A stretch of DNA of 59,151 nt, from contig JACQBZ010000011.1 in the NCBI GenBank assembly GCA_016194285.1, forward strand, positions 1 to 59,151, in the 5' to 3' direction. The first letter of the stretch is position 1. The number at the start of each line of letters is the position of its first letter. Position numbers and translations under genes: made by a program. Of the stretch, positions 1-59,151 are shown piece by piece. The notes under the pieces were generated by a model. That model saw only the letters and a list, made by a program, of their open reading frames with translations, ran no database searches and had not been told where the DNA came from. The DNA comes from Nitrospirota bacterium (GTDB lineage: Bacteria; Nitrospirota; Nitrospiria; JACQBZ01).

Positions 1-251
1 ACCGGCTTGCCGTCTTTTCCGTGACAGCTGGAGCAGTTGACGTCGATATTGGTCTCGCCCATAAAGATTTTTTTCCCTTCCTCAACGATCTTTGGATCCG
101 CCCACCATCCCTCCGGCATATGTTTATTTGCGTATTCCGGCGGAATCGGAGGAAACTCGAGGGGGTTCTCCCCGCCTCCACACGCTGCCATGAAGCCCAT
201 CGTACCCAGGATTCCCAAAATGCATGCCGACCTTTTCATCATCAACTTCAT
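1..251 (-). CDS. c-type cytochrome lipoprotein (3' part outside the window)
   Basis: The product would be an electron-transfer haem protein anchored to a membrane by lipid. The reading frame starts at 251, after a GGAGCGGGAG ribosome site, and runs off the left edge after 83 codons. The N-terminus has a basic start (MKLMMKR), a hydrophobic stretch and a lipobox FMAAC with the lipidated cysteine at residue 24. A c-haem motif CSSCH lies at residues 73-77 and is followed by GKDGKP, typical of class I cytochromes c. The haem ligand methionine would lie in the missing part. Residues 28-50 are proline-rich and link the anchor to the haem domain. The specific redox partner cannot be told. Repeat element A lies 30 bp upstream of the start, so the promoter is beyond or inside that repeat. 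Confidence 0.85.
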   Translation of the reverse strand, partial: MKLMMKRSACILGILGTMGFMAACGGGENPLEFPPIPPEYANKHMPEGWWADPKIVEEGKKIFMGETNIDVNCSSCHGKDGKP

Positions 252-309
252 AATCAACTCCCGCTCCTTTCTGTTCGATTGTAGGGGCTCGCGTCGCCCC
301 CTCCCCGAT

Positions 310-334
310 GGGGACAGATTTGAAATCTGTCCCC
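310..334. repeat. Palindrome B, copy 1
   Basis: A perfect inverted repeat with 12-bp arms GGGGACAGATTT and AAATCTGTCCCC around one central base. The same 25 bp recurs at 39757-39781 and, with one terminal mismatch, at 43559-43583. Confidence 0.9.
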
Positions 335-353
335 TCCTTTTAGCCTCCCCCTC

Positions 354-373
354 CCTGCCTGCCGGCCGGCAGG
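354..373. repeat. Palindrome C, copy 1
   Basis: CCTGCCTGCCGGCCGGCAGG, a GC-rich inverted repeat nested in the composite A copy. A related form, GCCTGCCTGCCGGCAGGC, lies in frame in the MFS gene near 49360-49382. Confidence 0.7.
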
Positions 374-384
374 TCGCTCGCCTT

Positions 385-413
385 GCCTGCATGCTGCGAT
401 TCGCAGCAGACAT
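385..413. repeat. Element D, copy 1
   Basis: A stem-loop GCTGCGA-TT-CGCAGC flanked by GCCTGCAT and AGACATG. A near-identical copy (one base different in the loop) is at 52443-52472, upstream of ribD. Confidence 0.8.
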
Positions 414-580
414 GCTCGCTGAGCAGATCCTACTGAAGCCTTGTCGTCACGACCCATAAAAAAACGCCTCCACCCGCATTGTTCATGGGAGAAAGCGTCA
501 TGATACACACGGACCTTTGAATATGGCTCGTTCCTCCGCGCCCTCAACGTGAGACCCTACCGTCCTTTCATAACAAACGC

Positions 581-1099
581 TTACTTCCTCTTGCGCGACT
601 TTTGAGAGGCCGGATGCCTACGCCGTCGACGCCGCCGCAAATAAACAAAGGCGACCCCCACCGCCAGGGCCCCTCCGGCCAGCACCGGCACTCCGAACCA
701 CCCGGACACCGGATGATCGGTTCCCGGCGCTCCAAAATCCACACGGGCTTTCCGAACGGAGACCTTATCGTTCGGTTCGAACTCGGCCCTTATCGTTTTT
801 CGTTGATCGAGAGCCGTTACGATAATCTCATCACCCAGATCGGTACTGTGGAAATGTAACAGCGCTTCAAAATCGCCGTTACGATCGGTGAAGGCCGTCA
901 TTCCTTCATCCAATCGGGGATCCACCACAATGACCTTGGTATCCGCTACGGGATGGCCGTGATCATCGTGAACCGTACCATAAACCGTAAAGCGGTGGTC
1001 GGTTTCATGCGTCGCAAAGGCCGGCGATGACAAGAGGACTAACAAAAACAGCCATGCTCCCCATCCCCATTTCCATCGACCGAACAAACCACCGACCAT
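581..1099 (-). CDS. Exported protein with a carboxypeptidase-regulatory-like (Ig-fold) domain and C-terminal membrane anchor
   Basis: This is a 172-residue protein. Residues 10-30 form a hydrophobic signal segment ending SSPAFA. Residues about 35-115 look like a CarboxypepD_reg-type beta-sandwich: VYGTVHDDHGHPVADTKV is followed by a TDRNGDFEALLHF stretch. One transmembrane helix (about 133-153) precedes a run of seven or more arginines and lysines that would stay in the cytoplasm. The domain should therefore face the periplasm. Such domains usually bind surfaces or carbohydrate, or act as structural linkers, and no enzyme motif is seen. The stop codon of the CBS gene lies 3 bp upstream, so the two are co-transcribed. 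The ribosome site GAGG is very close to the ATG, so a start a few codons later (TTG) is possible. Function is unknown. Confidence 0.7.
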   Translation of the reverse strand: MVGGLFGRWKWGWGAWLFLLVLLSSPAFATHETDHRFTVYGTVHDDHGHPVADTKVIVVDPRLDEGMTAFTDRNGDFEALLHFHSTDLGDEIIVTALDQRKTIRAEFEPNDKVSVRKARVDFGAPGTDHPVSGWFGVPVLAGGALAVGVAFVYLRRRRRRRHPASQKSRKRK

Positions 1100-1102
1100 C
1101 CC

Positions 1103-1498
1103 TCAAGATGCCGGCCGTTCCCCGCGGCTATAAAACGGCCGCAGCAGATCGCGCATCGAGATCATTCCGACCACCTGTCCGTCCTGAGTCACGGCCAGAT
1201 GACGAATCCCGTTCTCGACCATCTGCCGCCCGGCTTCCTCAACTTCGGCGTCCGCTTCGATGCTCATGAGGGGAAAGCTCATCACCGCATCCACCGTGGT
1301 GATCTGCGGACTTAGGCCTTGAGCCACGACCTTATGAACGATGTCTGTTTCGGTAATGATCCCAAGGATCTGATTCTCCTCTTTGACTAAAAGGCTGCCG
1401 ACGCCATTTTTTTTCATCAAATCCGCTGTCTCTTTGATCTTGTTTTTTTTGGTAATCGTAAACACAGTCTTGGCCATCATGTCTTTAACCTTGACCAT
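1103..1498 (-). CDS. CBS-domain pair protein
   Basis: A 131-residue cytoplasmic protein made only of two CBS motifs (about residues 8-60 and 72-125). This is the usual small adenosine-nucleotide-sensing module. The typical patterns are visible: MKKNGVGSLLVKEENQILGI then ITETDIV in the first repeat, and MVENGIRHLAVTQDGQVVGM then ISMRDLL in the second. I chose the ATG at 1498 because AGAGG lies 11 bases upstream and the product then has the standard family length. The frame stays open further upstream without homologous features. A consensus-like promoter lies at 1582-1610. The protein may sense AMP, ATP or NAD-type ligands. Its partner is unknown. Confidence 0.85.
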   Translation of the reverse strand: MVKVKDMMAKTVFTITKKNKIKETADLMKKNGVGSLLVKEENQILGIITETDIVHKVVAQGLSPQITTVDAVMSFPLMSIEADAEVEEAGRQMVENGIRHLAVTQDGQVVGMISMRDLLRPFYSRGERPAS

Positions 1499-1581
1499 AA
1501 ATGCGATACGCCTCTTTTCGGAAGCGGCCCTTCTCGGAAGAACTACCGTGGAAGGCATGATCCATGAACTTGAGGGTCGTA

Positions 1582-1610
1582 TTGTTAACATAAAATATGG
1601 GACTTGTCAA
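1582..1610 (-). promoter_or_regulatory. Sigma70-type promoter for the CBS gene
   Basis: On the minus strand a perfect TTGACA box (1605-1610) is followed by a 17-bp spacer and TAACAA (1582-1587). It is back-to-back with the nadK promoter at 1650-1678. Confidence 0.55.
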
Positions 1611-1649
1611 ATATTTTTGCGGTCTTTTTGCGTGGTTCAGGGGGTTACA

Positions 1650-1678
1650 TTGACAAACCGGAGGAACGTGTTTAGAAT
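1650..1678 (+). promoter_or_regulatory. Sigma70-type promoter for nadK
   Basis: TTGACA (1650-1655), 17-bp spacer, TAGAAT (1673-1678). This is close to consensus and would give a leader of roughly 45 bases before the nadK start at 1731. Confidence 0.75.
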
Positions 1679-1730
1679 GATTTGAATTGCTTGTTTCACC
1701 GATGGTTACAGGAATCCGCGGGGAACTAAA

Positions 1731-2588
1731 ATGAAGAAAATCGGGATCATTGCCAAGCCTCAGAACTCGCATGCCGTCAAGAAAATTTTGGACGAACTTC
1801 TCCCCTGGCTGGCCCAGCAGGGAAAAGAGGTGTTTCTGGATACGGACACCGGTTCCATTGCCGGCCTGGCTTCTCCGCACCAGAAATCCAAGGTTCCCTC
1901 CCTGGTCGAAATGGTGATCGTGCTCGGCGGTGACGGCACACTTCTGAGCGTCGCCCGCTTGGTGGAAGGAACCCGCGTTCCAATCCTGGGGGTTAATCTC
2001 GGAGGACTGGGCTTCCTGACGGAGGTCACGGTTGAAGAATTATTCAGCACGTTGGGTAAGATCTTCAAGAACGAGTTCGTCACGGACGACCGCCTGATGC
2101 TGAAGGCCGTCGTCCATCGGCAGGGTGAGCGGGTGGCCCAGTCCCTGGTCTTAAACGATGTCGTCATCAGCAAGGGGACCCTGGCTCGGATGATCAAGTT
2201 GGAGATCTTTATCAACAGCCAGTTCGTCACCGCCTTGCGGGGAGACGGGCTGATCCTGGCCACGCCCACCGGCTCAACGGCCTACTCGCTGTCGGCCGGA
2301 GGACCGATTATCTATCCTTCGGTCGAGGCCATGGTAATCACCCCCATCAGCCCGCACACCCTGACCAACCGGCCGATCGTGATCCCGAACAATATCCATG
2401 TGGAGGTCGTTCTGAAAACTCGGGAGGAAGGGACGACGGTCACCTTTGACGGTCAGGTCGGCTTCTCGTTGAGACACGAAGATGTGGTCGAGATCGGGAC
2501 GGCCGAAAGCAAGATCAAATTAATTCGATCACCTCAACGAAACTATTTTGAAGTCCTTCGGCGAAAGCTAAAATGGGGGGAAGGGTAG
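1731..2588 (+). CDS. nadK: NAD kinase
   Basis: Phosphorylates NAD with ATP (or polyphosphate) to make NADP in the cytoplasm. The 285-residue length is normal for the family. The signature GGDGT is at residues 66-70, and a GSTAYSLSAGGP block follows GDGLILATPT in the second half. An LNDVVISKG segment carries the usual NAD-contacting Asn-Asp. The C-terminus RNYFEVLRRKLKWG is the conserved family tail, so the gene is intact. Its last 74 bases overlap the 3' end of the convergent flavoprotein gene. The flavoprotein is of an NADP-linked family, which makes a metabolic link plausible though unproven. The gene has its own promoter and is the only plus-strand gene in the first 24 kb. Confidence 0.97.
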   Translation: MKKIGIIAKPQNSHAVKKILDELLPWLAQQGKEVFLDTDTGSIAGLASPHQKSKVPSLVEMVIVLGGDGTLLSVARLVEGTRVPILGVNLGGLGFLTEVTVEELFSTLGKIFKNEFVTDDRLMLKAVVHRQGERVAQSLVLNDVVISKGTLARMIKLEIFINSQFVTALRGDGLILATPTGSTAYSLSAGGPIIYPSVEAMVITPISPHTLTNRPIVIPNNIHVEVVLKTREEGTTVTFDGQVGFSLRHEDVVEIGTAESKIKLIRSPQRNYFEVLRRKLKWGEG

Positions 2589-3798
2589 AAAGCCGTCTCA
2601 ACTTTTGAAGTCTTTCCTCAATCCCAGCAGGTTCCAGCGGGGCACGAGCGGCCAGAAAACGGTTGAGAATTTCACTGCACCAATCCCCGTCTCGCTTGGC
2701 CACGCCAACCAGCCCTTCACTGGCCTTGCGGGCCCAGCCGGCCAGGAACACGCCTTCGAGGATTCGGCCAGTCTGGTTGTCATAAGCCTGAAACAGGGCG
2801 TCGTCCGGCTCGTTCTGGGTTCGATTGGGGTTGGTCAGAAATGATCCGTTCTTAAACGGCAGGCCGAGCGTTTCGTCCACACGGTCCCCCACCGCGAAGA
2901 TGACGCTGTCGCAGGCAAACTCGCGATAGGTCTTTAACCCGACGGCGGAGAAGTCCTCTCCCTTCGGCTCCAACTTAGTGTCTTCCAGTTCCAGACCCCG
3001 AACTCGATTTTTCGGGTCCGTCAAAACCCGGCGAGGAGAGAAGAGGAAACGGAAGCGCAGCTTCGTCTCGCTGCCGGCCGGCTCGCATTTCGTCATCTCT
3101 TCCACCATGCCGGACAGCAGGTGGTCGGCGTTCTGGCCGACCTCTTCCAGGCGTGGACGGATGCGGGAGAACTCCTGGGTCAGGTCCTCTTGATCGATAT
3201 TATCGCAGACCGCGCGAATCTCCTTGGGATTGTACTTCCGCTCCGCAGGGCCCCGTCGCGCGATGGCCGTGACCTCTTTCACCTTTTTGTAACGGATCAG
3301 CCAGTGGGCGATGTCGACCATCACATCGCCGATTCCGATGATGGCCACCCGCTGGCCCAGATCAAATGGACGCTGGCTGAAACCCGGCAACAAATTATAA
3401 TGGTAGACAACATCCTTGGCGTGGTAGACGCCCATCGCGTTATCCCCTTCCACGCCGATCGTTTTGGTTCCCTGTGCACCCGTGGCAAAGACCAGAGCGC
3501 TCGCCCCAATTTCATTCAGGTCCGAAATCATAATGTCCTTATGCTTGCCGACCGTCACATTGCCGAAATAATCAACATTTTCCCTATTCAGGATATCCCA
3601 ATATCCTTTCTTGAGCCCACCCCGGAGCCGGTGTTTGTTCGGGAAAATGCCGTACTCGGCCAATCCGCCGAACTTGATGTCGCGGTTTAACACCACCACG
3701 CGGTGGCCTGCTTTTGACAGGTTATTCACGACCGCCAGCCCAGCCGGACCGGCCCCGATGACGATGATGAGGTGACAGGACTGATCTTTGGAGGCCAT
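2515..3798 (-). CDS. FAD-dependent oxidoreductase, adrenodoxin reductase / FprA-like
   Basis: Likely passes electrons between NADPH and ferredoxin. The FAD site IVIGAGPAGLAVVNNL is near the N-terminus. A second dinucleotide site, VAIIGIGDVMVDIAHWL, matches the GxGxxxxD NADPH signature of ferredoxin-NADP reductases of the adrenodoxin reductase type. A FLAGWARKASEGLVGVAKRDG stretch corresponds to the conserved C-terminal FAD-binding segment of that family, where GWxKRGPxG is usual. The frame extends to 3891, but the extra 31 residues are Ser/Lys-rich and unlike the family, so I favour the ATG at 3798. No strong ribosome site supports either start. The promoter at 3907-3936 would permit both. 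The 3' end overlaps nadK by 74 bp in antisense. Confidence 0.85.
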   Translation of the reverse strand: MASKDQSCHLIIVIGAGPAGLAVVNNLSKAGHRVVVLNRDIKFGGLAEYGIFPNKHRLRGGLKKGYWDILNRENVDYFGNVTVGKHKDIMISDLNEIGASALVFATGAQGTKTIGVEGDNAMGVYHAKDVVYHYNLLPGFSQRPFDLGQRVAIIGIGDVMVDIAHWLIRYKKVKEVTAIARRGPAERKYNPKEIRAVCDNIDQEDLTQEFSRIRPRLEEVGQNADHLLSGMVEEMTKCEPAGSETKLRFRFLFSPRRVLTDPKNRVRGLELEDTKLEPKGEDFSAVGLKTYREFACDSVIFAVGDRVDETLGLPFKNGSFLTNPNRTQNEPDDALFQAYDNQTGRILEGVFLAGWARKASEGLVGVAKRDGDWCSEILNRFLAARAPLEPAGIEERLQKLRRLSTLPPILAFAEGLQNSFVEVIELI

Positions 3799-3906
3799 TT
3801 TATCGCCGCTTTCTTCTTCGCTTGATCGCTTAGTAACCGCTTTTACTGAGCTTTTCCCGAATCCGCTTCCGGAACGATACGTAGATAGCACGACAAAATT
3901 TCTGCC

Positions 3907-3936
3907 AGTTTAGCATACCAATTCAGCGTTTGTCAA
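3907..3936 (-). promoter_or_regulatory. Promoter for the flavoprotein gene
   Basis: Minus-strand TTGACA (3931-3936), 18-bp spacer, TAAACT (3907-3912). Transcription would start near 3900, just ahead of the longest possible reading frame. Confidence 0.55.
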
Positions 3937-4088
3937 AAAGTATGTCTCGCCTTCTCAAGCCATCAGAACTTGGAGGAATCGTACCGGAGGGTTATAGATA
4001 TTAGGGTTAAAGACAAAGATGTTTCTAGACTTGGAAATCGTCGTACGATGAAGAGGCGAGCATTAGAGCATTTGCGAAGCAAAAACTC

Positions 4089-4164
4089 TGGTGGAGCTGG
4101 CCGGGATTGAACCGGCGGCCTTCTGATTGCGAACCAGACGCTCTCCCAACTGAGCTACAGCCCC
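4089..4164 (-). tRNA. tRNA-Ala (anticodon CGC)
   Basis: A 76-nt cloverleaf with encoded CCA. The acceptor stem GGGGCTG pairs with CAGCTCC and contains the G3-U70 wobble that identifies tRNA-Ala. The D arm is GCTC-AGTTGGGA-GAGC. The anticodon stem TCTGG/TCAGA encloses loop TTCGCAA, giving anticodon CGC, which reads GCG. The T arm is GCCGG-TTCAATC-CCGGC. The gene starts 19 bases after the stop of the TPR gene and has its own promoter inside that gene's 3' end. Confidence 0.95.
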
Positions 4165-4180
4165 ACGAAAGCTTCACGAT

Positions 4181-4209
4181 ATTTTAATTGAAATTTATGG
4201 CGTGTTCAA
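4181..4209 (-). promoter_or_regulatory. Promoter for tRNA-Ala inside the TPR gene's 3' end
   Basis: Minus-strand TTGAAC (4204-4209), 17-bp spacer, TAAAAT (4181-4186). Initiation would fall about 10 bases before the mature tRNA 5' end. Confidence 0.55.
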
Positions 4210-4804
4210 GCCGTTCTTTAAAAATTCGTTCAAAGCGGGATCGATAGATCCGATCGAACAGGTCCCCGCCATCGGGAAACAATTCCAATACGTGTTCCCG
4301 GGCCTCGACAATACGCTTGTGAGCCTCCATATCCGAGGCCGTTCTCCATCGCAGATCCGCGGCCGTCTGATCCACGATCCGTCGCAGCCGCTTGAGCGTG
4401 AACTCTTCCGCGAGCAGATCGACCAATTGATCAGTCATGACAACACGGGATTGCGGATCGCTTTGCTCTTGATCTTGGTTGTCGATCTTCAAACCTTTGT
4501 ACAGCACATCGACCGCGCTGGACCGACGATTCGCCGATAAATAGACCCGCGAAAGGTTGATATAAAACTCTGAACGGTAAAATTCCTTCTTGATCGCCGC
4601 GGTGCAATAGGTTACGGCCTCCTTGATTCGGTTTTCACCCAACGCCAAGGCCAAACCGAAATAGGACAGCAATTCCGGCGGAACCACAGAGGACGAATCC
4701 TCTTCATAGGCCGCTAACAAACGGCGAAAGTACAACAGCGCCTCCGGATAATTCGCTTCTTTGAGATAAGCGCAACCCAGTAAAAACGTGTCATTGAGCA
4801 ACAT
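4184..4804 (-). CDS. TPR-repeat protein of unknown function
   Basis: A 206-residue soluble helical protein with no signal peptide. Residues about 1-110 contain three tetratricopeptide-like helical pairs (LLGCAYLKEANYPEALLYF, LSYFGLALALGENRIKEAV, FYINLSRVYLSANRRSSAV). They are followed by a charged C-terminal part ending in a DLFDRIYRSRFERIF segment. TPR modules hold protein partners, and none is suggested here. AGGAGG lies 10 bases before the start. The gene is 45 bp downstream of purN and just upstream of tRNA-Ala, so it may be the last protein gene of the purM-purN operon. No enzyme motif is visible. Confidence 0.75.
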   Translation of the reverse strand: MLLNDTFLLGCAYLKEANYPEALLYFRRLLAAYEEDSSSVVPPELLSYFGLALALGENRIKEAVTYCTAAIKKEFYRSEFYINLSRVYLSANRRSSAVDVLYKGLKIDNQDQEQSDPQSRVVMTDQLVDLLAEEFTLKRLRRIVDQTAADLRWRTASDMEAHKRIVEAREHVLELFPDGGDLFDRIYRSRFERIFKERLEHAINFN

Positions 4805-4849
4805 GGCCGATGATCCTCCTATTTCTGAGAATATATTTTAAACCGCCTG

Positions 4850-5602
4850 TCAGAGACCGATCTCGATCATGGGCGATATGATTTTCGCCCCGGTCATTTT
4901 TTGGGCCGACTTTAGAATCACCCTCCGACCCGAGACTTCCAAGCGTTGCTCCGCAAAATACTGAATGGCCTGCGGAAGAATCCGATGCTCCTGCTCCAAG
5001 ACCCGTGCCGCCAGCGTTTCTTCGGTGTCGCCATCGAAAACCGGCACCGCGGCTTGAATGATGATCGGGCCCTGGTCCATCGACTCATCCACAAAATGGA
5101 CGGTGCAACCCGAAACACGGGCGCCCCATTCCAGAACCTGTCGGTGGGCGTGAAGCCCGGAAAAAGCCGGCAGAAGGCTGGGATGAATGTTGATGATCCG
5201 ATGCTTATACGGCCCGATCAATCGGGACGTAATCAAACGCATGTAACCGGCCAAGATGACCAAATCAACTTGGTGTTTGCGTAATAGATCAACGATGGCC
5301 TCATCATACTTTTCACGACTCGAGTATTCTTTGGGATTCAGAAAAAAGGCCGGGACTCGGCTCCGGCGGGCATGATCGAGAGCCTGGGCCTGTGATTTAT
5401 CACTGATGACCACCTCCACGCTTGCATCGATTAAAGGGGCTCGCGTCGCCCCCTCCACCGGCGAAGCCGGATGGAGCCTCCCCTTCTCGCTCGCCTTGCT
5501 CACTGGGTCGGTCCTCACGGCCGTGGCGGCATCAATGATCGCCTGAAGGTTTGAGCCGCGGCCGGAGATGAGAACCCCCAACCGAAGCTTGGGTTTACTC
5601 AT
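4850..5602 (-). CDS. purN: Phosphoribosylglycinamide formyltransferase (GAR transformylase) with an in-frame repeat insertion
   Basis: Transfers a formyl group from 10-formyl-THF to GAR in purine synthesis. The phosphate-binding start LISGRGSNLQAIIDA, the catalytic NIHPSLLPAF region (Asn and His) and the later SGCTVHFVDESMDQGPII motif (catalytic Asp) are all present. The 250-residue length exceeds the usual 200-215. The excess is a basic, Pro/Ser-rich segment at about residues 29-57 encoded by repeat element A (5435-5505). It falls between the first helix and second strand, where family members have only a short loop. The start overlaps the purM stop by 8 bp, so translation is probably coupled. 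Whether the insert is tolerated or processed is unknown, but the frame is open throughout. Confidence 0.95.
   Translation of the reverse strand: MSKPKLRLGVLISGRGSNLQAIIDAATAVRTDPVSKASEKGRLHPASPVEGATRAPLIDASVEVVISDKSQAQALDHARRSRVPAFFLNPKEYSSREKYDEAIVDLLRKHQVDLVILAGYMRLITSRLIGPYKHRIINIHPSLLPAFSGLHAHRQVLEWGARVSGCTVHFVDESMDQGPIIIQAAVPVFDGDTEETLAARVLEQEHRILPQAIQYFAEQRLEVSGRRVILKSAQKMTGAKIISPMIEIGL
5435..5505 (+). repeat. Repeat element A inside purN
   Basis: A near-complete copy: GGGGCTCGCGTCGCCCCC, CTCCACCGGCGAAGCCGGAT, GGAGCCTCCCCTTCTCGCTC, GCCTTGCTCACTG. Read on the minus strand it encodes PVSKASEKGRLHPASPVEG and a few more residues of PurN, with no stop. Confidence 0.9.
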
Positions 5603-6626
5603 AGACGACCTTTTTCTCTCCCGGGATGACCTTGCCGATCAAAAAAGCCGGCTCACCCAGACGTTTGAGTCTCTCCATGGCTCGATCGGCCTGCCCGGGA
5701 CCGACGACAGCCACCATTCCGATTCCCATATTGAAGACGCGATACATTTCCTCGATGGCGATCCCGCCCTGTTTTTCGAGCCATCCGAAGACGACCGGAA
5801 CCGGCCAGCTTCCTCGTTTGATTTGTGCCTGACAACCCTCGGGAAGAATGCGTGGAATATTACCCGTAAGACCTCCGCCGGTGATATGGGCCAATCCCTT
5901 GACATCCACATTGCGGACCAGATGCAGGATGGTCTTGACATAAATTTTGGTCGGGGTCAGAAGCTCCTCGCCCAGACGATGGGTCCATCCGGGAATCCGA
6001 TCCGTGAGTTTATGACCCGCTACCTCAAAGGAAATCTTGCGCGCCAAGGAAAATCCGTTGCTGTGCAAACCGCTCGAGGCGAAACCGATGATAACGTCAC
6101 CGGTTTTGATGCGGCTGCCATCAATAACCCGGCTCTTCTCGACCACACCCACCGCAAATCCGGCCAGGTTATAAACTCCCTCTGGATAGAAAGAAGGCAT
6201 TTCGGCCGTTTCTCCGCCCAGCAAGGCGCACCCGGCCAGACGACAGCCTTTGACGATCCCGCGGATGATCTCGACCGAGGTCTGGGGTTGCAGTTTACCG
6301 GTTGCAAAATAGTCCAGAAAGAAAAGCGGTTCGGCGCCCGTTACCACGACATCGTTGACGGACATCGCCACCAGATCAATCCCGATGGTATCGTGCTGGT
6401 TCATCTCGATCGCGATTTTGAGTTTTGTCCCGACCCCATCGGTCCCGGAAACCAGCACGGGTTCCTTATACTTTTTGGCCTCCAGTCCGAATAAACCGCT
6501 GAACCCACCGATATCGGTCAGGACTTCCGGACGGAATGTGGAACGAACCAACGGCTTAATCGTCCGGACAAATTCATCACCGGCTTCGATATCGACACCG
6601 GCTGTCTTGTAGGTGAGACGCGGCAT
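5595..6626 (-). CDS. purM: Phosphoribosylformylglycinamidine cyclo-ligase (AIR synthetase)
   Basis: ATP-dependent closure of the imidazole ring (FGAM to AIR) in purine synthesis. With the ATG at 6626 the protein is 343 residues, the family norm, beginning MPRLTYKTAGVDIEAGDEFV. Recognisable blocks are the GGFSGLFGL region, GTDGVGTKLKIA, AMSVNDVVVTGAEPLFFLDY, the glycine-rich LLGGETAEMP and the GHITGGGL-equivalent HITGGGLTGNIPRILP. The frame is open upstream to 6764, but those extra residues are hydrophobic and unlike the family. The 3' end overlaps purN by 8 bp. A plausible promoter is at 6654-6682. Confidence 0.97.
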   Translation of the reverse strand: MPRLTYKTAGVDIEAGDEFVRTIKPLVRSTFRPEVLTDIGGFSGLFGLEAKKYKEPVLVSGTDGVGTKLKIAIEMNQHDTIGIDLVAMSVNDVVVTGAEPLFFLDYFATGKLQPQTSVEIIRGIVKGCRLAGCALLGGETAEMPSFYPEGVYNLAGFAVGVVEKSRVIDGSRIKTGDVIIGFASSGLHSNGFSLARKISFEVAGHKLTDRIPGWTHRLGEELLTPTKIYVKTILHLVRNVDVKGLAHITGGGLTGNIPRILPEGCQAQIKRGSWPVPVVFGWLEKQGGIAIEEMYRVFNMGIGMVAVVGPGQADRAMERLKRLGEPAFLIGKVIPGEKKVVYE

Positions 6627-6653
6627 GTTCAAGATTGAACCTTTAAAAAACGC

Positions 6654-6682
6654 ATTGTGAGTAATGATACAAGAAAAGTCAA
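6654..6682 (-). promoter_or_regulatory. Promoter for purM-purN
   Basis: Minus-strand TTGACT (6677-6682), 17-bp spacer, CACAAT (6654-6659). It matches the consensus moderately and supports the purM start at 6626. Confidence 0.45.
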
Positions 6683-6757
6683 AAAAGATCAACTGCCACA
6701 GCTCGCTAAAAGCGAGGAAATCTAAAAAAGATTTACCTTCTTCCCCGTATAAAGAAA

Positions 6758-6787
6758 GAGGCACGGTGCCTTTCGGTACCGTGCCTC
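6758..6787 (-). terminator. Rho-independent terminator after the 6806-7078 gene
   Basis: A 13-bp stem (GAGGCACGGT outer arm) with a 4-base loop. On the minus strand it is followed by TTTCTTTAT. It ends the transcript of the small exported protein gene, 18 bases past its stop codon. Confidence 0.8.
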
Positions 6788-6805
6788 ATTTTTAAAAAAT
6801 ATGGA

Positions 6806-7078
6806 CTACTTCTTATCCATCTTCATTTCCATTGCCTTGATGGATTTTGCGTGTCCATTGGCTTCATCCACTTCAACATTAGCCCCTGCTTTGACATCTC
6901 CGGTCTTCTGTGTTGTATTATCAAAATGGATTCGGTGCTCTTTCCCATCCTTATCCTTGACGACATAGAACGAACCGTCAATCTTGCTCAGCTCGCCCGT
7001 GATCATACCGGCCCAGCTCATGCTGATAAAAGACAGAACCGCAACCGCTACAACTAAACCCAGAATCATATTCTTCAT
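6806..7078 (-). CDS. Small exported protein, possible OB-fold
   Basis: A 90-residue precursor with a clear signal peptide (residues 1-23, KNMILGLVVAVAVLSFI, cleavage probably after SWA). The mature part of about 67 residues, ITGELSKIDGSFYVVKDKDG onward, has alternating strands like the small periplasmic OB-fold or DUF1344-like proteins. It ends in a Met/Lys-rich tail (MEMKMDKK). No cysteine or catalytic motif is visible. AGGGGGTG lies 8 bases before the start. The gene has its own promoter (7133-7161) and terminator (6758-6787), so it is a single-gene unit. Role unknown. A metal-binding or envelope-stress job is possible because of the Met-rich tail and the neighbouring two-component system. 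Confidence 0.8.
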   Translation of the reverse strand: MKNMILGLVVAVAVLSFISMSWAGMITGELSKIDGSFYVVKDKDGKEHRIHFDNTTQKTGDVKAGANVEVDEANGHAKSIKAMEMKMDKK

Positions 7079-7132
7079 GAAGTTTCACCCCCTCTCTGCA
7101 TTGTAATTTAGTATGAATTCTGAACGGGACTC

Positions 7133-7161
7133 ATTATCACTCAAGAGCCTACTTTCGTCAA
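7133..7161 (-). promoter_or_regulatory. Promoter for the small exported protein gene
   Basis: Minus-strand TTGACG (7156-7161), 17-bp spacer, GATAAT (7133-7138). Initiation would fall near 7126, about 48 bases upstream of the start codon. Confidence 0.6.
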
Positions 7162-7203
7162 GTAGATTCAGTCTGAAGGCTCTCTTGCCTTATTCCACCA
7201 ACC

Positions 7204-7515
7204 CTATTTCTTCTTTGTGGTCGGTTTGGCTCCTGGCTTCGCGGGCTGCTTTGGCGATTTCTTCTGAAGTTCCGCGAGTTTGGCCTTAAGGTCTGCAGTC
7301 TCCTTCTCAAGGTCGGCATTCTTTTTCTTCATTTCATCCATCTGCGCCATTGTCTGACTCATCTGGGCCTGCATCCCCGCCTTGTCCTTCGTCATGGTAT
7401 CCACTTGCTGTTTCAGTCTGGCATTCTCATCCTTCAACTGCTTTGATTCACAACCGGACAAAACAGGTAAAAACAAGAACGAGAGAATTACCGCCGACAG
7501 GATCATTTTCCGCAT
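7204..7515 (-). CDS. Small coiled-coil lipoprotein
   Basis: A 103-residue envelope lipoprotein. The signal peptide ends in the lipobox PVLSGC with the acylated cysteine at residue 22. The mature protein is one long heptad-patterned helix (KQLKDENARLKQQVDTMTKD and onward) that should form a coiled coil, then a Pro/Lys-rich tail (AKPGAKPTTKKK). The layout recalls Lpp- or LemA-like spacers, but no known family is certain. I chose the ATG at 7515 because GGAGG is 7 bases upstream. The alternative ATG three codons earlier sits almost on the ribosome site. A candidate sigma54 promoter (7643-7658) lies upstream, beside an NtrC-type regulator gene. Confidence 0.8.
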   Translation of the reverse strand: MRKMILSAVILSFLFLPVLSGCESKQLKDENARLKQQVDTMTKDKAGMQAQMSQTMAQMDEMKKKNADLEKETADLKAKLAELQKKSPKQPAKPGAKPTTKKK

Positions 7516-7642
7516 ATCATTCACCTCCTCTCCATTGTCATGATGATTATTGTACGCCTGGTTCTTAGAACTCGTACTGACGCGACAGTATAGTCGTTCA
7601 TTTCAGAGATTACAACTGCCCTGAGCACATCGGAAATAACAT

Positions 7643-7658
7643 AGCATTTTTTATGCCA
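7643..7658 (-). promoter_or_regulatory. Candidate sigma54 promoter
   Basis: The minus strand reads TGGCATAAAAAATGCT. It has the GG (-24) and GC (-12) dinucleotides at the exact sigma54 spacing and differs from TGGCAC-N5-TTGCW at two positions. It faces the coiled-coil lipoprotein gene (start 7515) and sits in the gap after the sigma54-activator gene. The sequence is also a short inverted repeat, so a hairpin role cannot be excluded. Confidence 0.5.
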
Positions 7659-7747
7659 TTTTTTTAAAAATTATATTTTATAAAATCTCTTTTAAACTTC
7701 AGGTGTTGGATAGACCCTCAAAGATATTAGAAAACCTTTTTGGAATG

Positions 7748-9160
7748 CTACACCTTTTCTGAGGTCTTATCTGCCTCATTTGCGGCAAGGACACCGGGTT
7801 TTTTGATCCCGTGCTTCTCCAAGCGGTACTGTAATGTTTTATAGGTTAGACCTAGGAGTTTCGCCGCTTTCATGATGATCCAGTCGGATTGCTCCATGGC
7901 CTTAAAAATCAATTCACGCTCAAGTTCTTCAAGTGAGATCCCATCGGCGGGCAACTCCAGTCCAAGCCCGGTCATCGGGGACGGCAGCCGACAGATTTCC
8001 GGAGGCAGATCGGCGATGCCGATCACATCCTGTTCGCAGAGGAGGACAGCCCGCTCAATGGACGACTCCAATTGACGAACATTTCCAGGCCAGGAGTACT
8101 CAAGCAGTTTGCGCATGGCTTCACGACTAATCCCTTGGATCTGCTTGTTCGTTTTTTGGCTATAAATCTGTATGAAGTGGTGAACCAGCTCCGGGATATC
8201 CGTGCTGCGTTCACGCAACGGCGGCATCTGGATCGAAATGACGTTCAACCGGTAATAGAGGTCTTCACGGAACTGATCTTTTTTGATCTCTTGGTCCAGG
8301 CGCTTGTTGGTGGCCGCGATGACCCGGACATCGATGGCCGTCTCTTCCGATCCCCCGATTCGCCGGATCTGTCTCTCCTGAAGCGTGCGAAGCAACTTGC
8401 CCTGCAGGTGAAGACTGAGATCTCCCACCTCGTCCAGAAAAAGCGTTCCACCATCGGCCGCCTCGAAGAGTCCGATTCGTCGACCGATCGCTCCCGTAAA
8501 GGCCCCTTTTTCATATCCGAATAACTCACTTTCGATCAGCGTATCGGGAATCGCAGCACAATTAATTGCCTGAAAGGGTTTGTTTTTTCTCGCGCTATTG
8601 AAATGAATGGCACGGGCCAAGAGTTCCTTCCCGGTTCCGGACTCCCCGTTGATCAGAACGGTCGCGGTGCTGTTCGATATTTTTTTAACCACCTCGAAAA
8701 CTTCCTGCATTCGAGGATGATTGCCGATGATATTATTGATATGAAATTTTTCTTGAAGTTGTTGGCGGAGTCTATTGTTTTCCTTGACGAGAGAAATTTT
8801 CTCAAATGCCCGTTTTACGGCGATCAAAAGTTCTTCCCGCTCCAGCGGCTTGGTGATGTAATCCAACGCCCCCAGCTTCATCGCCTCCACCGCCGAATCA
8901 ATCGAACCGTGCGCCGTCATGATGATGAGGGAAGCTAATGGATTCAATTGAAAGATCTTCTGAACGATCCCGATCCCTTCCGTATCCGGCAGCTTCAGAT
9001 CCGTCAGGACCACATCGTATTCTCCGGTTTGGAATTTACCGATGGCCTCTTTTGCGGTCGAGGCGAGATCTACTTCATATTTTTCAGACCGGAGAATGAG
9101 CGCCATAATTTCACGCTGGGACCGTTCATCATCGATCACGAGGATATTGCCCGGTTTCAT
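7748..9160 (-). CDS. Sigma54-dependent response regulator, NtrC family
   Basis: A 470-residue DNA-binding activator. The receiver domain (about 1-120) has acidic residues D10, D11 and the phospho-acceptor D54 (VVLTDLKLPD) with the lysine of LDYITKP. The AAA+ domain (about 145-385) has Walker A GESGTGKE, the sigma54-contact loop GAFTGA, Walker B GGTLFLDEVGDL and the FREDLYYRLNVISIQMPPLR segment. The C-terminal Fis-type helix-turn-helix (AAKLLGLTYKTLQYRLEKHG) binds DNA. The start codon overlaps the histidine kinase stop by 4 bp, so the pair is coupled. Targets are unknown. The nearest candidate is the sigma54-like promoter at 7643-7658. Confidence 0.95.
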   Translation of the reverse strand: MKPGNILVIDDERSQREIMALILRSEKYEVDLASTAKEAIGKFQTGEYDVVLTDLKLPDTEGIGIVQKIFQLNPLASLIIMTAHGSIDSAVEAMKLGALDYITKPLEREELLIAVKRAFEKISLVKENNRLRQQLQEKFHINNIIGNHPRMQEVFEVVKKISNSTATVLINGESGTGKELLARAIHFNSARKNKPFQAINCAAIPDTLIESELFGYEKGAFTGAIGRRIGLFEAADGGTLFLDEVGDLSLHLQGKLLRTLQERQIRRIGGSEETAIDVRVIAATNKRLDQEIKKDQFREDLYYRLNVISIQMPPLRERSTDIPELVHHFIQIYSQKTNKQIQGISREAMRKLLEYSWPGNVRQLESSIERAVLLCEQDVIGIADLPPEICRLPSPMTGLGLELPADGISLEELERELIFKAMEQSDWIIMKAAKLLGLTYKTLQYRLEKHGIKKPGVLAANEADKTSEKV

Positions 9161-10629
9161 GCATGTACTCCTTCCATGGGAAGCGAAATGGTCACGGTGG
9201 TTCCCATTCCCTTTACACTGGCGACCGAAATGGTTCCGCCGTGCTCTTCCAAAACCCGTTTTGTCAACGCAAGTCCAAGTCCGATGCCGAGTTTCTTGGT
9301 CGTAAAATAGGGCTCGAAGATCTTTTGAAGATGATCCCCCTCGATTCCGCAGCCGGTATCTTCAAAATGCACCAAGACCCGGCTGTTCTCGTCATCCAAT
9401 TGTGCATGAATCCGTAATACCCCGCCCTGACTCATCGCCTGAAGCGCATTGACGGTGATGTTCACAAAACAGTTTTTAATCTGCTCCACATCGACCAACA
9501 CCCGCGGAAGATCATTGATGCCTCGGGTCTCAAACCGAACACCTTGATCGATCCCTTTGGGAAGGGCCAATTGCAGCACTTCGGACAAAATGGAGGCCAA
9601 TTCGGCCGATTGCATCTGCAAGCGTATCGGTTTTCCAAAATCGAGAAAATTTTCGATCATCCGGTTCAACCGATGGATCTCGGTTTTGATATTGACAACC
9701 AGTTTGTCGATTTCTTCTTTATCAAGAAAATGGGCCCGATCCAACTGGACGCGCAAGTGGTCGATGGTAAGGTTGATCAGATTCAGAGGATTGCGGATTT
9801 CATGGGCGATACCCGAGGCCAATTGGCCGACGGCCGAGAGATGTTCTGCATGGCGCAGGCGGCCCTCAAGGGATTTCTGCAGCCGAAGCTTCTCCACCAT
9901 CTCATTGAAGCTCCGGGTCAGCTCGCCGATTTCTTCTCCACCCCCCTGCACCACCAGCGGGGTGCTCAGATCGCCGGCCGCAACGTTCTTGGCCGCCTCC
10001 ACAACCTGTTTAATGGGCCGAGTGTACCGCCACGCCAGGTAGAAAGAGAGGAAGATTCCCACCGAAAATATCGCGATATGCACGGCCAACCGTGTATAGA
10101 AACTTTCCCGGATCAGGCGGGAGAAATCATCCATGATCATGATGATATGGACATAGCCCATCTGTTCGCCGCCGACGACAATCGGAACCAGGATGTTATA
10201 GGGCTTTTGGTCTTTTTTCGGTCCCGCATCCTCCCCGATCCGCTCCGTAATGACCAGATCGCGATGCTTGGGATCCGCCGGTCGCTCTTTCCGATGAGGA
10301 TTGGAACTGGCGATGACCTTATTTTCATTGCTCAGGATGGAGATCTCTTTAACGCCTTTCTTATTGAGCCGTGTCACGTAATCCCTCAAGCGGGCTTCAT
10401 CCGAGGCCCCGTGCGTCGTCAATTGCTCGACGCTGATCTGGATCGCCGTCGTCAGGTCTTCCGTGTCGGCCATAATTTCCCTGACGACCGCTCGTTCCGT
10501 CAACCAATAGAATGCCAATGAAGCCATCAAGGATAAAAACAGCAACGAGAGCATCATGAGCAGAAGCTTGGTGTTCAGACGGAGGTGCTCCAAGCGGTTG
10601 GTGATCTTTTTAAAAGCGGATCTTACCAT
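9157..10629 (-). CDS. Membrane sensor histidine kinase, partner of the NtrC-type regulator
   Basis: A 490-residue inner-membrane kinase. It has a first transmembrane helix (about 20-42), a periplasmic sensor region of roughly 130 residues, a second helix (about 178-200) and a HAMP linker (RPIKQVVEAAKNVAAGDLST). These are followed by the HisKA dimerisation domain with phospho-His at about residue 276 (SGIAHEIRNPLNLINL), and an HATPase domain with N box (FVNITVNALQAMSQGG), DTGCGI and a G-rich IGLGLALTKR box. GGAGG is 7 bases before the ATG at 10629. The gene overlaps tsaC upstream by 7 bp and the regulator downstream by 4 bp. The periplasmic part lacks a clear Cys or metal motif, so the signal is unknown. 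Confidence 0.93.
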   Translation of the reverse strand: MVRSAFKKITNRLEHLRLNTKLLLMMLSLLFLSLMASLAFYWLTERAVVREIMADTEDLTTAIQISVEQLTTHGASDEARLRDYVTRLNKKGVKEISILSNENKVIASSNPHRKERPADPKHRDLVITERIGEDAGPKKDQKPYNILVPIVVGGEQMGYVHIIMIMDDFSRLIRESFYTRLAVHIAIFSVGIFLSFYLAWRYTRPIKQVVEAAKNVAAGDLSTPLVVQGGGEEIGELTRSFNEMVEKLRLQKSLEGRLRHAEHLSAVGQLASGIAHEIRNPLNLINLTIDHLRVQLDRAHFLDKEEIDKLVVNIKTEIHRLNRMIENFLDFGKPIRLQMQSAELASILSEVLQLALPKGIDQGVRFETRGINDLPRVLVDVEQIKNCFVNITVNALQAMSQGGVLRIHAQLDDENSRVLVHFEDTGCGIEGDHLQKIFEPYFTTKKLGIGLGLALTKRVLEEHGGTISVASVKGMGTTVTISLPMEGVHA

Positions 10630-11330
10630 TCGTGATCCTCCGTGAGACTTAATCCGAGACAACCGATCACTTCATGGAAAGGAATTTTCCCCTCCCGGAT
10701 TAATCGGGGGGGATGAAACGAGGTATCTACAATTGTGGACCCGGTTCCGCCGGGTGTCTCACCCCCATCGATTATGAGATCGAGGTGCGCGCCCAGCGTT
10801 TCTTGGACCCTCGAGGCCGAGGTGGCGCCGGGCTCACCGGAGCGGTTGGCGCTTGTGGCCGTGATGGGCTGACCGACCGCCCGTAGGAGCCGAAGGGCCA
10901 CCGGATGGGACGGAATCCGGATTCCGACTTTCCCGGTCCCTCCGGTTAGCGCGGAAGGCAGGCGCGACGAAGCGGCAAACAAGAGCGTCAAAGGACCGGG
11001 CCAGAATTTTCGAATGAGACTCCAGGATTCCGGAGAAACGGCTCCAATGATTCCTTCGGCCCTCTTGAACTCGTCAATGACGATCAGGATCGGTTTGCCC
11101 GGCTCCCGCCCTTTGACGGCAAAGAGCTGTTCAACCGCGGTGGCATTGAAAGGGTCCACGCCCAATCCGTAAAACGTCTCGGTCGGAAAAGCAATTATTC
11201 CACCCGATCGAATCCGCTGAACAGCCTCCTCAACCGCTTCTAGAGAGGGGCCGGACTCAGGATACGATGGATCAATTTTAACGACCTGCCCTTTGAATCC
11301 GCCTTGCTTTTGCTTCAACTTCTTCCTCAA
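10623..11330 (-). CDS. tsaC: L-threonylcarbamoyladenylate synthase (Sua5/YrdC/YwlC family)
   Basis: Makes threonylcarbamoyl-AMP from threonine, bicarbonate and ATP for the t6A37 modification of ANN-decoding tRNAs. The 235-residue frame contains the YrdC core: GGIIAFPTETFYGLGVD, VKGREPGKP, WPGPLTLLF, VGIRIPSHPVALRLL and TATSANRSGEPGATS, ending IIDGGETPGGTGSTIVD and RLIREGKI. These are the RNA/ATP-binding signatures of the family. There is no C-terminal Sua5 domain, so it is the short TsaC type. The start at 11330 overlaps purE by 53 bp. A later non-ATG start (around residues 15-20) is possible, because the first residues are lysine-rich and unlike the family. Confidence 0.93.
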   Translation of the reverse strand: MRKKLKQKQGGFKGQVVKIDPSYPESGPSLEAVEEAVQRIRSGGIIAFPTETFYGLGVDPFNATAVEQLFAVKGREPGKPILIVIDEFKRAEGIIGAVSPESWSLIRKFWPGPLTLLFAASSRLPSALTGGTGKVGIRIPSHPVALRLLRAVGQPITATSANRSGEPGATSASRVQETLGAHLDLIIDGGETPGGTGSTIVDTSFHPPRLIREGKIPFHEVIGCLGLSLTEDHEW

Positions 11331-11778
11331 GTCTCTCTTTATAGTCTTTGATTTTACGTGCTAAATCTTTATGACTTATTCCCAAGATTTGGACCGCCAG
11401 AATCCCCGCGTTCTTGGCTCCGGCTTTGCCGATCGCCATGGTAGCGACCGGAACACCGCCCGGCATCTGCGCGGTCGAAAGAAGAGCATCCAGACCATTC
11501 AAGGAGGAGTCGATCGGGACACCGATCACGGGTCGTGTCGAATGGGCCGCAATGGTACCGGCCAGATGGGCCGCCCCGCCGGCGCCCGCGATAAAGATCT
11601 CGACTCCTTTCCTCTCCGCCTCGGAAATATATCTCCGCGTCCAATCCGGAGACCGGTGCGCCGATGTAATGGCCAGTTCATGCGCCACACCGAATTCCCC
11701 CAACACCACCGCGGCCTGTTCCATCACCGCCAAATCCGATTCACTGCCCATGACGATGCTGACCAATGGTTTTCGCAA
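11278..11778 (-). CDS. purE: 5-(carboxyamino)imidazole ribonucleotide mutase
   Basis: Converts N5-CAIR to CAIR in purine synthesis. I chose the TTG at 11778 because AGAGGAG lies 8 bases upstream and the resulting 166-residue protein begins RKPLVSIVMGSESDLAVM, as expected. The active-site segments SAHRSPDWTRRYI, FIAGAGGAAHLAGTIAAHS and GLDALLSTAQMPGGVPVATM are present. The frame remains open upstream only because it runs into repeat element A (11800-11872), which ends a few bases before the ribosome site. Any extended start is therefore probably artefactual. No purK lies next to it. The 3' end overlaps tsaC by 53 bp. Confidence 0.96.
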   Translation of the reverse strand: MRKPLVSIVMGSESDLAVMEQAAVVLGEFGVAHELAITSAHRSPDWTRRYISEAERKGVEIFIAGAGGAAHLAGTIAAHSTRPVIGVPIDSSLNGLDALLSTAQMPGGVPVATMAIGKAGAKNAGILAVQILGISHKDLARKIKDYKERLEEEVEAKARRIQRAGR

Positions 11779-11799
11779 TCGATTGACTCCTCTAATTAT

Positions 11800-11872
11800 G
11801 GGGGCTAGCGTCGCCCCCTCCACCGGCGAAGCCGGATGGAGCCTCCCCTTCTCGCTTGCTTTGCTCGCTGAG
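11800..11872 (+). repeat. Repeat element A upstream of purE
   Basis: A near-full copy (GGGGCTAGCGTCGCCCCC, then CACCGGCGAAGCCGG, GGAGCCTCCCCTTCTCGC, TTGCTCGCTG). Its GGGGC end faces purE and lies about 7 bp from the purE ribosome site. A GATTCCCACAGGC stretch related to element F follows it. Confidence 0.9.
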
Positions 11873-11953
11873 TCGATTCCCACAGGCGCGCAAGCCAACT
11901 GAAAGCGACCATTTTGTTCATTTTAGGTAATATAGCCTTCCACAGTCTGTGGG

Positions 11954-12907
11954 TCAAGTCTTGACGGCGTTGACGGGACGGGACATAAGCACCCAGCCGA
12001 GACCGCCAAGAACATTGAGCGAGGTAATCAGGATCAACCAGAGAACGGCAAAGGCCAATGCCTGAGGAGCCACTACCCCCGCCTGAGATAGAAAATAAAC
12101 GTATGCGCCTTCTCGAACACCCAAGCCATTCAAACTGATCGGGACCATCCCGGCAACGGTCACCAAGGGAATGAAAACAAAATAAAATTCCCATGGAACC
12201 GCGACGTCCACCGCTTGACCGATTATCATACTAATGATAACCACCGATAGTTGAATAAAAAAAGAGGCCACGAGCGACGCCGCCATGAACCGGGGATTTT
12301 CCCAGTAGCGATAGGGCAATTCATATCGCCGCAAAAGACCGGGAAATGCAAAAGGGATAAGGAGACCCAGAATAAGCAAGGCCGTCCCGCCCAGTGTAAA
12401 AACGGTCATCCAAACCGGCACCATCACCGGGCCTCCTGCCGATAGGGCTATGGACGCGATGCACAGCAGGGCGATCATCCCGCTGATCCGATCCGCCAAG
12501 ACTGTCGTCATGGCACGCAGAATATCGCCGCGACTCCCGGCCAAATAGTAGCATTTTCCCAGGTCACCCCCGATCGAGGTTGGAAGGAAAAGGTTGAAAA
12601 ACAAACCGACGAAGTAAAAAGCAGCCAACCGACCGAACGAATGCTCATAACCCTGAACCCGCGTCATTATCTGCCAACGAAGAATGCCCACGAACTGCAA
12701 GCCGAAAAAGCTGACCCATGCCAGAACAACGTAGCCGATATGAAGACTCTGCAGCGCGTGCCCCACCGAACGGGCATCGATTTTTGAAAACAGGTAAGTG
12801 AGCAATCCCAGACTGACGATCGCTTTGAGAACGGTCGTCAACCACCGACGAGGCTTGGGCGATGCGGGAATGGAAAAATCGATCTTAGAAATTGGTGGCC
12901 AGGACAT
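11954..12907 (-). CDS. Flippase-like / LPG-synthase-TM family membrane protein (UPF0104)
   Basis: A 317-residue polytopic inner-membrane protein with about eight hydrophobic helices. The conserved family features are visible: FFNLFLPTSIGGDLGKCYYL in the first half, TTVLADRISGMIALL, and the VPISLNGLGVREGAYVYFL loop in the second half. Relatives include the membrane part of lysyl-phosphatidylglycerol synthase and archaeal AglD-like proteins. They are thought to move or modify lipid-linked molecules. It is last in a four-gene run (GT2, PAP2, GT39, this gene) and overlaps the GT39 gene by 23 bp, so a role in moving a lipid-linked sugar is a reasonable inference. No enzymatic domain is fused to it. 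Confidence 0.85.
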   Translation of the reverse strand: MSWPPISKIDFSIPASPKPRRWLTTVLKAIVSLGLLTYLFSKIDARSVGHALQSLHIGYVVLAWVSFFGLQFVGILRWQIMTRVQGYEHSFGRLAAFYFVGLFFNLFLPTSIGGDLGKCYYLAGSRGDILRAMTTVLADRISGMIALLCIASIALSAGGPVMVPVWMTVFTLGGTALLILGLLIPFAFPGLLRRYELPYRYWENPRFMAASLVASFFIQLSVVIISMIIGQAVDVAVPWEFYFVFIPLVTVAGMVPISLNGLGVREGAYVYFLSQAGVVAPQALAFAVLWLILITSLNVLGGLGWVLMSRPVNAVKT

Positions 12908-14546
12908 AGCCTCCTTGCTCCGAACGAATCATCAGCTGAGGCATGGACTCTAAGACCGGGACCAAATGAATCTGGCTCAATACCACCGCGTGGCCATTGA
13001 CCGATAAGAAATGCCGCAGGTCTTCCTCCTGATTCGACTTGAAAATGACCGCGCCTCTACGGGCATAAAACAGGATGCTGGGTTTTTTCAGGCCGAAGAC
13101 CACCAGGGGTTCCTCCGGACGAATCCACCCGCGGGTTTCTTGAGTCAGGTTTCGCAACGGCATTTGAATATACGAGCTCACCGATGGAATGAAGTCGAAC
13201 AGCAAGACAAATACAAAGACCCCCATCATGAGCACCAACACCATAAAACCCGCCCACCGTCTCATGAGCCGCACCAGCGCAATGTAGGTCATCACCCCGA
13301 TCAAGGGGACCGCGGCCATGACAATCAAGACCCCGTTCAGCTCGATCGGTTGGGCCAAGAAGGGAGCCAAGGCTCCGTACTTCACCCGTGCCCATTCGAT
13401 CCCTTGCGGAAAGGACAAAATAAGAACGGCCGCAATAACGGTCAAGCCACCCATCAACCCGATCGTAAACCGGTCTTCAAACCGGGCCGTTGACGATGCC
13501 GCATCCATTCTCCGGTCCAAGTAGCAGGCCACCCAAATGGCCAAAGCTGGAAAGGCGGGTGCAATATAACTGGGAAGCTTGGTGCCGGCCAATGTAAAAA
13601 AGATGAAGACGACCGCGACCCACAACAGCAGAAACCATTCGAACGGATGGTCCACCGGAAATGGGCGGAAATTTTTCCATCGTTCCGAAAGAGTCGAACC
13701 GGAAAAGATGGAAACAACCGAAGCCGGAAGAAACGCCACCCATGGGAAGAAACCGATCGCCATAACGCCCAAATAATAGAACGGGGCCCCGGCGTGGCCT
13801 CCGATGACGGATGTAAATCGCTCGATATTATGGTGGAGAAAGAATGATTTCCAAAAATCCGCGCCGTGAAGCCGAAACATCGCTGTATACCACGGCAGGG
13901 CAACCGCACAGAAGATCAAGATCCCCCATCCCGGTCGAATGTCACGGAAAAGTTTATTTCGCGAACCGGCCGTGACGATAAAAAGGAAAATCGTCAATCC
14001 CGGTAGAACAAGACCGACCGGGCCTTTGGTCAAAACCGCCAGGGACGCGGCCAGATAAACCCCGATGACCCAGATGGCGCGCTCTGTTTTGCAGAGCATA
14101 TAAAAGCTGGCCAGCGTAGCCGTGACGAAGAAGACGAGCAGCATATCGGTCAAGGCGGCGTGTGAAATCACCACCATCTCAAGACTGCTGGCCAGGATGA
14201 GCATCGCCAACAATCCGGCACGGGGGCCGGCGACCCATCGGGTTAAACCATAGGTCACGACCAGCAGCGCGAGGCCGAAGACTGCGGAGGTCAACCGTGC
14301 CGAAAACTCGGACAGCCCGAAGGTCTTAAAGGCCACCCCCATGAACCAGTACAGCAGGATGGGCTTGTCGAAATCGGGCGAGTAGTTAAACTGCGGGGTG
14401 AGCCAATTTCCGGTTTCAACCATTTCCCGGGCGGTTTCGGCATAAATCGCCTCGTCCAGATCAAACAGCGGCACGGCCCCGAGCTGATAGAAGAAAAGAA
14501 ACCCTCCCAGCATCAGCGCCGGCCAGAAGCCGGTGTTCCGGGTCAT
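12885..14546 (-). CDS. GT39-family glycosyltransferase, ArnT/PMT-like
   Basis: An integral membrane enzyme that would transfer a sugar from a polyprenyl-phosphate donor to an acceptor on the periplasmic side. With the ATG at 14546 (553 residues) the N-terminus contains FDLDEAIYAETAREMVETGN, the acidic first-loop motif typical of ArnT/PMT enzymes, then DKPILLYWFMGVAFKTFG. About 10-12 hydrophobic segments follow, and a soluble C-terminal part begins near residue 450. The start overlaps the PAP2 stop codon (ATGA). The upstream GT2 gene could make the donor. Acceptor and sugar are unknown. Lipid A, another lipid or a protein are all possible. Confidence 0.88.
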   Translation of the reverse strand: MTRNTGFWPALMLGGFLFFYQLGAVPLFDLDEAIYAETAREMVETGNWLTPQFNYSPDFDKPILLYWFMGVAFKTFGLSEFSARLTSAVFGLALLVVTYGLTRWVAGPRAGLLAMLILASSLEMVVISHAALTDMLLVFFVTATLASFYMLCKTERAIWVIGVYLAASLAVLTKGPVGLVLPGLTIFLFIVTAGSRNKLFRDIRPGWGILIFCAVALPWYTAMFRLHGADFWKSFFLHHNIERFTSVIGGHAGAPFYYLGVMAIGFFPWVAFLPASVVSIFSGSTLSERWKNFRPFPVDHPFEWFLLLWVAVVFIFFTLAGTKLPSYIAPAFPALAIWVACYLDRRMDAASSTARFEDRFTIGLMGGLTVIAAVLILSFPQGIEWARVKYGALAPFLAQPIELNGVLIVMAAVPLIGVMTYIALVRLMRRWAGFMVLVLMMGVFVFVLLFDFIPSVSSYIQMPLRNLTQETRGWIRPEEPLVVFGLKKPSILFYARRGAVIFKSNQEEDLRHFLSVNGHAVVLSQIHLVPVLESMPQLMIRSEQGGYVLATNF

Positions 14547-15175
14547 GATTTGAGGTACTCCAACTTCAATCGTGAAGCCCACACACCGATCAACACTCCC
14601 AAAACGGCCCCGACGAAGACGTCCGAAGCAAAATGAGCATCGATATAAATCCGTGTAAAGGCCACGAAGACGGCGAGGGAATACCAGATCCATTGGCCGG
14701 CCGGGTAGACCGCGGACAGAACCGCGGCCATGGCAAAAGCCGAAATGGTATGTCCGGATGGGAACGAGTCATGCCCGCTCGCAAACGACGGGCCCCAATT
14801 CATGATCCCAGTGTCCACCAGCTTCGGACGAGGACGTCCGGTCAGATGCTTGACGACTTGTACAACCGTCCCGGCAACCGCCACCGCGATCAGACTCCGC
14901 CCACCGGCTTGCTTTAATTTTTGCTGTTTCAGCCATCGGCCGATGACGTAAAGAACCGCCGCCTCCACCGCGAGGACCCAGCCCCTTCCGAACCAGGTCA
15001 GAATATGCATCAGTTTGAACAGAGGGTGGACCCGGAGATCTTTGAGGATGCTACGGATCAGACCATCTTCAAGAAAGACCAACGGAAGTAGAGCAACGAT
15101 GACGACCGTCCAGATCAAACCCTTTCGGCTCATTTGTAAACGATCGGCACAATCGGATATCGGCTTAATCATCAA
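14543..15175 (-). CDS. PAP2-family membrane phosphatase
   Basis: A 210-residue membrane phosphatase, probably acting on a polyprenyl or phospholipid phosphate at the outer face of the inner membrane. All three PAP2 signatures are visible: KHLTGRPRP, PSGHTISAF and TRIYIDAHFASDVF, with the catalytic histidines of the second and third motifs. Five to six hydrophobic helices surround them. The start overlaps the GT2 gene by 11 bp, and an internal ATG (residue 15) is also possible. The gene sits between a GT2 and a GT39 gene, which suggests recycling of undecaprenyl phosphate in a glycosylation pathway. Confidence 0.9.
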   Translation of the reverse strand: MMIKPISDCADRLQMSRKGLIWTVVIVALLPLVFLEDGLIRSILKDLRVHPLFKLMHILTWFGRGWVLAVEAAVLYVIGRWLKQQKLKQAGGRSLIAVAVAGTVVQVVKHLTGRPRPKLVDTGIMNWGPSFASGHDSFPSGHTISAFAMAAVLSAVYPAGQWIWYSLAVFVAFTRIYIDAHFASDVFVGAVLGVLIGVWASRLKLEYLKS

Positions 15176-16136
15176 ACCCTATTTTCTCTCGCAGAATATA
15201 AAGCGGACGGCGTTTGACCTCTTCATAGGTCCGGCCCAGATACTCGCCCATCATTCCCAGAACGATCAGTTGGACACCGGCCAGGAACAGAACCGCCACC
15301 ATGAGCGAGCCCCACCCGTGGGTGGGAAATCCCAGGAGCTCGGTCTGGTTTAAGAAAAATCGCCCGATAATCACAAAAAGTCCCAATAGAAAACTCAAGC
15401 TTGACACGATCAGACCGAGATAAATCGCGACGCGCAGCGGAGCAAAAGAAAACGAGGTCACCCCGTCCCAGGCCAACTTGAGCATCTTGCCGAACGGATA
15501 TTTTGTGCTTCCGGCGAACCGTTCGGTGCGAGGATAGAGAACCCCCGTCTGACGAAATCCGACCCAGAGGGTCAGCCCGCGGACAAACCGGTGGCGTTCC
15601 CCAAGCGACCGAAACACCTCCACGACTTTTCGGTCCAGCAACCGGAAATCGCCGGCATCCATCGGAAGATCCAGATTTCCGATTTTCCGCATGAGGGCAT
15701 AAAACAACCTGGCCGTGGTCCGCTTAAACCAGGTATCCGTTTCTCGGCTTTCGCGGACCCCATAAACCACCTCATATCCGTCGCGCCATTTGTTCAGCAA
15801 CCGCGGGATCGTCTCGGGCGGATCCTGAAGATCCGCGTCGATCACCACAACCGCGTCTCCTTTTGCATGATCCAATCCCGCCGTCAGGGCGATTTGATGG
15901 CCAAAATTTCGGGAGAACTGGAGCACCTTGACGGATTTATCCCACTGAACCAGTTCCGACAGGATCTTCGCCGAGCCGTCATGGCTTCCATCGTCCACAA
16001 AAATGATCTCCGTGCCCGATAATCCGCGCAGTTCTTTGAGAACCGCATGAAGCCGTTTGTAGAATTCATGCAAAACGGCCTCTTCATTATAGACCGGAAC
16101 CACCACGCTCAAGAGAGGTCTATCCGGTATAGTCAT
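15165..16136 (-). CDS. Polyprenyl-phosphate glycosyltransferase, GT2 (GtrB/ArnC/DPM1-like)
   Basis: Loads a sugar from a nucleotide-sugar onto undecaprenyl phosphate at the cytoplasmic face. The 323-residue protein starts at the ATG at 16136, with GGAG 8 bases upstream. The GT2 catalytic domain has LLSVVVPVYNEEAVLHEFY, the acidic VVVIDADLQDPPETI (DxD) and AGDFRLLDRKVVEVF. Two C-terminal helices (about residues 230-295) anchor it, and the YLGRTYEEVKRRPLYIL tail is typical of GtrB/ArnC enzymes. It is first in the GT2-PAP2-GT39-flippase operon and would supply the lipid-linked sugar to the GT39 enzyme. Confidence 0.93.
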   Translation of the reverse strand: MTIPDRPLLSVVVPVYNEEAVLHEFYKRLHAVLKELRGLSGTEIIFVDDGSHDGSAKILSELVQWDKSVKVLQFSRNFGHQIALTAGLDHAKGDAVVVIDADLQDPPETIPRLLNKWRDGYEVVYGVRESRETDTWFKRTTARLFYALMRKIGNLDLPMDAGDFRLLDRKVVEVFRSLGERHRFVRGLTLWVGFRQTGVLYPRTERFAGSTKYPFGKMLKLAWDGVTSFSFAPLRVAIYLGLIVSSLSFLLGLFVIIGRFFLNQTELLGFPTHGWGSLMVAVLFLAGVQLIVLGMMGEYLGRTYEEVKRRPLYILREKIGFDD

Positions 16137-16178
16137 GTCGGCTTCTCCGTTGTAATTGGGGGCCCGTGCAGATATCAC

Positions 16179-17465
16179 TCACCCCGCCGCCTTCAGGCCT
16201 TTGAGACCCTTGAGACCAATGTCCATCCGGCAATGCATGCCCTCGAACCGGATTCGGCTGATCGCCTCGTACGCGAGATCCCGCGCCTGCTGAAAATCGC
16301 GTCCCCCAGCCGTTACGCCCAATACGCGCCCACCGGCCGTCACCAATTCTCCATCACGAAGGACGGTTCCGGCATGGAAAACCACCACGCCGTTTTTGGC
16401 CTCGGCTTGTTCGATTCCCCGGATCGGCTGACCGGATTCAAAGGTGGCCGGATACCCTTTCGCGGTCAGAACAACGCAGACCGAAACGTTCGGACTCCAT
16501 CGAACTCGGAGATGATCCAAGGCTCCAACCGTCAATGCCTCAAAAATTTCGACCAGATCGCTTTCCAGCCGGGTCAGGATCACCTGTGTCTCCGGATCAC
16601 CGAAACGGGCATTATACTCCAAAACCTTCGGACCGTTTTGGGTCAGCATCAGACCCGTATACAATATTCCCTGAAACGGTCGTCCCTCTCGGGCCAAACC
16701 GTCGATCGTGGGTCGGACGATTTCGCGAAGGACCTGTTCCTGCAGTGCTTCCGACAGAACGGGCGCGGGTGAATAGGCGCCCATGCCGCCCGTGTTAGGA
16801 CCCTGATCTTGATCAAAGACGCGCTTATGATCCTGCGACGTCACCATTGGGACGATGGTCTTTCCATCCGTAAAAACCAGGAAGGACGCCTCTTCGCCTT
16901 CCAAACAGTCTTCCAGCAGGATCTGACTTCCGGCTTCACCGAATGTCTTCCGGCGCATGATTAAGTCGATCGCCTGGATCGCCTCGTCTTCATCCTGCGC
17001 GATGATAACCCCCTTGCCACCCGCCAACCCGTCCACCTTGACCACAATGGGAGCCCCGTGATCTTTGGCATATTGGATCGCCGGTTCCGGTTCGTGAAAA
17101 TTTCGGGCACGGGCGGTGGGAATACGATGGCGTTCCATGAAAGATTTCGAGAAGACTTTGCTGGATTCAATCTCGGCCGCGCTTTTGGACGGCCCGACAA
17201 TCCGGAGGCCGGCTTCTCGAAAGCGGTCCGCGATTCCCATCGTCAGCGGTCCCTCCGGACCCACGACCGTTAAATCAATCGCCTTGCTCGTTGCAAAATC
17301 CAGGAGCCCGTTTAAATCGTCGGTCTTGATGAGAACACAACGGGCGTGGCGGGCGATCCCGGGATTGCCGGGTGCGCAATAGAGCGCCTCCACCCTGGGG
17401 CTCTGGGCTAACTTCCAGACCAGGGCATGCTCCCGACCGCCGCTTCCGATTACCAGGATTTTCAT
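16179..17465 (-). CDS. purD: Phosphoribosylamine-glycine ligase (GAR synthetase)
   Basis: ATP-grasp enzyme joining glycine to phosphoribosylamine in purine synthesis. With the ATG at 17465 it has 428 residues, the usual length, and begins MKILVIGSGGREHALVWKL. Further landmarks are VVGPEGPLTMGIAD, VVKVDGLAGGKGV, the LEGEEASFLVFTDG segment, QDHKRVFDQDQGPNTGGMGA and LEYNARFGDPETQVILTR. No clear ribosome site precedes the start. Element E (17482-17538) lies only 17 bp upstream and fills most of the gap from purH. The gene is not contiguous with purM-purN or purE, so purine genes are split into three groups here. Confidence 0.97.
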   Translation of the reverse strand: MKILVIGSGGREHALVWKLAQSPRVEALYCAPGNPGIARHARCVLIKTDDLNGLLDFATSKAIDLTVVGPEGPLTMGIADRFREAGLRIVGPSKSAAEIESSKVFSKSFMERHRIPTARARNFHEPEPAIQYAKDHGAPIVVKVDGLAGGKGVIIAQDEDEAIQAIDLIMRRKTFGEAGSQILLEDCLEGEEASFLVFTDGKTIVPMVTSQDHKRVFDQDQGPNTGGMGAYSPAPVLSEALQEQVLREIVRPTIDGLAREGRPFQGILYTGLMLTQNGPKVLEYNARFGDPETQVILTRLESDLVEIFEALTVGALDHLRVRWSPNVSVCVVLTAKGYPATFESGQPIRGIEQAEAKNGVVVFHAGTVLRDGELVTAGGRVLGVTAGGRDFQQARDLAYEAISRIRFEGMHCRMDIGLKGLKGLKAAG

Positions 17466-17481
17466 CGATAAAATAGGGTTG

Positions 17482-17538
17482 GTAGGGGCGGGATGCATCC
17501 CGCCCAAAGATTCAGGGCGCCATGCATGGCGCCCCTAC
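17482..17538. repeat. Element E: 57-bp double palindrome with terminal inverted repeats
   Basis: Two hairpins, GGGCGGGATGCATCCCGCCC and GGGCGCCATGCATGGCGCCC, are separated by AAAGATTCA. The outer ends are inverted copies, GTAGGGGC and GCCCCTAC. It lies between purH and purD, 17 bp from the purD start. It shares the GTAGGGGC end with element A. Confidence 0.85.
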
Positions 17539-17564
17539 AAACGTAACATCGTTGCACGCGTTTA

Positions 17565-19133
17565 TCAATGCCTAAAATGCCGCATGCCCGTCATCACCAT
17601 CGCCATCTCGTGTTCATCGGCGGCCCGTATCACCTCCTCATCCTTGATCGAACCCCCGGGCTGAATGACGGCCCTGACGCCCGCTTTCGCGGCCTCATCC
17701 AGACCGTCGCGAAAGGGAAAGAAGGCGTCCGAGGCCATCACGGTCCCGGCCAGCGAGGATTGCGCCTTCATCATCGCGATCTTCACCGAATCAACCCGGC
17801 TCATCTGGCCGGCTCCGATTCCGATGGTCTGGCCCGGTCTCGCATAAACAATGGCGTTGGACTTGACATGTTTACAGACAATCCAGGCAAAGGCCATAGC
17901 GTCATATTCCTCATCCGTGGGTTTGCGCTTCGTGACGACCTTCAGTTTTCTCAGATCCTCGATCCGGCCCAGGTCTCGGTCCTGCAAAATCAGTCCTCCG
18001 ATCACCCGTTTCATGTCCATTTCGCCTCGGCGCTCCCACGTCACTTTCAAATCAGGGCCGACATCTAAGAGACGAAGGTCCTTCTTCTTTTTAAACACGT
18101 CCAGGGCGCTGCGTTCGAAGCCGGGGGCGATCACGATCTCGACAAACATCTTGGCGATCTCCTCCGCCATCTCGACATCCACCGGCCGGTTGAAAGCGAT
18201 CACCCCGCCGAACGCCGAGATCGGATCCGTGGCCCGAGCCTTCGTATAGGCTTCGAGCAGCGTCTCTCCCGTCGCCACGCCACACGGATTGTTGTGTTTG
18301 ATGATCACGACCGCCGTCTCATTAAATTCCTTCACCAGCTCCAGGCCGGCGTTGGCGTCCAGAAAATTATTAAAGGACATCGCCTTGCCATGCAGCTGTT
18401 TGGCCGTCGATACGGAAGGCTCTGTAGGCTGGAACTCGCGATAGAAAGCAGCCTGCTGATGCGGGTTCTCCCCGTAACGGAGATCCTCGACTTTCTCAAA
18501 CTGCAGCGTGAAGATGCTCGGAAAACGCACGCGATCCGCTTCCTTTGTGCGGTTTTCAAGATAGGAGGAGATGACGCTGTCGTAACGGGCGGTGTGGTTG
18601 AAGACTTTTTTCGCGAGCCCTAAACGCGTTTCCCGGGAGATCGCCCCGTTGTTGCTTCGGAGCTCGGCTAAAACTTTTGGATAATCACGAGGGTCCACGA
18701 TGACCGTCACATGCTCGAAGTTTTTGGCGGAGGAGCGCAACATGGCCGGTCCGCCGATGTCGATGTTCTCGATCGCGTCTTCGAAACGGACGTTCGGCTT
18801 GGCCACGGTCGATTCGAACGGATAGAGATTCACGGCGACGAGATCAATCGGCTCCAGACCCTGCTGCTTCATCTGGGCCAGATGCGTCGGATTGTCCCGC
18901 CTCGCCAAAAGTCCGCCGTGGATCTTGGGATGAAGCGTCTTGACCCGGCCGTCCAGCATCTCCGGAAACCCGGTGAACTCGGCCACATCCTTGACCGGAA
19001 TGCCGGCCTCCTTCAAGGTCTTGGCCGTCCCGCCGGTAGAGAGGATCTCAACCCCCATCCCCGCCAGCCCCTTGGCCAACTCGACCACGCCTTCTTTATT
19101 CGATACGCTGATCAAGGCCCGCTGAATCTTCAT
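17565..19133 (-). CDS. purH: Bifunctional AICAR formyltransferase / IMP cyclohydrolase
   Basis: Carries out the last two steps of IMP synthesis. The 522-residue length is standard. The N-terminal cyclohydrolase (MGS-like, about 1-195) has [26 protein letters not shown] and [19 protein letters not shown]. The C-terminal transformylase has [43 protein letters not shown] and near the end [20 protein letters not shown] with [13 protein letters not shown]. The gene is intact and ends MRHFRH. It lies immediately downstream of the small membrane methyltransferase gene (22 bp gap) and about 100 bp upstream of purD, separated by element E. Confidence 0.98.
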
Positions 19134-19155
19134 TTTCCCCTCGCTGAATTTTTAT

Positions 19156-19719
19156 TTATCCCAAGCTGAACCAAAACCGCAAACTGATTGCGAGGACACC
19201 CAAGACGACCGCCAGTGCCGTTCCGTCCTCGCTGTTTTCATAAAACCATTCCCACTCCCACTGTCCTGTTCCCCGGCCCGCATAGGGGTGGAGGCTTGGA
19301 AGATAATCCGGAACGGCCCGGTCGTAATCGACCCAGGCCTGGCCGAAATGCTCACGCAGCCGTCGTCCTTCCCGCTTCTTTTTGAACGGGGCGTAATAGA
19401 CGAAAAAGATCGCCAGACCGATGATGAGGAGATAAACGTTTTGGGCCATGAGACAGAATCCGATTAGAATGAGCAAGGTCCCGAGATAAAGCGGATTCTT
19501 CACGTAAGCGTACGGTCCGGTCGTCGTCACCTCTTTCGTCTTTTTCAAGTGGCCCGCGGCCCAGACCCGCAGTGCCTCCCCAATCAGAACGAACAGGAGA
19601 CCCGGAATAAACCAGCTCAGCGTCGGTCGGGCGAAGATGATCAGGAGGATTAAGGCCAGATAGACCGGGACTGTTTTGAAGGTCACGCGCTTGAATCGCG
19701 CGGCCATGGGCGTTGCCAC
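19156..19719 (-). CDS. Isoprenylcysteine carboxyl methyltransferase-like membrane methyltransferase
   Basis: A 187-residue inner-membrane protein of the ICMT/PEMT superfamily. The hallmark region is GPYAYVKNPLYLGTLLILIG followed, after two hydrophobic helices, by REGRRLREHFGQAWVDYDRAVPDYLP. In the family this forms the SAM-binding pocket (Arg-x-Pro-x-Tyr and the later Glu/Tyr). The start is a GTG at 19719 with AGGAGG 4 bases upstream. Bacterial members methylate lipids, phospholipid head groups or small molecules. The substrate here is unknown. It precedes purH by 22 bp and may be co-transcribed with it, though a functional link is unlikely. Confidence 0.85.
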   Translation of the reverse strand: MATPMAARFKRVTFKTVPVYLALILLIIFARPTLSWFIPGLLFVLIGEALRVWAAGHLKKTKEVTTTGPYAYVKNPLYLGTLLILIGFCLMAQNVYLLIIGLAIFFVYYAPFKKKREGRRLREHFGQAWVDYDRAVPDYLPSLHPYAGRGTGQWEWEWFYENSEDGTALAVVLGVLAISLRFWFSLG

Positions 19720-19798
19720 ATCCCCTCCTCAGAAAGTGTCGGTAGAATACCAGATACCCGGCGGAAATTCAAGGAGGAAATAGACGACGAGATTAAAT

Positions 19799-20137
19799 TT
19801 ATGAGATAAGAGTCCGAAGGTTTTGCAATAACTTTTGGAGACTCCGGCCGGAGATTTTCCCGGTCACCTTGACAAAACGCCGATTGTCAATGGAACGAAT
19901 TTGATCAACCAAGATATCGGAGGGCTCCTTCAGGCCACCCTCTCCGGTTGCCAGATGAACTCGTAGGAACTGCGCTTTCGGGTGGATCTGAGTCGTGATC
20001 GGACAGATCACTGTCGAGGGATGGAGGCCGTTGAGAAGGTCGGTCTGAACAACGACGACGGGGCGGACCTTCCCAGGTTCGGTCCCGATTCTCGGATTGA
20101 GATCGGCAATGTAGACATGACCCTTTTTAATCTCCAT
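19799..20137 (-). CDS. mazF: MazF/PemK-type mRNA interferase toxin
   Basis: A 112-residue toxin that would cleave mRNA at short specific sequences. The MazF fold is recognisable: GHVYIADLNPRIGTEPGKVR followed by PVVVVQTDLLNG (the RPVVV core with the conserved Arg), STVICPITTQ, and late DILVDQIRSIDNRRFVKVTG, which carries the D-Q-hR motif. The C-terminal LQNLRTL helix is usual. It is 5 bp downstream of a ribbon-helix-helix type antitoxin gene, the normal MazEF order. No truncation is seen. Confidence 0.93.
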   Translation of the reverse strand: MEIKKGHVYIADLNPRIGTEPGKVRPVVVVQTDLLNGLHPSTVICPITTQIHPKAQFLRVHLATGEGGLKEPSDILVDQIRSIDNRRFVKVTGKISGRSLQKLLQNLRTLIS

Positions 20138-20142
20138 GCCGT

Positions 20143-20382
20143 CTACTCATCCAGTTTGTCTTCGATCTGTTCAAAGACCTGCAGGACCTCCATCGAATTC
20201 TCCGCCACCAGGGCCGACTCATCAGCCAGAGTCTTCTTGAGCAGTTTTCGCTTCCAGAGCTTGTTGTAGAGATTGATCGCCTCGTTAAAGTAGGCGTTCC
20301 TCGGCCGTCGGCTTTTCCGGAGAATCTCCTCAGCTTCCTCGAAGACTTCGTCTTTTAATTTCAAAGAAAGAGCTTTAGACAT
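20143..20382 (-). CDS. Ribbon-helix-helix type antitoxin (MazE-like)
   Basis: A 79-residue acidic antitoxin that would neutralise the adjacent MazF and repress the operon. The start at 20382 has GGAGAGG 5 bases upstream. The N-terminus ALSLKLKDEVFEEAEEILRK resembles a ribbon-helix-helix DNA-binding module. NAYFNEAINLYNKLWKRKLL forms the next helices, and the C-terminal half (EVLQVFEQIEDKLDE) is acidic and probably wraps the toxin. It is not the AbrB-type MazE. An operator-like palindrome overlaps the promoter at 20405-20448. Confidence 0.85.
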   Translation of the reverse strand: MSKALSLKLKDEVFEEAEEILRKSRRPRNAYFNEAINLYNKLWKRKLLKKTLADESALVAENSMEVLQVFEQIEDKLDE

Positions 20383-20404
20383 CTTACCTCTCCTTCCATC
20401 TGTA

Positions 20405-20448
20405 TTGGTATCACCAAAAGCATATACCATCGGCTTGGCGCTTGTCAA
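20405..20448 (-). promoter_or_regulatory. Promoter and operator of the MazEF-type module
   Basis: On the minus strand a TTGACA box (20443-20448) is followed by TATATG (16 bp) or TATGCT (18 bp). The inverted repeat TTGGT-ATC-ACCAA (20405-20417) covers the expected start site. This arrangement suits autorepression by the antitoxin. Confidence 0.6.
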
Positions 20449-20759
20449 GGAGGAGGCAACGCTTCAGCATTCCCGATGCAGACTCCTCCCCGGGCTTTCG
20501 CCCACCCCCGCGCGCGAGGCCGGAGGGGAGCCGGACTAATTCCTATAACCCTCGGTCGCTTTTCACCCGGAAGCGGCCGCGTTTGGCGCGCGGATATTCG
20601 TATCGGCTAATGTTACAGAAAATGTGGCAGGACAAGGGGGAGTATACAAGAAGCGGGTAAAAAGTCAAGGAAAGCAACTTTCGCGGAGACAAGCTCCGCT
20701 CTGTGGGAGAAACCGATCATGTCCTGGTTACAGCGCGGAGTTTATCTCCACGATGAAAT
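20449..20759. other. Gene-free interval between the toxin-antitoxin module and oppC
   Basis: Of about 310 bp, I see no credible coding frame, RNA or insertion sequence. A short hairpin, GCGGAG-ACAAG-CTCCGC, lies near 20695-20711. No clear terminator was found for oppC. OppD/OppF genes would be expected here if the transporter operon were complete, but they are absent. Confidence 0.5.
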
Positions 20760-21581
20760 TTATCTCATTCGCTGCTCGGGATCGAGGGCGTCGCGAAGGG
20801 CGTCGCCTAGGACATTGAAGGCGACCATCGTCAGAAACAGGATCAGGCTTGGAAACAGGATCAGATGGGGGTAGAACTTCATCGCGCTCCAGCCTTCGTT
20901 TGCCATGCTGCCCCAGCTGGCAAACGGCGGCGCGATTCCGAGACCGATGAAGCTCAAGGTGGACTCGGCCAGGATCGCGGCCGGGACGCGGAAGGTCAAG
21001 GTGACGATCAGCACGCCCAACGTATTGGGAAGAATATGGACAAACAGAATTCGGTGATGGGGTGCGCCGACGGCGCGGGCGGCCTCCACGTAGCTGAACT
21101 CCCGAAGCTTCAACACCTCTCCCCGGATGATCCTCGCCACCGTCACCCAGCTCACGAGGCTCAAGGCCAGAAAGATCCCCAGGACACCCCGTCCGATCGT
21201 CACCGTGATCAGAATAATCAGCAAGAGATCCGGCAGCGAATAGACCAGGTCCACGAACCGCATAAGAATATTGTCCGTTCTCCCCCCCGCATAACCCGAG
21301 ACGGCGCCGTAAATTGTGCCGAACAGTACGGCGAACAGGGCCGTGAAAATTCCCACGGCCATCGACATCCGCGCGCCGTAAAGCAGGCGGGAAAAAAGAT
21401 CCCGTCCGAGACGGTCCGTCCCCATCCAGTGCTGCGAGCCGGGGCCCTGGAGAATGGAATGGGTATCCTGTTGATCAAACGGATACGGTGCCAGCCACGG
21501 AGCGGCCAGCGCAGCAAGGCAGACGAGCAGAATAAACCCGCCGCTGATAGTGATTCTCGGATTAGACTGCAAGAAACGCAT
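20760..21581 (-). CDS. Oligopeptide/dipeptide ABC transporter permease, OppC/DppC-like
   Basis: A 273-residue inner-membrane permease. The N-terminal helix is followed by the periplasmic HWMGTDRLGRDLFSRLLYGA segment that marks OppC/DppC proteins. About five further helices follow, with the cytoplasmic ATPase-coupling loop YVEAARAVGAPHHRILFVHILPN (EAA motif). It lies 5 bp downstream of the OppB gene. No ATPase genes (OppD/OppF) follow. The next genes are the toxin-antitoxin pair, so the transporter must use ATPases coded elsewhere, if it is functional. Confidence 0.92.
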   Translation of the reverse strand: MRFLQSNPRITISGGFILLVCLAALAAPWLAPYPFDQQDTHSILQGPGSQHWMGTDRLGRDLFSRLLYGARMSMAVGIFTALFAVLFGTIYGAVSGYAGGRTDNILMRFVDLVYSLPDLLLIILITVTIGRGVLGIFLALSLVSWVTVARIIRGEVLKLREFSYVEAARAVGAPHHRILFVHILPNTLGVLIVTLTFRVPAAILAESTLSFIGLGIAPPFASWGSMANEGWSAMKFYPHLILFPSLILFLTMVAFNVLGDALRDALDPEQRMR

Positions 21582-21586
21582 CGGTG

Positions 21587-22510
21587 TTAATTGCCTCCAA
21601 CCCTCATCCTCGGATCAATCCATGTGTAAATCAGGTCCACGACGATATTCGCCAGGACAATCAGCACGGCATAGACCAGCGTGACGCCCATGATCAGCGG
21701 GTAATCCCGATTCGTCACGGCCGTGATAAAGTACCGGCCCATTCCCGGGATCGAAAAGATGAATTCAACCACGAAGGAGCCGGTGACAAGCGTCGCCGTT
21801 AAGGGACCGAGAAAAGAGACGACCGGCGTGATCGAGTTTTTCAGCGCATGTTTGAGCAGGACCTGCCGCTCGCCGAAACCCTTTGCCCGTACGGTCCGTA
21901 TGAAATCTTTATGAAGGACCTCCAACATGCTCGATCGTGTCAGCCTCGCGATGTAGGCCGCGGGAAGCATCGCAAGCGTCACGGCCGGAAGCATCCCGTA
22001 CCGCCATCCTTCCCACAATGCCGCCGGGAAAAAATGAAGCCGGTAGCTGAAGACCATGATCAAAAACGTCCCGACGACGAAACTCGGAAGCGAGATCCCG
22101 GCCGTGGCGAGGAACATGCCGGCATGATCCGCCCAGGATCGCGGACGCGCGGCCGCGACGATGCCGGCGCCCACCCCGACGATCACCGAGATCAAAACGG
22201 CCCAGAGGCCGAGCTGCATCGAGACCGGAAAGGTGTCACGGATGATGTCGTTCACATTGCGTCCGAGATATTTATAGGAGGGCCCCAGGTCCCCGTGAAG
22301 AAGGTCTTTTAGATAAAAAAGATACTGCATCATGACGGGTTGATCCAGATGGTATTTCGCATCGACGTTCGCCCGGATCTCGGGCGGCAGCGGCTTTTCC
22401 TGATCGAAGGGCCCTCCCGGCACGAGATGCATGAGGACAAACGTCGCCGTGGCAACCAGCCACAGCACCGGGATTCCCCAGGCCAGTCTCGCAAGGATGA
22501 AACGGATCAC
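21587..22510 (-). CDS. Oligopeptide/dipeptide ABC transporter permease, OppB/DppB-like
   Basis: A 307-residue inner-membrane permease. The start MIRFILARLAWGIPVLWLVA and the long periplasmic loop after the first helix (GPFDQEKPLPPEIRANVDAK) are typical of OppB/DppB. The EAA-type coupling loop is DFIRTVRAKGFGERQVLLKH. Six helices are apparent, ending in VDLIYTWIDPRMRVGG, a common OppB tail. The start overlaps the OppA stop (ATGA), so the three genes are one transcript in the order A-B-C. Confidence 0.93.
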   Translation of the reverse strand: MIRFILARLAWGIPVLWLVATATFVLMHLVPGGPFDQEKPLPPEIRANVDAKYHLDQPVMMQYLFYLKDLLHGDLGPSYKYLGRNVNDIIRDTFPVSMQLGLWAVLISVIVGVGAGIVAAARPRSWADHAGMFLATAGISLPSFVVGTFLIMVFSYRLHFFPAALWEGWRYGMLPAVTLAMLPAAYIARLTRSSMLEVLHKDFIRTVRAKGFGERQVLLKHALKNSITPVVSFLGPLTATLVTGSFVVEFIFSIPGMGRYFITAVTNRDYPLIMGVTLVYAVLIVLANIVVDLIYTWIDPRMRVGGN

Positions 22511-24099
22511 GGTCGCTCCAATCGGACGTTTTTTAAGATGAGCAGTTCCAGCGCGTTGATTTGAAGTCCACGGACATAGGGTTTGACCACCCAGTTCTGT
22601 GTCGCCACAAAGAGCGGCATGATCACGACATCCTTTTCGAGCAAAATTCGCTGTGCCTCGTCGTAGGCTTTCTGCCGATGTGCCGAATCGGGATCGGCCG
22701 CGGCCGACCGGATCAGCGCATCATAACGATCGTTTTTCCAACGGGTACGGTTATTCCCGCTGGTCGAGGTGAACAGATTCAGGAAATTATCCGGATCGGG
22801 ATAGTCGGCGCCCCACCCCAGCCGGAACAACGGCAGAGGGTCGGTCTGAAGCCGTTTAAGATAAACCTTCCATTCCTGGTTGTCCAGCAAGACCTCCACG
22901 CCCAAATTCCGTTTCCATTGAGCCTGAAGATTCTCGGCGATCAGACTGTTTTCCGGACTGGTGTTGAACGCCGCCGTAACGGTCGGGAAACCCCGGCCGG
23001 CGGGATAACCCGCCTCGGCCAGCAGGCGTCGCGCGGCTTCGGGATCGAAGGGAAGACCGATCGCGGGATTATGATAGGGCATCCCCGGCGGAAGCCAGAA
23101 GGAGGCCGGGACCTCCCCTCGTTTTAAGATCGCCGGAAATTCTTTTCGGTCGATCGCCATCGAAAAAGCGCGACGGATCCGGGGATCCGTAAAAGGCGGC
23201 TTCAGCACATTAAAGCCGTAATAGTACCCGCGGAGGAGCGGCGCCGTAAAATATTTGGGCTTCCCCCGGTACGTGGCCATCGCCTCGGGCGGCAGCGTGG
23301 CCATCTCCAGATCGCCGGTCTCGTAGAGGGTCAGCGCGGTCGTGGTTTCGTTGACGACGAACATCACCACCTTTCCGAGCGCCGGTCGGGGTCCGTAGTA
23401 ATAAGGGTTCGGGCGCAAGGTCAGCTTGTACTCGTGACGCCATTCGTCCAGCACAAAAGGGCCGTCGGTGACCATCGGGCCCGGCTCGGTCCACCGTTCA
23501 CCGAATTTCTCGACGATATCGCGGCGCATCGGAAAGGTGACCATGAACGTAACGATGCTCGGGAAAAAAACGATCGGCTTTCTCAGCCGGACCTGGAGCG
23601 TCCGGTCGTCCAGCGCGCGGACCCCGACCGAGTCCGGACGATCCGCCTTGCCGGTGTTGTAGTCTTCTGCCCCCTCGATGTCGTACAGAAAGTAAGCGTA
23701 CTCCGCGGCGGTTTGCGGATTCAAAAGGCGTTTCCAGGAATACTCGAAATCTCCGGCCGTGACCGGCTTCCCATCACTCCAGCGGGCGTCTTCACGAAGG
23801 TGAAAAAGATAGGTCCGGCCGTCGGGCGAGACCTCCCAGGAACGGGCCACGGCCGGGCGCGGCCTGAGTTGCTCGTCGTACTCCGTGAGCCCTTCCATTA
23901 AGTTGATCAGAACGTCGAACGAAACGCTGTCGGTGGCGAGATTCCAATCGAGCGTCGGCGGCTCATTGGAAAGCGTCATTCGAAATGTCGGCTCAGCCGG
24001 ACCCGGGGGAACGCGCGCGGACGTACGGACAAACAGCACGGCCAGCGCCAGAATCAGCCCAATCGTAACGGCCCATTTTATCCAGTTGCGATGAATCAT
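22507..24099 (-). CDS. Periplasmic oligopeptide-binding protein (OppA/DppA, SBP family 5)
   Basis: A solute receptor that would deliver peptides (or nickel, opines or similar) to the OppBC permeases. From the ATG at 24099 it has 530 residues. A single N-terminal hydrophobic helix (about 8-27) with no lipobox acts as signal or anchor. The mature part starts FRMTLSNEPPTLDWNLATDS, typical of SBP_bac_5, with the ARWSDGKPVTAGDFEYSWKR signature of OppA proteins. WGADYPDPDNFLNLF near the C-terminus is also characteristic. A TTG start five codons upstream is possible. There is no strong ribosome site for either start. Confidence 0.92.
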   Translation of the reverse strand: MIHRNWIKWAVTIGLILALAVLFVRTSARVPPGPAEPTFRMTLSNEPPTLDWNLATDSVSFDVLINLMEGLTEYDEQLRPRPAVARSWEVSPDGRTYLFHLREDARWSDGKPVTAGDFEYSWKRLLNPQTAAEYAYFLYDIEGAEDYNTGKADRPDSVGVRALDDRTLQVRLRKPIVFFPSIVTFMVTFPMRRDIVEKFGERWTEPGPMVTDGPFVLDEWRHEYKLTLRPNPYYYGPRPALGKVVMFVVNETTTALTLYETGDLEMATLPPEAMATYRGKPKYFTAPLLRGYYYGFNVLKPPFTDPRIRRAFSMAIDRKEFPAILKRGEVPASFWLPPGMPYHNPAIGLPFDPEAARRLLAEAGYPAGRGFPTVTAAFNTSPENSLIAENLQAQWKRNLGVEVLLDNQEWKVYLKRLQTDPLPLFRLGWGADYPDPDNFLNLFTSTSGNNRTRWKNDRYDALIRSAAADPDSAHRQKAYDEAQRILLEKDVVIMPLFVATQNWVVKPYVRGLQINALELLILKNVRLERP

Positions 24100-24160
24100 C
24101 ACGAGTGATTGCAAACCCGCAGTTGATTATATATGATGGCGCTTTAAAATACTATTTATC

Positions 24161-24231
24161 AGGGGCTCACGTCGCCCCCTCCACCGGCCAAGCCGGATGG
24201 AGCCTCCCCCTCTCGCTCGCCTTGCTCGCTG
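24161..24231 (+). repeat. Repeat element A between oppA and the dehydrogenase gene
   Basis: A full-length copy (AGGGGCTCACGTCGCCCC, CACCGGCCAAGCCGG, GGAGCCTCCCCCTCTCGCTC, GCCTTGCTCGCTG). Its GGGGC end points to oppA. It is followed at 24232-24265 by a GAGACTTCCGCGAGCTTGCC stretch related to element F. Confidence 0.88.
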
Positions 24232-24277
24232 GGAGACTTCCGCGAGCTTGCCCCGGGGGTCTACCTGCGAGGATAGA

Positions 24278-25237
24278 ATGAAGCCCGGCGTCTTTCTGAC
24301 ACGCGCCCTGCCGACGCCCGTGATGCATCGGCTGAAAACACTTTTTGATCTGAAATACAACCTCTACGACCGGCCGCTGACCAAACCGGAACTGATGCGC
24401 GGGATGCGAGGAAGACCGGCGCTGATCTCAATGCTTTCGGATCCGATTGACGCCGAGGTAATCGCCAGCAACTCCCGATTAAAGGTCATTGCGAATTATG
24501 CCGTCGGCTACAACAACATCGACTTGAAGACGGCCGCCGCGCTAGGGATCATCGTGACGAACACCCCGGAGGTCCTTACGGAGGCCACGGCCGATCTGAC
24601 CTGGTCGTTGATCCTGAGTCTCGCGCGGCGCGTTGTGGAAGGCGACCGCCTCACCCGAACCGGCCGATGGACGGGATGGAATCCCACCCAGCTCCTGGGA
24701 ATGAATGTCTCCGGGAAGACCTTGGGGATTATCGGAATGGGGCGGATCGGACAGGCCGTCGCCCAGAGGGCCGTGGGCTTTGGAATGCGTCTGATCTATC
24801 ACAACCGCCGGCGTTTGCCGCATCGCGTCGAAAAAAGATTTCGCGCTTCTTATCGTCCGCTCCCGCGTTTACTCGCGGCCGCCGATATTCTCAGCTTGCA
24901 TGTCCCGCTGACGCGTGAAACCCGGCACTTGATTGATCGTCGGGCATTCAACGGCATGAAGCGCACGGCACTTCTCATCAATACGGCGAGGGGACCCGTG
25001 GTGGACGAAAAGGCGCTCGTTAGGGCTTTAAAGAAAGGGGAAATTGCAGGAGCCGGCCTGGATGTTTTCGAGGAGGAACCCACGGTTCAAAAAGGCCTGT
25101 TGACTCTGCCGAATGTAGTGCTGCTGCCCCATCTCGGCAGCGCTACGGTCGAGACCCGCATCAGAATGGGGTGGATGGTGATCGAGAATATTCAAGCGGT
25201 TCTGAAAGGAAAACCGGCGCCCAACGCGATCCGGTAA
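24278..25237 (+). CDS. D-isomer-specific 2-hydroxyacid dehydrogenase (glyoxylate/hydroxypyruvate reductase-like)
   Basis: A 319-residue cytoplasmic NAD(P)H-dependent dehydrogenase. GAGG precedes the ATG at 24278 by 5 bases. The N-terminal substrate domain contains VIANYAVGYNNIDLKTAAALG. The Rossmann site is KTLGIIGMGRIGQAVAQRAVG. The catalytic Arg is in LLINTARGPVVDEKALVRAL, the Glu in AGLDVFEEEP, and the His in LLPHLGSATVETR. These match the glyoxylate reductase (GyaR/GhrB) group best, with phosphoglycerate dehydrogenase less likely because there is no ACT domain. It is a single gene between convergent and divergent neighbours, with repeat A just upstream. Confidence 0.92.
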   Translation: MKPGVFLTRALPTPVMHRLKTLFDLKYNLYDRPLTKPELMRGMRGRPALISMLSDPIDAEVIASNSRLKVIANYAVGYNNIDLKTAAALGIIVTNTPEVLTEATADLTWSLILSLARRVVEGDRLTRTGRWTGWNPTQLLGMNVSGKTLGIIGMGRIGQAVAQRAVGFGMRLIYHNRRRLPHRVEKRFRASYRPLPRLLAAADILSLHVPLTRETRHLIDRRAFNGMKRTALLINTARGPVVDEKALVRALKKGEIAGAGLDVFEEEPTVQKGLLTLPNVVLLPHLGSATVETRIRMGWMVIENIQAVLKGKPAPNAIR

Positions 25238-25255
25238 TAGGCAGTCGGCAGATAG

Positions 25256-26074
25256 TTATGTGTCCGCCAGTTTCAGATCAACCGCAATTTCGCGGATCAT
25301 GTCATGATCGATCCGATCTTTCTTCCGAAGATAACCTTCCAGCAGGGCGTTGTCGCAGACGGTGTTGATGAGGCGGGGGATTCCCTTGGCATATTGGTGG
25401 ACCGCCGAGTAGGCCGATTTGGTGAAGATTTCCTTCTTGCAGCCGGCGATTTGGAGCCGGTATTTCACATAATCCTCGGAGGACTCTTCCGTGAAGGCCT
25501 GAAGATGATAACGGATGGCCACCCGCTGTCTTAACGGTTCATCGAGAGCCAGATGTTGATCCACTTCCGGGAGGCCGAATAAAATGAAGGTGATCAATTT
25601 GTGGCCGTCCAATTCGATGTTCAGTAAACCGCGAAACTCTTCCATGACCTCCCGGGTCTGAAGCATCTGGGCTTCGTCGATCAGGACAACGGCTTTTTTC
25701 TTTTTATCATGAATCTCGGCCAATCGGTTATATAACTGCCCGAGCAGATCGGTCTTCGCCTCGGCCGGTTTCTCAACGCCCAACTGAACCGAAATCTTGC
25801 GAAGAAGCCATTCGGAGGTGATCGAGCTGTGAATGACGATCAGAAGGGCCGATTCGTAACTGCTTTCATCCAGTTCATCCAGAAGCCTTCGGGCCAAGGT
25901 GGTTTTCCCGGCGCCGACATCCCCGACCAGCAGCGCCAGGCCTTTCCGCTGTTCGGCCGCGTATTTGAGCCGGATCAGCGCCTCGGCATGCGGCTTGCTA
26001 TTATAATAAAACCGGTTGTCGACTGAATTCGAGAAGGGTTCTTCTTTTAGATTGTAATGTTCAAGATAACTCAT
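25256..26074 (-). CDS. ExeA/MshM-like AAA ATPase
   Basis: A 272-residue cytoplasmic or membrane-associated ATPase of the ExeA/GspA type. The family start MSYLEHYNLKEEPFSNSVDN is followed by Walker A GDVGAGKTT and Walker B AVVLIDEAQ. A sensor-like TFILFGLPEVDQHL and the ending GIPRLINTVCDNALLEGYL are also typical. There is no C-terminal peptidoglycan-binding domain, so it resembles MshM-type or general ExeA-like helpers of type II secretion or type IV pilus systems. It follows the 991-residue TPR gene, separated by repeat A. No secretin or pilin gene is in the window. Confidence 0.88.
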   Translation of the reverse strand: MSYLEHYNLKEEPFSNSVDNRFYYNSKPHAEALIRLKYAAEQRKGLALLVGDVGAGKTTLARRLLDELDESSYESALLIVIHSSITSEWLLRKISVQLGVEKPAEAKTDLLGQLYNRLAEIHDKKKKAVVLIDEAQMLQTREVMEEFRGLLNIELDGHKLITFILFGLPEVDQHLALDEPLRQRVAIRYHLQAFTEESSEDYVKYRLQIAGCKKEIFTKSAYSAVHQYAKGIPRLINTVCDNALLEGYLRKKDRIDHDMIREIAVDLKLADT

Positions 26075-26103
26075 CGCGGGCCGTTTCCTTTAAAATCAAT
26101 CCA

Positions 26104-26174
26104 CAGCGAGCAAAGCGAGCGAGACGGAGAGGCTCCATCCGGCTTGGCCGGTGGAGGGGGCGACGCGAGCCCCT
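26104..26174 (-). repeat. Repeat element A at the 3' end of the TPR gene
   Basis: A full-length copy reading on the minus strand: TAGGGGCTCGCGTCGCCCCC, CACCGGCCAAGCCGG, GGAGCCTCTCCGTCTCGC, TTTGCTCGCTG. The TAG stop codon of the TPR gene (26173-26175) is built from the first bases of this repeat. Confidence 0.9.
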
Positions 26175-29148
26175 ATAAATAAGATATCCGATCTTTCTTT
26201 CTGGCCTCGTCTTTTGATCGGTCCTGGCCCGCGGCCTTGCCGCGTTGGGTCTTGGGGGTCGGAGTGGACTCGCCAAAGATCCGATCCATCATGACATCCA
26301 GATCTTCATCTTCTTCCTCACGGCTGGCCGGTGCCGCCGGTGTCTTTCGTCGGGCTTTGCCGAGCTGACCTTCAAGATTTTTAACCCGCTGAATCACGTC
26401 TTTAAAATTTCGATCGGACTCTGCGATCTTGCTGAACATCTTCAGGGCCTCTTCCGGTCGCGATTCCTTTTCATAAAGAGAGGCCAGGTCATAACGCAGC
26501 CAACGGCCCTGAGCCTCATCGCATCGGGGGTCCGAAAGGGCGCGTTCCAAGAGCTTGATGGCTTCCGGATGATTGCCGCCCTCCTGATGGCATGCGGCCA
26601 GCATGTTGCATGAATCAATAAAGCGATCCGGCCCGTTCATGGCCTGCTTAAATTCGATCATCGCTTCGTTGAGGAGCCCCATTTCCTTGTAGGCGATTCC
26701 CAAATTATAATGGGTTTCGTAATCAATATCATCCACCTGTACCACGTCTTTCTGAAACTCCGCAAAGATACTGTCCAGCTGTTCGCTGACCGACTCCTCT
26801 TCATGAAGATCGGCCGGCGAACGTCCCTTCAGATCTCCTTTAACTTTATCATCTAAAATGCCTGATAAATCAACATATTCTTCTTTATTTTCTTTGGCCC
26901 CACTTGCACGCGAGGCTTTTTCGTTGGGTTTCTTTTCTGATCTCTCCGTTTCTTTTAAGAGTGACTGCAGATTGATCGTTTCCTCGGCTTCTTTGGAGGA
27001 ATGTATCTGGGTTTCCAAGGGCTCCGCAAGCGATTCGTTTGTTTCACTGCTCATGAACGGCGCAAAGGACTTTTCCAGTTCTTCATCTAATCGACGCTCA
27101 TCGGCCGATTTCACCTTGGCCGGTTTTGATTCCTTGGGCTTTTGAGTCGGCCGGGGGATCTCCCTTTTAGGCTCCTGGGGTGTCTCGTCAACGGGCGCGG
27201 CCTCTTCAAAGGTTTGAGCCCTTTGGGCTTTTGCCTCCATTTCATACGTTTCTTCTGTCGCAATGGAATCCAGCTTCTCCTTGACAGCCGCAGAATCCGG
27301 TTTATGCGTCAGAATAAGTTCATACATCTTCTTCGCCTCATCCCGGAGACCTTGTTGATGGTAGAAATCCGCTTCGGCCATTTGTTCGGCGACCGAATCC
27401 TGTTCTTGAAGCGAGGCGGCCGAGATTTCGGATCGAACCGCTTCCTGCAATTGAGCTTCCGGTTCCGGGGTGTTCATTTCCGATGAAGGTGGACCCGCCT
27501 CATTGCCGACGGCTTCATCGGCCAAAATCGCCTTCATGCGTCCGCTGTCCAGAATTGGAGCCAGGTCCGTCGCTTCACGGATTCTTGGGTTCTCGGGGTC
27601 AAGGGCCTTCGCTTCTTCCAGAACGGCCATCCCGCGTTCCGTATCGCCCGCTTTTTTGTAAATCTCCATTAAACAAAAGCATTCCACGATAGCCTTCTCG
27701 GTCGGTCCTTCGTTCTTATAAATTTCCTTGAGCTGCTGATGGGCCGTCTCATTTTCAGGATCCATCGCGAGAATCTGCTGAAGTTGTTCGATCGCCTTCA
27801 CCGACAAGCCGTATTTCAAATAGACTTCGGCCTCCGTGAAAAGGCTTTGAAGCGCGGCCGGGTCGACGATCGGCGCCGGTTCGGCTGAAGGAGCAGCGGT
27901 CTCGGAGGGGGTCCGCATCTGAACGGCCTCCGCCGACTCTTCCGGAAGCGGTGCGGCAGGGGTCACAGGCCGGTGGTCTGTTTCAGCAGGAACGATCCGG
28001 GGTTGAGAGACATCCGTCATCTCAAATGTGTGACGTAACCGTCGGACATCGCGGTGCTGCGGGTCAAGCCCTTTGATCTTAACGTATAATTCTTTGGCCC
28101 GGGCCGTCTCTCCCGAAGCCAGAGAGTCATCAATGACATGAGCATACGCCGAGACGGCCAGATGGGGGTTCCCCCCGCGATCATAGGCCTCCGCGAGCAA
28201 CAGATGGGCATCCACTCGGTCCGGATCGGTTTCAAGATAATCCTTCATCAGTTTACCGGCCTGACCGTACTCGCTCCGGTCCATGTATTGCTGAACAGCT
28301 TTCCTGAGTAAGTTGAAGGCCTCGTCTTTGTTTCCGGTCTTCATAACGACCGTTCCGAGTCTATGAGAACCCACGGGGTCGTCGGGATTTTGCTTAATAA
28401 ACTGCCCCAAGAGCTTCCGAGCTTCGTCAAGCTGATTGCCCTCGATCAAACCGTCAATCTGAGAAAGCAGTTGCTCCTTTGTGAATGAACCCGAATTTGA
28501 AGGAGCCTCTTGGGGTGCGGCGGCCATGCCCATTTGTTTGCGAGCCACTTCATTTTTTGGATCCAGTTTTAAAATGCGCTCGCAGAGATCGTCCGCCTCT
28601 TTCATCTGCTTATTATTTCGATACGACTCGGCAACCTTTAAATACTCGTCAATGGCGTCTTTTTGCATCCTCTCCTTCAAACAGAGGTCCGCCAACTTTA
28701 ACCGGATCCCCGTATTGGTCGGATCCAGATTAGCAATCTTTCTATAGACTTCGAGACATTCTTTTACGTCCCCTTCCTGAATATATTGTTTGGCGGCCAA
28801 TAGATAGTCTTCAACCGCGTTACCGACCAGGCCGCGTTCGGCATTGAGATTACCCAGTTTCACAAGGATGTCCAGACGTTGAGGAACGAGTTTGATCAGC
28901 TTCTTGTAGATCGCGATGGTTTTAAGCGCAAAACCGGCGGAATGAAATACCTCCGCCCCTTTGAGGTAGGCTTCAACCGCTTTGGAAAGGTCGTTTTTTT
29001 TGAGTAACAGATCCCCAATGGTGTTGAAAATATTACCATCATTGGGCGACTCGGATATGAGTTTCTGCCATTCATCAATGGCTTTATCGATCTGGCCCTT
29101 CGCCATGTAGCGTTGGGCATTCTGCACGATCGTCGCTTTATCAGCCAA
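26173..29148 (-). CDS. Very large TPR-repeat protein
   Basis: A 991-residue protein without a signal peptide or membrane helix. Residues about 1-360 and 430-530 hold many TPR-like helical pairs (AQRYMAKGQIDKAIDEWQKL, IFNTIGDLLLKKNDLSKAVE, HRLGTVVMKTGNKDEAFNLL). A further cluster is at about 830-950, near the THYNLGIAYKEMGLLNEAMI segment. Between them lie long charged, low-complexity linkers rich in Glu, Pro, Ser and Lys. It is probably a scaffold. Similar large TPR proteins accompany pilus, gliding or secretion ATPases, and an ExeA-like ATPase gene follows directly here. The stop codon and last bases come from repeat A, so the original C-terminus may have been altered. A promoter lies at 29177-29205. 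Confidence 0.85.
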   Translation of the reverse strand: MADKATIVQNAQRYMAKGQIDKAIDEWQKLISESPNDGNIFNTIGDLLLKKNDLSKAVEAYLKGAEVFHSAGFALKTIAIYKKLIKLVPQRLDILVKLGNLNAERGLVGNAVEDYLLAAKQYIQEGDVKECLEVYRKIANLDPTNTGIRLKLADLCLKERMQKDAIDEYLKVAESYRNNKQMKEADDLCERILKLDPKNEVARKQMGMAAAPQEAPSNSGSFTKEQLLSQIDGLIEGNQLDEARKLLGQFIKQNPDDPVGSHRLGTVVMKTGNKDEAFNLLRKAVQQYMDRSEYGQAGKLMKDYLETDPDRVDAHLLLAEAYDRGGNPHLAVSAYAHVIDDSLASGETARAKELYVKIKGLDPQHRDVRRLRHTFEMTDVSQPRIVPAETDHRPVTPAAPLPEESAEAVQMRTPSETAAPSAEPAPIVDPAALQSLFTEAEVYLKYGLSVKAIEQLQQILAMDPENETAHQQLKEIYKNEGPTEKAIVECFCLMEIYKKAGDTERGMAVLEEAKALDPENPRIREATDLAPILDSGRMKAILADEAVGNEAGPPSSEMNTPEPEAQLQEAVRSEISAASLQEQDSVAEQMAEADFYHQQGLRDEAKKMYELILTHKPDSAAVKEKLDSIATEETYEMEAKAQRAQTFEEAAPVDETPQEPKREIPRPTQKPKESKPAKVKSADERRLDEELEKSFAPFMSSETNESLAEPLETQIHSSKEAEETINLQSLLKETERSEKKPNEKASRASGAKENKEEYVDLSGILDDKVKGDLKGRSPADLHEEESVSEQLDSIFAEFQKDVVQVDDIDYETHYNLGIAYKEMGLLNEAMIEFKQAMNGPDRFIDSCNMLAACHQEGGNHPEAIKLLERALSDPRCDEAQGRWLRYDLASLYEKESRPEEALKMFSKIAESDRNFKDVIQRVKNLEGQLGKARRKTPAAPASREEEDEDLDVMMDRIFGESTPTPKTQRGKAAGQDRSKDEARKKDRISYL

Positions 29149-29176
29149 GGTAAACCTCTGAGGTCACTTTTTTTAA

Positions 29177-29205
29177 AGAATACCAGAAGTTAGTGTGGAA
29201 GTCAA
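29177..29205 (-). promoter_or_regulatory. Promoter for the large TPR gene
   Basis: Minus-strand TTGACT (29200-29205), 17-bp spacer, TATTCT (29177-29182). It lies about 30 bases ahead of the start at 29148. Confidence 0.5.
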
Positions 29206-29377
29206 ACTACGGAAAGGCCTATCCGTTTAAGGGAAATAGGCCCTTTTTAAGAGGACTGGAAATTTATCCTGATGCGAGGATGGACTTGTGAGGATCCTGA
29301 GGATCATAACCCCGCGGTTTGTTGTAACAATTAATCATAAATAAGCTTTCGGTCTTCCTGAAGAAGCGCGCGACCCA

Positions 29378-29587
29378 CTAAGCGGAAAGCCGGACCACGT
29401 TTGCGGCCTGAGGTCCCTTCGCACCGTCCACAACGTCAAACTCAACCGCCTCCCCTTCCTTCAAAGTCTTGAATCCATCACCCTGCAAGGCAGAATAATG
29501 CACAAAAACATCCTTCCCATCTTCCAGTTTGATGAACCCAAATCCTTTACGATCATTAAACCACTTCACCGTGCCCTTGCTTCTCAC
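29378..29587 (-). CDS. cspA: Cold-shock / RNA chaperone protein
   Basis: A 69-residue single-domain nucleic-acid-binding protein (OB-fold). It begins [20 protein letters not shown], containing RNP1 (KGFGFI), and has RNP2 (VFVHYS) with the [16 protein letters not shown] segment. It melts RNA structure and acts in the cytoplasm. The length is normal for CspA-type proteins. A leader of about 155 bases contains a strong terminator-like hairpin at 29641-29673, suggesting control by attenuation. It is transcribed divergently from lptF. Confidence 0.96.
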
Positions 29588-29640
29588 AACATCCCCCTTT
29601 CTTTATACAGCCGCCGTAAAATTACTCACGCGAATCGTAA

Positions 29641-29673
29641 AATAAAAAACCGCGGGTATCGGTTCCCCGCGGT
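29641..29673 (-). terminator. Terminator-like hairpin in the cspA leader
   Basis: On the minus strand, ACCGCGGG and CCCGCGGT form a perfect 8-bp stem with a 9-base loop, followed at once by TTTTTATTTT. It sits between the only visible minus-strand promoter (29749-29777) and cspA. Transcription would therefore stop before cspA unless the hairpin is avoided. Confidence 0.75.
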
Positions 29674-29748
29674 CTTGTTGAAGCCTCGAGTCATTTTCTT
29701 CCACAAAAGACAATGCCGCTCTCAATGGAATACTCAACAACTGGGTCA

Positions 29749-29777
29749 TAAGTAACACAGTCATTCCGCCTTGTCAA
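29749..29777 (-). promoter_or_regulatory. Promoter for the cspA leader
   Basis: Minus-strand TTGACA (29772-29777), 17-bp spacer, TACTTA (29749-29754). The -35 box is perfect and the -10 is weak. Confidence 0.45.
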
Positions 29778-29829
29778 GATTTTTTTCCGGACGCCCGCTC
29801 ACCTCCACATTTTGTCCCTTCGTATCATC

Positions 29830-29858
29830 TTTACAATTCCATAGAATTCCGTTATAAA
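29830..29858 (+). promoter_or_regulatory. Promoter for lptF-lptG (leaderless transcript likely)
   Basis: TTTACA (29830-29835), 17-bp spacer, TATAAA (29853-29858). The expected start site coincides with the lptF ATG at 29865, and no ribosome site precedes that ATG. Confidence 0.65.
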
Positions 29859-29864
29859 AGACTC

Positions 29865-30992
29865 ATGTGGAAACTCCTCGATCGGTACATCTTCCTTGAG
29901 CTTCTGATCCCTTTCGGACTCACTCTGTCGGCCTTGATGATGATCCTCCTGATCGAACAAATGGTGCAATTGACCGAACTGCTAATCAATAAGGGAGTTT
30001 CTATTTGGACCGCCGGCCGAATTTTTATCTTTCTCTTGCCGACCTTTTTGGTCATCGCCATTCCCATGGGAGTATTGATCGCAACGATTATAAGTTTTTC
30101 GCGATTGATGGCCGATCATGAAATTACGGCGTTGATGGCCAGCGGTGTCAGCCTGTCTCGATTAGCCGTTCCGGTCTTCGTTTTCACGATCCTAACGTTT
30201 GGAATGACGTTCAGTCTATCGGCCTGGGCTCAACCCTGGATCGGTCATTCCTTGAAGAGGGCCGCCATGGACCTTCTAAAACAGGAGTTCTCACTGGGGC
30301 TGGAGCCCGGCATTTTCAACGAACCGTTGGACAACATGATGATCTATATCGATGAAATGCCGACACCCACTCAGCTTAAAGGCATCCTGATTTACGATCT
30401 CAGGGATTCGGCCCAGCCGGTTCTGATTATGGCGCAGGAGGGAATGATTCTGAGCGACCCGACCTCCGATCTGGTCGGCCTTCGATTGCTCAACGGCAGC
30501 CAGCATCGAGAAAACGGAGATCCGCCTCGATACCAATGGATCACGTTTAGAAAGTATGAATTCAAACTCGATCTGGCGGCCGCCGTCAAACGTTCATCCG
30601 AAGACACAGACACCGCCCTGAGAGTCCAACAAATCAAGACGAAATTGGCCGCCTCGCAAACGCTGGAGCGCAGTGAGCTGAGGACACTGGAGGAATATTA
30701 TAAAACCTACTCCTTTCCTTTTTCCTGCCTGATTTTCGGGATGATCGGAATTCCTCTCGGATTGGTCATCAAACAAGGCGGCCGTCTCGGCGGCTTTGCG
30801 CTCGGCATCGCCATGGCCTTGCTTTATTATCTGTTCATGATCGTCTCGGATTTCCTGGTCACGTCGCTCCTGTTGGCTCCGTTGCTTGCGGCCTGGCTAC
30901 CGAATCTGCTCATGGCCGCCCTCGCGGTCTCCTTTATCGTGGGATCCAACCGGGGGTCATTGATTCAATCGCTTCGACCCGGCGGTCGATGA
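29865..30992 (+). CDS. lptF: Lipopolysaccharide export permease LptF
   Basis: One of the two membrane subunits of the LptB2FG transporter, which extracts LPS from the inner membrane. The protein has 375 residues. Three N-terminal helices (about 10-35, 50-80, 95-125) precede a periplasmic beta-jellyroll domain (about 135-260) and three C-terminal helices. The start KLLDRYIFLELLIPFGLTL and the PFSCLIFGMIGIPLGL segment are typical YjgP/YjgQ signatures. The lptG gene follows after 28 bp. The transcript seems leaderless from the promoter at 29830-29858. LptB, LptC and LptA genes are not in the window. Confidence 0.93.
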   Translation: MWKLLDRYIFLELLIPFGLTLSALMMILLIEQMVQLTELLINKGVSIWTAGRIFIFLLPTFLVIAIPMGVLIATIISFSRLMADHEITALMASGVSLSRLAVPVFVFTILTFGMTFSLSAWAQPWIGHSLKRAAMDLLKQEFSLGLEPGIFNEPLDNMMIYIDEMPTPTQLKGILIYDLRDSAQPVLIMAQEGMILSDPTSDLVGLRLLNGSQHRENGDPPRYQWITFRKYEFKLDLAAAVKRSSEDTDTALRVQQIKTKLAASQTLERSELRTLEEYYKTYSFPFSCLIFGMIGIPLGLVIKQGGRLGGFALGIAMALLYYLFMIVSDFLVTSLLLAPLLAAWLPNLLMAALAVSFIVGSNRGSLIQSLRPGGR

Positions 30993-31020
30993 AAAGAAGC
31001 CGCTAACGGAGGAGACCGCT

Positions 31021-32103
31021 TTGCCTATTCTGCTCAAATACATCTTTCAGGAGTATATAAAGATCCTGCTCCTCTGTCTGGCGATGCTCGTCCTCGTCTA
31101 TATCACCATCGATTTTTTCAGCAAGATCGGACGCCTGATCCAGGAAGATGCTTCATTCCGGTTGATTCTTCTTTATTTCGGTCTTAAAATCCCGAAGACC
31201 GTCTTTGATGTTGCACCGATCGCAATGCTGGTCTCCACGCTGATCCTCCTGGGACTTCAGTCCAGGCACAACGAGATCGTTGCCCTGAAAAGCAACGGGG
31301 TCAGTCTGCTTTATGCGACCTCGCCGATACTGATCTTTGCATTTACCCTGAGTCTTCTTCTCGGTCTCGGCAACCTTTCCTTCATTCCCTTCACCAAGCA
31401 AAAGGCCGACTTTGTACGCTTCGTAAAAATCAAAAAGTACCAAGAACAGGTCTACTACGGTCAAAGCCAGCTCTGGGTACGGGACGGACGCCGCACCTTC
31501 CTCAATATCGGCTTGGTCGATCCGATCAACCGGGTGTTGCACGATGTGACCCTCTACAAGCTTCGAGACGACTTCACGTTACAAGAACGCATCCGGGCCA
31601 AGCGCGTCCGGTACGAAAACGGAGCATGGATCATGTATCAGGGCCGGATCCTGGATTTTTCTCGAGACGGAAAAATGACCGAAAACGTTTTCGAAAAACA
31701 GACGGCCACATTTCAAAGGAAGCCGCAAGAGTTCAAAGGTCTGGACATCGACACGGATAAGATGAAATTCGATGAGCTCAAAAAATATATCACCCGCCTG
31801 GACAAGGACGGTTACGACGTCAAGCGTTACCGTGTGGATCTCTATAACAAGGTCTCGCTCCCCCTCGTCAATTTCGTGATGACCTTGGTGGCGATCCCGT
31901 TCGGGTTGGTGGAAACAAGGTCACGCGGAGTCGCACGGGGAGTCGGCATCAGTTTATTGATCGCCAGTTGTTACTGGATCATTCATTCCATCGCGCTTTC
32001 CCTGGGCCACGCCGGACTGATCCCGCCGCTCCTGGCCAGCGGCTTGGCTAATCTGCTCTTCCTGGCGATCGGAGTTTATCTGTATCTGGGAATTCGGCAG
32101 TAA
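31021..32103 (+). CDS. lptG: Lipopolysaccharide export permease LptG
   Basis: Second membrane subunit of the LptB2FG LPS exporter, 360 residues. The TTG start at 31021 has GGAGG upstream at the right distance. The N-terminus PILLKYIFQEYIKILLLCLA and three helices are followed by a periplasmic domain (about 125-260, with DGRRTFLNIGLVDPINRVLH). Three more helices include KVSLPLVNFVMTLVAIPFGL, the family signature near the ATPase contact. It is co-transcribed with lptF and ends converging on the Kef-type antiporter gene. Confidence 0.93.
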   Translation: MPILLKYIFQEYIKILLLCLAMLVLVYITIDFFSKIGRLIQEDASFRLILLYFGLKIPKTVFDVAPIAMLVSTLILLGLQSRHNEIVALKSNGVSLLYATSPILIFAFTLSLLLGLGNLSFIPFTKQKADFVRFVKIKKYQEQVYYGQSQLWVRDGRRTFLNIGLVDPINRVLHDVTLYKLRDDFTLQERIRAKRVRYENGAWIMYQGRILDFSRDGKMTENVFEKQTATFQRKPQEFKGLDIDTDKMKFDELKKYITRLDKDGYDVKRYRVDLYNKVSLPLVNFVMTLVAIPFGLVETRSRGVARGVGISLLIASCYWIIHSIALSLGHAGLIPPLLASGLANLLFLAIGVYLYLGIRQ

Positions 32104-32170
32104 TGCTGTAATGGATGTGTGATGATGCGTTGATCCGGAAATGCGGTCAGAAGACGGGTCCCGGAGATTC

Positions 32171-34216
32171 TCACCCCGATGGGGCCGGGTTGCTTTCGTC
32201 GGGTTTCGGCGAAGCCGTACGGCCGCGAACTCCTTCATCCAGATAGATGATCGCCTGGCGGACCACCTCCTGCACCCCGGCGAGCACAAGCACATCTTCC
32301 GGTGCCAGAACGAACGATCCGCCGGGGTTGGTTCGGGTCTCTTCCCCCCGAATCACGGCCACAATGATCGCGCCGGTTCGAAGCGGCAGCTCCAGTTGGG
32401 CCAAACTTTTACCAATGGCCGGCGAGTCGGGAAGAAGACGATGTCGGAACACCTCCACCTCGGGCGGGAGAATTTCTCTGGTGATCATCGGCTGAAGCGC
32501 GGCGCGCGTCAGGCTTGAATAGCCCTCCCGCCGGATTTCGTCCAGCTTCCGGGTGATCTGTCCAGGAGGAACCCGGTACCGTTTGAGGACGATCCCGGCG
32601 ATCTCCGCCGAGCTTTCCAACTCTTCCGGCACCACGTCGTTCGCTCCCAACTGAAAAAGTTCGTCCAGGTCCCGGACGTATCGCGACCGGGCTACGATCT
32701 GAACCGACGGATTCGCCTGCCGCGCGACGCGCAACGCACGGCGCAGCGCGAAGGGATCGGAGACAGCCAAAACCAAAACCTTGGCCGCATCGATTCGTAA
32801 ATGCCGGAGAACTTCGGGCCGTGTAACATCCCCGAAGTATATCGGAATATTTTGGGCGCGTCCCAATCGAACCAGATCACCGTGAATGTCCACCACGACG
32901 TGCTGAAGCCCGGCTTCCTTCAGGGTCCTCGCGAGATTCTGGCCGTTGAATCCGTATCCGGCGATAATCACATGGTCCTTTAGCTCCAGATCCTTGGGCT
33001 GAAGATCGGTCAGTTGCCGGGTCCCGAAGAGTTGTTTGAGGGGCCGGAAGGATTCGGCGCGATCGGACAGCGGCGGGCCCAGTTGGATGATAAAGGGCGT
33101 GGCCACCATGCTCAGGATCGAGATCGCCAGAAAAAGCTGATAGGGTTGCTCCCCCAACACGCCCTGATCCTGACCGAATTGGGCCAAGACGAATGAGAAT
33201 TCCCCGACCTGAAGAAGCGCGAGGCCAACCAAGGCCGCGACGCGTACGGGGTAACCCATGGCCAGGGTCACCCCGCCCGCGATCAGCCCTTTGAGAATCA
33301 TGACCGCCGCGGCCACTCCGAGAATCAGGAACGGCTCGTTCACCAGAAGCCGCAGATCAAGGAGCATCCCGATCGAGACGAAAAATAGACCGTTGAAGCT
33401 GTCTCGAAAAGGGACTACTTCGGCCAGCGCTTGATGCCCGTATTCCGACTCCGAGATGACCAGCCCGGCAATGAACGCCCCGATGGCCAGAGAAAGGCCG
33501 ATCCTGGAAGTCATCCAGGCGATTCCCAGACAGATCAGAATCACGGCGATTACAAAAATCTCCCGGCTCCGGGTCCGGACGACCCACGTCAGCAACTTCG
33601 GGGCGACCCATCGAGCCGCCAGCAGAACGCCCCCCAGCAGGAGCACCAGCTTGACCAGTGTGAACAGGATCAGCCCGGTCGATTCCGTCCTTCCATTCCC
33701 GTTCCCCAGAAACGGTGTCACCAGCATCATCGGAACCACGACCAGATCCTGAAAGATCAGAATTCCGACCGATAGCCGGCCATGCGGTGCGTCCAGTTCG
33801 TTTCGGTCCATCAGAATTTTCAGGACGATCGCGGTGCTGCTCAAGGCCAGCAGGCATCCCCAAAAAATGCCGGTCTTCCACGATTCTCGAAGGCTCAGAA
33901 AAACCACGGTCGTAAGGACGATCGTGAGGCCCACCTGAAGCGCTCCTCCGGTCAGGACGAAGGCGCGAACCTGCGACAGCCGCGCGAGCGAGAATTCCAG
34001 GCCGATCGTGAATAGAAGCATCACAACGCCGATCTCGGCCAAGACCCTCACCTGCCCCACATCGTCAATCAGGTTCAGGCCGTACGGTCCCACGACCGCG
34101 CCGGCGATCAGAAATCCGATGATGGATGGAAGGTGAATTCGCTGGAATATCAGGACGACGACGATCGAGAAGCCGAAAATGATCACCAAGTCTTGGAGGA
34201 ATTGGAGATGCGGCAT
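32171..34216 (-). CDS. Kef/YbaL-type monovalent cation:proton antiporter with TrkA domains
   Basis: A 681-residue CPA2-family inner-membrane protein. The ATG at 34216 has GGAG 9 bases upstream. Residues about 1-385 hold some 12-13 helices with HLPSIIGFLIAGAVVGPYGL and LEFSLARLSQVRAFVLTGGA (both typical of KefB/YbaL) and the LALSSTAIVLKILMDR motif. A TrkA-N Rossmann domain follows (HVIIAGYGFNGQNLARTLKE, GYGxxG, then VLVLAVSDPFALRRALRVAR). The end is a TrkA-C domain (PAIGKSLAQLELPLRTGAII). It probably exchanges K+ for H+ and is gated by nucleotides. No KefF/KefG-like partner lies nearby. Confidence 0.93.
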   Translation of the reverse strand: MPHLQFLQDLVIIFGFSIVVVLIFQRIHLPSIIGFLIAGAVVGPYGLNLIDDVGQVRVLAEIGVVMLLFTIGLEFSLARLSQVRAFVLTGGALQVGLTIVLTTVVFLSLRESWKTGIFWGCLLALSSTAIVLKILMDRNELDAPHGRLSVGILIFQDLVVVPMMLVTPFLGNGNGRTESTGLILFTLVKLVLLLGGVLLAARWVAPKLLTWVVRTRSREIFVIAVILICLGIAWMTSRIGLSLAIGAFIAGLVISESEYGHQALAEVVPFRDSFNGLFFVSIGMLLDLRLLVNEPFLILGVAAAVMILKGLIAGGVTLAMGYPVRVAALVGLALLQVGEFSFVLAQFGQDQGVLGEQPYQLFLAISILSMVATPFIIQLGPPLSDRAESFRPLKQLFGTRQLTDLQPKDLELKDHVIIAGYGFNGQNLARTLKEAGLQHVVVDIHGDLVRLGRAQNIPIYFGDVTRPEVLRHLRIDAAKVLVLAVSDPFALRRALRVARQANPSVQIVARSRYVRDLDELFQLGANDVVPEELESSAEIAGIVLKRYRVPPGQITRKLDEIRREGYSSLTRAALQPMITREILPPEVEVFRHRLLPDSPAIGKSLAQLELPLRTGAIIVAVIRGEETRTNPGGSFVLAPEDVLVLAGVQEVVRQAIIYLDEGVRGRTASPKPDESNPAPSG

Positions 34217-34288
34217 AACATCTAGCTCCAGAACCGAAGGCTCATAGGCGTCGCCCGGTACGGGACAGACGGACAAGATTCGGCGAGG

Positions 34289-34804
34289 CTATTTCTTGAC
34301 AAACCGCTTTAAATAGAAAAACCTCGCATTGAAGAAACCCGCCAGCGGGAGAAAGACGACCGAGACGACGTTTAATTTCGAGAGATAGACCACGATCAGG
34401 GCCAGGAAAGCAGCCCATCCAACGAGATACAGATAAGGCACGGCCCAGCGCCCCCAATGATCGACCCGCACCGGATCCCCGAGCTTTTTTAGCTGGCGGG
34501 ACAGCCTCAGCTCGGCCCGCCGCATGCGGTCCGCAAAATATTCCGGATGAGTTTTGTAAAGATAATGTTGATAGCCGGCCTGCACAAGCCCCGCAACCAG
34601 ACCGGCCGACAACAGAATCAGGCTGTCGGTTAGAAGTTGCGTTAAGGGCCGACTCTTAAAGATCAGATAGATCACCCCCCCGTAACCCAGGATCAGCGAG
34701 ATCAGTCCGATCAGAGCGGAAGAATAGACAAGCGAATTCTTCAGATACCGCGCGGCCTGCTGTTGCTCCTGCTCAGTTTTCTTGACCGTGATGAATTTCG
34801 GCAT
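34289..34804 (-). CDS. Hypothetical four-helix membrane protein
   Basis: A 171-residue protein with about four transmembrane helices (around residues 24-50, 60-80, 120-140 and 143-160). The N-terminus is polar and glutamine-rich ([14 protein letters not shown]), and there is a basic middle loop with [17 protein letters not shown]. No known family is recognised. The start lies inside the 3' end of yacG (32-bp overlap), so the two are probably translationally linked. Function unknown. Confidence 0.7.
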
Positions 34805-34976
34805 CGGTGGGATTCGGCGATTCCGGTTGTTCAGTCTTTTCTTCCGCTTTGATCCGGTATTTTTCGGCGGCCCAGTTCCCCAGATCGGTCAGCCGGCAGC
34901 GCTCGGAGCAAAACGGCCGAAATGGATTGTTTGTCCATTCCATCGATTTGTGACAGATCGGGCAATGAAGGTCCAT
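34773..34976 (-). CDS. yacG: Small zinc-binding protein YacG (DNA gyrase inhibitor type)
   Basis: A 67-residue protein with the YacG zinc knuckle: [20 protein letters not shown], then [11 protein letters not shown]. This gives the C-x2-C-x15-C-x3-C pattern. YacG of E. coli binds GyrB and blocks gyrase, and the same role is assumed here from homology. The tail is acidic and Pro-rich ([15 protein letters not shown]). In many bacteria yacG lies with coaE and pilD-type genes. Here it is followed by an unknown membrane protein that overlaps it by 32 bp. Confidence 0.9.
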
Positions 34977-34993
34977 AAAACAATTATACCGGA

Positions 34994-35019
34994 GTGGAGG
35001 GGGCGACGCAAGCCCCTAC
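34994..35019 (-). repeat. Truncated repeat element A (first 26 bp)
   Basis: The minus strand reads GTAGGGGCTTGCGTCGCCCC followed by CTCCAC and then unrelated sequence. Its GTAGGGGC end lies 2 bases from the stop codon of the adenosyltransferase gene. Confidence 0.8.
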
Positions 35020-35021
35020 AT

Positions 35022-35603
35022 TCAACGCGCCCAAAGCGTCTCCGGCTCCCGATGCACCCGGCCCATCCATCGGGCCAGCACAAAAAAGGCGTCGCTCAGA
35101 CGATTCAGATACCGGAGGATCGTCGGATCCACCCCTTCACGGGCATCCAACCGAACGCAGAGCCGCTCGGCCCGCCGGCAGATCGTCCGGGCCAGGTGAA
35201 GAAAGGCCGTGACCGGACCCCCGGTCGGCAAGACGAATTCTTCCAGCGGCTTCAAACCCTTTTGACAGGCATCCATGAGTTTTTCAAGATGGAGCACCTC
35301 TTCGGAGGTGATCGTGGGCATCTTCTTGAACCGCTTTTGATCCTTGGGCAATGTTGCAAGCTGTCCTCCGATATCAAAGAGGCGGTTCTGAATACGATGG
35401 AGTTCGGTCTCAAGCGTTCGGGCCTGGGGAAGTTGCTCCGTAAACGGCCGGTTAATGGCCCGCACCACGCCGACCGCGGAGTTCAGTTCATCCACCGTTC
35501 CGTATACCTCGATCCGAAGATGATCCTTTGAAATCGTTTGTCCCCCGGCCAGGCGCGTCTTCCCCTTATCGCCGGTTCGCGTATAGACCCGTGTGATTCT
35601 CAT
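35022..35603 (-). CDS. Cob(I)alamin adenosyltransferase, PduO type
   Basis: Transfers adenosyl from ATP to cob(I)alamin to make coenzyme B12. The 193-residue length is normal for PduO/MMAB enzymes. The ATP-binding start TRTGDKGKTRLAGG, the DELNSAVGVVRA segment, ICRRAERLCVRLD and YLNRLSDAFFVLARWMGRV are the family signatures. It is the last gene after a cobalamin riboswitch and two TonB-dependent receptor genes (63-bp gap), so it is probably repressed when B12 is plentiful. This gives direct use of imported corrinoid. Confidence 0.95.
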   Translation of the reverse strand: MRITRVYTRTGDKGKTRLAGGQTISKDHLRIEVYGTVDELNSAVGVVRAINRPFTEQLPQARTLETELHRIQNRLFDIGGQLATLPKDQKRFKKMPTITSEEVLHLEKLMDACQKGLKPLEEFVLPTGGPVTAFLHLARTICRRAERLCVRLDAREGVDPTILRYLNRLSDAFFVLARWMGRVHREPETLWAR

Positions 35604-35666
35604 AACTCCTCCCGCTTTTTATCGGCCACTGCCCGACCTCCTGAGTTACCATACCGTATCGGCTTC

Positions 35667-37724
35667 TCAAAATCGAAACGTCGCCCCGCCGATGAAGTTC
35701 CGTTCCGGAGAGGGGTTGAATCCGATTCGACTCCCAAACGGGTCGCCCCCAACTTTTCCGACCTCATCATACTTGCGATTCAGAAGATTGTTCACACCGA
35801 AAAATACCTCGCCGGCGATAAAGCGATAGCTTAGCTTCGCATCAACGACGATATATTTGGGGAGTTTTTCTTGCTGATTGGCTAGGTCATTGGCCAAGTA
35901 ACGCGATCCGACGAATCGGCCCGTCGCGGAGAAAACCGGGCCCTTATCTTTTCCCCAGTCAACCGTGGCGCTTCCTGCATGTTTCGGAGTGATGGGAAGA
36001 TGGCTCCCGTCGAACGGGCCCTTTTGAATTTTGGTTCGGGTGATGGTGTAGCTTCCCATGATGCGCAGCGTGGGGGAGGGGCGGATTGCCGCCGATGCCT
36101 CGATCCCCTCGTGCCGCACTTCGGGAACATTCTCATTTACGCCGATCGACGATGTACCTGAGGCGCCAAGCGACGGAGGAACGATGAGAATTTCATTTTT
36201 TACCTCAGTCCGGAAAATAGACAGCGCCCCTTCGAACGCCGACCCGGCCTGGATTTTTTCTCCCGCCTCGTACGTGGTCGCCTGCTCCGGGTCGAGCGGC
36301 GTCACGCCGAAAAGGCCGTGCAGTTCATTCCAATCGGGAAAACGATAGTTTCTGGACCACGTTGCGAACAGACTCGTTGAAGGAGTCGTCAAGTACGTCA
36401 GCCCGATCGTCGGGCTCCAGACCCGGAAGGACTGATTCCCGGAAGACTCGGTCGTTAAGTCCGTCGTTGTTTGCGAATAGGTGTACCGAGACCAATCCAT
36501 CCGTCCGGTCATGTTCAGGGTCAATGCGGACCCTATCGGGAGTTCCTCGCTCACATATGTCCCGATCAATCGTCGCGTATAATCCGTGTTTTCGACATCG
36601 ATGACCGGAAAGCTTGGATAATTGTTTGCGCTTTGTGCGCGGTTCGTCTCCTTGAGTAGATCGACTCCCAGCATGAAACGACTTTCCCGTTCTGCAATTC
36701 GATCGGTGACGCGGTATTTTACAGAAAGCGCCACGGATCGGCTGTCGTTGTTCAGGTCGGTCGATCCCGAATTCGAAACGGTCGTCAGCGATTCATCACC
36801 TCGAAGAGTCTGGCCGGCCGTCAATTCCATCCAATGATTCGGATCCAGATACGAATCAAAAGCGAGGTCGAGCCGTCCCTGATGGGTTCCCGCGGGATCC
36901 AACGGGGTCGTCGATCCGCGCCGGCCAACGGCGGTGATCTCATCCTTCGTGAGGTTTCCGGGCAACAAGTAATCATTGCTGACATAACCGGACCGCAAAT
37001 GAAGCGTTGAAAAGTCGCTGACTTTGTAATTTAAATTCCCGATGTAATTTGAGGCCCGGTAGTCACTGTGCTCGCGGTAACCATCGCTTGTATCATAGCC
37101 GCCATAGAAATAATAGCTGTAGGCACCGGCGGTCTCGGAAATAACCGCCTTTCGTTTCCAATAATCATAACTCCCGCGCTCAAGCGACAGGTCCGTATAG
37201 GGCTCACGGGCCCCGGACTTGGTGATGATGTTGATCACACCCGCGATGGCATTATCTCCATAGAGCGACGAGGACGGACCGCGGTCGATCTCAATCCGAT
37301 CGATAGCCTCCACCGGAATTGCGGCCCAGTCCGGATTGCTGCTGTCCACTAAATTGGTCCGCCGGCCGTCGATCAGGACGAGCACGCGGCTGCCGTTTCC
37401 TCCGCCGTTATTGAATCCACGGCCGTCGACCATGATCCCGGACGGCGTCGATCCACTGGTGTTGGTAACCCAGAGGCCGGACTCCGTCCGGAGCAGATCC
37501 CCGGGATTCGTCGCGTTCGTCCGTCGGATGTCCTCCGATGTGATCACGGTGACATGAGAGGGAACCTGCAGGGCTTTCTCTTCCTGCCGCGTGGCCGAGC
37601 CTACCACCGGGGTCGGTTCCAGACTCTCGTCGGTATCCTGCGCAAAACCCGTTCCGACGGATGCCTGGAAGAAGCTTAAAAACAACCCGAAAATACAGAC
37701 GCCTATTAGAGCAAATCTCATCAC
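35667..37724 (-). CDS. TonB-dependent outer-membrane receptor (second receptor of the B12 unit)
   Basis: A 685-residue outer-membrane receptor. A signal peptide (about 1-28) is followed by the TonB box region PTPVVGSATRQEEKALQVPS, then the plug domain with VTVITSEDIRRTNATNPGDL and RIEIDRGPSSSLYGDNAIAG. The strand-rich barrel ends in GGATFRF with the terminal aromatic residue. It differs clearly from the BtuB-like protein upstream, and the substrate could be a corrinoid, corrinoid-derived molecule or other chelate. It lies 48 bp downstream of that gene and upstream of the adenosyltransferase, so it shares the cobalamin-riboswitch control. Confidence 0.92.
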   Translation of the reverse strand: MMRFALIGVCIFGLFLSFFQASVGTGFAQDTDESLEPTPVVGSATRQEEKALQVPSHVTVITSEDIRRTNATNPGDLLRTESGLWVTNTSGSTPSGIMVDGRGFNNGGGNGSRVLVLIDGRRTNLVDSSNPDWAAIPVEAIDRIEIDRGPSSSLYGDNAIAGVINIITKSGAREPYTDLSLERGSYDYWKRKAVISETAGAYSYYFYGGYDTSDGYREHSDYRASNYIGNLNYKVSDFSTLHLRSGYVSNDYLLPGNLTKDEITAVGRRGSTTPLDPAGTHQGRLDLAFDSYLDPNHWMELTAGQTLRGDESLTTVSNSGSTDLNNDSRSVALSVKYRVTDRIAERESRFMLGVDLLKETNRAQSANNYPSFPVIDVENTDYTRRLIGTYVSEELPIGSALTLNMTGRMDWSRYTYSQTTTDLTTESSGNQSFRVWSPTIGLTYLTTPSTSLFATWSRNYRFPDWNELHGLFGVTPLDPEQATTYEAGEKIQAGSAFEGALSIFRTEVKNEILIVPPSLGASGTSSIGVNENVPEVRHEGIEASAAIRPSPTLRIMGSYTITRTKIQKGPFDGSHLPITPKHAGSATVDWGKDKGPVFSATGRFVGSRYLANDLANQQEKLPKYIVVDAKLSYRFIAGEVFFGVNNLLNRKYDEVGKVGGDPFGSRIGFNPSPERNFIGGATFRF

Positions 37725-37772
37725 ACTCCCATTTCTCTATAACGCTGAAACAAACCGCTTATGACCGAACGT

Positions 37773-39653
37773 TTAGAATGTCACCTTCAGACCGCCATAA
37801 GCGGAGCGACTGGCCGTTCCGTAACCCAATATCTCTTCATATTTACGATTAAAAAGATTTTCTGCGCGTGCGAAGATATGGACCTTCGAGGTCAGATCGA
37901 ACGAGCCCGTTGCATTGACAATCGTATAGGCCCCGACCGGTTGGGTGTTGGCCGTATCGTCAAACCGTTTTCCCACGTATCGGAAATCCAGCAGCAGCTT
38001 GACCAACGGCGCTGGAAGAACACTGAGCCCCACATTCGCTTTCTGACGGGGTCGACGAGGAAGTTCCTGACCGTTTTCTTCATTCAGGGTAGTAGTGTAG
38101 GTATAGTTTGTTTTCAACGTAACGGCCTTGACGGGGCTGAGATCAAGCTCCAACTCCGCGCCTTTGGCCATAGCCTTCCCGATGTTTTCGGGGAGAAACG
38201 TCGTCGAGTCAAACACGATCAGGTTGTCAAAGCTCGTATGAAAATATGTCCCGCGGAAGCTCACTGCATCGGGGAAGAGAATCTGTTCAAAGCCCCCCTC
38301 GATCGTCTCGCTGGTTTCGGGTTTTAGATCGGGATTCCCATATCCCGGGAAGAACAGATCGTTGAGTGTGGGACCATGAAACCCCGTCCCATAAGCGGCT
38401 CGAAGCTTCGTGCCGGTCATGGGAACCCGATAGGCCGCCTCAGCTTTGTAGGTAATCACGTCCCCGAAGCGGCTGTTGTAATCGGCCCTGACGCCGACGA
38501 CCTGGGAAAAAAGATCCGAGACCTGATGCTGGTTTTGAACATAGACGGCCGAGTTGCTGATCGTCTTGTCAAAGGCATCCTTTCCTCGTCCGGCCTGACC
38601 GTCATGTTCGTAGCCGATGGTAAGAAGGTCGGTCGTACCGATCGAAAAGTGATGAAGCCAATCCAACTGCCGGTTCTGGGCGGCGATATTATAATTATTG
38701 AAGAGATCAGCCGGATCGGGATCATGGCCCGTTAATTCGTCGCGGTTGAAACCCAGATGGAGTTCCTGGCTCCACCAGCTCGTCAGCGTCCGGGAATAAC
38801 GGCCGGAGAGTAGGAGAACCCGATGATCCTGGACATAGTTGGAATCGTCAGCGGGACAAACAAAGGTCACCGGATCGCATCCGTCCAGATCCGTCCTGGA
38901 AGTCATGTAGCGGGCGGTCAATTCCAGTTTTCCGATCGCGCCCGCATTCCAGCCCAGCCTGGAAGCGAGGGTCGTATTTCCAGTACCATCCGCCTCGGGA
39001 TTGCCGTTCCGGCGATCCGCGCTCGAAAACCCGGCGGTGTCAAAACGCGCAACGGCCAGCGAATAATCCAACGAGGGCATGGTTCCCGTCACCCCGACCG
39101 ATTCACGGAAACTCCGATACGATCCGGCTTCCGCAGACAGTGAAACGCTCGGCGCGCCCTTTCCATGTTTCGTAATGATATTGATCACCCCGCCGATGGC
39201 CTCCGAACCGTATAAGGCGCTCTGCGGCCCGCGAACAATCTCGATCCGCTCGATATTATCCACGGTCAGATCGGCAAAATCAAAGCCCCCCGTCATCGGG
39301 CTGTTGACCCGCATCCCATTGACGAGAACCAGGGTGTGGCTGGAATTCCCTCCCCGGATGAAAACCGACGTCGCTCCGCCCGGCCCGCCGGTCTGTACCA
39401 CATCCATGCCCGGCACGTCCCGAAGGACTTCCAAGACCGTCCTGGCCTTTTTCGCTTGAATCTCGTCCTCCGTAATGACCGTCACGGAACCGGCGACCTC
39501 ATTCAGCGGGACTTCGGTCTTTGTCGCGGTCACCACGACCGGCCCCAGTTCCACTGGACCTCCGGCCTCTTGAGCGAAATCCACACACACCAATGCCTGC
39601 AACAATCCGAACCCTATCGCGAAAACGAACAGACTTCTCTGAATAAATTTCAT
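37773..39653 (-). CDS. btuB: BtuB-like TonB-dependent cobalamin receptor
   Basis: A 626-residue outer-membrane transporter for B12 or other corrinoids. The start at 39653 has AGGAGGTG 4 bases upstream. The signal peptide (about 1-27, LLQALVCVDFAQEA) is followed by the TonB box GPVVVTATKTEVPLNEVAGS and the plug with RIEIVRGPQSALYGSEAIGG and VINIITKHGKG. The C-terminus is typical: RAENLFNRKYEEILGYG and a final GGLKVTF. The cobalamin riboswitch directly upstream and the btuFCD-tonB genes beside it support B12 as substrate. Confidence 0.95.
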   Translation of the reverse strand: MKFIQRSLFVFAIGFGLLQALVCVDFAQEAGGPVELGPVVVTATKTEVPLNEVAGSVTVITEDEIQAKKARTVLEVLRDVPGMDVVQTGGPGGATSVFIRGGNSSHTLVLVNGMRVNSPMTGGFDFADLTVDNIERIEIVRGPQSALYGSEAIGGVINIITKHGKGAPSVSLSAEAGSYRSFRESVGVTGTMPSLDYSLAVARFDTAGFSSADRRNGNPEADGTGNTTLASRLGWNAGAIGKLELTARYMTSRTDLDGCDPVTFVCPADDSNYVQDHRVLLLSGRYSRTLTSWWSQELHLGFNRDELTGHDPDPADLFNNYNIAAQNRQLDWLHHFSIGTTDLLTIGYEHDGQAGRGKDAFDKTISNSAVYVQNQHQVSDLFSQVVGVRADYNSRFGDVITYKAEAAYRVPMTGTKLRAAYGTGFHGPTLNDLFFPGYGNPDLKPETSETIEGGFEQILFPDAVSFRGTYFHTSFDNLIVFDSTTFLPENIGKAMAKGAELELDLSPVKAVTLKTNYTYTTTLNEENGQELPRRPRQKANVGLSVLPAPLVKLLLDFRYVGKRFDDTANTQPVGAYTIVNATGSFDLTSKVHIFARAENLFNRKYEEILGYGTASRSAYGGLKVTF

Positions 39654-39699
39654 CCTGCACCTCCTTTTGGTTACGAAAAGAATGGGTTGCACTATACCG

Positions 39700-39893
39700 A
39701 ATGGATCGGTCTCCTGACTTGCGGATCGCCCTCCTCCCCGCCTTCCCGTACCGGCCGGGGACAGATTTGAAATCTGTCCCCTCCCGGTTCAGTGGCTCCT
39801 GGGGATTCGTCCCCGCTCACAGTGGCGGCCCCGCCCCCGATTCTTCCTTGCCTAAGCTTGGAATCACGGGGTTCCCGGAATCCATCCAACCTT
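39700..39893 (-). promoter_or_regulatory. Cobalamin riboswitch controlling the BtuB-like operon
   Basis: A minus-strand RNA element. From its 5' end it has CCGGGAACCCCGTG, the GGGGGCGGGGCCGCCACTGT core, GAGCGGGGACGAATCCCCAG, GAGCCACTG, a variable hairpin, and CGGGAAGGCGGGG. It ends in the B12 box AAGTCAGGAGACC (39708-39720). These match the conserved cobalamin aptamer in order. The variable hairpin between CACTG and GGGAAG contains palindrome B (39757-39781). The 55 bases between aptamer and btuB contain no strong terminator. Control is probably at translation, as AGGAGGTG is close to the aptamer end. Confidence 0.95.
39757..39781. repeat. Palindrome B, copy 2, inside a cobalamin riboswitch stem
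   Basis: The 25-bp palindrome (arms GGGGACAGATTT and AAATCTGTCCCC) lies in the peripheral stem of the riboswitch. It is flanked on the RNA by ACCGG on one side and CCGGT on the other, so it extends an existing hairpin. Confidence 0.9.
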
Positions 39894-39927
39894 TTTAATT
39901 TTGTAACAATCCCCCTTTCGTTTCAGT

Positions 39928-40620
39928 TCACGGCAGATTCAATTGAAAGACCAGCGGCACCTGGACCCGGACTTTTTCATTCCATGAAACGGGCAAACGG
40001 GAAAACCGACCCAGTCGTTTCACCGTCGTAACCGCCTCTTCGTCTAAGATTTTTGACCGGGACGATTCCAGAAGACGGATCTCTTGGATTTCCCCCGATG
40101 CATTGATCATGAATTGAACGCGCGCTGTTCCCTCCTGACCTTGAATCCTGGCCAGCCAGGGATATCGTTTGGCCTGTTCAAGGCGACTCCGCACATCTTG
40201 AAGAAAACGAGTCAACTCCTCTGAGCGGGAACCGTTCCCCGCGGCTTCCTCATCCCGAGTTCCAGAACCTTCAAGAGCGGGTGATTCGGCTGAAGACATC
40301 CGGCTTTGCTCGCGAGCCGGCGCCGATATAACCGATTCAGCATTGATTGAATCTGCGGCTTCGGCCTCAACCGGCTCGGATGGTCTGGGTTGAACCGGCG
40401 GTGGGCTCGATGACACCGGCGGAGTCCGCACCAGCCGCAGAGACTTGGCTGCAACCGGAACGGTCTCGACCGGGCTCACTAGGACAACCTGTATCACCGA
40501 AACGGACGGAATCGTCCGGACCGTCTTCAGGACGAAAAAGATGATCAGCCCGCCGATCGCAAGATGTAATCCGGCCGAGATCCCGATAAATTTTAAAAAC
40601 GGCTGTTTTGATATCCCCAT
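39928..40620 (-). CDS. tonB: Energy transducer TonB
   Basis: A 230-residue TonB: an N-terminal cytoplasmic and membrane anchor (about 10-35, FIGISAGLHLAIGGLIIFFV) with the SxxxH-type motif. A Pro/Ser/Glu-rich periplasmic spacer (about 60-130) follows, then the C-terminal TonB domain (KRYPWLARIQGQEGTARVQF, DEEAVTTVKRLGRFSRLP). It couples the ExbBD proton-driven motor to outer-membrane receptors. It is the last gene of the riboswitch-controlled btuFCD unit, 4 bp after btuD, and lies just ahead of the riboswitch of the btuB unit. ExbB and ExbD are not in the window. Confidence 0.93.
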   Translation of the reverse strand: MGISKQPFLKFIGISAGLHLAIGGLIIFFVLKTVRTIPSVSVIQVVLVSPVETVPVAAKSLRLVRTPPVSSSPPPVQPRPSEPVEAEAADSINAESVISAPAREQSRMSSAESPALEGSGTRDEEAAGNGSRSEELTRFLQDVRSRLEQAKRYPWLARIQGQEGTARVQFMINASGEIQEIRLLESSRSKILDEEAVTTVKRLGRFSRLPVSWNEKVRVQVPLVFQLNLP

Positions 40621-40624
40621 CGTC

Positions 40625-41428
40625 TTAATCCGGAACCATTGTAAGTCTTGGTTTCCCCGTGATCGGGTGTGAATCGATTAAAGTTCGGCAGCGGTAGACC
40701 TCTTCGATCGCCTTTGCGGTCAATACCTCCCACGGCGTCCCCAGTCCCGCAATCCGGCCCTCTTTCAAGAGAAGAAGCCGCCGGCAGATCTGCGATGCCA
40801 TGTTCAGGTCGTGCGAGACGACTACCACGGTCATCTTCTCATTGCGGTTCAACTCCCCCAACAAGGAATAAATCTGAGACTGATGATGCAGATCCAGAAA
40901 GGTGGCCGGTTCATCCAGTAACAGAACCTGCGGCTGCTGCGCCAGTGCGCGGGCGATGATCACCCGTTGCTTCTCCCCTCCCGACAATTCGGAAAACAGC
41001 CGGCCGGCAAATCGCCCCACGCCCATCCGTTCCATCGCCGATCGTGCGATGCGATAATCCTCGGCGCTCTCGAAGGCCCAGCCTTTCAGATACGGGTACC
41101 GGCCCATCAGAACCACTTCAAGAACGGTGTAAGGAAAGACGACCGGATGTTCTTGAGGGACCATCCCCACCCGTTGGGCCAGGCGGCGGAATGAAATGGC
41201 CCGAAGATTCGTCGATTCAAAGCGGACGTCTCCTTCGACGGGACGCTGTTGCCGCGCCAGGATTTTCAGCAGGCTTGTCTTTCCGGAGCCGTTGGGCCCG
41301 ATGATGCCCAGGATCTCGCCGCGTTCGATCGTGAGGTTGATCCCTTTCAGGACCCATTCCAATCCATAACGGAACCCCACTTCTTTTAATGCATACAGGG
41401 CTGTCATCTCTGTGTCCGCCATAATCAT
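40625..41428 (-). CDS. btuD: Cobalamin ABC transporter ATPase, BtuD/FhuC-like
   Basis: A 267-residue cytoplasmic ATPase of the FecCD/BtuCD importer class. It has Walker A GPNGSGKTSLLK, Q loop VPQEHPVVFPYT, signature LSGGEKQRVIIARALAQ, Walker B QVLLLDEPATFLDLHHQSQ and switch His VVSHDLNMASQICR. It follows the permease gene by 3 bp and belongs to the riboswitch-controlled operon btuF-btuC-btuD-tonB. The ATPs bound at the dimer drive B12 import across the inner membrane. An ATG two codons in is an alternative start. Confidence 0.93.
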   Translation of the reverse strand: MIMADTEMTALYALKEVGFRYGLEWVLKGINLTIERGEILGIIGPNGSGKTSLLKILARQQRPVEGDVRFESTNLRAISFRRLAQRVGMVPQEHPVVFPYTVLEVVLMGRYPYLKGWAFESAEDYRIARSAMERMGVGRFAGRLFSELSGGEKQRVIIARALAQQPQVLLLDEPATFLDLHHQSQIYSLLGELNRNEKMTVVVVSHDLNMASQICRRLLLLKEGRIAGLGTPWEVLTAKAIEEVYRCRTLIDSHPITGKPRLTMVPD

Positions 41429-41431
41429 TGT

Positions 41432-42478
41432 TCACGCATTGGAAATTTTCATCTTCCCGCGCCAGAGGAGATAGAGGAAAAAAGGCCCGCCGCAGAGGGC
41501 CGTGATCACACCGACCGGAATTTCGGTCGGAGCAATCAGTGTTCGCGCAATCATATCGGCCGCCATTAAAAATATCCCCCCGCCCAGAACGGAAGCCGGC
41601 AGCAAGAGGCGATGGTCCGAACCGATCAGCATACGGAGAACATGGGGAATCATGATTCCGACAAAACTGATCAGCCCGCTGACCGAGACCACGGCGCCGG
41701 TTAATAGCGCCGACGCGAAAAAAGCGATCCGCTTGGTCCGCTCCGCGTCGAGGCCGAGCGTGACGGCCGTCTCATCCCCCAAAGCCAGCAGGTTCAATCC
41801 TCGCCCCAGTCCGAATAGCACGGCCATTCCGATCAAAGCATAGACCGCCACGACCGCCAGCGCCTTCATGTCCGGAGAGCCCAGATTTCCCATCAACCAG
41901 TAGACAATGCCCATGACCTTGTCGGCATCCATCATATAGGCGATGAACATGATGACGGCCGAGAGCATCGCGTTTAAAATCACCCCGCCCAGCAAGAGTG
42001 TCTGAACAAAGATTTTCCCGTGAACTTGAGAAAGACGATATAGCGAAAACAGTGTGATCAGACCGCCTAAAAATCCAAACAGCGGCAACGTGCTCAAACC
42101 CCAATAGAAAACATTCAGTCCGACTAATAGAGAGAGAACGACTCCCAACGCCGAACCGCTCGAGATCCCGATCACGAATGGATCGGCGAGCGGATTTCGA
42201 AGAAGCGCCTGAAGCGTCACCCCGACCACCGCCAGTGTTCCGCCCACCAACCCGGCAAGCAAAACGCGCGGCAGTCGGACCTGTAGAAGAATCGTGCTCT
42301 TGCCGACATCCATTGCACCGCCGGTTTCTGATGAGAGGTGGGCCCAAAAAATTCCAACGGCATCCGACAGGCTGATCGGCTCCGTACCCTCGAGCAGGCA
42401 GATGAGGATCGTGATCAACCAAATCACCGTAAGAAGAGAGAGAATCCTCAACCATCGTCCGATGGTAAGCATCGTCAT
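41432..42478 (-). CDS. btuC: Cobalamin ABC transporter permease, BtuC/FecCD family
   Basis: A 348-residue inner-membrane permease with about ten helices. Family landmarks are VRLPRVLLAGLVGGTLAVVG, LQALLRNPLADPFVIGISSG (the typical NPLADP-lGisSGA loop), a GLISFVGIMIPHVLRMLIGS block and the C-terminal IPVGVITALCGGPFFLYLLW. It forms the channel of the BtuCD-F importer. The start overlaps the btuF stop (ATGA), so the two are coupled. Confidence 0.95.
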   Translation of the reverse strand: MTMLTIGRWLRILSLLTVIWLITILICLLEGTEPISLSDAVGIFWAHLSSETGGAMDVGKSTILLQVRLPRVLLAGLVGGTLAVVGVTLQALLRNPLADPFVIGISSGSALGVVLSLLVGLNVFYWGLSTLPLFGFLGGLITLFSLYRLSQVHGKIFVQTLLLGGVILNAMLSAVIMFIAYMMDADKVMGIVYWLMGNLGSPDMKALAVVAVYALIGMAVLFGLGRGLNLLALGDETAVTLGLDAERTKRIAFFASALLTGAVVSVSGLISFVGIMIPHVLRMLIGSDHRLLLPASVLGGGIFLMAADMIARTLIAPTEIPVGVITALCGGPFFLYLLWRGKMKISNA

Positions 42479-43392
42479 CGCACCGGTTGAAGGTCGGCGG
42501 CCGGATGGAGCAGCCGCGCCAGTTCTTCAACGCCGTCGAGGATTCGCGGGCCCGGTCGGTTCAATAGATCACGGCTCACTTTGTAAATTTTTCCATTCCT
42601 CACCGCGGGAAGAGAAGACCAGCGGCTCCAGTGATGTTTCTCCTGATCCGAGAGAACCTGATCCGCGTCCATCGCGAGCACGATCACCTCCGGATTCTGC
42701 CGGATTACATATTCCATCGAGACGATCGGATAGGCCTTCTCCAGCCCGCCGGTGATATTGACACCGCCGGCCTCGCGGATTAAATCATTTAAGTAACTTC
42801 CTTTCCCGACCGAGATCAAGGGTTCATCATCCACGACGTAGAGCAAACGAGGCCGCGGATCAGACTGAAGCTTCTGTTGGAGCGAATTTAGTCTTCCGCG
42901 CAGCTGTCGTACTTTTTCGGCCGCCGTCTCTTCCGCTCCGGTGATCTTTCCCAAAACAAGAATCGTCTCGAAGATCTTTTCGATGGAAGATGGATCGACC
43001 GTAAAGTACGGGACATGAAACTGCTCGAACCGCGCGAGGCTTTGGTTTTGATAGATCCCGGCGACAGCCACGATCAGGTCGGGATGGAGCGAGATGATCT
43101 TTTCAAGGTTTGGGTTCAGGCCCCCGACCCGGGGTTTCGTCACGGCCGCCGGCGGATAATTACAATAGTCCGTAACGCCGACGATCCGGTCATCAAGCCC
43201 GAGCGAAAAGAGAATTTCGGTCAGCCCGGGTGCAAGAGAGACGATTCGCTGCGGAAGCGTTGTGAATCGGACCGAACGGCCCAGATCGTCCGTCACGGTG
43301 ATCGTCTCGGCACGTGCAGCGGGAAGCGTGAAGGGTAAGACGTGAGACGTGAGGAGAAAAAGAGCAGCGATGATGATAAATTTTGAGCGCAT
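42475..43392 (-). CDS. btuF: Periplasmic cobalamin-binding protein, BtuF-like
   Basis: A 305-residue binding protein of the helical-backbone class. The signal peptide (about 1-28) ends PAARAE. The mature protein starts with TVTDDLGRSVRFTTLPQRIV and then LAPGLTEILFSLGLDDRIVG, the BtuF/FecB signatures. The C-terminal lobe has a WSSLPAVRNGKIYKV segment. It delivers B12 to BtuCD. The ATG directly follows a T-run, and the ribosome site GGGGA lies within the terminator stem (43393-43431), so riboswitch control acts right at this start. Confidence 0.95.
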   Translation of the reverse strand: MRSKFIIIAALFLLTSHVLPFTLPAARAETITVTDDLGRSVRFTTLPQRIVSLAPGLTEILFSLGLDDRIVGVTDYCNYPPAAVTKPRVGGLNPNLEKIISLHPDLIVAVAGIYQNQSLARFEQFHVPYFTVDPSSIEKIFETILVLGKITGAEETAAEKVRQLRGRLNSLQQKLQSDPRPRLLYVVDDEPLISVGKGSYLNDLIREAGGVNITGGLEKAYPIVSMEYVIRQNPEVIVLAMDADQVLSDQEKHHWSRWSSLPAVRNGKIYKVSRDLLNRPGPRILDGVEELARLLHPAADLQPVR

Positions 43393-43431
43393 AAAAAATC
43401 CCCAAAGGCATTTCGAATACCCTTGAGGATT
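43393..43431 (-). terminator. Riboswitch expression platform: terminator that also buries the btuF ribosome site
   Basis: On the minus strand, AATCCTCAAGG pairs with CCTTTGGGGATT and is followed by TTTTTT and the btuF ATG. The GGGGA ribosome site is in the 3' arm. The element lies about 70 bases downstream of the B12 box of the upstream riboswitch. Confidence 0.85.
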
Positions 43432-43496
43432 GCACCCTGTTTCTTCACCCTAAGGTGTGCTCATCTTCCTCTCTTCGACCGGAGAGAAACGAACCG

Positions 43497-43680
43497 CTCA
43501 TTCAGGCAGGTCTTCTGGCTTGTGGATCATCCTCCGCCTACGTCTTCCCGTCCCGGCTAGGGACAGATTTGAAATCTGTCCCCTTCTGGTTCAGTGACTT
43601 GATTGCAGGCTTCGTCCCCACTCACAGCGGCGGGACCGCCCCCGATTTCAACGGGGTTCCCTTGGCCTGAATGTATTATG
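43497..43680 (-). promoter_or_regulatory. Cobalamin riboswitch controlling btuFCD-tonB
   Basis: A minus-strand RNA with the conserved order AAGGGAACCCCGTTG, GGGGGCGGTCCCGCCGCTGT, GAGTGGGGACGAAGCC, AAGTCACTG, a variable hairpin, GACGGGAAGACG and the B12 box AAGCCAGAAGACCTGCC (43505-43521). Palindrome B (43559-43583) forms the variable hairpin, at the same place as in the other riboswitch of this window. A promoter lies just upstream (43689-43718) and a terminator-type expression platform downstream (43393-43431). Confidence 0.95.
43559..43583. repeat. Palindrome B, copy 3, inside the btuF cobalamin riboswitch
   Basis: Identical to the other B copies except for one outer base (A for G at 43559). 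It sits between the conserved CACTG and GGGAAG elements of the aptamer. Confidence 0.9.
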
Positions 43681-43688
43681 TGGCTCTA

Positions 43689-43718
43689 TCTATACCAGAC
43701 AACGAAATAGTTTGTCAA
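43689..43718 (-). promoter_or_regulatory. Promoter for the btuFCD-tonB transcript
   Basis: Minus-strand TTGACA (43713-43718), 18-bp spacer, TATAGA (43689-43694). The transcript would begin at about 43682, just 5' of the riboswitch. Confidence 0.65.
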
Positions 43719-43720
43719 CT

Positions 43721-43754
43721 GTAGATTCCCACAGGCTTGCCCGCGGGAATCTAC
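43721..43754. repeat. Element F hairpin
   Basis: Perfect 10-bp inverted repeats GTAGATTCCC and GGGAATCTAC around 14 bases (ACAGGCTTGCCCGC). No T-run follows. Related but diverged stretches follow repeat A at about 11876-11900 and 24232-24265. It lies between the riboflavin synthase gene and the btuF promoter. Confidence 0.7.
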
Positions 43755-43765
43755 TTCGCGAGCAC

Positions 43766-44416
43766 CTATAACAATCCCCGCCGTCTCAAATACTCCCGGT
43801 CGATTTTTTGTGGAGTTCCTTCCGGTCCAGTCTCTTGAAGGAGTCGTTCGACATATTTCCCGATTAGATCACACTCCAGGTTGACACCGCTGCCGATCCC
43901 CTTCAGTCCGAGCGCGGTCACCTTTGCGGTGTGAGGGATGATCGCAACCTGAATCTCCTTGTCGGTCACCTGATTGATCGTCAGGCTGATCCCGTCCACG
44001 GTGATCGATCCCTTCTTGACGCAGTACCGCAGCAGCTCTTTCGGGATTTCAATCGAGAGGACAAGCGCTTCGTCTTCCGGACGACGGTCCCGGATCCGGC
44101 CGACGCCATCGATATGCCCGCTCACAAGGTGTCCGCCCAGTCGGCTGTTCACCCGTAGGGCGCGCTCGAGATTCACCGCGTCACCCACGTTCAGGGAGCC
44201 CAGATTCGTGACGCTCAGCGTCTCGGGCGAGACGTCCGCCGTGAATTCCCCGTTCGCCGTCCCCGTCACGGTCAGGCAGACGCCGTTCACCGTGAGGCTG
44301 TCGCCGATGGAGAGATCCTCCAGGACCGTCCGGGCCAGGACGGACAACCGGGCCGACTTTGCATCGCGGTCGAAGCCCCGGACAACACCCATCTCCTCAA
44401 TGATGCCGGTAAACAT
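43766..44416 (-). CDS. ribE: Riboflavin synthase alpha subunit
   Basis: Dismutates two 6,7-dimethyl-8-ribityllumazines to riboflavin. The 216-residue protein consists of two lumazine-binding repeats. It starts MFTGIIEEMGVVRGF with GDSLTVNGVCLTV in the first repeat, and has GHLVSGHIDGVGRI and GSITVDGISLTINQV in the second. The promoter at 44423-44452 puts the transcription start at the ATG, so the mRNA is probably leaderless. No FMN riboswitch is seen. ribD is 7 kb away, and other rib genes are outside the window. Confidence 0.96.
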   Translation of the reverse strand: MFTGIIEEMGVVRGFDRDAKSARLSVLARTVLEDLSIGDSLTVNGVCLTVTGTANGEFTADVSPETLSVTNLGSLNVGDAVNLERALRVNSRLGGHLVSGHIDGVGRIRDRRPEDEALVLSIEIPKELLRYCVKKGSITVDGISLTINQVTDKEIQVAIIPHTAKVTALGLKGIGSGVNLECDLIGKYVERLLQETGPEGTPQKIDREYLRRRGLL

Positions 44417-44422
44417 GAAACC

Positions 44423-44452
44423 ATCATACCAGAGGACGTTTCAGACTGTCAA
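44423..44452 (-). promoter_or_regulatory. Promoter for riboflavin synthase (leaderless)
   Basis: Minus-strand TTGACA (44447-44452), 18-bp spacer, TATGAT (44423-44428). The ATG at 44416 is 6 bases past the -10 box, so initiation should fall at or near its A. Confidence 0.7.
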
Positions 44453-44494
44453 AACCGGTGGGTCATGAAAAAAGGGATACGGGTCAGAGTAAAT

Positions 44495-45793
44495 CTAGGA
44501 GAGGATTCCAATTTTATTTTTGCCCGTTCGCTTCGCCTGGTACAGGGCGTCGTCGGCCGTTTGAACCAGTTTCAGTAAATCTTTTTCACCCTTGACGCTC
44601 GTTGCAACGCCGAGGCTGATCGTTAACTTCCCGCCCGGCTGGGTCTCTTGATGGGCAAACGGGTATTCTTCCACCGCTTTTCTCAATCCCTCCCCGATTT
44701 TGAAGGCAGCGGCAAAGTCCGTTTCAGGGAGGATCACCATAAATTCTTCCCCGCCGATGCGGCAGACGAAGTCCACGCTCCGGACGTTTCTCTTCAGAAT
44801 CATTCCCAAGTTTCTGAGCAGATCATCCCCTTTCAAATGACCGTGGGCGTCGTTGTACGACTTAAAATCGTCGACATCGATGAGGATGATGGAAAGCGGG
44901 TGATTGAACCGTTCATTTCGTTTGATCTCTTCTCTCAACTTCTCCATAAAGAAGCGGCGGTTGTACAAACCGGTCAGCGAATCGGTGATGGCCAGCTGCT
45001 GTGTCAGCTCGATTTTTTTATCGAGGTCCCTTTTCATGCCGGAGATGGCTTCGACCATTTGATTGAATTCTCCGGCCAGATTTTCGATTTCATCTTTTGT
45101 CCGTATCGTCAATCGGTAATCCAGGTTGCCCTGTCCGACGGTCTGGGCGCCTCGATGAAGATCCAGAATCGGCCGGATCACAAACCGGGAAAGGTAAAAC
45201 GAAAGCAGAGCAAAAAAGATCACGATCGTCGCCACGATTCCGTAGAAAACCAACGTCACGTTTTCGCCCTTGGATCGTGCGTCATGAACCATCCGGATCA
45301 TTTCTTTCTCGGAAAGGACACGAAACTCGTCGGCTTTCCTGACCATGTTTCCTGAGAAAACAGTGGCCTCGTGGAGCAATTGGGCGCCCTTCCGATTACC
45401 GATGGGTCGATCGATAAACAAGATCGTGACCAGCATTTCACTCAATCGCAGGACGTCGTGATTGAGCTCTCCGGACAACGTTTCCCAGCGGCGATCTCCA
45501 TGATACCGTTGAAGGTCTTTCGTTATTTGGAAGATCTCGTTGCTCAGTTGATCAAACCGGTCTCTTTCTTTGACATTTCCCGAGATCAGGTAGTTGTTGG
45601 CCGGATCCAAAAACATATGAAGACGCAATTGCAGATGATCGGTCAATTCCACCTTGCGACCCTCTTCCTGAACGGCACCCGTCGCGATGTTGATGTCCCG
45701 AACCTCCAGCAAGACGATTCCCAAGGAGATAAGAAAAATAAGGCTGAAAGCAAGAAAGGAGCCGAGTAATTTCCCTCGAATACCGAATTTCAA
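44495..45793 (-). CDS. Membrane diguanylate cyclase (HAMP-GGDEF)
   Basis: Makes c-di-GMP from two GTP in the cytoplasm. The 432-residue protein has an N-terminal helix (about 8-30), a periplasmic sensor region (30-178), a second helix (179-205), a HAMP linker (about 207-258) and a GGDEF domain. The catalytic GGEEF is at 347-351, and the inhibitory I-site RSVD (338-341) lies five residues before it, so feedback control is likely. The start overlaps the small binding-protein gene stop by 4 bp. The binding protein and a porin form one operon with it, which suggests the sensor reads something carried by those proteins. Confidence 0.93.
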   Translation of the reverse strand: MKFGIRGKLLGSFLAFSLIFLISLGIVLLEVRDINIATGAVQEEGRKVELTDHLQLRLHMFLDPANNYLISGNVKERDRFDQLSNEIFQITKDLQRYHGDRRWETLSGELNHDVLRLSEMLVTILFIDRPIGNRKGAQLLHEATVFSGNMVRKADEFRVLSEKEMIRMVHDARSKGENVTLVFYGIVATIVIFFALLSFYLSRFVIRPILDLHRGAQTVGQGNLDYRLTIRTKDEIENLAGEFNQMVEAISGMKRDLDKKIELTQQLAITDSLTGLYNRRFFMEKLREEIKRNERFNHPLSIILIDVDDFKSYNDAHGHLKGDDLLRNLGMILKRNVRSVDFVCRIGGEEFMVILPETDFAAAFKIGEGLRKAVEEYPFAHQETQPGGKLTISLGVATSVKGEKDLLKLVQTADDALYQAKRTGKNKIGILS

Positions 45794-46275
45794 TGTCGTT
45801 CCTCCTGGATGATATAAATGATTTGAATTTCCGACGCCTCATTGGCAAATTCTTTGGGCAGATAACCAATCCCCCACGGATCCTCGCGAACGGCGTTCAG
45901 AATCTCCGAAGGATCCGTCTTGACCAAGGGAGGGGTCAATCCTTCCTGAAATAATTTCTTGACCCAATACAATTTATAGTCCTTGGCGGACAATCCGATG
46001 ACATTCGACAGAAAGGCCTCTTTCACTTGCCCCTCCGCGTATTGGATCGGCCGGACCGGCATTCCCCCCACAAACCGGATTTCTCCGAGATAAATCCCGC
46101 GGATCTCGGTCTTGGAGAGATGGCTCAAGGGACCATCTTTGTTCACGATCACCGCGACCTGCTCGGCATGAAGATTCACGGAGCCGCACAGCAGGCAGAT
46201 CAGGACCAGCATGCTCAGGATCAGGCCCCGATTTCTCAGGATGGCAGGACCGCTTTTTAAAAACTGAACGACCAC
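45790..46275 (-). CDS. Small exported PBP-like (phosphate-binding-type) protein
   Basis: A 161-residue exported protein with a signal helix (about 15-37, SMLVLICLLCGSVNLHA). The mature part resembles a PstS-like lobe: VIVNKDGPLSHLSKTEIRGI is followed by a YLGEIRFVGGMPVRPI segment and a DPWGIGYLPKEF segment with the Gly-rich ligand loop. It is only about half a normal PstS, so it may be a single-lobe sensor component. It sits between the porin and diguanylate cyclase genes and overlaps both (19 and 4 bp). It could bind a solute and signal to the cyclase. Confidence 0.8.
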   Translation of the reverse strand: MVVQFLKSGPAILRNRGLILSMLVLICLLCGSVNLHAEQVAVIVNKDGPLSHLSKTEIRGIYLGEIRFVGGMPVRPIQYAEGQVKEAFLSNVIGLSAKDYKLYWVKKLFQEGLTPPLVKTDPSEILNAVREDPWGIGYLPKEFANEASEIQIIYIIQEERH

Positions 46276-47471
46276 TGCGCCTCCAGCACGTGAAACGTCT
46301 CGCTCCCGACTTTTCGATCCCGACGATACTGAAACTTCAGAGCGCTTCTCAGTTCGTCTATGTCGTATCGCACGCCCGCGATCGTTTGATGACGGGACGT
46401 GTTATTCTGAAGCTCGCTAAAATAGGGATCGGCCGGATTGACATCCAACGTTTCATAACGGGTGTACGGCGTGATGTCGCGGGCGACTTTATAGCCCAAC
46501 TGAATGTAGTATGCCGTGGCATCATGATCCAGGTTGAGCATTTTAAAATACTCCGTAATAAACTCCACGTTGTTGTGCATATAGGAAAAATCGCTTCCGA
46601 ATACCCGCTCGTCAATGTTTCCATTGGCATCGGTGCCGACCCGGTCCGACGTGCCGAAGACTCCGAGGGTCAAACCCGGCAGGCGGTTCGGCTGAATCGA
46701 CAGTCGCAACGCGACCTGCTTCGCACTATTATTATCCGCGATGTCATTCGGCACCAGCAGCTTGGTCGTTGAATCGATCCGGTGGCCGTTTCCGATATCC
46801 AGTTCATACATCCATCGCAGAGTCGGAAGACTTTGAGAGCCCATCAGTTCGATCCCGACGGTATGAACCGGGAGGACCCCGCCATCATCCTCAAAGGCCA
46901 AGAAAAAAGGACGGTCCACCGTGAGAAAGAGCTGTTTGCCATGGTGATAGGTATTGTTCCAATAACCCAGGGCCGTATGCTGGCGTCCGACCCGTACGGT
47001 CAGAAGATCATTGAATGTATACCCGACCCAAAACCTCTCCAAGTCAAAGTTACCCCCACTGGTCTGTCCATTGATCTCAAGCTGCAACTCGGCCAGGAAA
47101 GTCAGCCGTGGACCGAAATGGCTCGTGCTGTAAAGGTCCAAGGAACCTAAGGAAAATGACGGGTGGTTTGCCTCCCGGTCTTTAGTGAAAAAATTAACGT
47201 CACCATACGCTCCGAGATTCATGCCGAATTGCGGATGCAGATCCTCCGAGGATTCCTTTTCCTCAAGGATCTGAATTCTTTGACGTAGTTGGTTTATTTC
47301 TTCCTGTTGCCGATCGCTAATGGAGGGTTGGCTTTGGGTGCTGATTTGGGTCCGATCTTGTTCATCAGCCCTCAATGGGGTCGCCTGGAACAAGGCGAGA
47401 AGAACCAAACTGATAAAAAATGCTTGTTTTTTAATGAGATAGCGTATTTTGCTCGACTGGATGGTTACCAC
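46257..47471 (-). CDS. Outer-membrane porin-like beta-barrel with N-terminal coiled coil
   Basis: A 404-residue exported protein. The GTG start at 47471 has GGAGG 7 bases upstream. A signal peptide (about 15-36) is followed by a coiled-coil stretch (QQEEINQLRQRIQILEEKES), as in other porins that tether to peptidoglycan. The remaining 330 residues alternate aromatic and polar residues in beta-barrel style, with TVRVGRQHTALGYWNNTYHH, and end in the aromatic SFSF. It resembles Gram-negative porins or alginate-export-type barrels. It is first in the porin, PBP-like and diguanylate cyclase operon. Confidence 0.85.
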   Translation of the reverse strand: MVTIQSSKIRYLIKKQAFFISLVLLALFQATPLRADEQDRTQISTQSQPSISDRQQEEINQLRQRIQILEEKESSEDLHPQFGMNLGAYGDVNFFTKDREANHPSFSLGSLDLYSTSHFGPRLTFLAELQLEINGQTSGGNFDLERFWVGYTFNDLLTVRVGRQHTALGYWNNTYHHGKQLFLTVDRPFFLAFEDDGGVLPVHTVGIELMGSQSLPTLRWMYELDIGNGHRIDSTTKLLVPNDIADNNSAKQVALRLSIQPNRLPGLTLGVFGTSDRVGTDANGNIDERVFGSDFSYMHNNVEFITEYFKMLNLDHDATAYYIQLGYKVARDITPYTRYETLDVNPADPYFSELQNNTSRHQTIAGVRYDIDELRSALKFQYRRDRKVGSETFHVLEAQWSFSF

Positions 47472-47660
47472 CCTTGCTCCTCCATAATAATGTTAATGAA
47501 AACCCCGTTTAACCCATTGATCCGATTAAAATAAGTATAGCAGAGGAATGAAAAAGGCCCATTCGGAACGAAAGGCCTTCGGGACATCTTTCCGTGTGCA
47601 GAACTCTTCAGTATTGAATGAGGGGCGGAGACCCTGGTAAAATTCGGGCGGAGGAATCTC

Positions 47661-48785
47661 GTGATCTATGATGCCATCGTCATCGGCACCGGTCCGGCCG
47701 GATCCACCGCGGCATTTGAATTGGCCCGACGAGGTTATCGCGTGCTCGCCTTGGAGAAGAAGCGCCATCCCCGCTACAAGGTCTGCGGCGGGGGCCTGTC
47801 GGTCCGACTCGATAACCTGCTCGGCCGACATTACCATACCGTCGTGGAGAGAACCGTCACGCGGCTGGTAATCACCTGCAACGGTGAATCGTCCTTCGAG
47901 GTTTCATTTGACGCGCCGCTGGCGTATATGACGATGCGGAGCCGATTCGACGATCATTTGATTTGTCAGGCGCAGGAAGCGGGATGCGACCTTCGCGAGA
48001 ATGAACCGGCCGTCGAGTTCAACGCTTTGGAAGATTCGGTACTGGTGAGAACGCCTCTTGGAGAATACGAGGGCCGTACCGTCATCGGGGCGGATGGAGC
48101 ACCCAGCCGAGTGGCGAAAACGCTTTTTCCGAAAAACGCCATTCCTCTCGGCGTCGCACTGGAAAGTGAATCGGCCGCGGCACCCGGTCGATCCTGGCCC
48201 GACGATGGCCTGCTCATCGATGTCGGCATCATCCGAGGGGGGTATGCCTGGATTTTTCCCAAGTCGGATCACCTTTCAAGCGGCGTGGCCACTTTCCGTC
48301 GGGGCCGGCAGGACCCCCGTCTTCTTTACGGTCAATGGGGGCAGGGTCAACCCACCCTTCCACCTCTGGAACAACAAAAAATCATCGGCCATCTCATTCC
48401 GCGCTTCTCTCCCAAAGCCGAATCCTTGGCGGGGCGCCGCGCCCTCCTGATCGGGGATGCGGCCGGGATGGTGGACCCGTTCCTGGGAGAGGGGATCTAT
48501 TATGCGGTCTGGAGCGGCCGGCTGGCGGCGGAGGCGGTTGCGGGCTTTCTGAAAGAGAAAACGCCATTGGCCCGCTATGAAGAAGCGGTCCGAAATGAAA
48601 TCTATCCCGAACTTTGGGCCGCCTCCCGAATCGCGGGGATCGTCTACCGTTTCCCGCGCCTCGTTTTCAAACTGGCCTCTCGGAATCCGAGATGGCTTGC
48701 CGGATACGGCAAGGTTCTCCAGGGCCGGCGAAGCTACCAAGAGCTCTGGAGGCGGGGTCTCGATCCTCGACGGTGGTTTAAATAG
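47661..48785 (+). CDS. Geranylgeranyl reductase-like FAD oxidoreductase
   Basis: A 374-residue FAD enzyme. The GTG start has GGAGG 6 bases upstream. The N-terminal site is YDAIVIGTGPAGSTAAFELA, followed by KVCGGGLSVR. The middle has TVIGADGAPSRVAKTLFP and the FAD-binding C-terminal segment is ALLIGDAAGMVDPFLGEGIY. These are typical of the geranylgeranyl/digeranylgeranyl reductase family, which saturates isoprenoid chains. In bacteria many members work on menaquinone, carotenoid or other lipid tails. The substrate here is unknown. It is a single gene whose 3' end overlaps the MFS gene. Confidence 0.9.
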   Translation: MIYDAIVIGTGPAGSTAAFELARRGYRVLALEKKRHPRYKVCGGGLSVRLDNLLGRHYHTVVERTVTRLVITCNGESSFEVSFDAPLAYMTMRSRFDDHLICQAQEAGCDLRENEPAVEFNALEDSVLVRTPLGEYEGRTVIGADGAPSRVAKTLFPKNAIPLGVALESESAAAPGRSWPDDGLLIDVGIIRGGYAWIFPKSDHLSSGVATFRRGRQDPRLLYGQWGQGQPTLPPLEQQKIIGHLIPRFSPKAESLAGRRALLIGDAAGMVDPFLGEGIYYAVWSGRLAAEAVAGFLKEKTPLARYEEAVRNEIYPELWAASRIAGIVYRFPRLVFKLASRNPRWLAGYGKVLQGRRSYQELWRRGLDPRRWFK

Positions 48786-49962
48786 ATGAGGCGAACAGAA
48801 CGGTCACGGCCAAAAGCAGCAGGCCGATTCCGCTGAAGGCGCCGGTGTAGCCTAAGAGTCCGATCAGAAATCCGGTCAGGATCGGCCCGGAGGCATGGCC
48901 GATGTCCATGATCGTCCCAAAAACGCCCATTGCGGAGCCCAGCGACTTCTCCTTGCACAGATCCGCCACCATCGCTGAAGTGGACGATCCGATCACGGCC
49001 TCTCCAAAACCGAAGATCAAGGACAACAAGAGAAGACCGACGAGACCGTCCGTCCAGGGAAGGAAGATCATGACCGCGGCACAGATGATCTGGCCCGTCA
49101 TAATCAGCGGCCGCCGGCCGATGCGATCCGAAAGGCGACCCATAACCGGCTTGGCCAGGATCGAAGCGATCCCCATCATCCCGAACAACAGTCCAACCTC
49201 TCCGGCGTGAAGGCCGACGTTGATTCCATATAATGGAAGAAAGGCCATCAGGGCCCCGGAGGCCGTCATTAGAATCGCCTCCATACCGCTGGTGACCAAC
49301 ACCCGGCGGTCGCGGCCCACTTCCCGGAGTCCTTGGAGAAGAGCGGGAAAGGATTCATGCCGCCTGCCTGCCGGCAGGCGCGGCACCGCCGTTTTGGATC
49401 GATCTTCCGGCAACTTCAGCATCAGAAACAGGGCAATCAGAACCACGCCGATTACGGCGCAAACCACAAAGGTCTGCTGGAATCCAAACCAGACCAGGAG
49501 ATATCCGCCGATCATTCGGCCCGACAGCCGGCCGGCTTGAGTGAAGGAGGAATACCAGCTCAACGCCTCGCCCCTTCCTTCCCGAAACAGATCCACCACG
49601 ACGGCCATCGCCACCGGTGCGAAGAGCGCGGTCGCAAGGCCATGAAACGTCCGCAGGAGGATGAGCTGCCAGACCTGGTGGACCCCAAAATAGAAATACG
49701 GGGCCAGTGCAAACACCGATAACCCGATCAAAAGCAGCCGACGGCGCCCGAGGAGATCGGACAACGTCCCGGCCGGAAGTTTAAGCAGGATGCCGGTTAT
49801 GGTCGAGACGCCCATGATCAAACCGATCCCTTCCGGACGAGCCCCGAGCCGCTCCGCAAAGAGCGGAAGCAGCGGTGATCGGATCAAATCGTAACTCACA
49901 AATGCGAGAAAACCGATGAGGCAGAGCAGTCGAAAAGATGACCCGGAGGCGGTGGCTATCAT
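48778..49962 (-). CDS. MFS transporter with an in-frame palindrome C
   Basis: A 394-residue inner-membrane transporter of the 12-helix DHA1 type. The first helix pair and LLPLFAERLGARPEGIGLIM are followed by the GRRRLLLIGLSVFALAPY motif between helices 2 and 3. The second half begins near residue 220 and has IGRRPLIMTGQIICA, its repeated form. The central loop between helices 6 and 7 contains RLPAGRRHE, encoded by palindrome C (49360-49382). Substrate and direction are unknown. Drug or small-molecule export is the usual role. The 3' end overlaps that of the geranylgeranyl-reductase-like gene by 8 bp, convergently. Confidence 0.9.
   Translation of the reverse strand: MIATASGSSFRLLCLIGFLAFVSYDLIRSPLLPLFAERLGARPEGIGLIMGVSTITGILLKLPAGTLSDLLGRRRLLLIGLSVFALAPYFYFGVHQVWQLILLRTFHGLATALFAPVAMAVVVDLFREGRGEALSWYSSFTQAGRLSGRMIGGYLLVWFGFQQTFVVCAVIGVVLIALFLMLKLPEDRSKTAVPRLPAGRRHESFPALLQGLREVGRDRRVLVTSGMEAILMTASGALMAFLPLYGINVGLHAGEVGLLFGMMGIASILAKPVMGRLSDRIGRRPLIMTGQIICAAVMIFLPWTDGLVGLLLLSLIFGFGEAVIGSSTSAMVADLCKEKSLGSAMGVFGTIMDIGHASGPILTGFLIGLLGYTGAFSGIGLLLLAVTVLFASSI
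49360..49382. repeat. Palindrome C in the MFS gene
   Basis: GCCTGCCTGCCGGCAGGC inside the central cytoplasmic loop of the transporter, reading LPAGR on the minus strand. It is a relative of 354-373. Confidence 0.7.
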
Positions 49963-49978
49963 TGTCAGTCAACGGGTT

Positions 49979-50362
49979 TCAAAATCGGATTTTCAGTAAA
50001 TCGACGGAGGTGATCACCTCGTGCGATGTCGGACCCGATGGGACCGACACGAACTCCGGCATCGGAAAATGGAAAACCAGCTGATGATCGTCGAGTTCGG
50101 CCAACGCATGACTGATCCTGACAAGCCCGAAGGTCACACCCACGAACACGCCGATGGCGGCGCCGTAACTGAGATAGTTCAGATGATCGCCCGGATGGTC
50201 CCGGAAGGCGAGGGCCGCGCCCCCCACAAGGGCCCCGGCCAGTCCGCCGTAAAACCCGTCCTTAAAGACTGTCTCAAAGCTGTTTTCGTCCGCAACAGCC
50301 CGATTTGGACTCATCCAACCCGCGAGACATACGAGCAGTAATACCGGGATCAACTTCCGCAT
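49979..50362 (-). CDS. Hypothetical exported or membrane protein
   Basis: A 127-residue protein. The ATG at 50362 has AGGAGG upstream (AAGGAGGGTTCG). A signal peptide (about 1-25, LIPVLLLVCLAGWMSPNRAV) is followed by a Gly-rich pair of hydrophobic helices (GFYGGLAGALVGGAALAF and SYGAAIGVFVGVTFGLVR) of the glycine-zipper kind, then a beta-rich tail. Glycine-zipper proteins often insert in the outer membrane. No family is certain. It lies downstream of the SDR gene (58-bp gap), so they may share a transcript. Confidence 0.75.
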   Translation of the reverse strand: MRKLIPVLLLVCLAGWMSPNRAVADENSFETVFKDGFYGGLAGALVGGAALAFRDHPGDHLNYLSYGAAIGVFVGVTFGLVRISHALAELDDHQLVFHFPMPEFVSVPSGPTSHEVITSVDLLKIRF

Positions 50363-50420
50363 CGAACCCTCCTTGTGAGATTGACACGACGACCCGGAGA
50401 CGCCCCGCCGTCTCCCGCCG

Positions 50421-51311
50421 CTACGGTTTGAGAAATTCCCGGACCCCCTCTTCAAACCTCAGCAGCTCCAAACCCAAGTCGTGGACCGCATCGGTCGAAT
50501 CGCAGACATTGTCTTCCTGAAGCAGGATCAACTGCTCCCGCGTGATCGGCGGTTTGGGTAATAATAATTCCGAAATCAGCGCGCCTGGCTTGACCAACGG
50601 AATCGGAATATGAACGGCCTTTTTCTTTTTTTCAAGAACTTCGGCGATGATTTGATAGATCTGATTGTAGGTCAGGCGCTGGGGTCCGCCCAGTTCATAG
50701 ATCTTTCGATAGCTCAATGGATTCCCGACCGCGAGCGCAAAACAGGAAGCCACATTTCGGACACTGATGGGCTGAACCCGCGACTCTCCCGTGCCGATGA
50801 CCGGGACGACGGGAGCGGACTTGATGATGCGGGCAAGAAGGTTGACAAACTGATCCCCGGGTCCATAGATCACGGACGGTCGAAAAATCGTCCAGTCCCC
50901 TCCCCTCTGGATCACGGCCTGCTCAGCCAGATACTTGGTCTGATGGTAACGGCTGGCCGCTTTCGGACGGCTGCCCAGCGCGCTCATATGAATGAACCGA
51001 CGGATTCCGGCCTCCGCCGCCGCTTTTAAAAGGTCCTCCGTCCCTTGAACATGAATCCGCTCAAACGTCGATCGTCCCTTCTCGACAATGATCCCGACCA
51101 GATGGACCACGGCCTGGCATTCTTTTACACCCGCGGACAAACTGGACGGATCGGTCAGATCTCCCGGACGCAGTTCGACCGCCGCCGGCAGAAGTCGTCT
51201 CGCCCGTTCGGGATCCCGGACCAGACAGTGGACTTTGTGTCCGACCCCATGAAGCTGGCGGACGACTTCCCGGCCGACAAATCCCGTTCCACCGGTCACA
51301 AAAATTCTCAC
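50421..51311 (-). CDS. NDUFA9-like extended SDR (NAD(P)H-binding epimerase family)
   Basis: A 296-residue Rossmann protein. The nucleotide-binding motif is VTGGTGFVGREVVRQL (GxxGxxG), followed by LRPGDLTDPSSL and the VHLVGIIVEKG stretch. A modified active-site region contains YHQTKYLAEQAVIQ (Tyr-x3-Lys). The FRPSVIYGPGDQFVNLLARI segment is typical of NDUFA9-like bacterial proteins. These are probably NAD(P)H-dependent reductases or complex I-associated factors. The start overlaps the ribD stop (ATGA), so they form one operon. Confidence 0.9.
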   Translation of the reverse strand: MRIFVTGGTGFVGREVVRQLHGVGHKVHCLVRDPERARRLLPAAVELRPGDLTDPSSLSAGVKECQAVVHLVGIIVEKGRSTFERIHVQGTEDLLKAAAEAGIRRFIHMSALGSRPKAASRYHQTKYLAEQAVIQRGGDWTIFRPSVIYGPGDQFVNLLARIIKSAPVVPVIGTGESRVQPISVRNVASCFALAVGNPLSYRKIYELGGPQRLTYNQIYQIIAEVLEKKKKAVHIPIPLVKPGALISELLLPKPPITREQLILLQEDNVCDSTDAVHDLGLELLRFEEGVREFLKP

Positions 51312-52420
51312 AGATACCCCTCCAGCATAAGATCCTCGCCGACCCGCAAAATTGAAAGATCTTGAATCATAATGGACTCTCCCGGATCACCCCTCACCGC
51401 TCCTTCAATAACAGCCACAGCATCTTTTCGACCGATAATTTTGGGCGCAATGAACCAAACGAGCTTGTCCACAATATCGGACCGAAAGGCCGACGCGTTC
51501 AATTCGCCCCCGCCCTCGATCAGCACGCTGGCGACCCCCATATCGCCGAGCCGGCTCATCAGCTCCGGAAGGCTGACCCGGCCGGCCTGATCCTTGATGA
51601 CCCAGACCGTCGCGCCCGCCTGTTCGAGCGCGCGTATCCTGTTCGGATGCGCGCGACGGGTCGTCGCGATGATCGTCTTGGCATTTGATTTCTGCGTCAA
51701 TAGACAAGCGGTCGGCGGGACCTTCAAGGTGCTGTCCACAACGACGCGGTGCGCGTCGCGGCCTTTTATTCCCGGAAGGCGGGTGGTCAGCTTGGGATCA
51801 TCCGTCAACACAGTCTGTATCCCGACCAGAATGGCGTCCGACCGATCTCGGAGGCGGTGCGCTTTCAGTCGCGCCTTCTCTCCCGTGATCCAGGTGGTTG
51901 AGCCTTTCGCGGATGCGATCTTGCCGTCCAGGCTCATCGCGGTCTTTGAGATTACGAACGGCCTGCCGGTTGTCACGTACTTGATATATACCTCGTTGAG
52001 CCGAAGGGCCTCCCGCTTTAAGACCTCTTGGGCAACTTGAACACCGGCGCGACGCAACAGGGCGATCCCTTTCCCGTTCACTCTGGGATTGGGATCCCGC
52101 ATGGCAATGACGACCCGTCGAACCCGACTCTTGATGATGAGAGGAGCGCAAGGCGGGGTGCGCTTATCGAGGTGACAGCAGGGCTCAAGATTGAGATAAA
52201 GCGTGGCGCCGTTGGCCTTTGGGCCGGCTTTCTTGAGGGCCATCGCCTCGGCATGGGGCCCTCCCGCCCGACGATGATACCCTTCAGCCAGGATCCGACC
52301 GGCTTTGACCACCACCGCGCCGACCATCGGATTGGGACTCGTCCGGCCCAGTCCCCTCTCGGCCAGCTCCAGCGCCCGACGCATGTACGTTTCGTCCGCT
52401 GTATCAAGGTTCTTCGACAT
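51308..52420 (-). CDS. ribD: Bifunctional riboflavin biosynthesis deaminase/reductase
   Basis: Deaminates and then reduces the pyrimidine intermediate of riboflavin synthesis. From the ATG at 52420 it has 370 residues. The deaminase domain has HAEAMALKKAG and the zinc site LEPCCHLDKRTPPCAPLII. The reductase domain begins near residue 145 with RPFVISKTAMSLDGKIAS and has a SVLIEGGGELNASAF segment. The frame is open about 430 bp further upstream, but the deaminase starts at MSKNLDTADETYMRRALELA as in homologues. The promoter at 52472-52500 puts the leader within element D. It overlaps the SDR gene by 4 bp. Confidence 0.95.
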   Translation of the reverse strand: MSKNLDTADETYMRRALELAERGLGRTSPNPMVGAVVVKAGRILAEGYHRRAGGPHAEAMALKKAGPKANGATLYLNLEPCCHLDKRTPPCAPLIIKSRVRRVVIAMRDPNPRVNGKGIALLRRAGVQVAQEVLKREALRLNEVYIKYVTTGRPFVISKTAMSLDGKIASAKGSTTWITGEKARLKAHRLRDRSDAILVGIQTVLTDDPKLTTRLPGIKGRDAHRVVVDSTLKVPPTACLLTQKSNAKTIIATTRRAHPNRIRALEQAGATVWVIKDQAGRVSLPELMSRLGDMGVASVLIEGGGELNASAFRSDIVDKLVWFIAPKIIGRKDAVAVIEGAVRGDPGESIMIQDLSILRVGEDLMLEGYL

Positions 52421-52442
52421 AACCTGCACCTGCCTGCATGCC

Positions 52443-52472
52443 GCCTGCATGCTGCGAATCGCAGCAGACATG
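52443..52472. repeat. Element D, copy 2, forming the ribD leader
   Basis: GCCTGCATGCTGCGAATCGC followed by AGCAGACATG, with a GCTGCGA/TCGCAGC hairpin. It matches 385-413. An extra partial GCCTGCATGC copy lies at 52432-52441. It starts right at the -10 box of the ribD promoter. Confidence 0.85.
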
Positions 52473-52500
52473 TTATAAGGGAAGGGAGATAAAGAGTCAA
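52472..52500 (-). promoter_or_regulatory. Promoter for ribD and the SDR gene
   Basis: Minus-strand TTGACT (52495-52500), 17-bp spacer, TATAAC (52472-52477). It lies back-to-back with the methyltransferase promoter, the two -35 boxes being 4 bp apart. Confidence 0.7.
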
Positions 52501-52504
52501 GCAA

Positions 52505-52534
52505 CTTGACAGCTTGGAAAAACCTGACTATCTT
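52505..52534 (+). promoter_or_regulatory. Promoter for the methyltransferase gene
   Basis: TTGACA (52505-52510), 18-bp spacer, TATCTT (52529-52534). Initiation should be near 52541, six bases ahead of the ATG at 52547. Confidence 0.6.
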
Positions 52535-52546
52535 AAGTCTACTCTT

Positions 52547-53266
52547 ATGACCGATCAAAGAGAAGAACTTGTCAAACGCCTGTTTTATGGAACTGGGGAT
52601 ACATATGACTTCATGGTCGAGTTCGGGACGTTCGGCTGCGACAAGGCATGGAAGAAAAAGATCCTCGCCAAGGTTCCTCCCAACTCTACACGGGTGCTCG
52701 ATCTTGCCTGCGGAACGGGGATCGTCACCTTCGCAATTGCCAAAAAGCTTCCCGGTTGTCATGTGATCGGTGTGGATATCACGAAGGAGTACCTCGACAT
52801 TGCCCGGGCCAAGGCGAAGACACTTAACGTGACCCATGTCGAGTTCCTTCACCACCGAGCGGAAGAGGTCTCATTCAAAGAGCCGTTTGATTGCGTGACG
52901 GCCTCCTACCTACCTAAATATGCGGACCTCAAAACACTGACCCAAAACGTGAAAGGGATGCTCAAAGAAAACGGTCTCTTTATCATGCATGACTTCACCT
53001 ACCCTAACAACCCGTTTATCGGGTTCCTGTGGGAATTCTATTTTAAACTGCTCCAAACTGTGGGAAGCCGGTTTTATCCCCAGTGGCGCACGATCTTTTA
53101 CGAACTTCCACAGGTGGTGCACAACTCCACCTGGCTTCCCGACCTCATCGCTTCACTGCGCCAGTGCGGCTTCATTCAGATCACCGTTGAACGCTTGATC
53201 GTCGGTTCCGCCGCGATCGTTACTGGAAAAAACGGAAGATCAAAAGACCCAGACCCAACAGGATAA
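52547..53266 (+). CDS. Class I SAM-dependent methyltransferase (UbiE-like)
   Basis: A 239-residue cytoplasmic methyltransferase. The SAM site VLDLACGTGIVTFAIAKKLP (motif I), the acidic VIGVDITKEYLDIARAKA and the PFDCVTASYLPKYADLKTL region are present. Residues 140-200 (HDFTYPNNPFIGFLWEFYFK) resemble UbiE-type lipid-quinone methyltransferases. I chose the ATG at 52547 because the promoter at 52505-52534 would start transcription 6 bases before it. A TTG at 52514 would lie inside the promoter. The 3' end overlaps the UbiA-like gene by 47 bp, convergently. Confidence 0.87.
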   Translation: MTDQREELVKRLFYGTGDTYDFMVEFGTFGCDKAWKKKILAKVPPNSTRVLDLACGTGIVTFAIAKKLPGCHVIGVDITKEYLDIARAKAKTLNVTHVEFLHHRAEEVSFKEPFDCVTASYLPKYADLKTLTQNVKGMLKENGLFIMHDFTYPNNPFIGFLWEFYFKLLQTVGSRFYPQWRTIFYELPQVVHNSTWLPDLIASLRQCGFIQITVERLIVGSAAIVTGKNGRSKDPDPTG

Positions 53267-53960
53267 CGCCAAGGCTGATGGATTTGAGGATCTTCTCGTA
53301 CTGCATCATTTCTTCTTGCGGCGGCCGGCCGCTTCCAGGCAAAGGCCAACTCCTTTTGAGATCCTTATAGGGCCGCGAGGCGCTAATTTCCACATAGCTT
53401 AGAAGTCCCATCGCAACCGCCACGATCGCAGAGGCCAACGAGACCCGATTCGTCTGCATGATATAGCCCGCCATGACGGGCAGCATACCCCACGAGAAGG
53501 AAAACCAGCCATCGGTATGAAATTTTCCGCTGAACCATTCAAGGTTATAGGCGAAAATAAAGAACCCTTCTAAGAGGGCAATGATCCACAAGAGCGGGAG
53601 GCCACGGGTGGTTATATAATAGATCGCGATCGCATAAGCGGCCACCAAAGATAGAATCGCCATAACCCACAATTGCCTTCGACTAAAATGCTCTCCCCAG
53701 GGCTTCATCTTCTTGCTCCCTAAGGCATCTAAGGCATGGGCCGCGATTCCAAGGCCTAAAAAGTAGACCATGAGCACGGCCGTTACCCGATCCCAGTAGA
53801 TGGTAACGGCCAACATGGAGCCAATCAGGGTGAAGGAAAGCACCATCCCGGTATAAGGAAGAAAAAGGAGGCCGACAAAGATTCTAAATTTCGATGGTCC
53901 CCACCGAGGCACAAACCATTCCGAACTGCGGTCTCTCGGCTCTCCCATTACGGGTCGCAT
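53220..53960 (-). CDS. UbiA-like polytopic membrane protein
   Basis: A 246-residue protein with about seven or eight transmembrane helices. The segment IAAHALDALGSKKMKPWGEH sits where UbiA prenyltransferases carry their Asp-rich motif, and SYVEISASRPYKDLKR resembles the second motif. Both are poor in the expected aspartates, so catalysis is uncertain. It could modify a lipid or act as a structural relative. A -10-like TATAAT lies at 53963-53968, so an ATG four codons later (53948) is a good alternative start. The 51-codon antitoxin-like gene is 3 bp upstream. Confidence 0.6.
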   Translation of the reverse strand: MRPVMGEPRDRSSEWFVPRWGPSKFRIFVGLLFLPYTGMVLSFTLIGSMLAVTIYWDRVTAVLMVYFLGLGIAAHALDALGSKKMKPWGEHFSRRQLWVMAILSLVAAYAIAIYYITTRGLPLLWIIALLEGFFIFAYNLEWFSGKFHTDGWFSFSWGMLPVMAGYIMQTNRVSLASAIVAVAMGLLSYVEISASRPYKDLKRSWPLPGSGRPPQEEMMQYEKILKSISLGVILLGLGLLIFRFFQ

Positions 53961-53963
53961 CCA

Positions 53964-54119
53964 TTATAAGGTGATGAGCATAGGCATGAAGGCCACGAGG
54001 CCGTCTTGACGAAGCAACCTTTCATCGAGCAACGCCGCTTTAATGAATTGCTTGGCGAACCCGGAATCTTGGAGATTCTTTGCCAAACCCTCATTCCAAT
54101 CTTTTGTTCGTCTTGCCAT
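53964..54119 (-). pseudogene. Truncated addiction-module antidote (HTH antitoxin) remnant
   Basis: A 51-codon frame with GAGGG 4 bases before its ATG at 54119. Its first 33 residues (RRTKDWNEGLAKNLQDSGFA then KQFIKAALLDE) resemble the N-terminus of short antitoxin DNA-binding proteins next to RelE/HigB-type toxins. The expected HTH domain after this point is missing and the frame ends in an unrelated LLRQDGLVAFMPMLITL. It therefore looks like a 5' fragment. It lies between a PIN toxin gene and a membrane protein gene, which fits decay in a toxin-antitoxin island. Confidence 0.5.
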
Positions 54120-54131
54120 GTTTCCCTCTTT

Positions 54132-54557
54132 TCAAATAAATCGGCGAATAAACCGTGCGACGGTTATGATCTCGATTGAGCGATACTTCCTCAGATCGAG
54201 AAGATGCCGATCCCCCGAGACAATATAGCGGGCGCCCGAATCTACCGCAAGGCCGACAAAAACATTATCCGTAGGATCGGCCTTGATCGCCGCGATGCGG
54301 GATCTGACGGGAACAAACAGCGCGATTGACATGAGATCCTCCAGAATCGGCGCGATCTCCCTCGGGGTCAATCCGAATTTGGAGTAGGCCAAGACACGGA
54401 CGAATTCGCGAAGGGCTTCATTGGAAATAACCAACTGACATCGGCCGGATCGGGCAAGTTCCAGGGCTTTTCGAGGGGGTCCTTGCCAAAGGTAGGCGGA
54501 GATCAGGACGTTCGTATCAAAGACAACACGATCAGGGCTTGAGTCTTCGGCTCTCAT
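54132..54557 (-). CDS. PIN-domain toxin (VapC-like, COG1569 type)
   Basis: A 141-residue putative RNase toxin. The PIN start RVVFDTNVLISAYLWQGPPR carries the first metal-binding Asp, and ISNEALREFVRVL carries the Glu. The C-terminal DPTDNVFVGLAVDSGARYIV segment has the remaining acidic residues (TDN and the nearby SGDRHLLDL). This is the DNVFVGLA form of the putative toxin-antitoxin PIN family. The antitoxin-like gene overlaps its 5' end by 26 bp, the usual order. It probably cleaves RNA when released. Confidence 0.9.
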   Translation of the reverse strand: MRAEDSSPDRVVFDTNVLISAYLWQGPPRKALELARSGRCQLVISNEALREFVRVLAYSKFGLTPREIAPILEDLMSIALFVPVRSRIAAIKADPTDNVFVGLAVDSGARYIVSGDRHLLDLRKYRSIEIITVARFIRRFI

Positions 54558-54762
54558 GAACGATTGCCGCGATCTCTTTGAGCGTCATTCGTTTCAACCC
54601 TTTTTTCTTCACCAGGGCAGCCGTCTTTGAATAGATGTCGCCGTTCTTATGACCTTTCTCCAAAACAATCACCTCTACCGCTTGGCCAGGAGGCAAGGGC
54701 AGTTTCGAGAGCCGGAGGCGTCCCCCTTTTTCAATTTTTGTCTGGTATTTTAACGCCTTCAC
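54532..54762 (-). CDS. Antitoxin-like protein paired with the PIN toxin
   Basis: A 76-residue basic protein. The N-terminal half KALKYQTKIEKGGRLRLSKL looks like the swapped-hairpin AbrB/MazE type start. The middle has LPPGQAVEVIVLEKGHKNG, and the C-terminus (RMTLKEIAAIVHESRRLKP) is a helix that may bind the toxin. I chose the GTG at 54762, because GGAGG lies 8 bases upstream. An ATG seven codons earlier is also in frame. It overlaps the PIN gene by 26 bp. Confidence 0.75.
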   Translation of the reverse strand: MKALKYQTKIEKGGRLRLSKLPLPPGQAVEVIVLEKGHKNGDIYSKTAALVKKKGLKRMTLKEIAAIVHESRRLKP

Positions 54763-54957
54763 CCGGAACACCTCCCATAACATTCTTGCATTATACGGCT
54801 CTCAAGTCGAGATGTCAAAAACGGAGCTGTCATAAACTGCTCCGATCGAACCCCAGTGACCTTCTTTTATCTTCACGATGCGGCGAGCCGGAAGATCAAT
54901 AAGGCCCCTGGCATCCATAGTGAAAAAGCAATAACGCATGCATGACAATGTCAGTTG

Positions 54958-55407
54958 TTAGACGCTGTTAAACTCTTTCTTAATGCGATTCCAAGCTCCC
55001 GCACCGTTGGCGACCGGGAAGGAATGATACCGCCTTGCGAAGAGTGCAAGAACAATGTCCTCTAGAGCCTTCGGCGTACGGCCCGACCAGGTACGAATAT
55101 AGCAGTATCTCGCTCCATGTTCTCCTGCGTACTCGTATCGAGGCCAATAGAGAGGCTTAGAAGGCTCTCGGCAATCATCGCGGACATGTCTTGAATAATT
55201 TATGTGCTCCCGAAGCCGCTGGTCCAGCGACCGGGCCTGACCGATATAAAAGATGGGACTCCTGTTTATCGGATAGATGAAGTGAACACTCGGCTTCGCC
55301 ACGAGGAAATAAACTCCCGGGGACTCAGGGATGTCATGATCTTCGAGTTGCCAAAAGTCTGCTATGCGGGAGACCTTGAGACCGTTGAGAAAAGTGAAAA
55401 GTGCCAT
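54958..55407 (-). CDS. GIY-YIG nuclease domain protein
   Basis: A 149-residue protein with a single GIY-YIG domain: PGVYFLVA (31-36 as the GVY element), then FYIGQARSLDQRLREHIN with YIG at 54-56 and Arg near 64. The catalytic Glu may be that of KALEDIVLALFARR. Single-domain members of this family can be homing-type or repair nucleases, or are uncharacterised. There is no sign of an intron or repeat target. It is preceded by repeat-free DNA and lies between toxin-antitoxin genes and ppdK, which suits an accessory island. Confidence 0.8.
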   Translation of the reverse strand: MALFTFLNGLKVSRIADFWQLEDHDIPESPGVYFLVAKPSVHFIYPINRSPIFYIGQARSLDQRLREHINYSRHVRDDCREPSKPLYWPRYEYAGEHGARYCYIRTWSGRTPKALEDIVLALFARRYHSFPVANGAGAWNRIKKEFNSV

Positions 55408-55485
55408 AGCGCCTTGCTTCGTCTAACAAATGATTATACAGTTTCTGTTTTTTATCACGACTGATCTACAACGGTATGAGAAAAT

Positions 55486-58329
55486 TTACATATCCTTCTC
55501 GTTCTTCCGCTTCTTATTGTTCAACACCGCATGTGCGGCGGCGAGGCGGGCGATCGGAACGCGGTAGGGCGAGCAGCTCACATAGTCCAGACCGATCCGG
55601 TGGCAGAACTCGATCGAGGCCGGATCGCCGCCGTGCTCGCCGCAGATTCCGAGCTTGATGTCTTTTCGGGTATTTCGTCCGTCCCAGGTCGCCCGGCGCA
55701 TAAGGTAACCGACGCCGTCTTGATCCAGCGTGGCGAACGGATCGAACTCAATAATATTGGACGGCGGCTCCGTGATCACAAATCCGCACGAGCGACAGGT
55801 GTTCGTCTTCTTGTCCACGTCCGAGCCGTGGCAGTTGGGGCAGAGATCGGCCGTCGTCATGTAAAACTGGATGAACTTGGCCGCGTCGTCTCTGGAAAAG
55901 CCGTAGGTCGTCTGCGTCATGTCGTTCGTCCCGAACGAGAAAAACTCGGCCTCTTTCGCGATCTCGCCGGCCGTCACGGCCGCACGGGGAAGCTCGATCA
56001 TCGTGCCGACGAGATATTTGAGCCGGACGCCGTACTGCTTGATCACCTCATCCGCGGTTTTCCGAACCAGGTCCTTCTGGGCCTTCATCTCGGTCAGCAT
56101 CCCGACCAGCGGCACCATAATCTCCGGCACGATCTTTTTCCCCTCGCGTGCGATCTCGCAGGCGGCCTCCAAAATGGCGCGGACCTGCATCCGCGTGATC
56201 TCGGGCATCGTGATTCCCAATCGGCATCCCCTCAGACCCAGCATCGGATTAAATTCGTGCAGCTCCTCAACCCGCGCCAGGAGCCGCCGTTTCTCCTCCA
56301 ACAGATCGGCCTGTCGGTCCGACAAGGTGCGATCACCGTTATTAGATTCCAGCCTTGCGATTTCGACCATTAACTCTTCGCGCTTGGGAAGAAACTCATG
56401 CAGCGGAGGATCCAAGAGCCGGATGGTCACCGGATAGCCCTGCATTTCGCGATACAGGCCGAGGAAGTCGCTTTTCTGAAGCGGGAGGAGCTTGTTCAGA
56501 TATTGCTCCCGTTCCTCGCGGGTCCGGGATAGAATCATCTTCTGCATAATCGGGATGCGGTCCTCCGCAAAAAACATATGCTCCGTGCGGCACAGACCGA
56601 TCCCTTCCGCGCCGAATCCCCTTGCGATGTTAGCCTGATCCGGGATGTCGGCATTGGCCCGAATGCGGAGACGCCGGACCCGGTCGGCCCAGCTCAGAAT
56701 CGTGGCGAAGTATCGGTACTTCTGGGACTGTTGCGGCTTCATTTTTCCCTGAATGACCTGGATCACTTCGGATGACACCACGGGCAAATCTTGCGCGTAG
56801 ACCTGACCGGTGAAACCATTGATCGAAAGATAGTCGCCTTCTTTCAGTGTGACCGGGCCGATCTTGACCATCCGCTGCAGCTCTTTGACCTCGATCGCCT
56901 CACAACCCGCCACGCAGACCTTCCCCATCTGACGCGCCACGACGGCCGCATGCGAGGTCATGCCGCCCTTGGCCGTGAGAAACCCCATCGCCGCATCCAT
57001 CCCTTGAATGTCATCCGGGCTGGTCTCGCGCCGGACCAGGATTACGCGTTCCCCGTTCGCGCGCATCTCCACCGCCTTGTCCGGGGTCAGGGCAATTTTT
57101 CCGGCCGCGGCGCCCGGGCCGGCCGGCAACCCCTTTCCGACCGAACGGGCGGCCGATTCCGATTTGGAATCGAAGATTGGATAAAGATACTGGGCAATCT
57201 GATCCGGCGAGACGCGAAGAATGGCCTCTTCCTTTGTGATTTGTTTTTCCTTGACCATATCGACCGCGATCTTGACGGCCGCCAGCCCGGTGCGTTTACC
57301 CACGCGGGTCTGGAGCATATAGAGTTTTCCTTCCTGGATGGTGAATTCCAGATCCAGCATGTCCCGGTAATGGCGTTCCAACTTTTTGAAGACGCGCAAC
57401 AGCTCGCGATAGGCCGACGGCACCGTTCGGGCCAGGGATTCGATCGCCAGCGGTGTCCGGATCCCGGCTACGACATCCTCACCCTGCGCGTTCATCAGGC
57501 ATTCCCCGAAAAAACGCCGCTCTCCGTTTGAAGGATCCCGTGTAAACGCAACGCCGGTCCCGCTGGTGTCGCCCATGTTCCCAAAGACCATTGCGACGAT
57601 ATTGACCGCGGTGCCCCAGCTGTCCGGGATCCCCTGAAGTCGGCGGTAGGTCACGGCGCGGGCCCCGAACCATGAATTAAAAACGGCATTGATCGCCATC
57701 TTGAGCTGCTCGAACGGATCTTCCGGAAATTCGCGGCCGGTCTCCTGCTTCACCAATTTTTTGTACTGGGCGACGAGGAATTTCATCTCCTCCGCGCCCA
57801 GATCGGTGTCCAGCTTGGCCCCTCTCCGTTTCTTGACTTCGTCCAGAAGATGCTCGAACTGATCGCGCTTCATTTCCATGACGATACTTCCGAACATCGT
57901 AATAAAGCGGCGATAGGCATCGTAGGCAAACCGTTCGTTCCCGGTCTTCCGGACAATCCCCTTGAGGGTCTGCTCGTTCAATCCCAGGTTGAGCACCGTG
58001 TCCATCATCCCCGGCATCGAAGCCTTGGCCCCCGACCGCACCGAAACCAGCAGCGGCCGCTCGGAATCGCCGAAGGTCATCCCCATCGCCTGTTCGATCC
58101 TTTTTAAATCTTGAAGGGCCTGCTCCCACATCCCCTTGGGAAATCGCTTTCCGCTCTTGAAGTACTCGACGCAGGCCTGCGTGGTGATCGTATAACCGGC
58201 CGGCACCGGGATTCCCAAACGGGTCATCTCGGCCAAGCCGGCGCCCTTGCCCCCGAGAAGGTCTTTCATGTCGCCGCGCCCCTCGGCCTTGCCGCTCCCG
58301 AAATAATAGACATATTTTTTCTGTTTCAC
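55486..58329 (-). CDS. ppdK: Pyruvate, phosphate dikinase with a zinc-ribbon-like insertion
   Basis: Interconverts pyruvate + ATP + Pi and PEP + AMP + PPi. From the GTG at 58329 (GGAGG 5 bases upstream) it has 947 residues, beginning KQKKYVYYFGSGKAEG. An ATG four codons earlier (58341) is also possible. The ATP-grasp domain includes LLGGKGAGLAEM, the phosphohistidine domain GGMTSHAAVVARQMGKVCV, and the PEP/pyruvate barrel ends in ICGEHGGDPASIEFC. Near residue 830 an extra segment carries CPNCHGSDVDKKTNTCRSCG, a Cys-x2-Cys-x11-Cys-x2-Cys ribbon. This explains the length, greater than the usual 870-910. Repeat A lies 3 bp upstream of the ATG. Confidence 0.95.
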   Translation of the reverse strand: MKQKKYVYYFGSGKAEGRGDMKDLLGGKGAGLAEMTRLGIPVPAGYTITTQACVEYFKSGKRFPKGMWEQALQDLKRIEQAMGMTFGDSERPLLVSVRSGAKASMPGMMDTVLNLGLNEQTLKGIVRKTGNERFAYDAYRRFITMFGSIVMEMKRDQFEHLLDEVKKRRGAKLDTDLGAEEMKFLVAQYKKLVKQETGREFPEDPFEQLKMAINAVFNSWFGARAVTYRRLQGIPDSWGTAVNIVAMVFGNMGDTSGTGVAFTRDPSNGERRFFGECLMNAQGEDVVAGIRTPLAIESLARTVPSAYRELLRVFKKLERHYRDMLDLEFTIQEGKLYMLQTRVGKRTGLAAVKIAVDMVKEKQITKEEAILRVSPDQIAQYLYPIFDSKSESAARSVGKGLPAGPGAAAGKIALTPDKAVEMRANGERVILVRRETSPDDIQGMDAAMGFLTAKGGMTSHAAVVARQMGKVCVAGCEAIEVKELQRMVKIGPVTLKEGDYLSINGFTGQVYAQDLPVVSSEVIQVIQGKMKPQQSQKYRYFATILSWADRVRRLRIRANADIPDQANIARGFGAEGIGLCRTEHMFFAEDRIPIMQKMILSRTREEREQYLNKLLPLQKSDFLGLYREMQGYPVTIRLLDPPLHEFLPKREELMVEIARLESNNGDRTLSDRQADLLEEKRRLLARVEELHEFNPMLGLRGCRLGITMPEITRMQVRAILEAACEIAREGKKIVPEIMVPLVGMLTEMKAQKDLVRKTADEVIKQYGVRLKYLVGTMIELPRAAVTAGEIAKEAEFFSFGTNDMTQTTYGFSRDDAAKFIQFYMTTADLCPNCHGSDVDKKTNTCRSCGFVITEPPSNIIEFDPFATLDQDGVGYLMRRATWDGRNTRKDIKLGICGEHGGDPASIEFCHRIGLDYVSCSPYRVPIARLAAAHAVLNNKKRKNEKDM

Positions 58330-58343
58330 AGACGCCTCCATTT

Positions 58344-58416
58344 GTAGGGGCTCGCGTCGCCCCCTCCACCGGCAAAGCCGGATGGAGCTTCCCCTTCTCG
58401 CTCGCTTTGCTCGCTG
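58344..58416 (+). repeat. Repeat element A upstream of ppdK
   Basis: A full-length copy (GTAGGGGCTCGCGTCGCCCC, CACCGGCAAAGCCGG, GGAGCTTCCCCTTCTCGC, TTTGCTCGCTGG). Its GTAGGGGC end faces ppdK, two bases from the ATG at 58341. Confidence 0.92.
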
Positions 58417-58444
58417 GCAGATGATTCTATGGCCGCTGATCCGG

Positions 58445-58930
58445 TTATTGTTTTGCCATCGGTTCAAGCCCTAATCGGACCCGCCGCTTCTCGATCAAAT
58501 TTTTCTGCACCCGTTTTCCGATCACGATCAGAAAAGCCAGAAAAAGGATCGTTCCAATTAACGGGTAGTTCATCTTCCATTTATGCCGGGTATGAATTTT
58601 ACCGTCCTGGTCTTTCATAATCACCACATCGGTCAGGATCAATTTGTGGGTATTTCCGCTCGTGTCGCTCGGATCAAGCCATTCCACGCAGAATTGGGCG
58701 CGATCTTTATCGCCGACGGTCGTTTCCAACCAGTCTGTTTTTACACAGATAGACCGTCCCGGACTAAAATATTTTCCCCGCGACTCCAATTCGTCGAGAT
58801 CCACACCGGCAAACCGAAGCCCGCCCATAAAGAGCAGCCCTCCGATGAACACGAGCCCCCACGTCACCCGGCGGGCGTAAATCCTCAATTCCAGCCGACG
58901 ATGACCATCATCTATGAGGGGTGTCGACAT
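58445..58930 (-). CDS. Hypothetical two-helix membrane protein
   Basis: A 161-residue protein with one transmembrane helix near residues 25-43 (WGLVFIGGLLFMGGLRFAG) and one near 122-140 (YPLIGTILFLAFLIVIGKRV). The region between is extracytoplasmic and beta-rich, with CVKTDWLETTVGDKDRAQFC and its two cysteines. The C-terminus is basic. No family is recognised. It lies between glyS (stop 20 bp upstream of its start) and ppdK, so it may be in the same operon. Confidence 0.75.
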   Translation of the reverse strand: MSTPLIDDGHRRLELRIYARRVTWGLVFIGGLLFMGGLRFAGVDLDELESRGKYFSPGRSICVKTDWLETTVGDKDRAQFCVEWLDPSDTSGNTHKLILTDVVIMKDQDGKIHTRHKWKMNYPLIGTILFLAFLIVIGKRVQKNLIEKRRVRLGLEPMAKQ

Positions 58931-58950
58931 ACCGAGCCTGCCTAATGTCC

Positions 58951-59151
58951 CTATTTTTCTTTCGCGCCTTCTTCTACGATCACCTTTGTGAAATCGCCGA
59001 ATCGGAAAAAAAGCTCCGTGATTCCGCGCAAAAGGGCCAATCGGTTCTCCCGCACGGATCGATCCTTATCCATCACCATGACACCGTCGAAGAACGCATC
59101 GATCGGCCGACGCAGATCGGCCAGCGCCTTGAGAACCTCCGGATACCGTCT
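58951..59151 (-). CDS. glyS: Glycyl-tRNA synthetase beta subunit, 3' end (partial)
   Basis: The last 66 codons of the beta chain: RRYPEVLKALADLRRPIDAF is followed by FDGVMVMDKDRSVRENRLALL. This is the typical C-terminal DALR-type anticodon-binding segment of GlyS. The remainder lies past the right edge. It ends at a TAG 20 bp before the membrane protein gene. The window therefore comes from a bacterium with the alpha2beta2 type of GlyRS. Confidence 0.9.
   Translation of the reverse strand, partial: RRYPEVLKALADLRRPIDAFFDGVMVMDKDRSVRENRLALLRGITELFFRFGDFTKVIVEEGAKEK

Follow-up and report, generated by a model that had tools for sequence, protein, structure and literature searches.

A dispersed palindrome, probably derived from the ends of Y1-transposase units, in the arms of two cobalamin riboswitches of a Nitrospirota bacterium

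Described palindromes and the probable origin of B

Short REP- and RPE-like palindromes are known both between genes and inside protein genes, with in-frame residence in conserved protein genes having been described for RPE and some REP families (PMC3733652). The same work named the TIRtron units and gave their motif, GGGGWSAS. As for cobalamin riboswitches, their P6 extension varies greatly, as exemplified by that of M. tuberculosis metE, which also harbors a uORF in its P9-P10 extension (PMC11260477). In the open-access literature, to which our search was confined (subscription literature lay outside it), we found no riboswitch carrying a REP/RPE-type element. Here we describe a 25-nt palindrome, GGGGACAGATTTGAAATCTGTCCCC (designated B), that resides in two cobalamin riboswitches, RS1 and RS2, within a 59,151-nt window, this being the whole stretch of DNA analyzed.

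A likely source of B was recognized in a related genome (G006), where a PF01797 transposase gene (G006:C216) is flanked by perfect 21-bp inverted repeats, AAAAGGGGACAGATTTATTTT, in which the 12 bases following AAAA are exactly one arm of B, GGGGACAGATTT; the arms of B thus correspond to the terminal inverted repeats (TIRs) of a Y1 transposase unit, as would be expected of a TIRtron-derived palindrome. B resembles the described TIRtron/TIRYT units (PMC3733652) in that its arms begin with GGGGACAG, which fits GGGGWSAS, and in that the same 12 nt tip the inverted repeats around the PF01797 gene, but it differs from them in consisting of two tips joined by one base, and a riboswitch site is absent from that description. 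TIR-like sequences are present in further relatives too, and in G003 (L181) two such ends lie nearly back to back with no gene between them. Based on the match to the G006 transposon tip and the fit to GGGGWSAS, we place B with the TIR-derived palindromes; it is probably a miniature REP/RPE-like palindrome that came from the ends of Y1-transposase TIRtrons, and a Y1 transposase may have mobilized it. In the source genome, a draft of 88.6% completeness, we found no transposase with matching inverted repeats; its four Y1_Tnp genes are accompanied by different repeats, and a single TIR-like site stands alone. At the loci searched, the full B palindrome did not flank any Y1_Tnp gene, with other or longer inverted repeats being found there instead.

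B also has features of two better known families. Like the REP/RAYT systems (PMC2817692, PMC8266576), it is a short dispersed palindrome, mainly intergenic with some intragenic copies, in a genome with Y1 transposase relatives; however, it lacks GTAG and has 11 copies, as compared to the >100 usual for REPs. Within the flanks of 33 B copies, we found neither the GTAG tag of classical REP (GGAG precedes the core in some) nor the CGTC tag of RPE. B shares with RPE (PMC3733652) the in-frame location in conserved genes, including tRNA pseudouridine synthase B, but is shorter, has no CGTC and matches a transposon end. The in-frame copies lie inside intact ORFs with strong Pfam matches, namely TsaD in the source genome (L009), MutS in G003 (L086) and TruB in G006 (L091), as is expected of a dispersed element. 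In the G003 MutS ORF (215-3022 of L086), B is read as GGGQISNLSP, and near the end a further peptide, GRGPISNPSP, resembles that of B.

Two cobalamin riboswitches with B in the same arm

The Rfam covariance model for cobalamin riboswitches (RF00174; gathering score 31.5 bits) found exactly two matches in the window, both full-length, both on the minus strand and both above the gathering score. The features of the locus are as follows.

43488-43712, minus strand: RS1, cobalamin riboswitch (RF00174, 85.1 bits)
43544-43596, minus strand: RS1 arm, CACTG to GGGAAG (sequence, pattern match); element at about 43555-43591
43559-43583, minus strand: palindrome B in RS1, with one terminal mismatch (AGGGACAG...)
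42475-43392: periplasmic binding protein, Peripla_BP_2, downstream of RS1 (ORF and Pfam)
41432-42478: FecCD permease, downstream of RS1 (ORF and Pfam)
40625-41428: ABC ATPase, ABC_tran, downstream of RS1 (ORF and Pfam)
39928-40620: TonB protein, TonB_C, downstream of RS1 (ORF and Pfam)
39687-39900, minus strand: RS2, cobalamin riboswitch (RF00174, 81.0 bits)
39742-39794, minus strand: RS2 arm, CACTG to GGGAAG (sequence, pattern match); element at about 39753-39789
39757-39781, minus strand: palindrome B in RS2, exact
37773-39692: ORF of a TonB-dependent receptor, downstream of RS2 (ORF and Pfam)
310-334, plus strand: third window copy of B, exact, at the tip-hairpin position of a dispersed repeat
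284-304, 5436-5456, 11801-11821, 24162-24182, 26153-26173, 34996-35016 and 58347-58367: copies of the dispersed repeat in the window

The genes downstream of both riboswitches are of the B12/TonB uptake type by Pfam, in keeping with membership of RF00174. The listed GTG start of the TonB-dependent receptor overlaps the end of RS2, and a start further in is more likely. As a separate observation, this btu-type region (window 36000-46500, compared with L076 and L074) shows 82-83% identity to G005 and G003, which belong to other genera, vs. 72-78% to the two congeners, a pattern that may reflect transfer or uneven rates.

In line with the initial annotation, B sits between CACTG and GGGAAG in both riboswitches, as confirmed by the RF00174 and pattern matches, the RS1 copy having its mismatch at one end. 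The RS1 arm reads CACTG-AACCAGAA-B-AGCCGGGAC-GGGAAG and the RS2 arm CACTG-AACCGGGA-B-GGCCGGTAC-GGGAAG, with B in identical orientation and with an identical CACTG junction; in 100 dinucleotide shuffles, the chance expectation for matches to the B 25-mer in the window was 0. The flanks of the two copies had been described as different, which holds for 5 of the 20 flanking positions (10 on each side) but not for the other 15, an agreement to be viewed against a mean of 7.6 (sd 2.2) of 20 among all pairs of copies. Given this 15/20 match, together with the recurrence of the RS2 flank AACCGGGAG next to B copies of other genomes, the block shared by the two arms spans approximately 37-42 nt and not 25. 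Many copies in several genomes also have a weak common flank sequence, approximately GGCTG-B-CTCCCGGTT, and these common flanks likewise argue for an element unit nearer 37 nt than 25.

Both aptamer cores keep the RF00174 family consensus, and scores stay high with B present. Folded in isolation, each arm forms one extended hairpin (-24.7 kcal/mol for RS1 and -35.4 for RS2), with the short arms of relatives folding at -6.3 and -11.7 kcal/mol; the outer stem of RS1 pairs poorly, and the B flanks in RS1 pair less well than those in RS2. Extended peripheral arms are common to these riboswitches and M. tuberculosis metE (PMC11260477), but in the present case the extension consists of a repeat that occurs genome-wide, and two paralogous aptamers have the same one. 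We surmise that the B arm is most likely neutral or nearly so for ligand binding and, judging from the conserved core sequence, that aptamer function would be retained in RS1 and RS2. One could argue instead that B is a selected functional module in both RNAs, for example via trans pairing of self-complementary arms that couples the uptake genes, given that both arms have an almost complete 25-nt core with a strong fold, and that a self-complementary arm could in principle dimerize. We consider such a role very improbable in view of the finding that no relative carries B in the arm, that copies of B at unrelated sites are just as intact, and that pairing between the flanks is weaker for the RS1 copy than for RS2.

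Cores, arms and the route of B into both riboswitches

To compare the two riboswitches with their orthologues, identities were computed with each aptamer split at the arm, so that the core parts and the arm were scored apart. The RS1 core has an identity of 0.92-0.95 to RS1 of the congeners G001 and G002 and of 0.89/0.96 to RS1 of G005 from the same family, and the RS2 core has 0.89/0.94 to RS2 of G002; between RS1 and RS2 of the same genome, in contrast, core identity is 0.66/0.69, similar to that in G002 (0.64/0.73). The arms display the reverse pattern, with 0.88 identity between RS1 and RS2 vs. 0.19-0.24 between the RS1 arm and its orthologues and 0.49 between the RS2 arm and its orthologue. 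In this mosaic, the cores follow orthology and the arms follow each other, indicating that the aptamers are old paralogues with only the arm common to both. A recent duplication of one riboswitch, with B inherited jointly, would account for the 0.88 identity of the arms, but as each core shows 0.89-0.96 identity to the orthologous core of relatives that lack B, core orthology effectively rules it out, in agreement with the initial view that this was not simply one duplicated riboswitch.

The proposal that B occupies a variable stem is supported, the arm being length-variable; relatives carry unrelated stems there. In G001-G005, the RS1 arm is a short hairpin devoid of B. A longer arm is present in RS2 of G002, with a sequence unique within that genome; this long arm was considered as a possible ancient B copy or a different repeat, as it shares GGGAGGGGACA with B, and was rejected on account of that uniqueness. 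The long arms in G023 and G044 were likewise rejected as repeats, each having at most one additional copy, and that a degenerate one. Among 270 genomes of the class, a gapped pattern for B in the arm matched only the source genome, twice. With the same pattern, no riboswitch was found in the GTDB species collection; the sole match there (JACRNJ010000072.1, L111) falls within a methyltransferase-like ORF, where Rfam has no match. As far as present data go, the arrangement is private to the source genome. As a lead only, a low-scoring RF00174 match in G012 (36.8 bits), from which one internal hairpin seems to be missing, has a B copy at its 5' edge (G012:C16, approximately 9305-9327; 1501-1523 of L085); this may represent a second contact, independent of the first, between B and a cobalamin riboswitch.

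We propose, with a probability of roughly 0.7, that B is a TIRtron-derived dispersed palindrome of which a stretch of roughly 37 nt took the place of the tip hairpin of the arm in both riboswitches, the aptamers being otherwise conserved. In the order of events that we infer, the unit would first have replaced the small terminal hairpin of one length-variable arm; B would then have been copied from this arm into the other, via conversion or template switch that did not extend beyond the arm, so that both arms would end in a long B hairpin with the rest of the aptamer conserved. Copying has a slight edge over two independent insertions, one per arm, into a permissive site or weak target, which are nearly as likely. 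The evidence in favor of copying comprises: 1) the same orientation and the same left junction; 2) the presence of B in both riboswitches of one genome and in none of those in four other B-bearing genomes; 3) a probability of ~1.5e-5 that at least 2 of 11 B copies fall by chance in two 60-nt arms, assuming uniform insertion into 230 kb of permissive DNA. Two insertions, on the other hand, are compatible with the flanks common to both arms, which are largely the element's own, and with the same riboswitch arm of G012, where a CACT(C/T)GT-type repeat that is dispersed at many places in that genome lies inside, which fits with an arm that tolerates foreign inserts. Counting against copying, the agreement of the RS2 flanks with unrelated B copies (14/20) is nearly as good as that with RS1 (15/20), and just 5-7 identical bases would delimit a copied tract on each side.

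The initial annotation had also suggested that B inserts into hairpin-forming DNA, and as a rule this did not hold up. Over 32 B copies, there was no excess of pairing between left and right flanks (7.25 pairs vs. 7.17 for mismatched flanks, permutation P 0.45), and none of 30 other loci with B copies harbored an Rfam RNA, so we rejected general hairpin targeting; an insert-tolerant site is enough to explain the location in the arm. The third window copy, said to lie in an unrelated repeat, is indeed an exact B within a dispersed repeat, but its position is not random: with the left part of the repeat at 284-304, B at 310-334 stands where other copies have a small tip hairpin, e.g. ACCGGCGAAGCCGGAT, which looks like hairpin replacement. 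At least six hybrids of B with the dispersed repeat were seen in G012. This repeat begins with GGGGCTCGCGTCGCCCCCTCC, has a central hairpin that is exchangeable and carries TCTCGCTCGC as its tail, and its conserved 21-mer has 78 matches in the source genome (≤3 mismatches), 33 of them on the reverse strand, as well as 42 in G002 and 17 in G012.

Dispersal of B and implications for riboswitch arms

That B is a dispersed, mobile-type element is supported, and it is probably mobile. Allowing ≤3 mismatches in a 23-mer, there are 11 copies in the source genome and 8-43 each in G003, G004, G006 and G012, the copies in relatives having been read as a sample. By the same measure, the two congeners G001 and G002 as well as G005 have zero copies, a patchy spread that suggests separate gains. 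Among the outcomes that the initial annotation had named as counting against its reading were unrelated stems in relatives combined with no B elsewhere; the stems of relatives are indeed unrelated, with G001, G002 and G005 devoid of B, but B does occur elsewhere in the source genome and in other relatives. In addition, a 54-kb contig filed as viral (IMGVR_UViG_3300033489_000011; L013, L014, L019) contains at least 10 exact B copies and may be bacterial DNA.

The presence of B in two riboswitch aptamers, with orthologues without B displaying the state before its arrival, indicates how the peripheral arms of RNAs can be enlarged through element capture, and provides a natural with/without pair for testing the tolerance of the cobalamin aptamer. 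These data suggest that a mobile-type DNA repeat can colonize regulatory RNA with the cores apparently undestroyed. More tentatively, and with less confidence than in the capture itself, we speculate that riboswitch side-arms may be exchangeable modules, with a mobile palindrome entering one aptamer arm and being copied to a second, non-orthologous aptamer while the cores stay untouched. If true, peripheral stems would evolve by module transfer and not by point change only.
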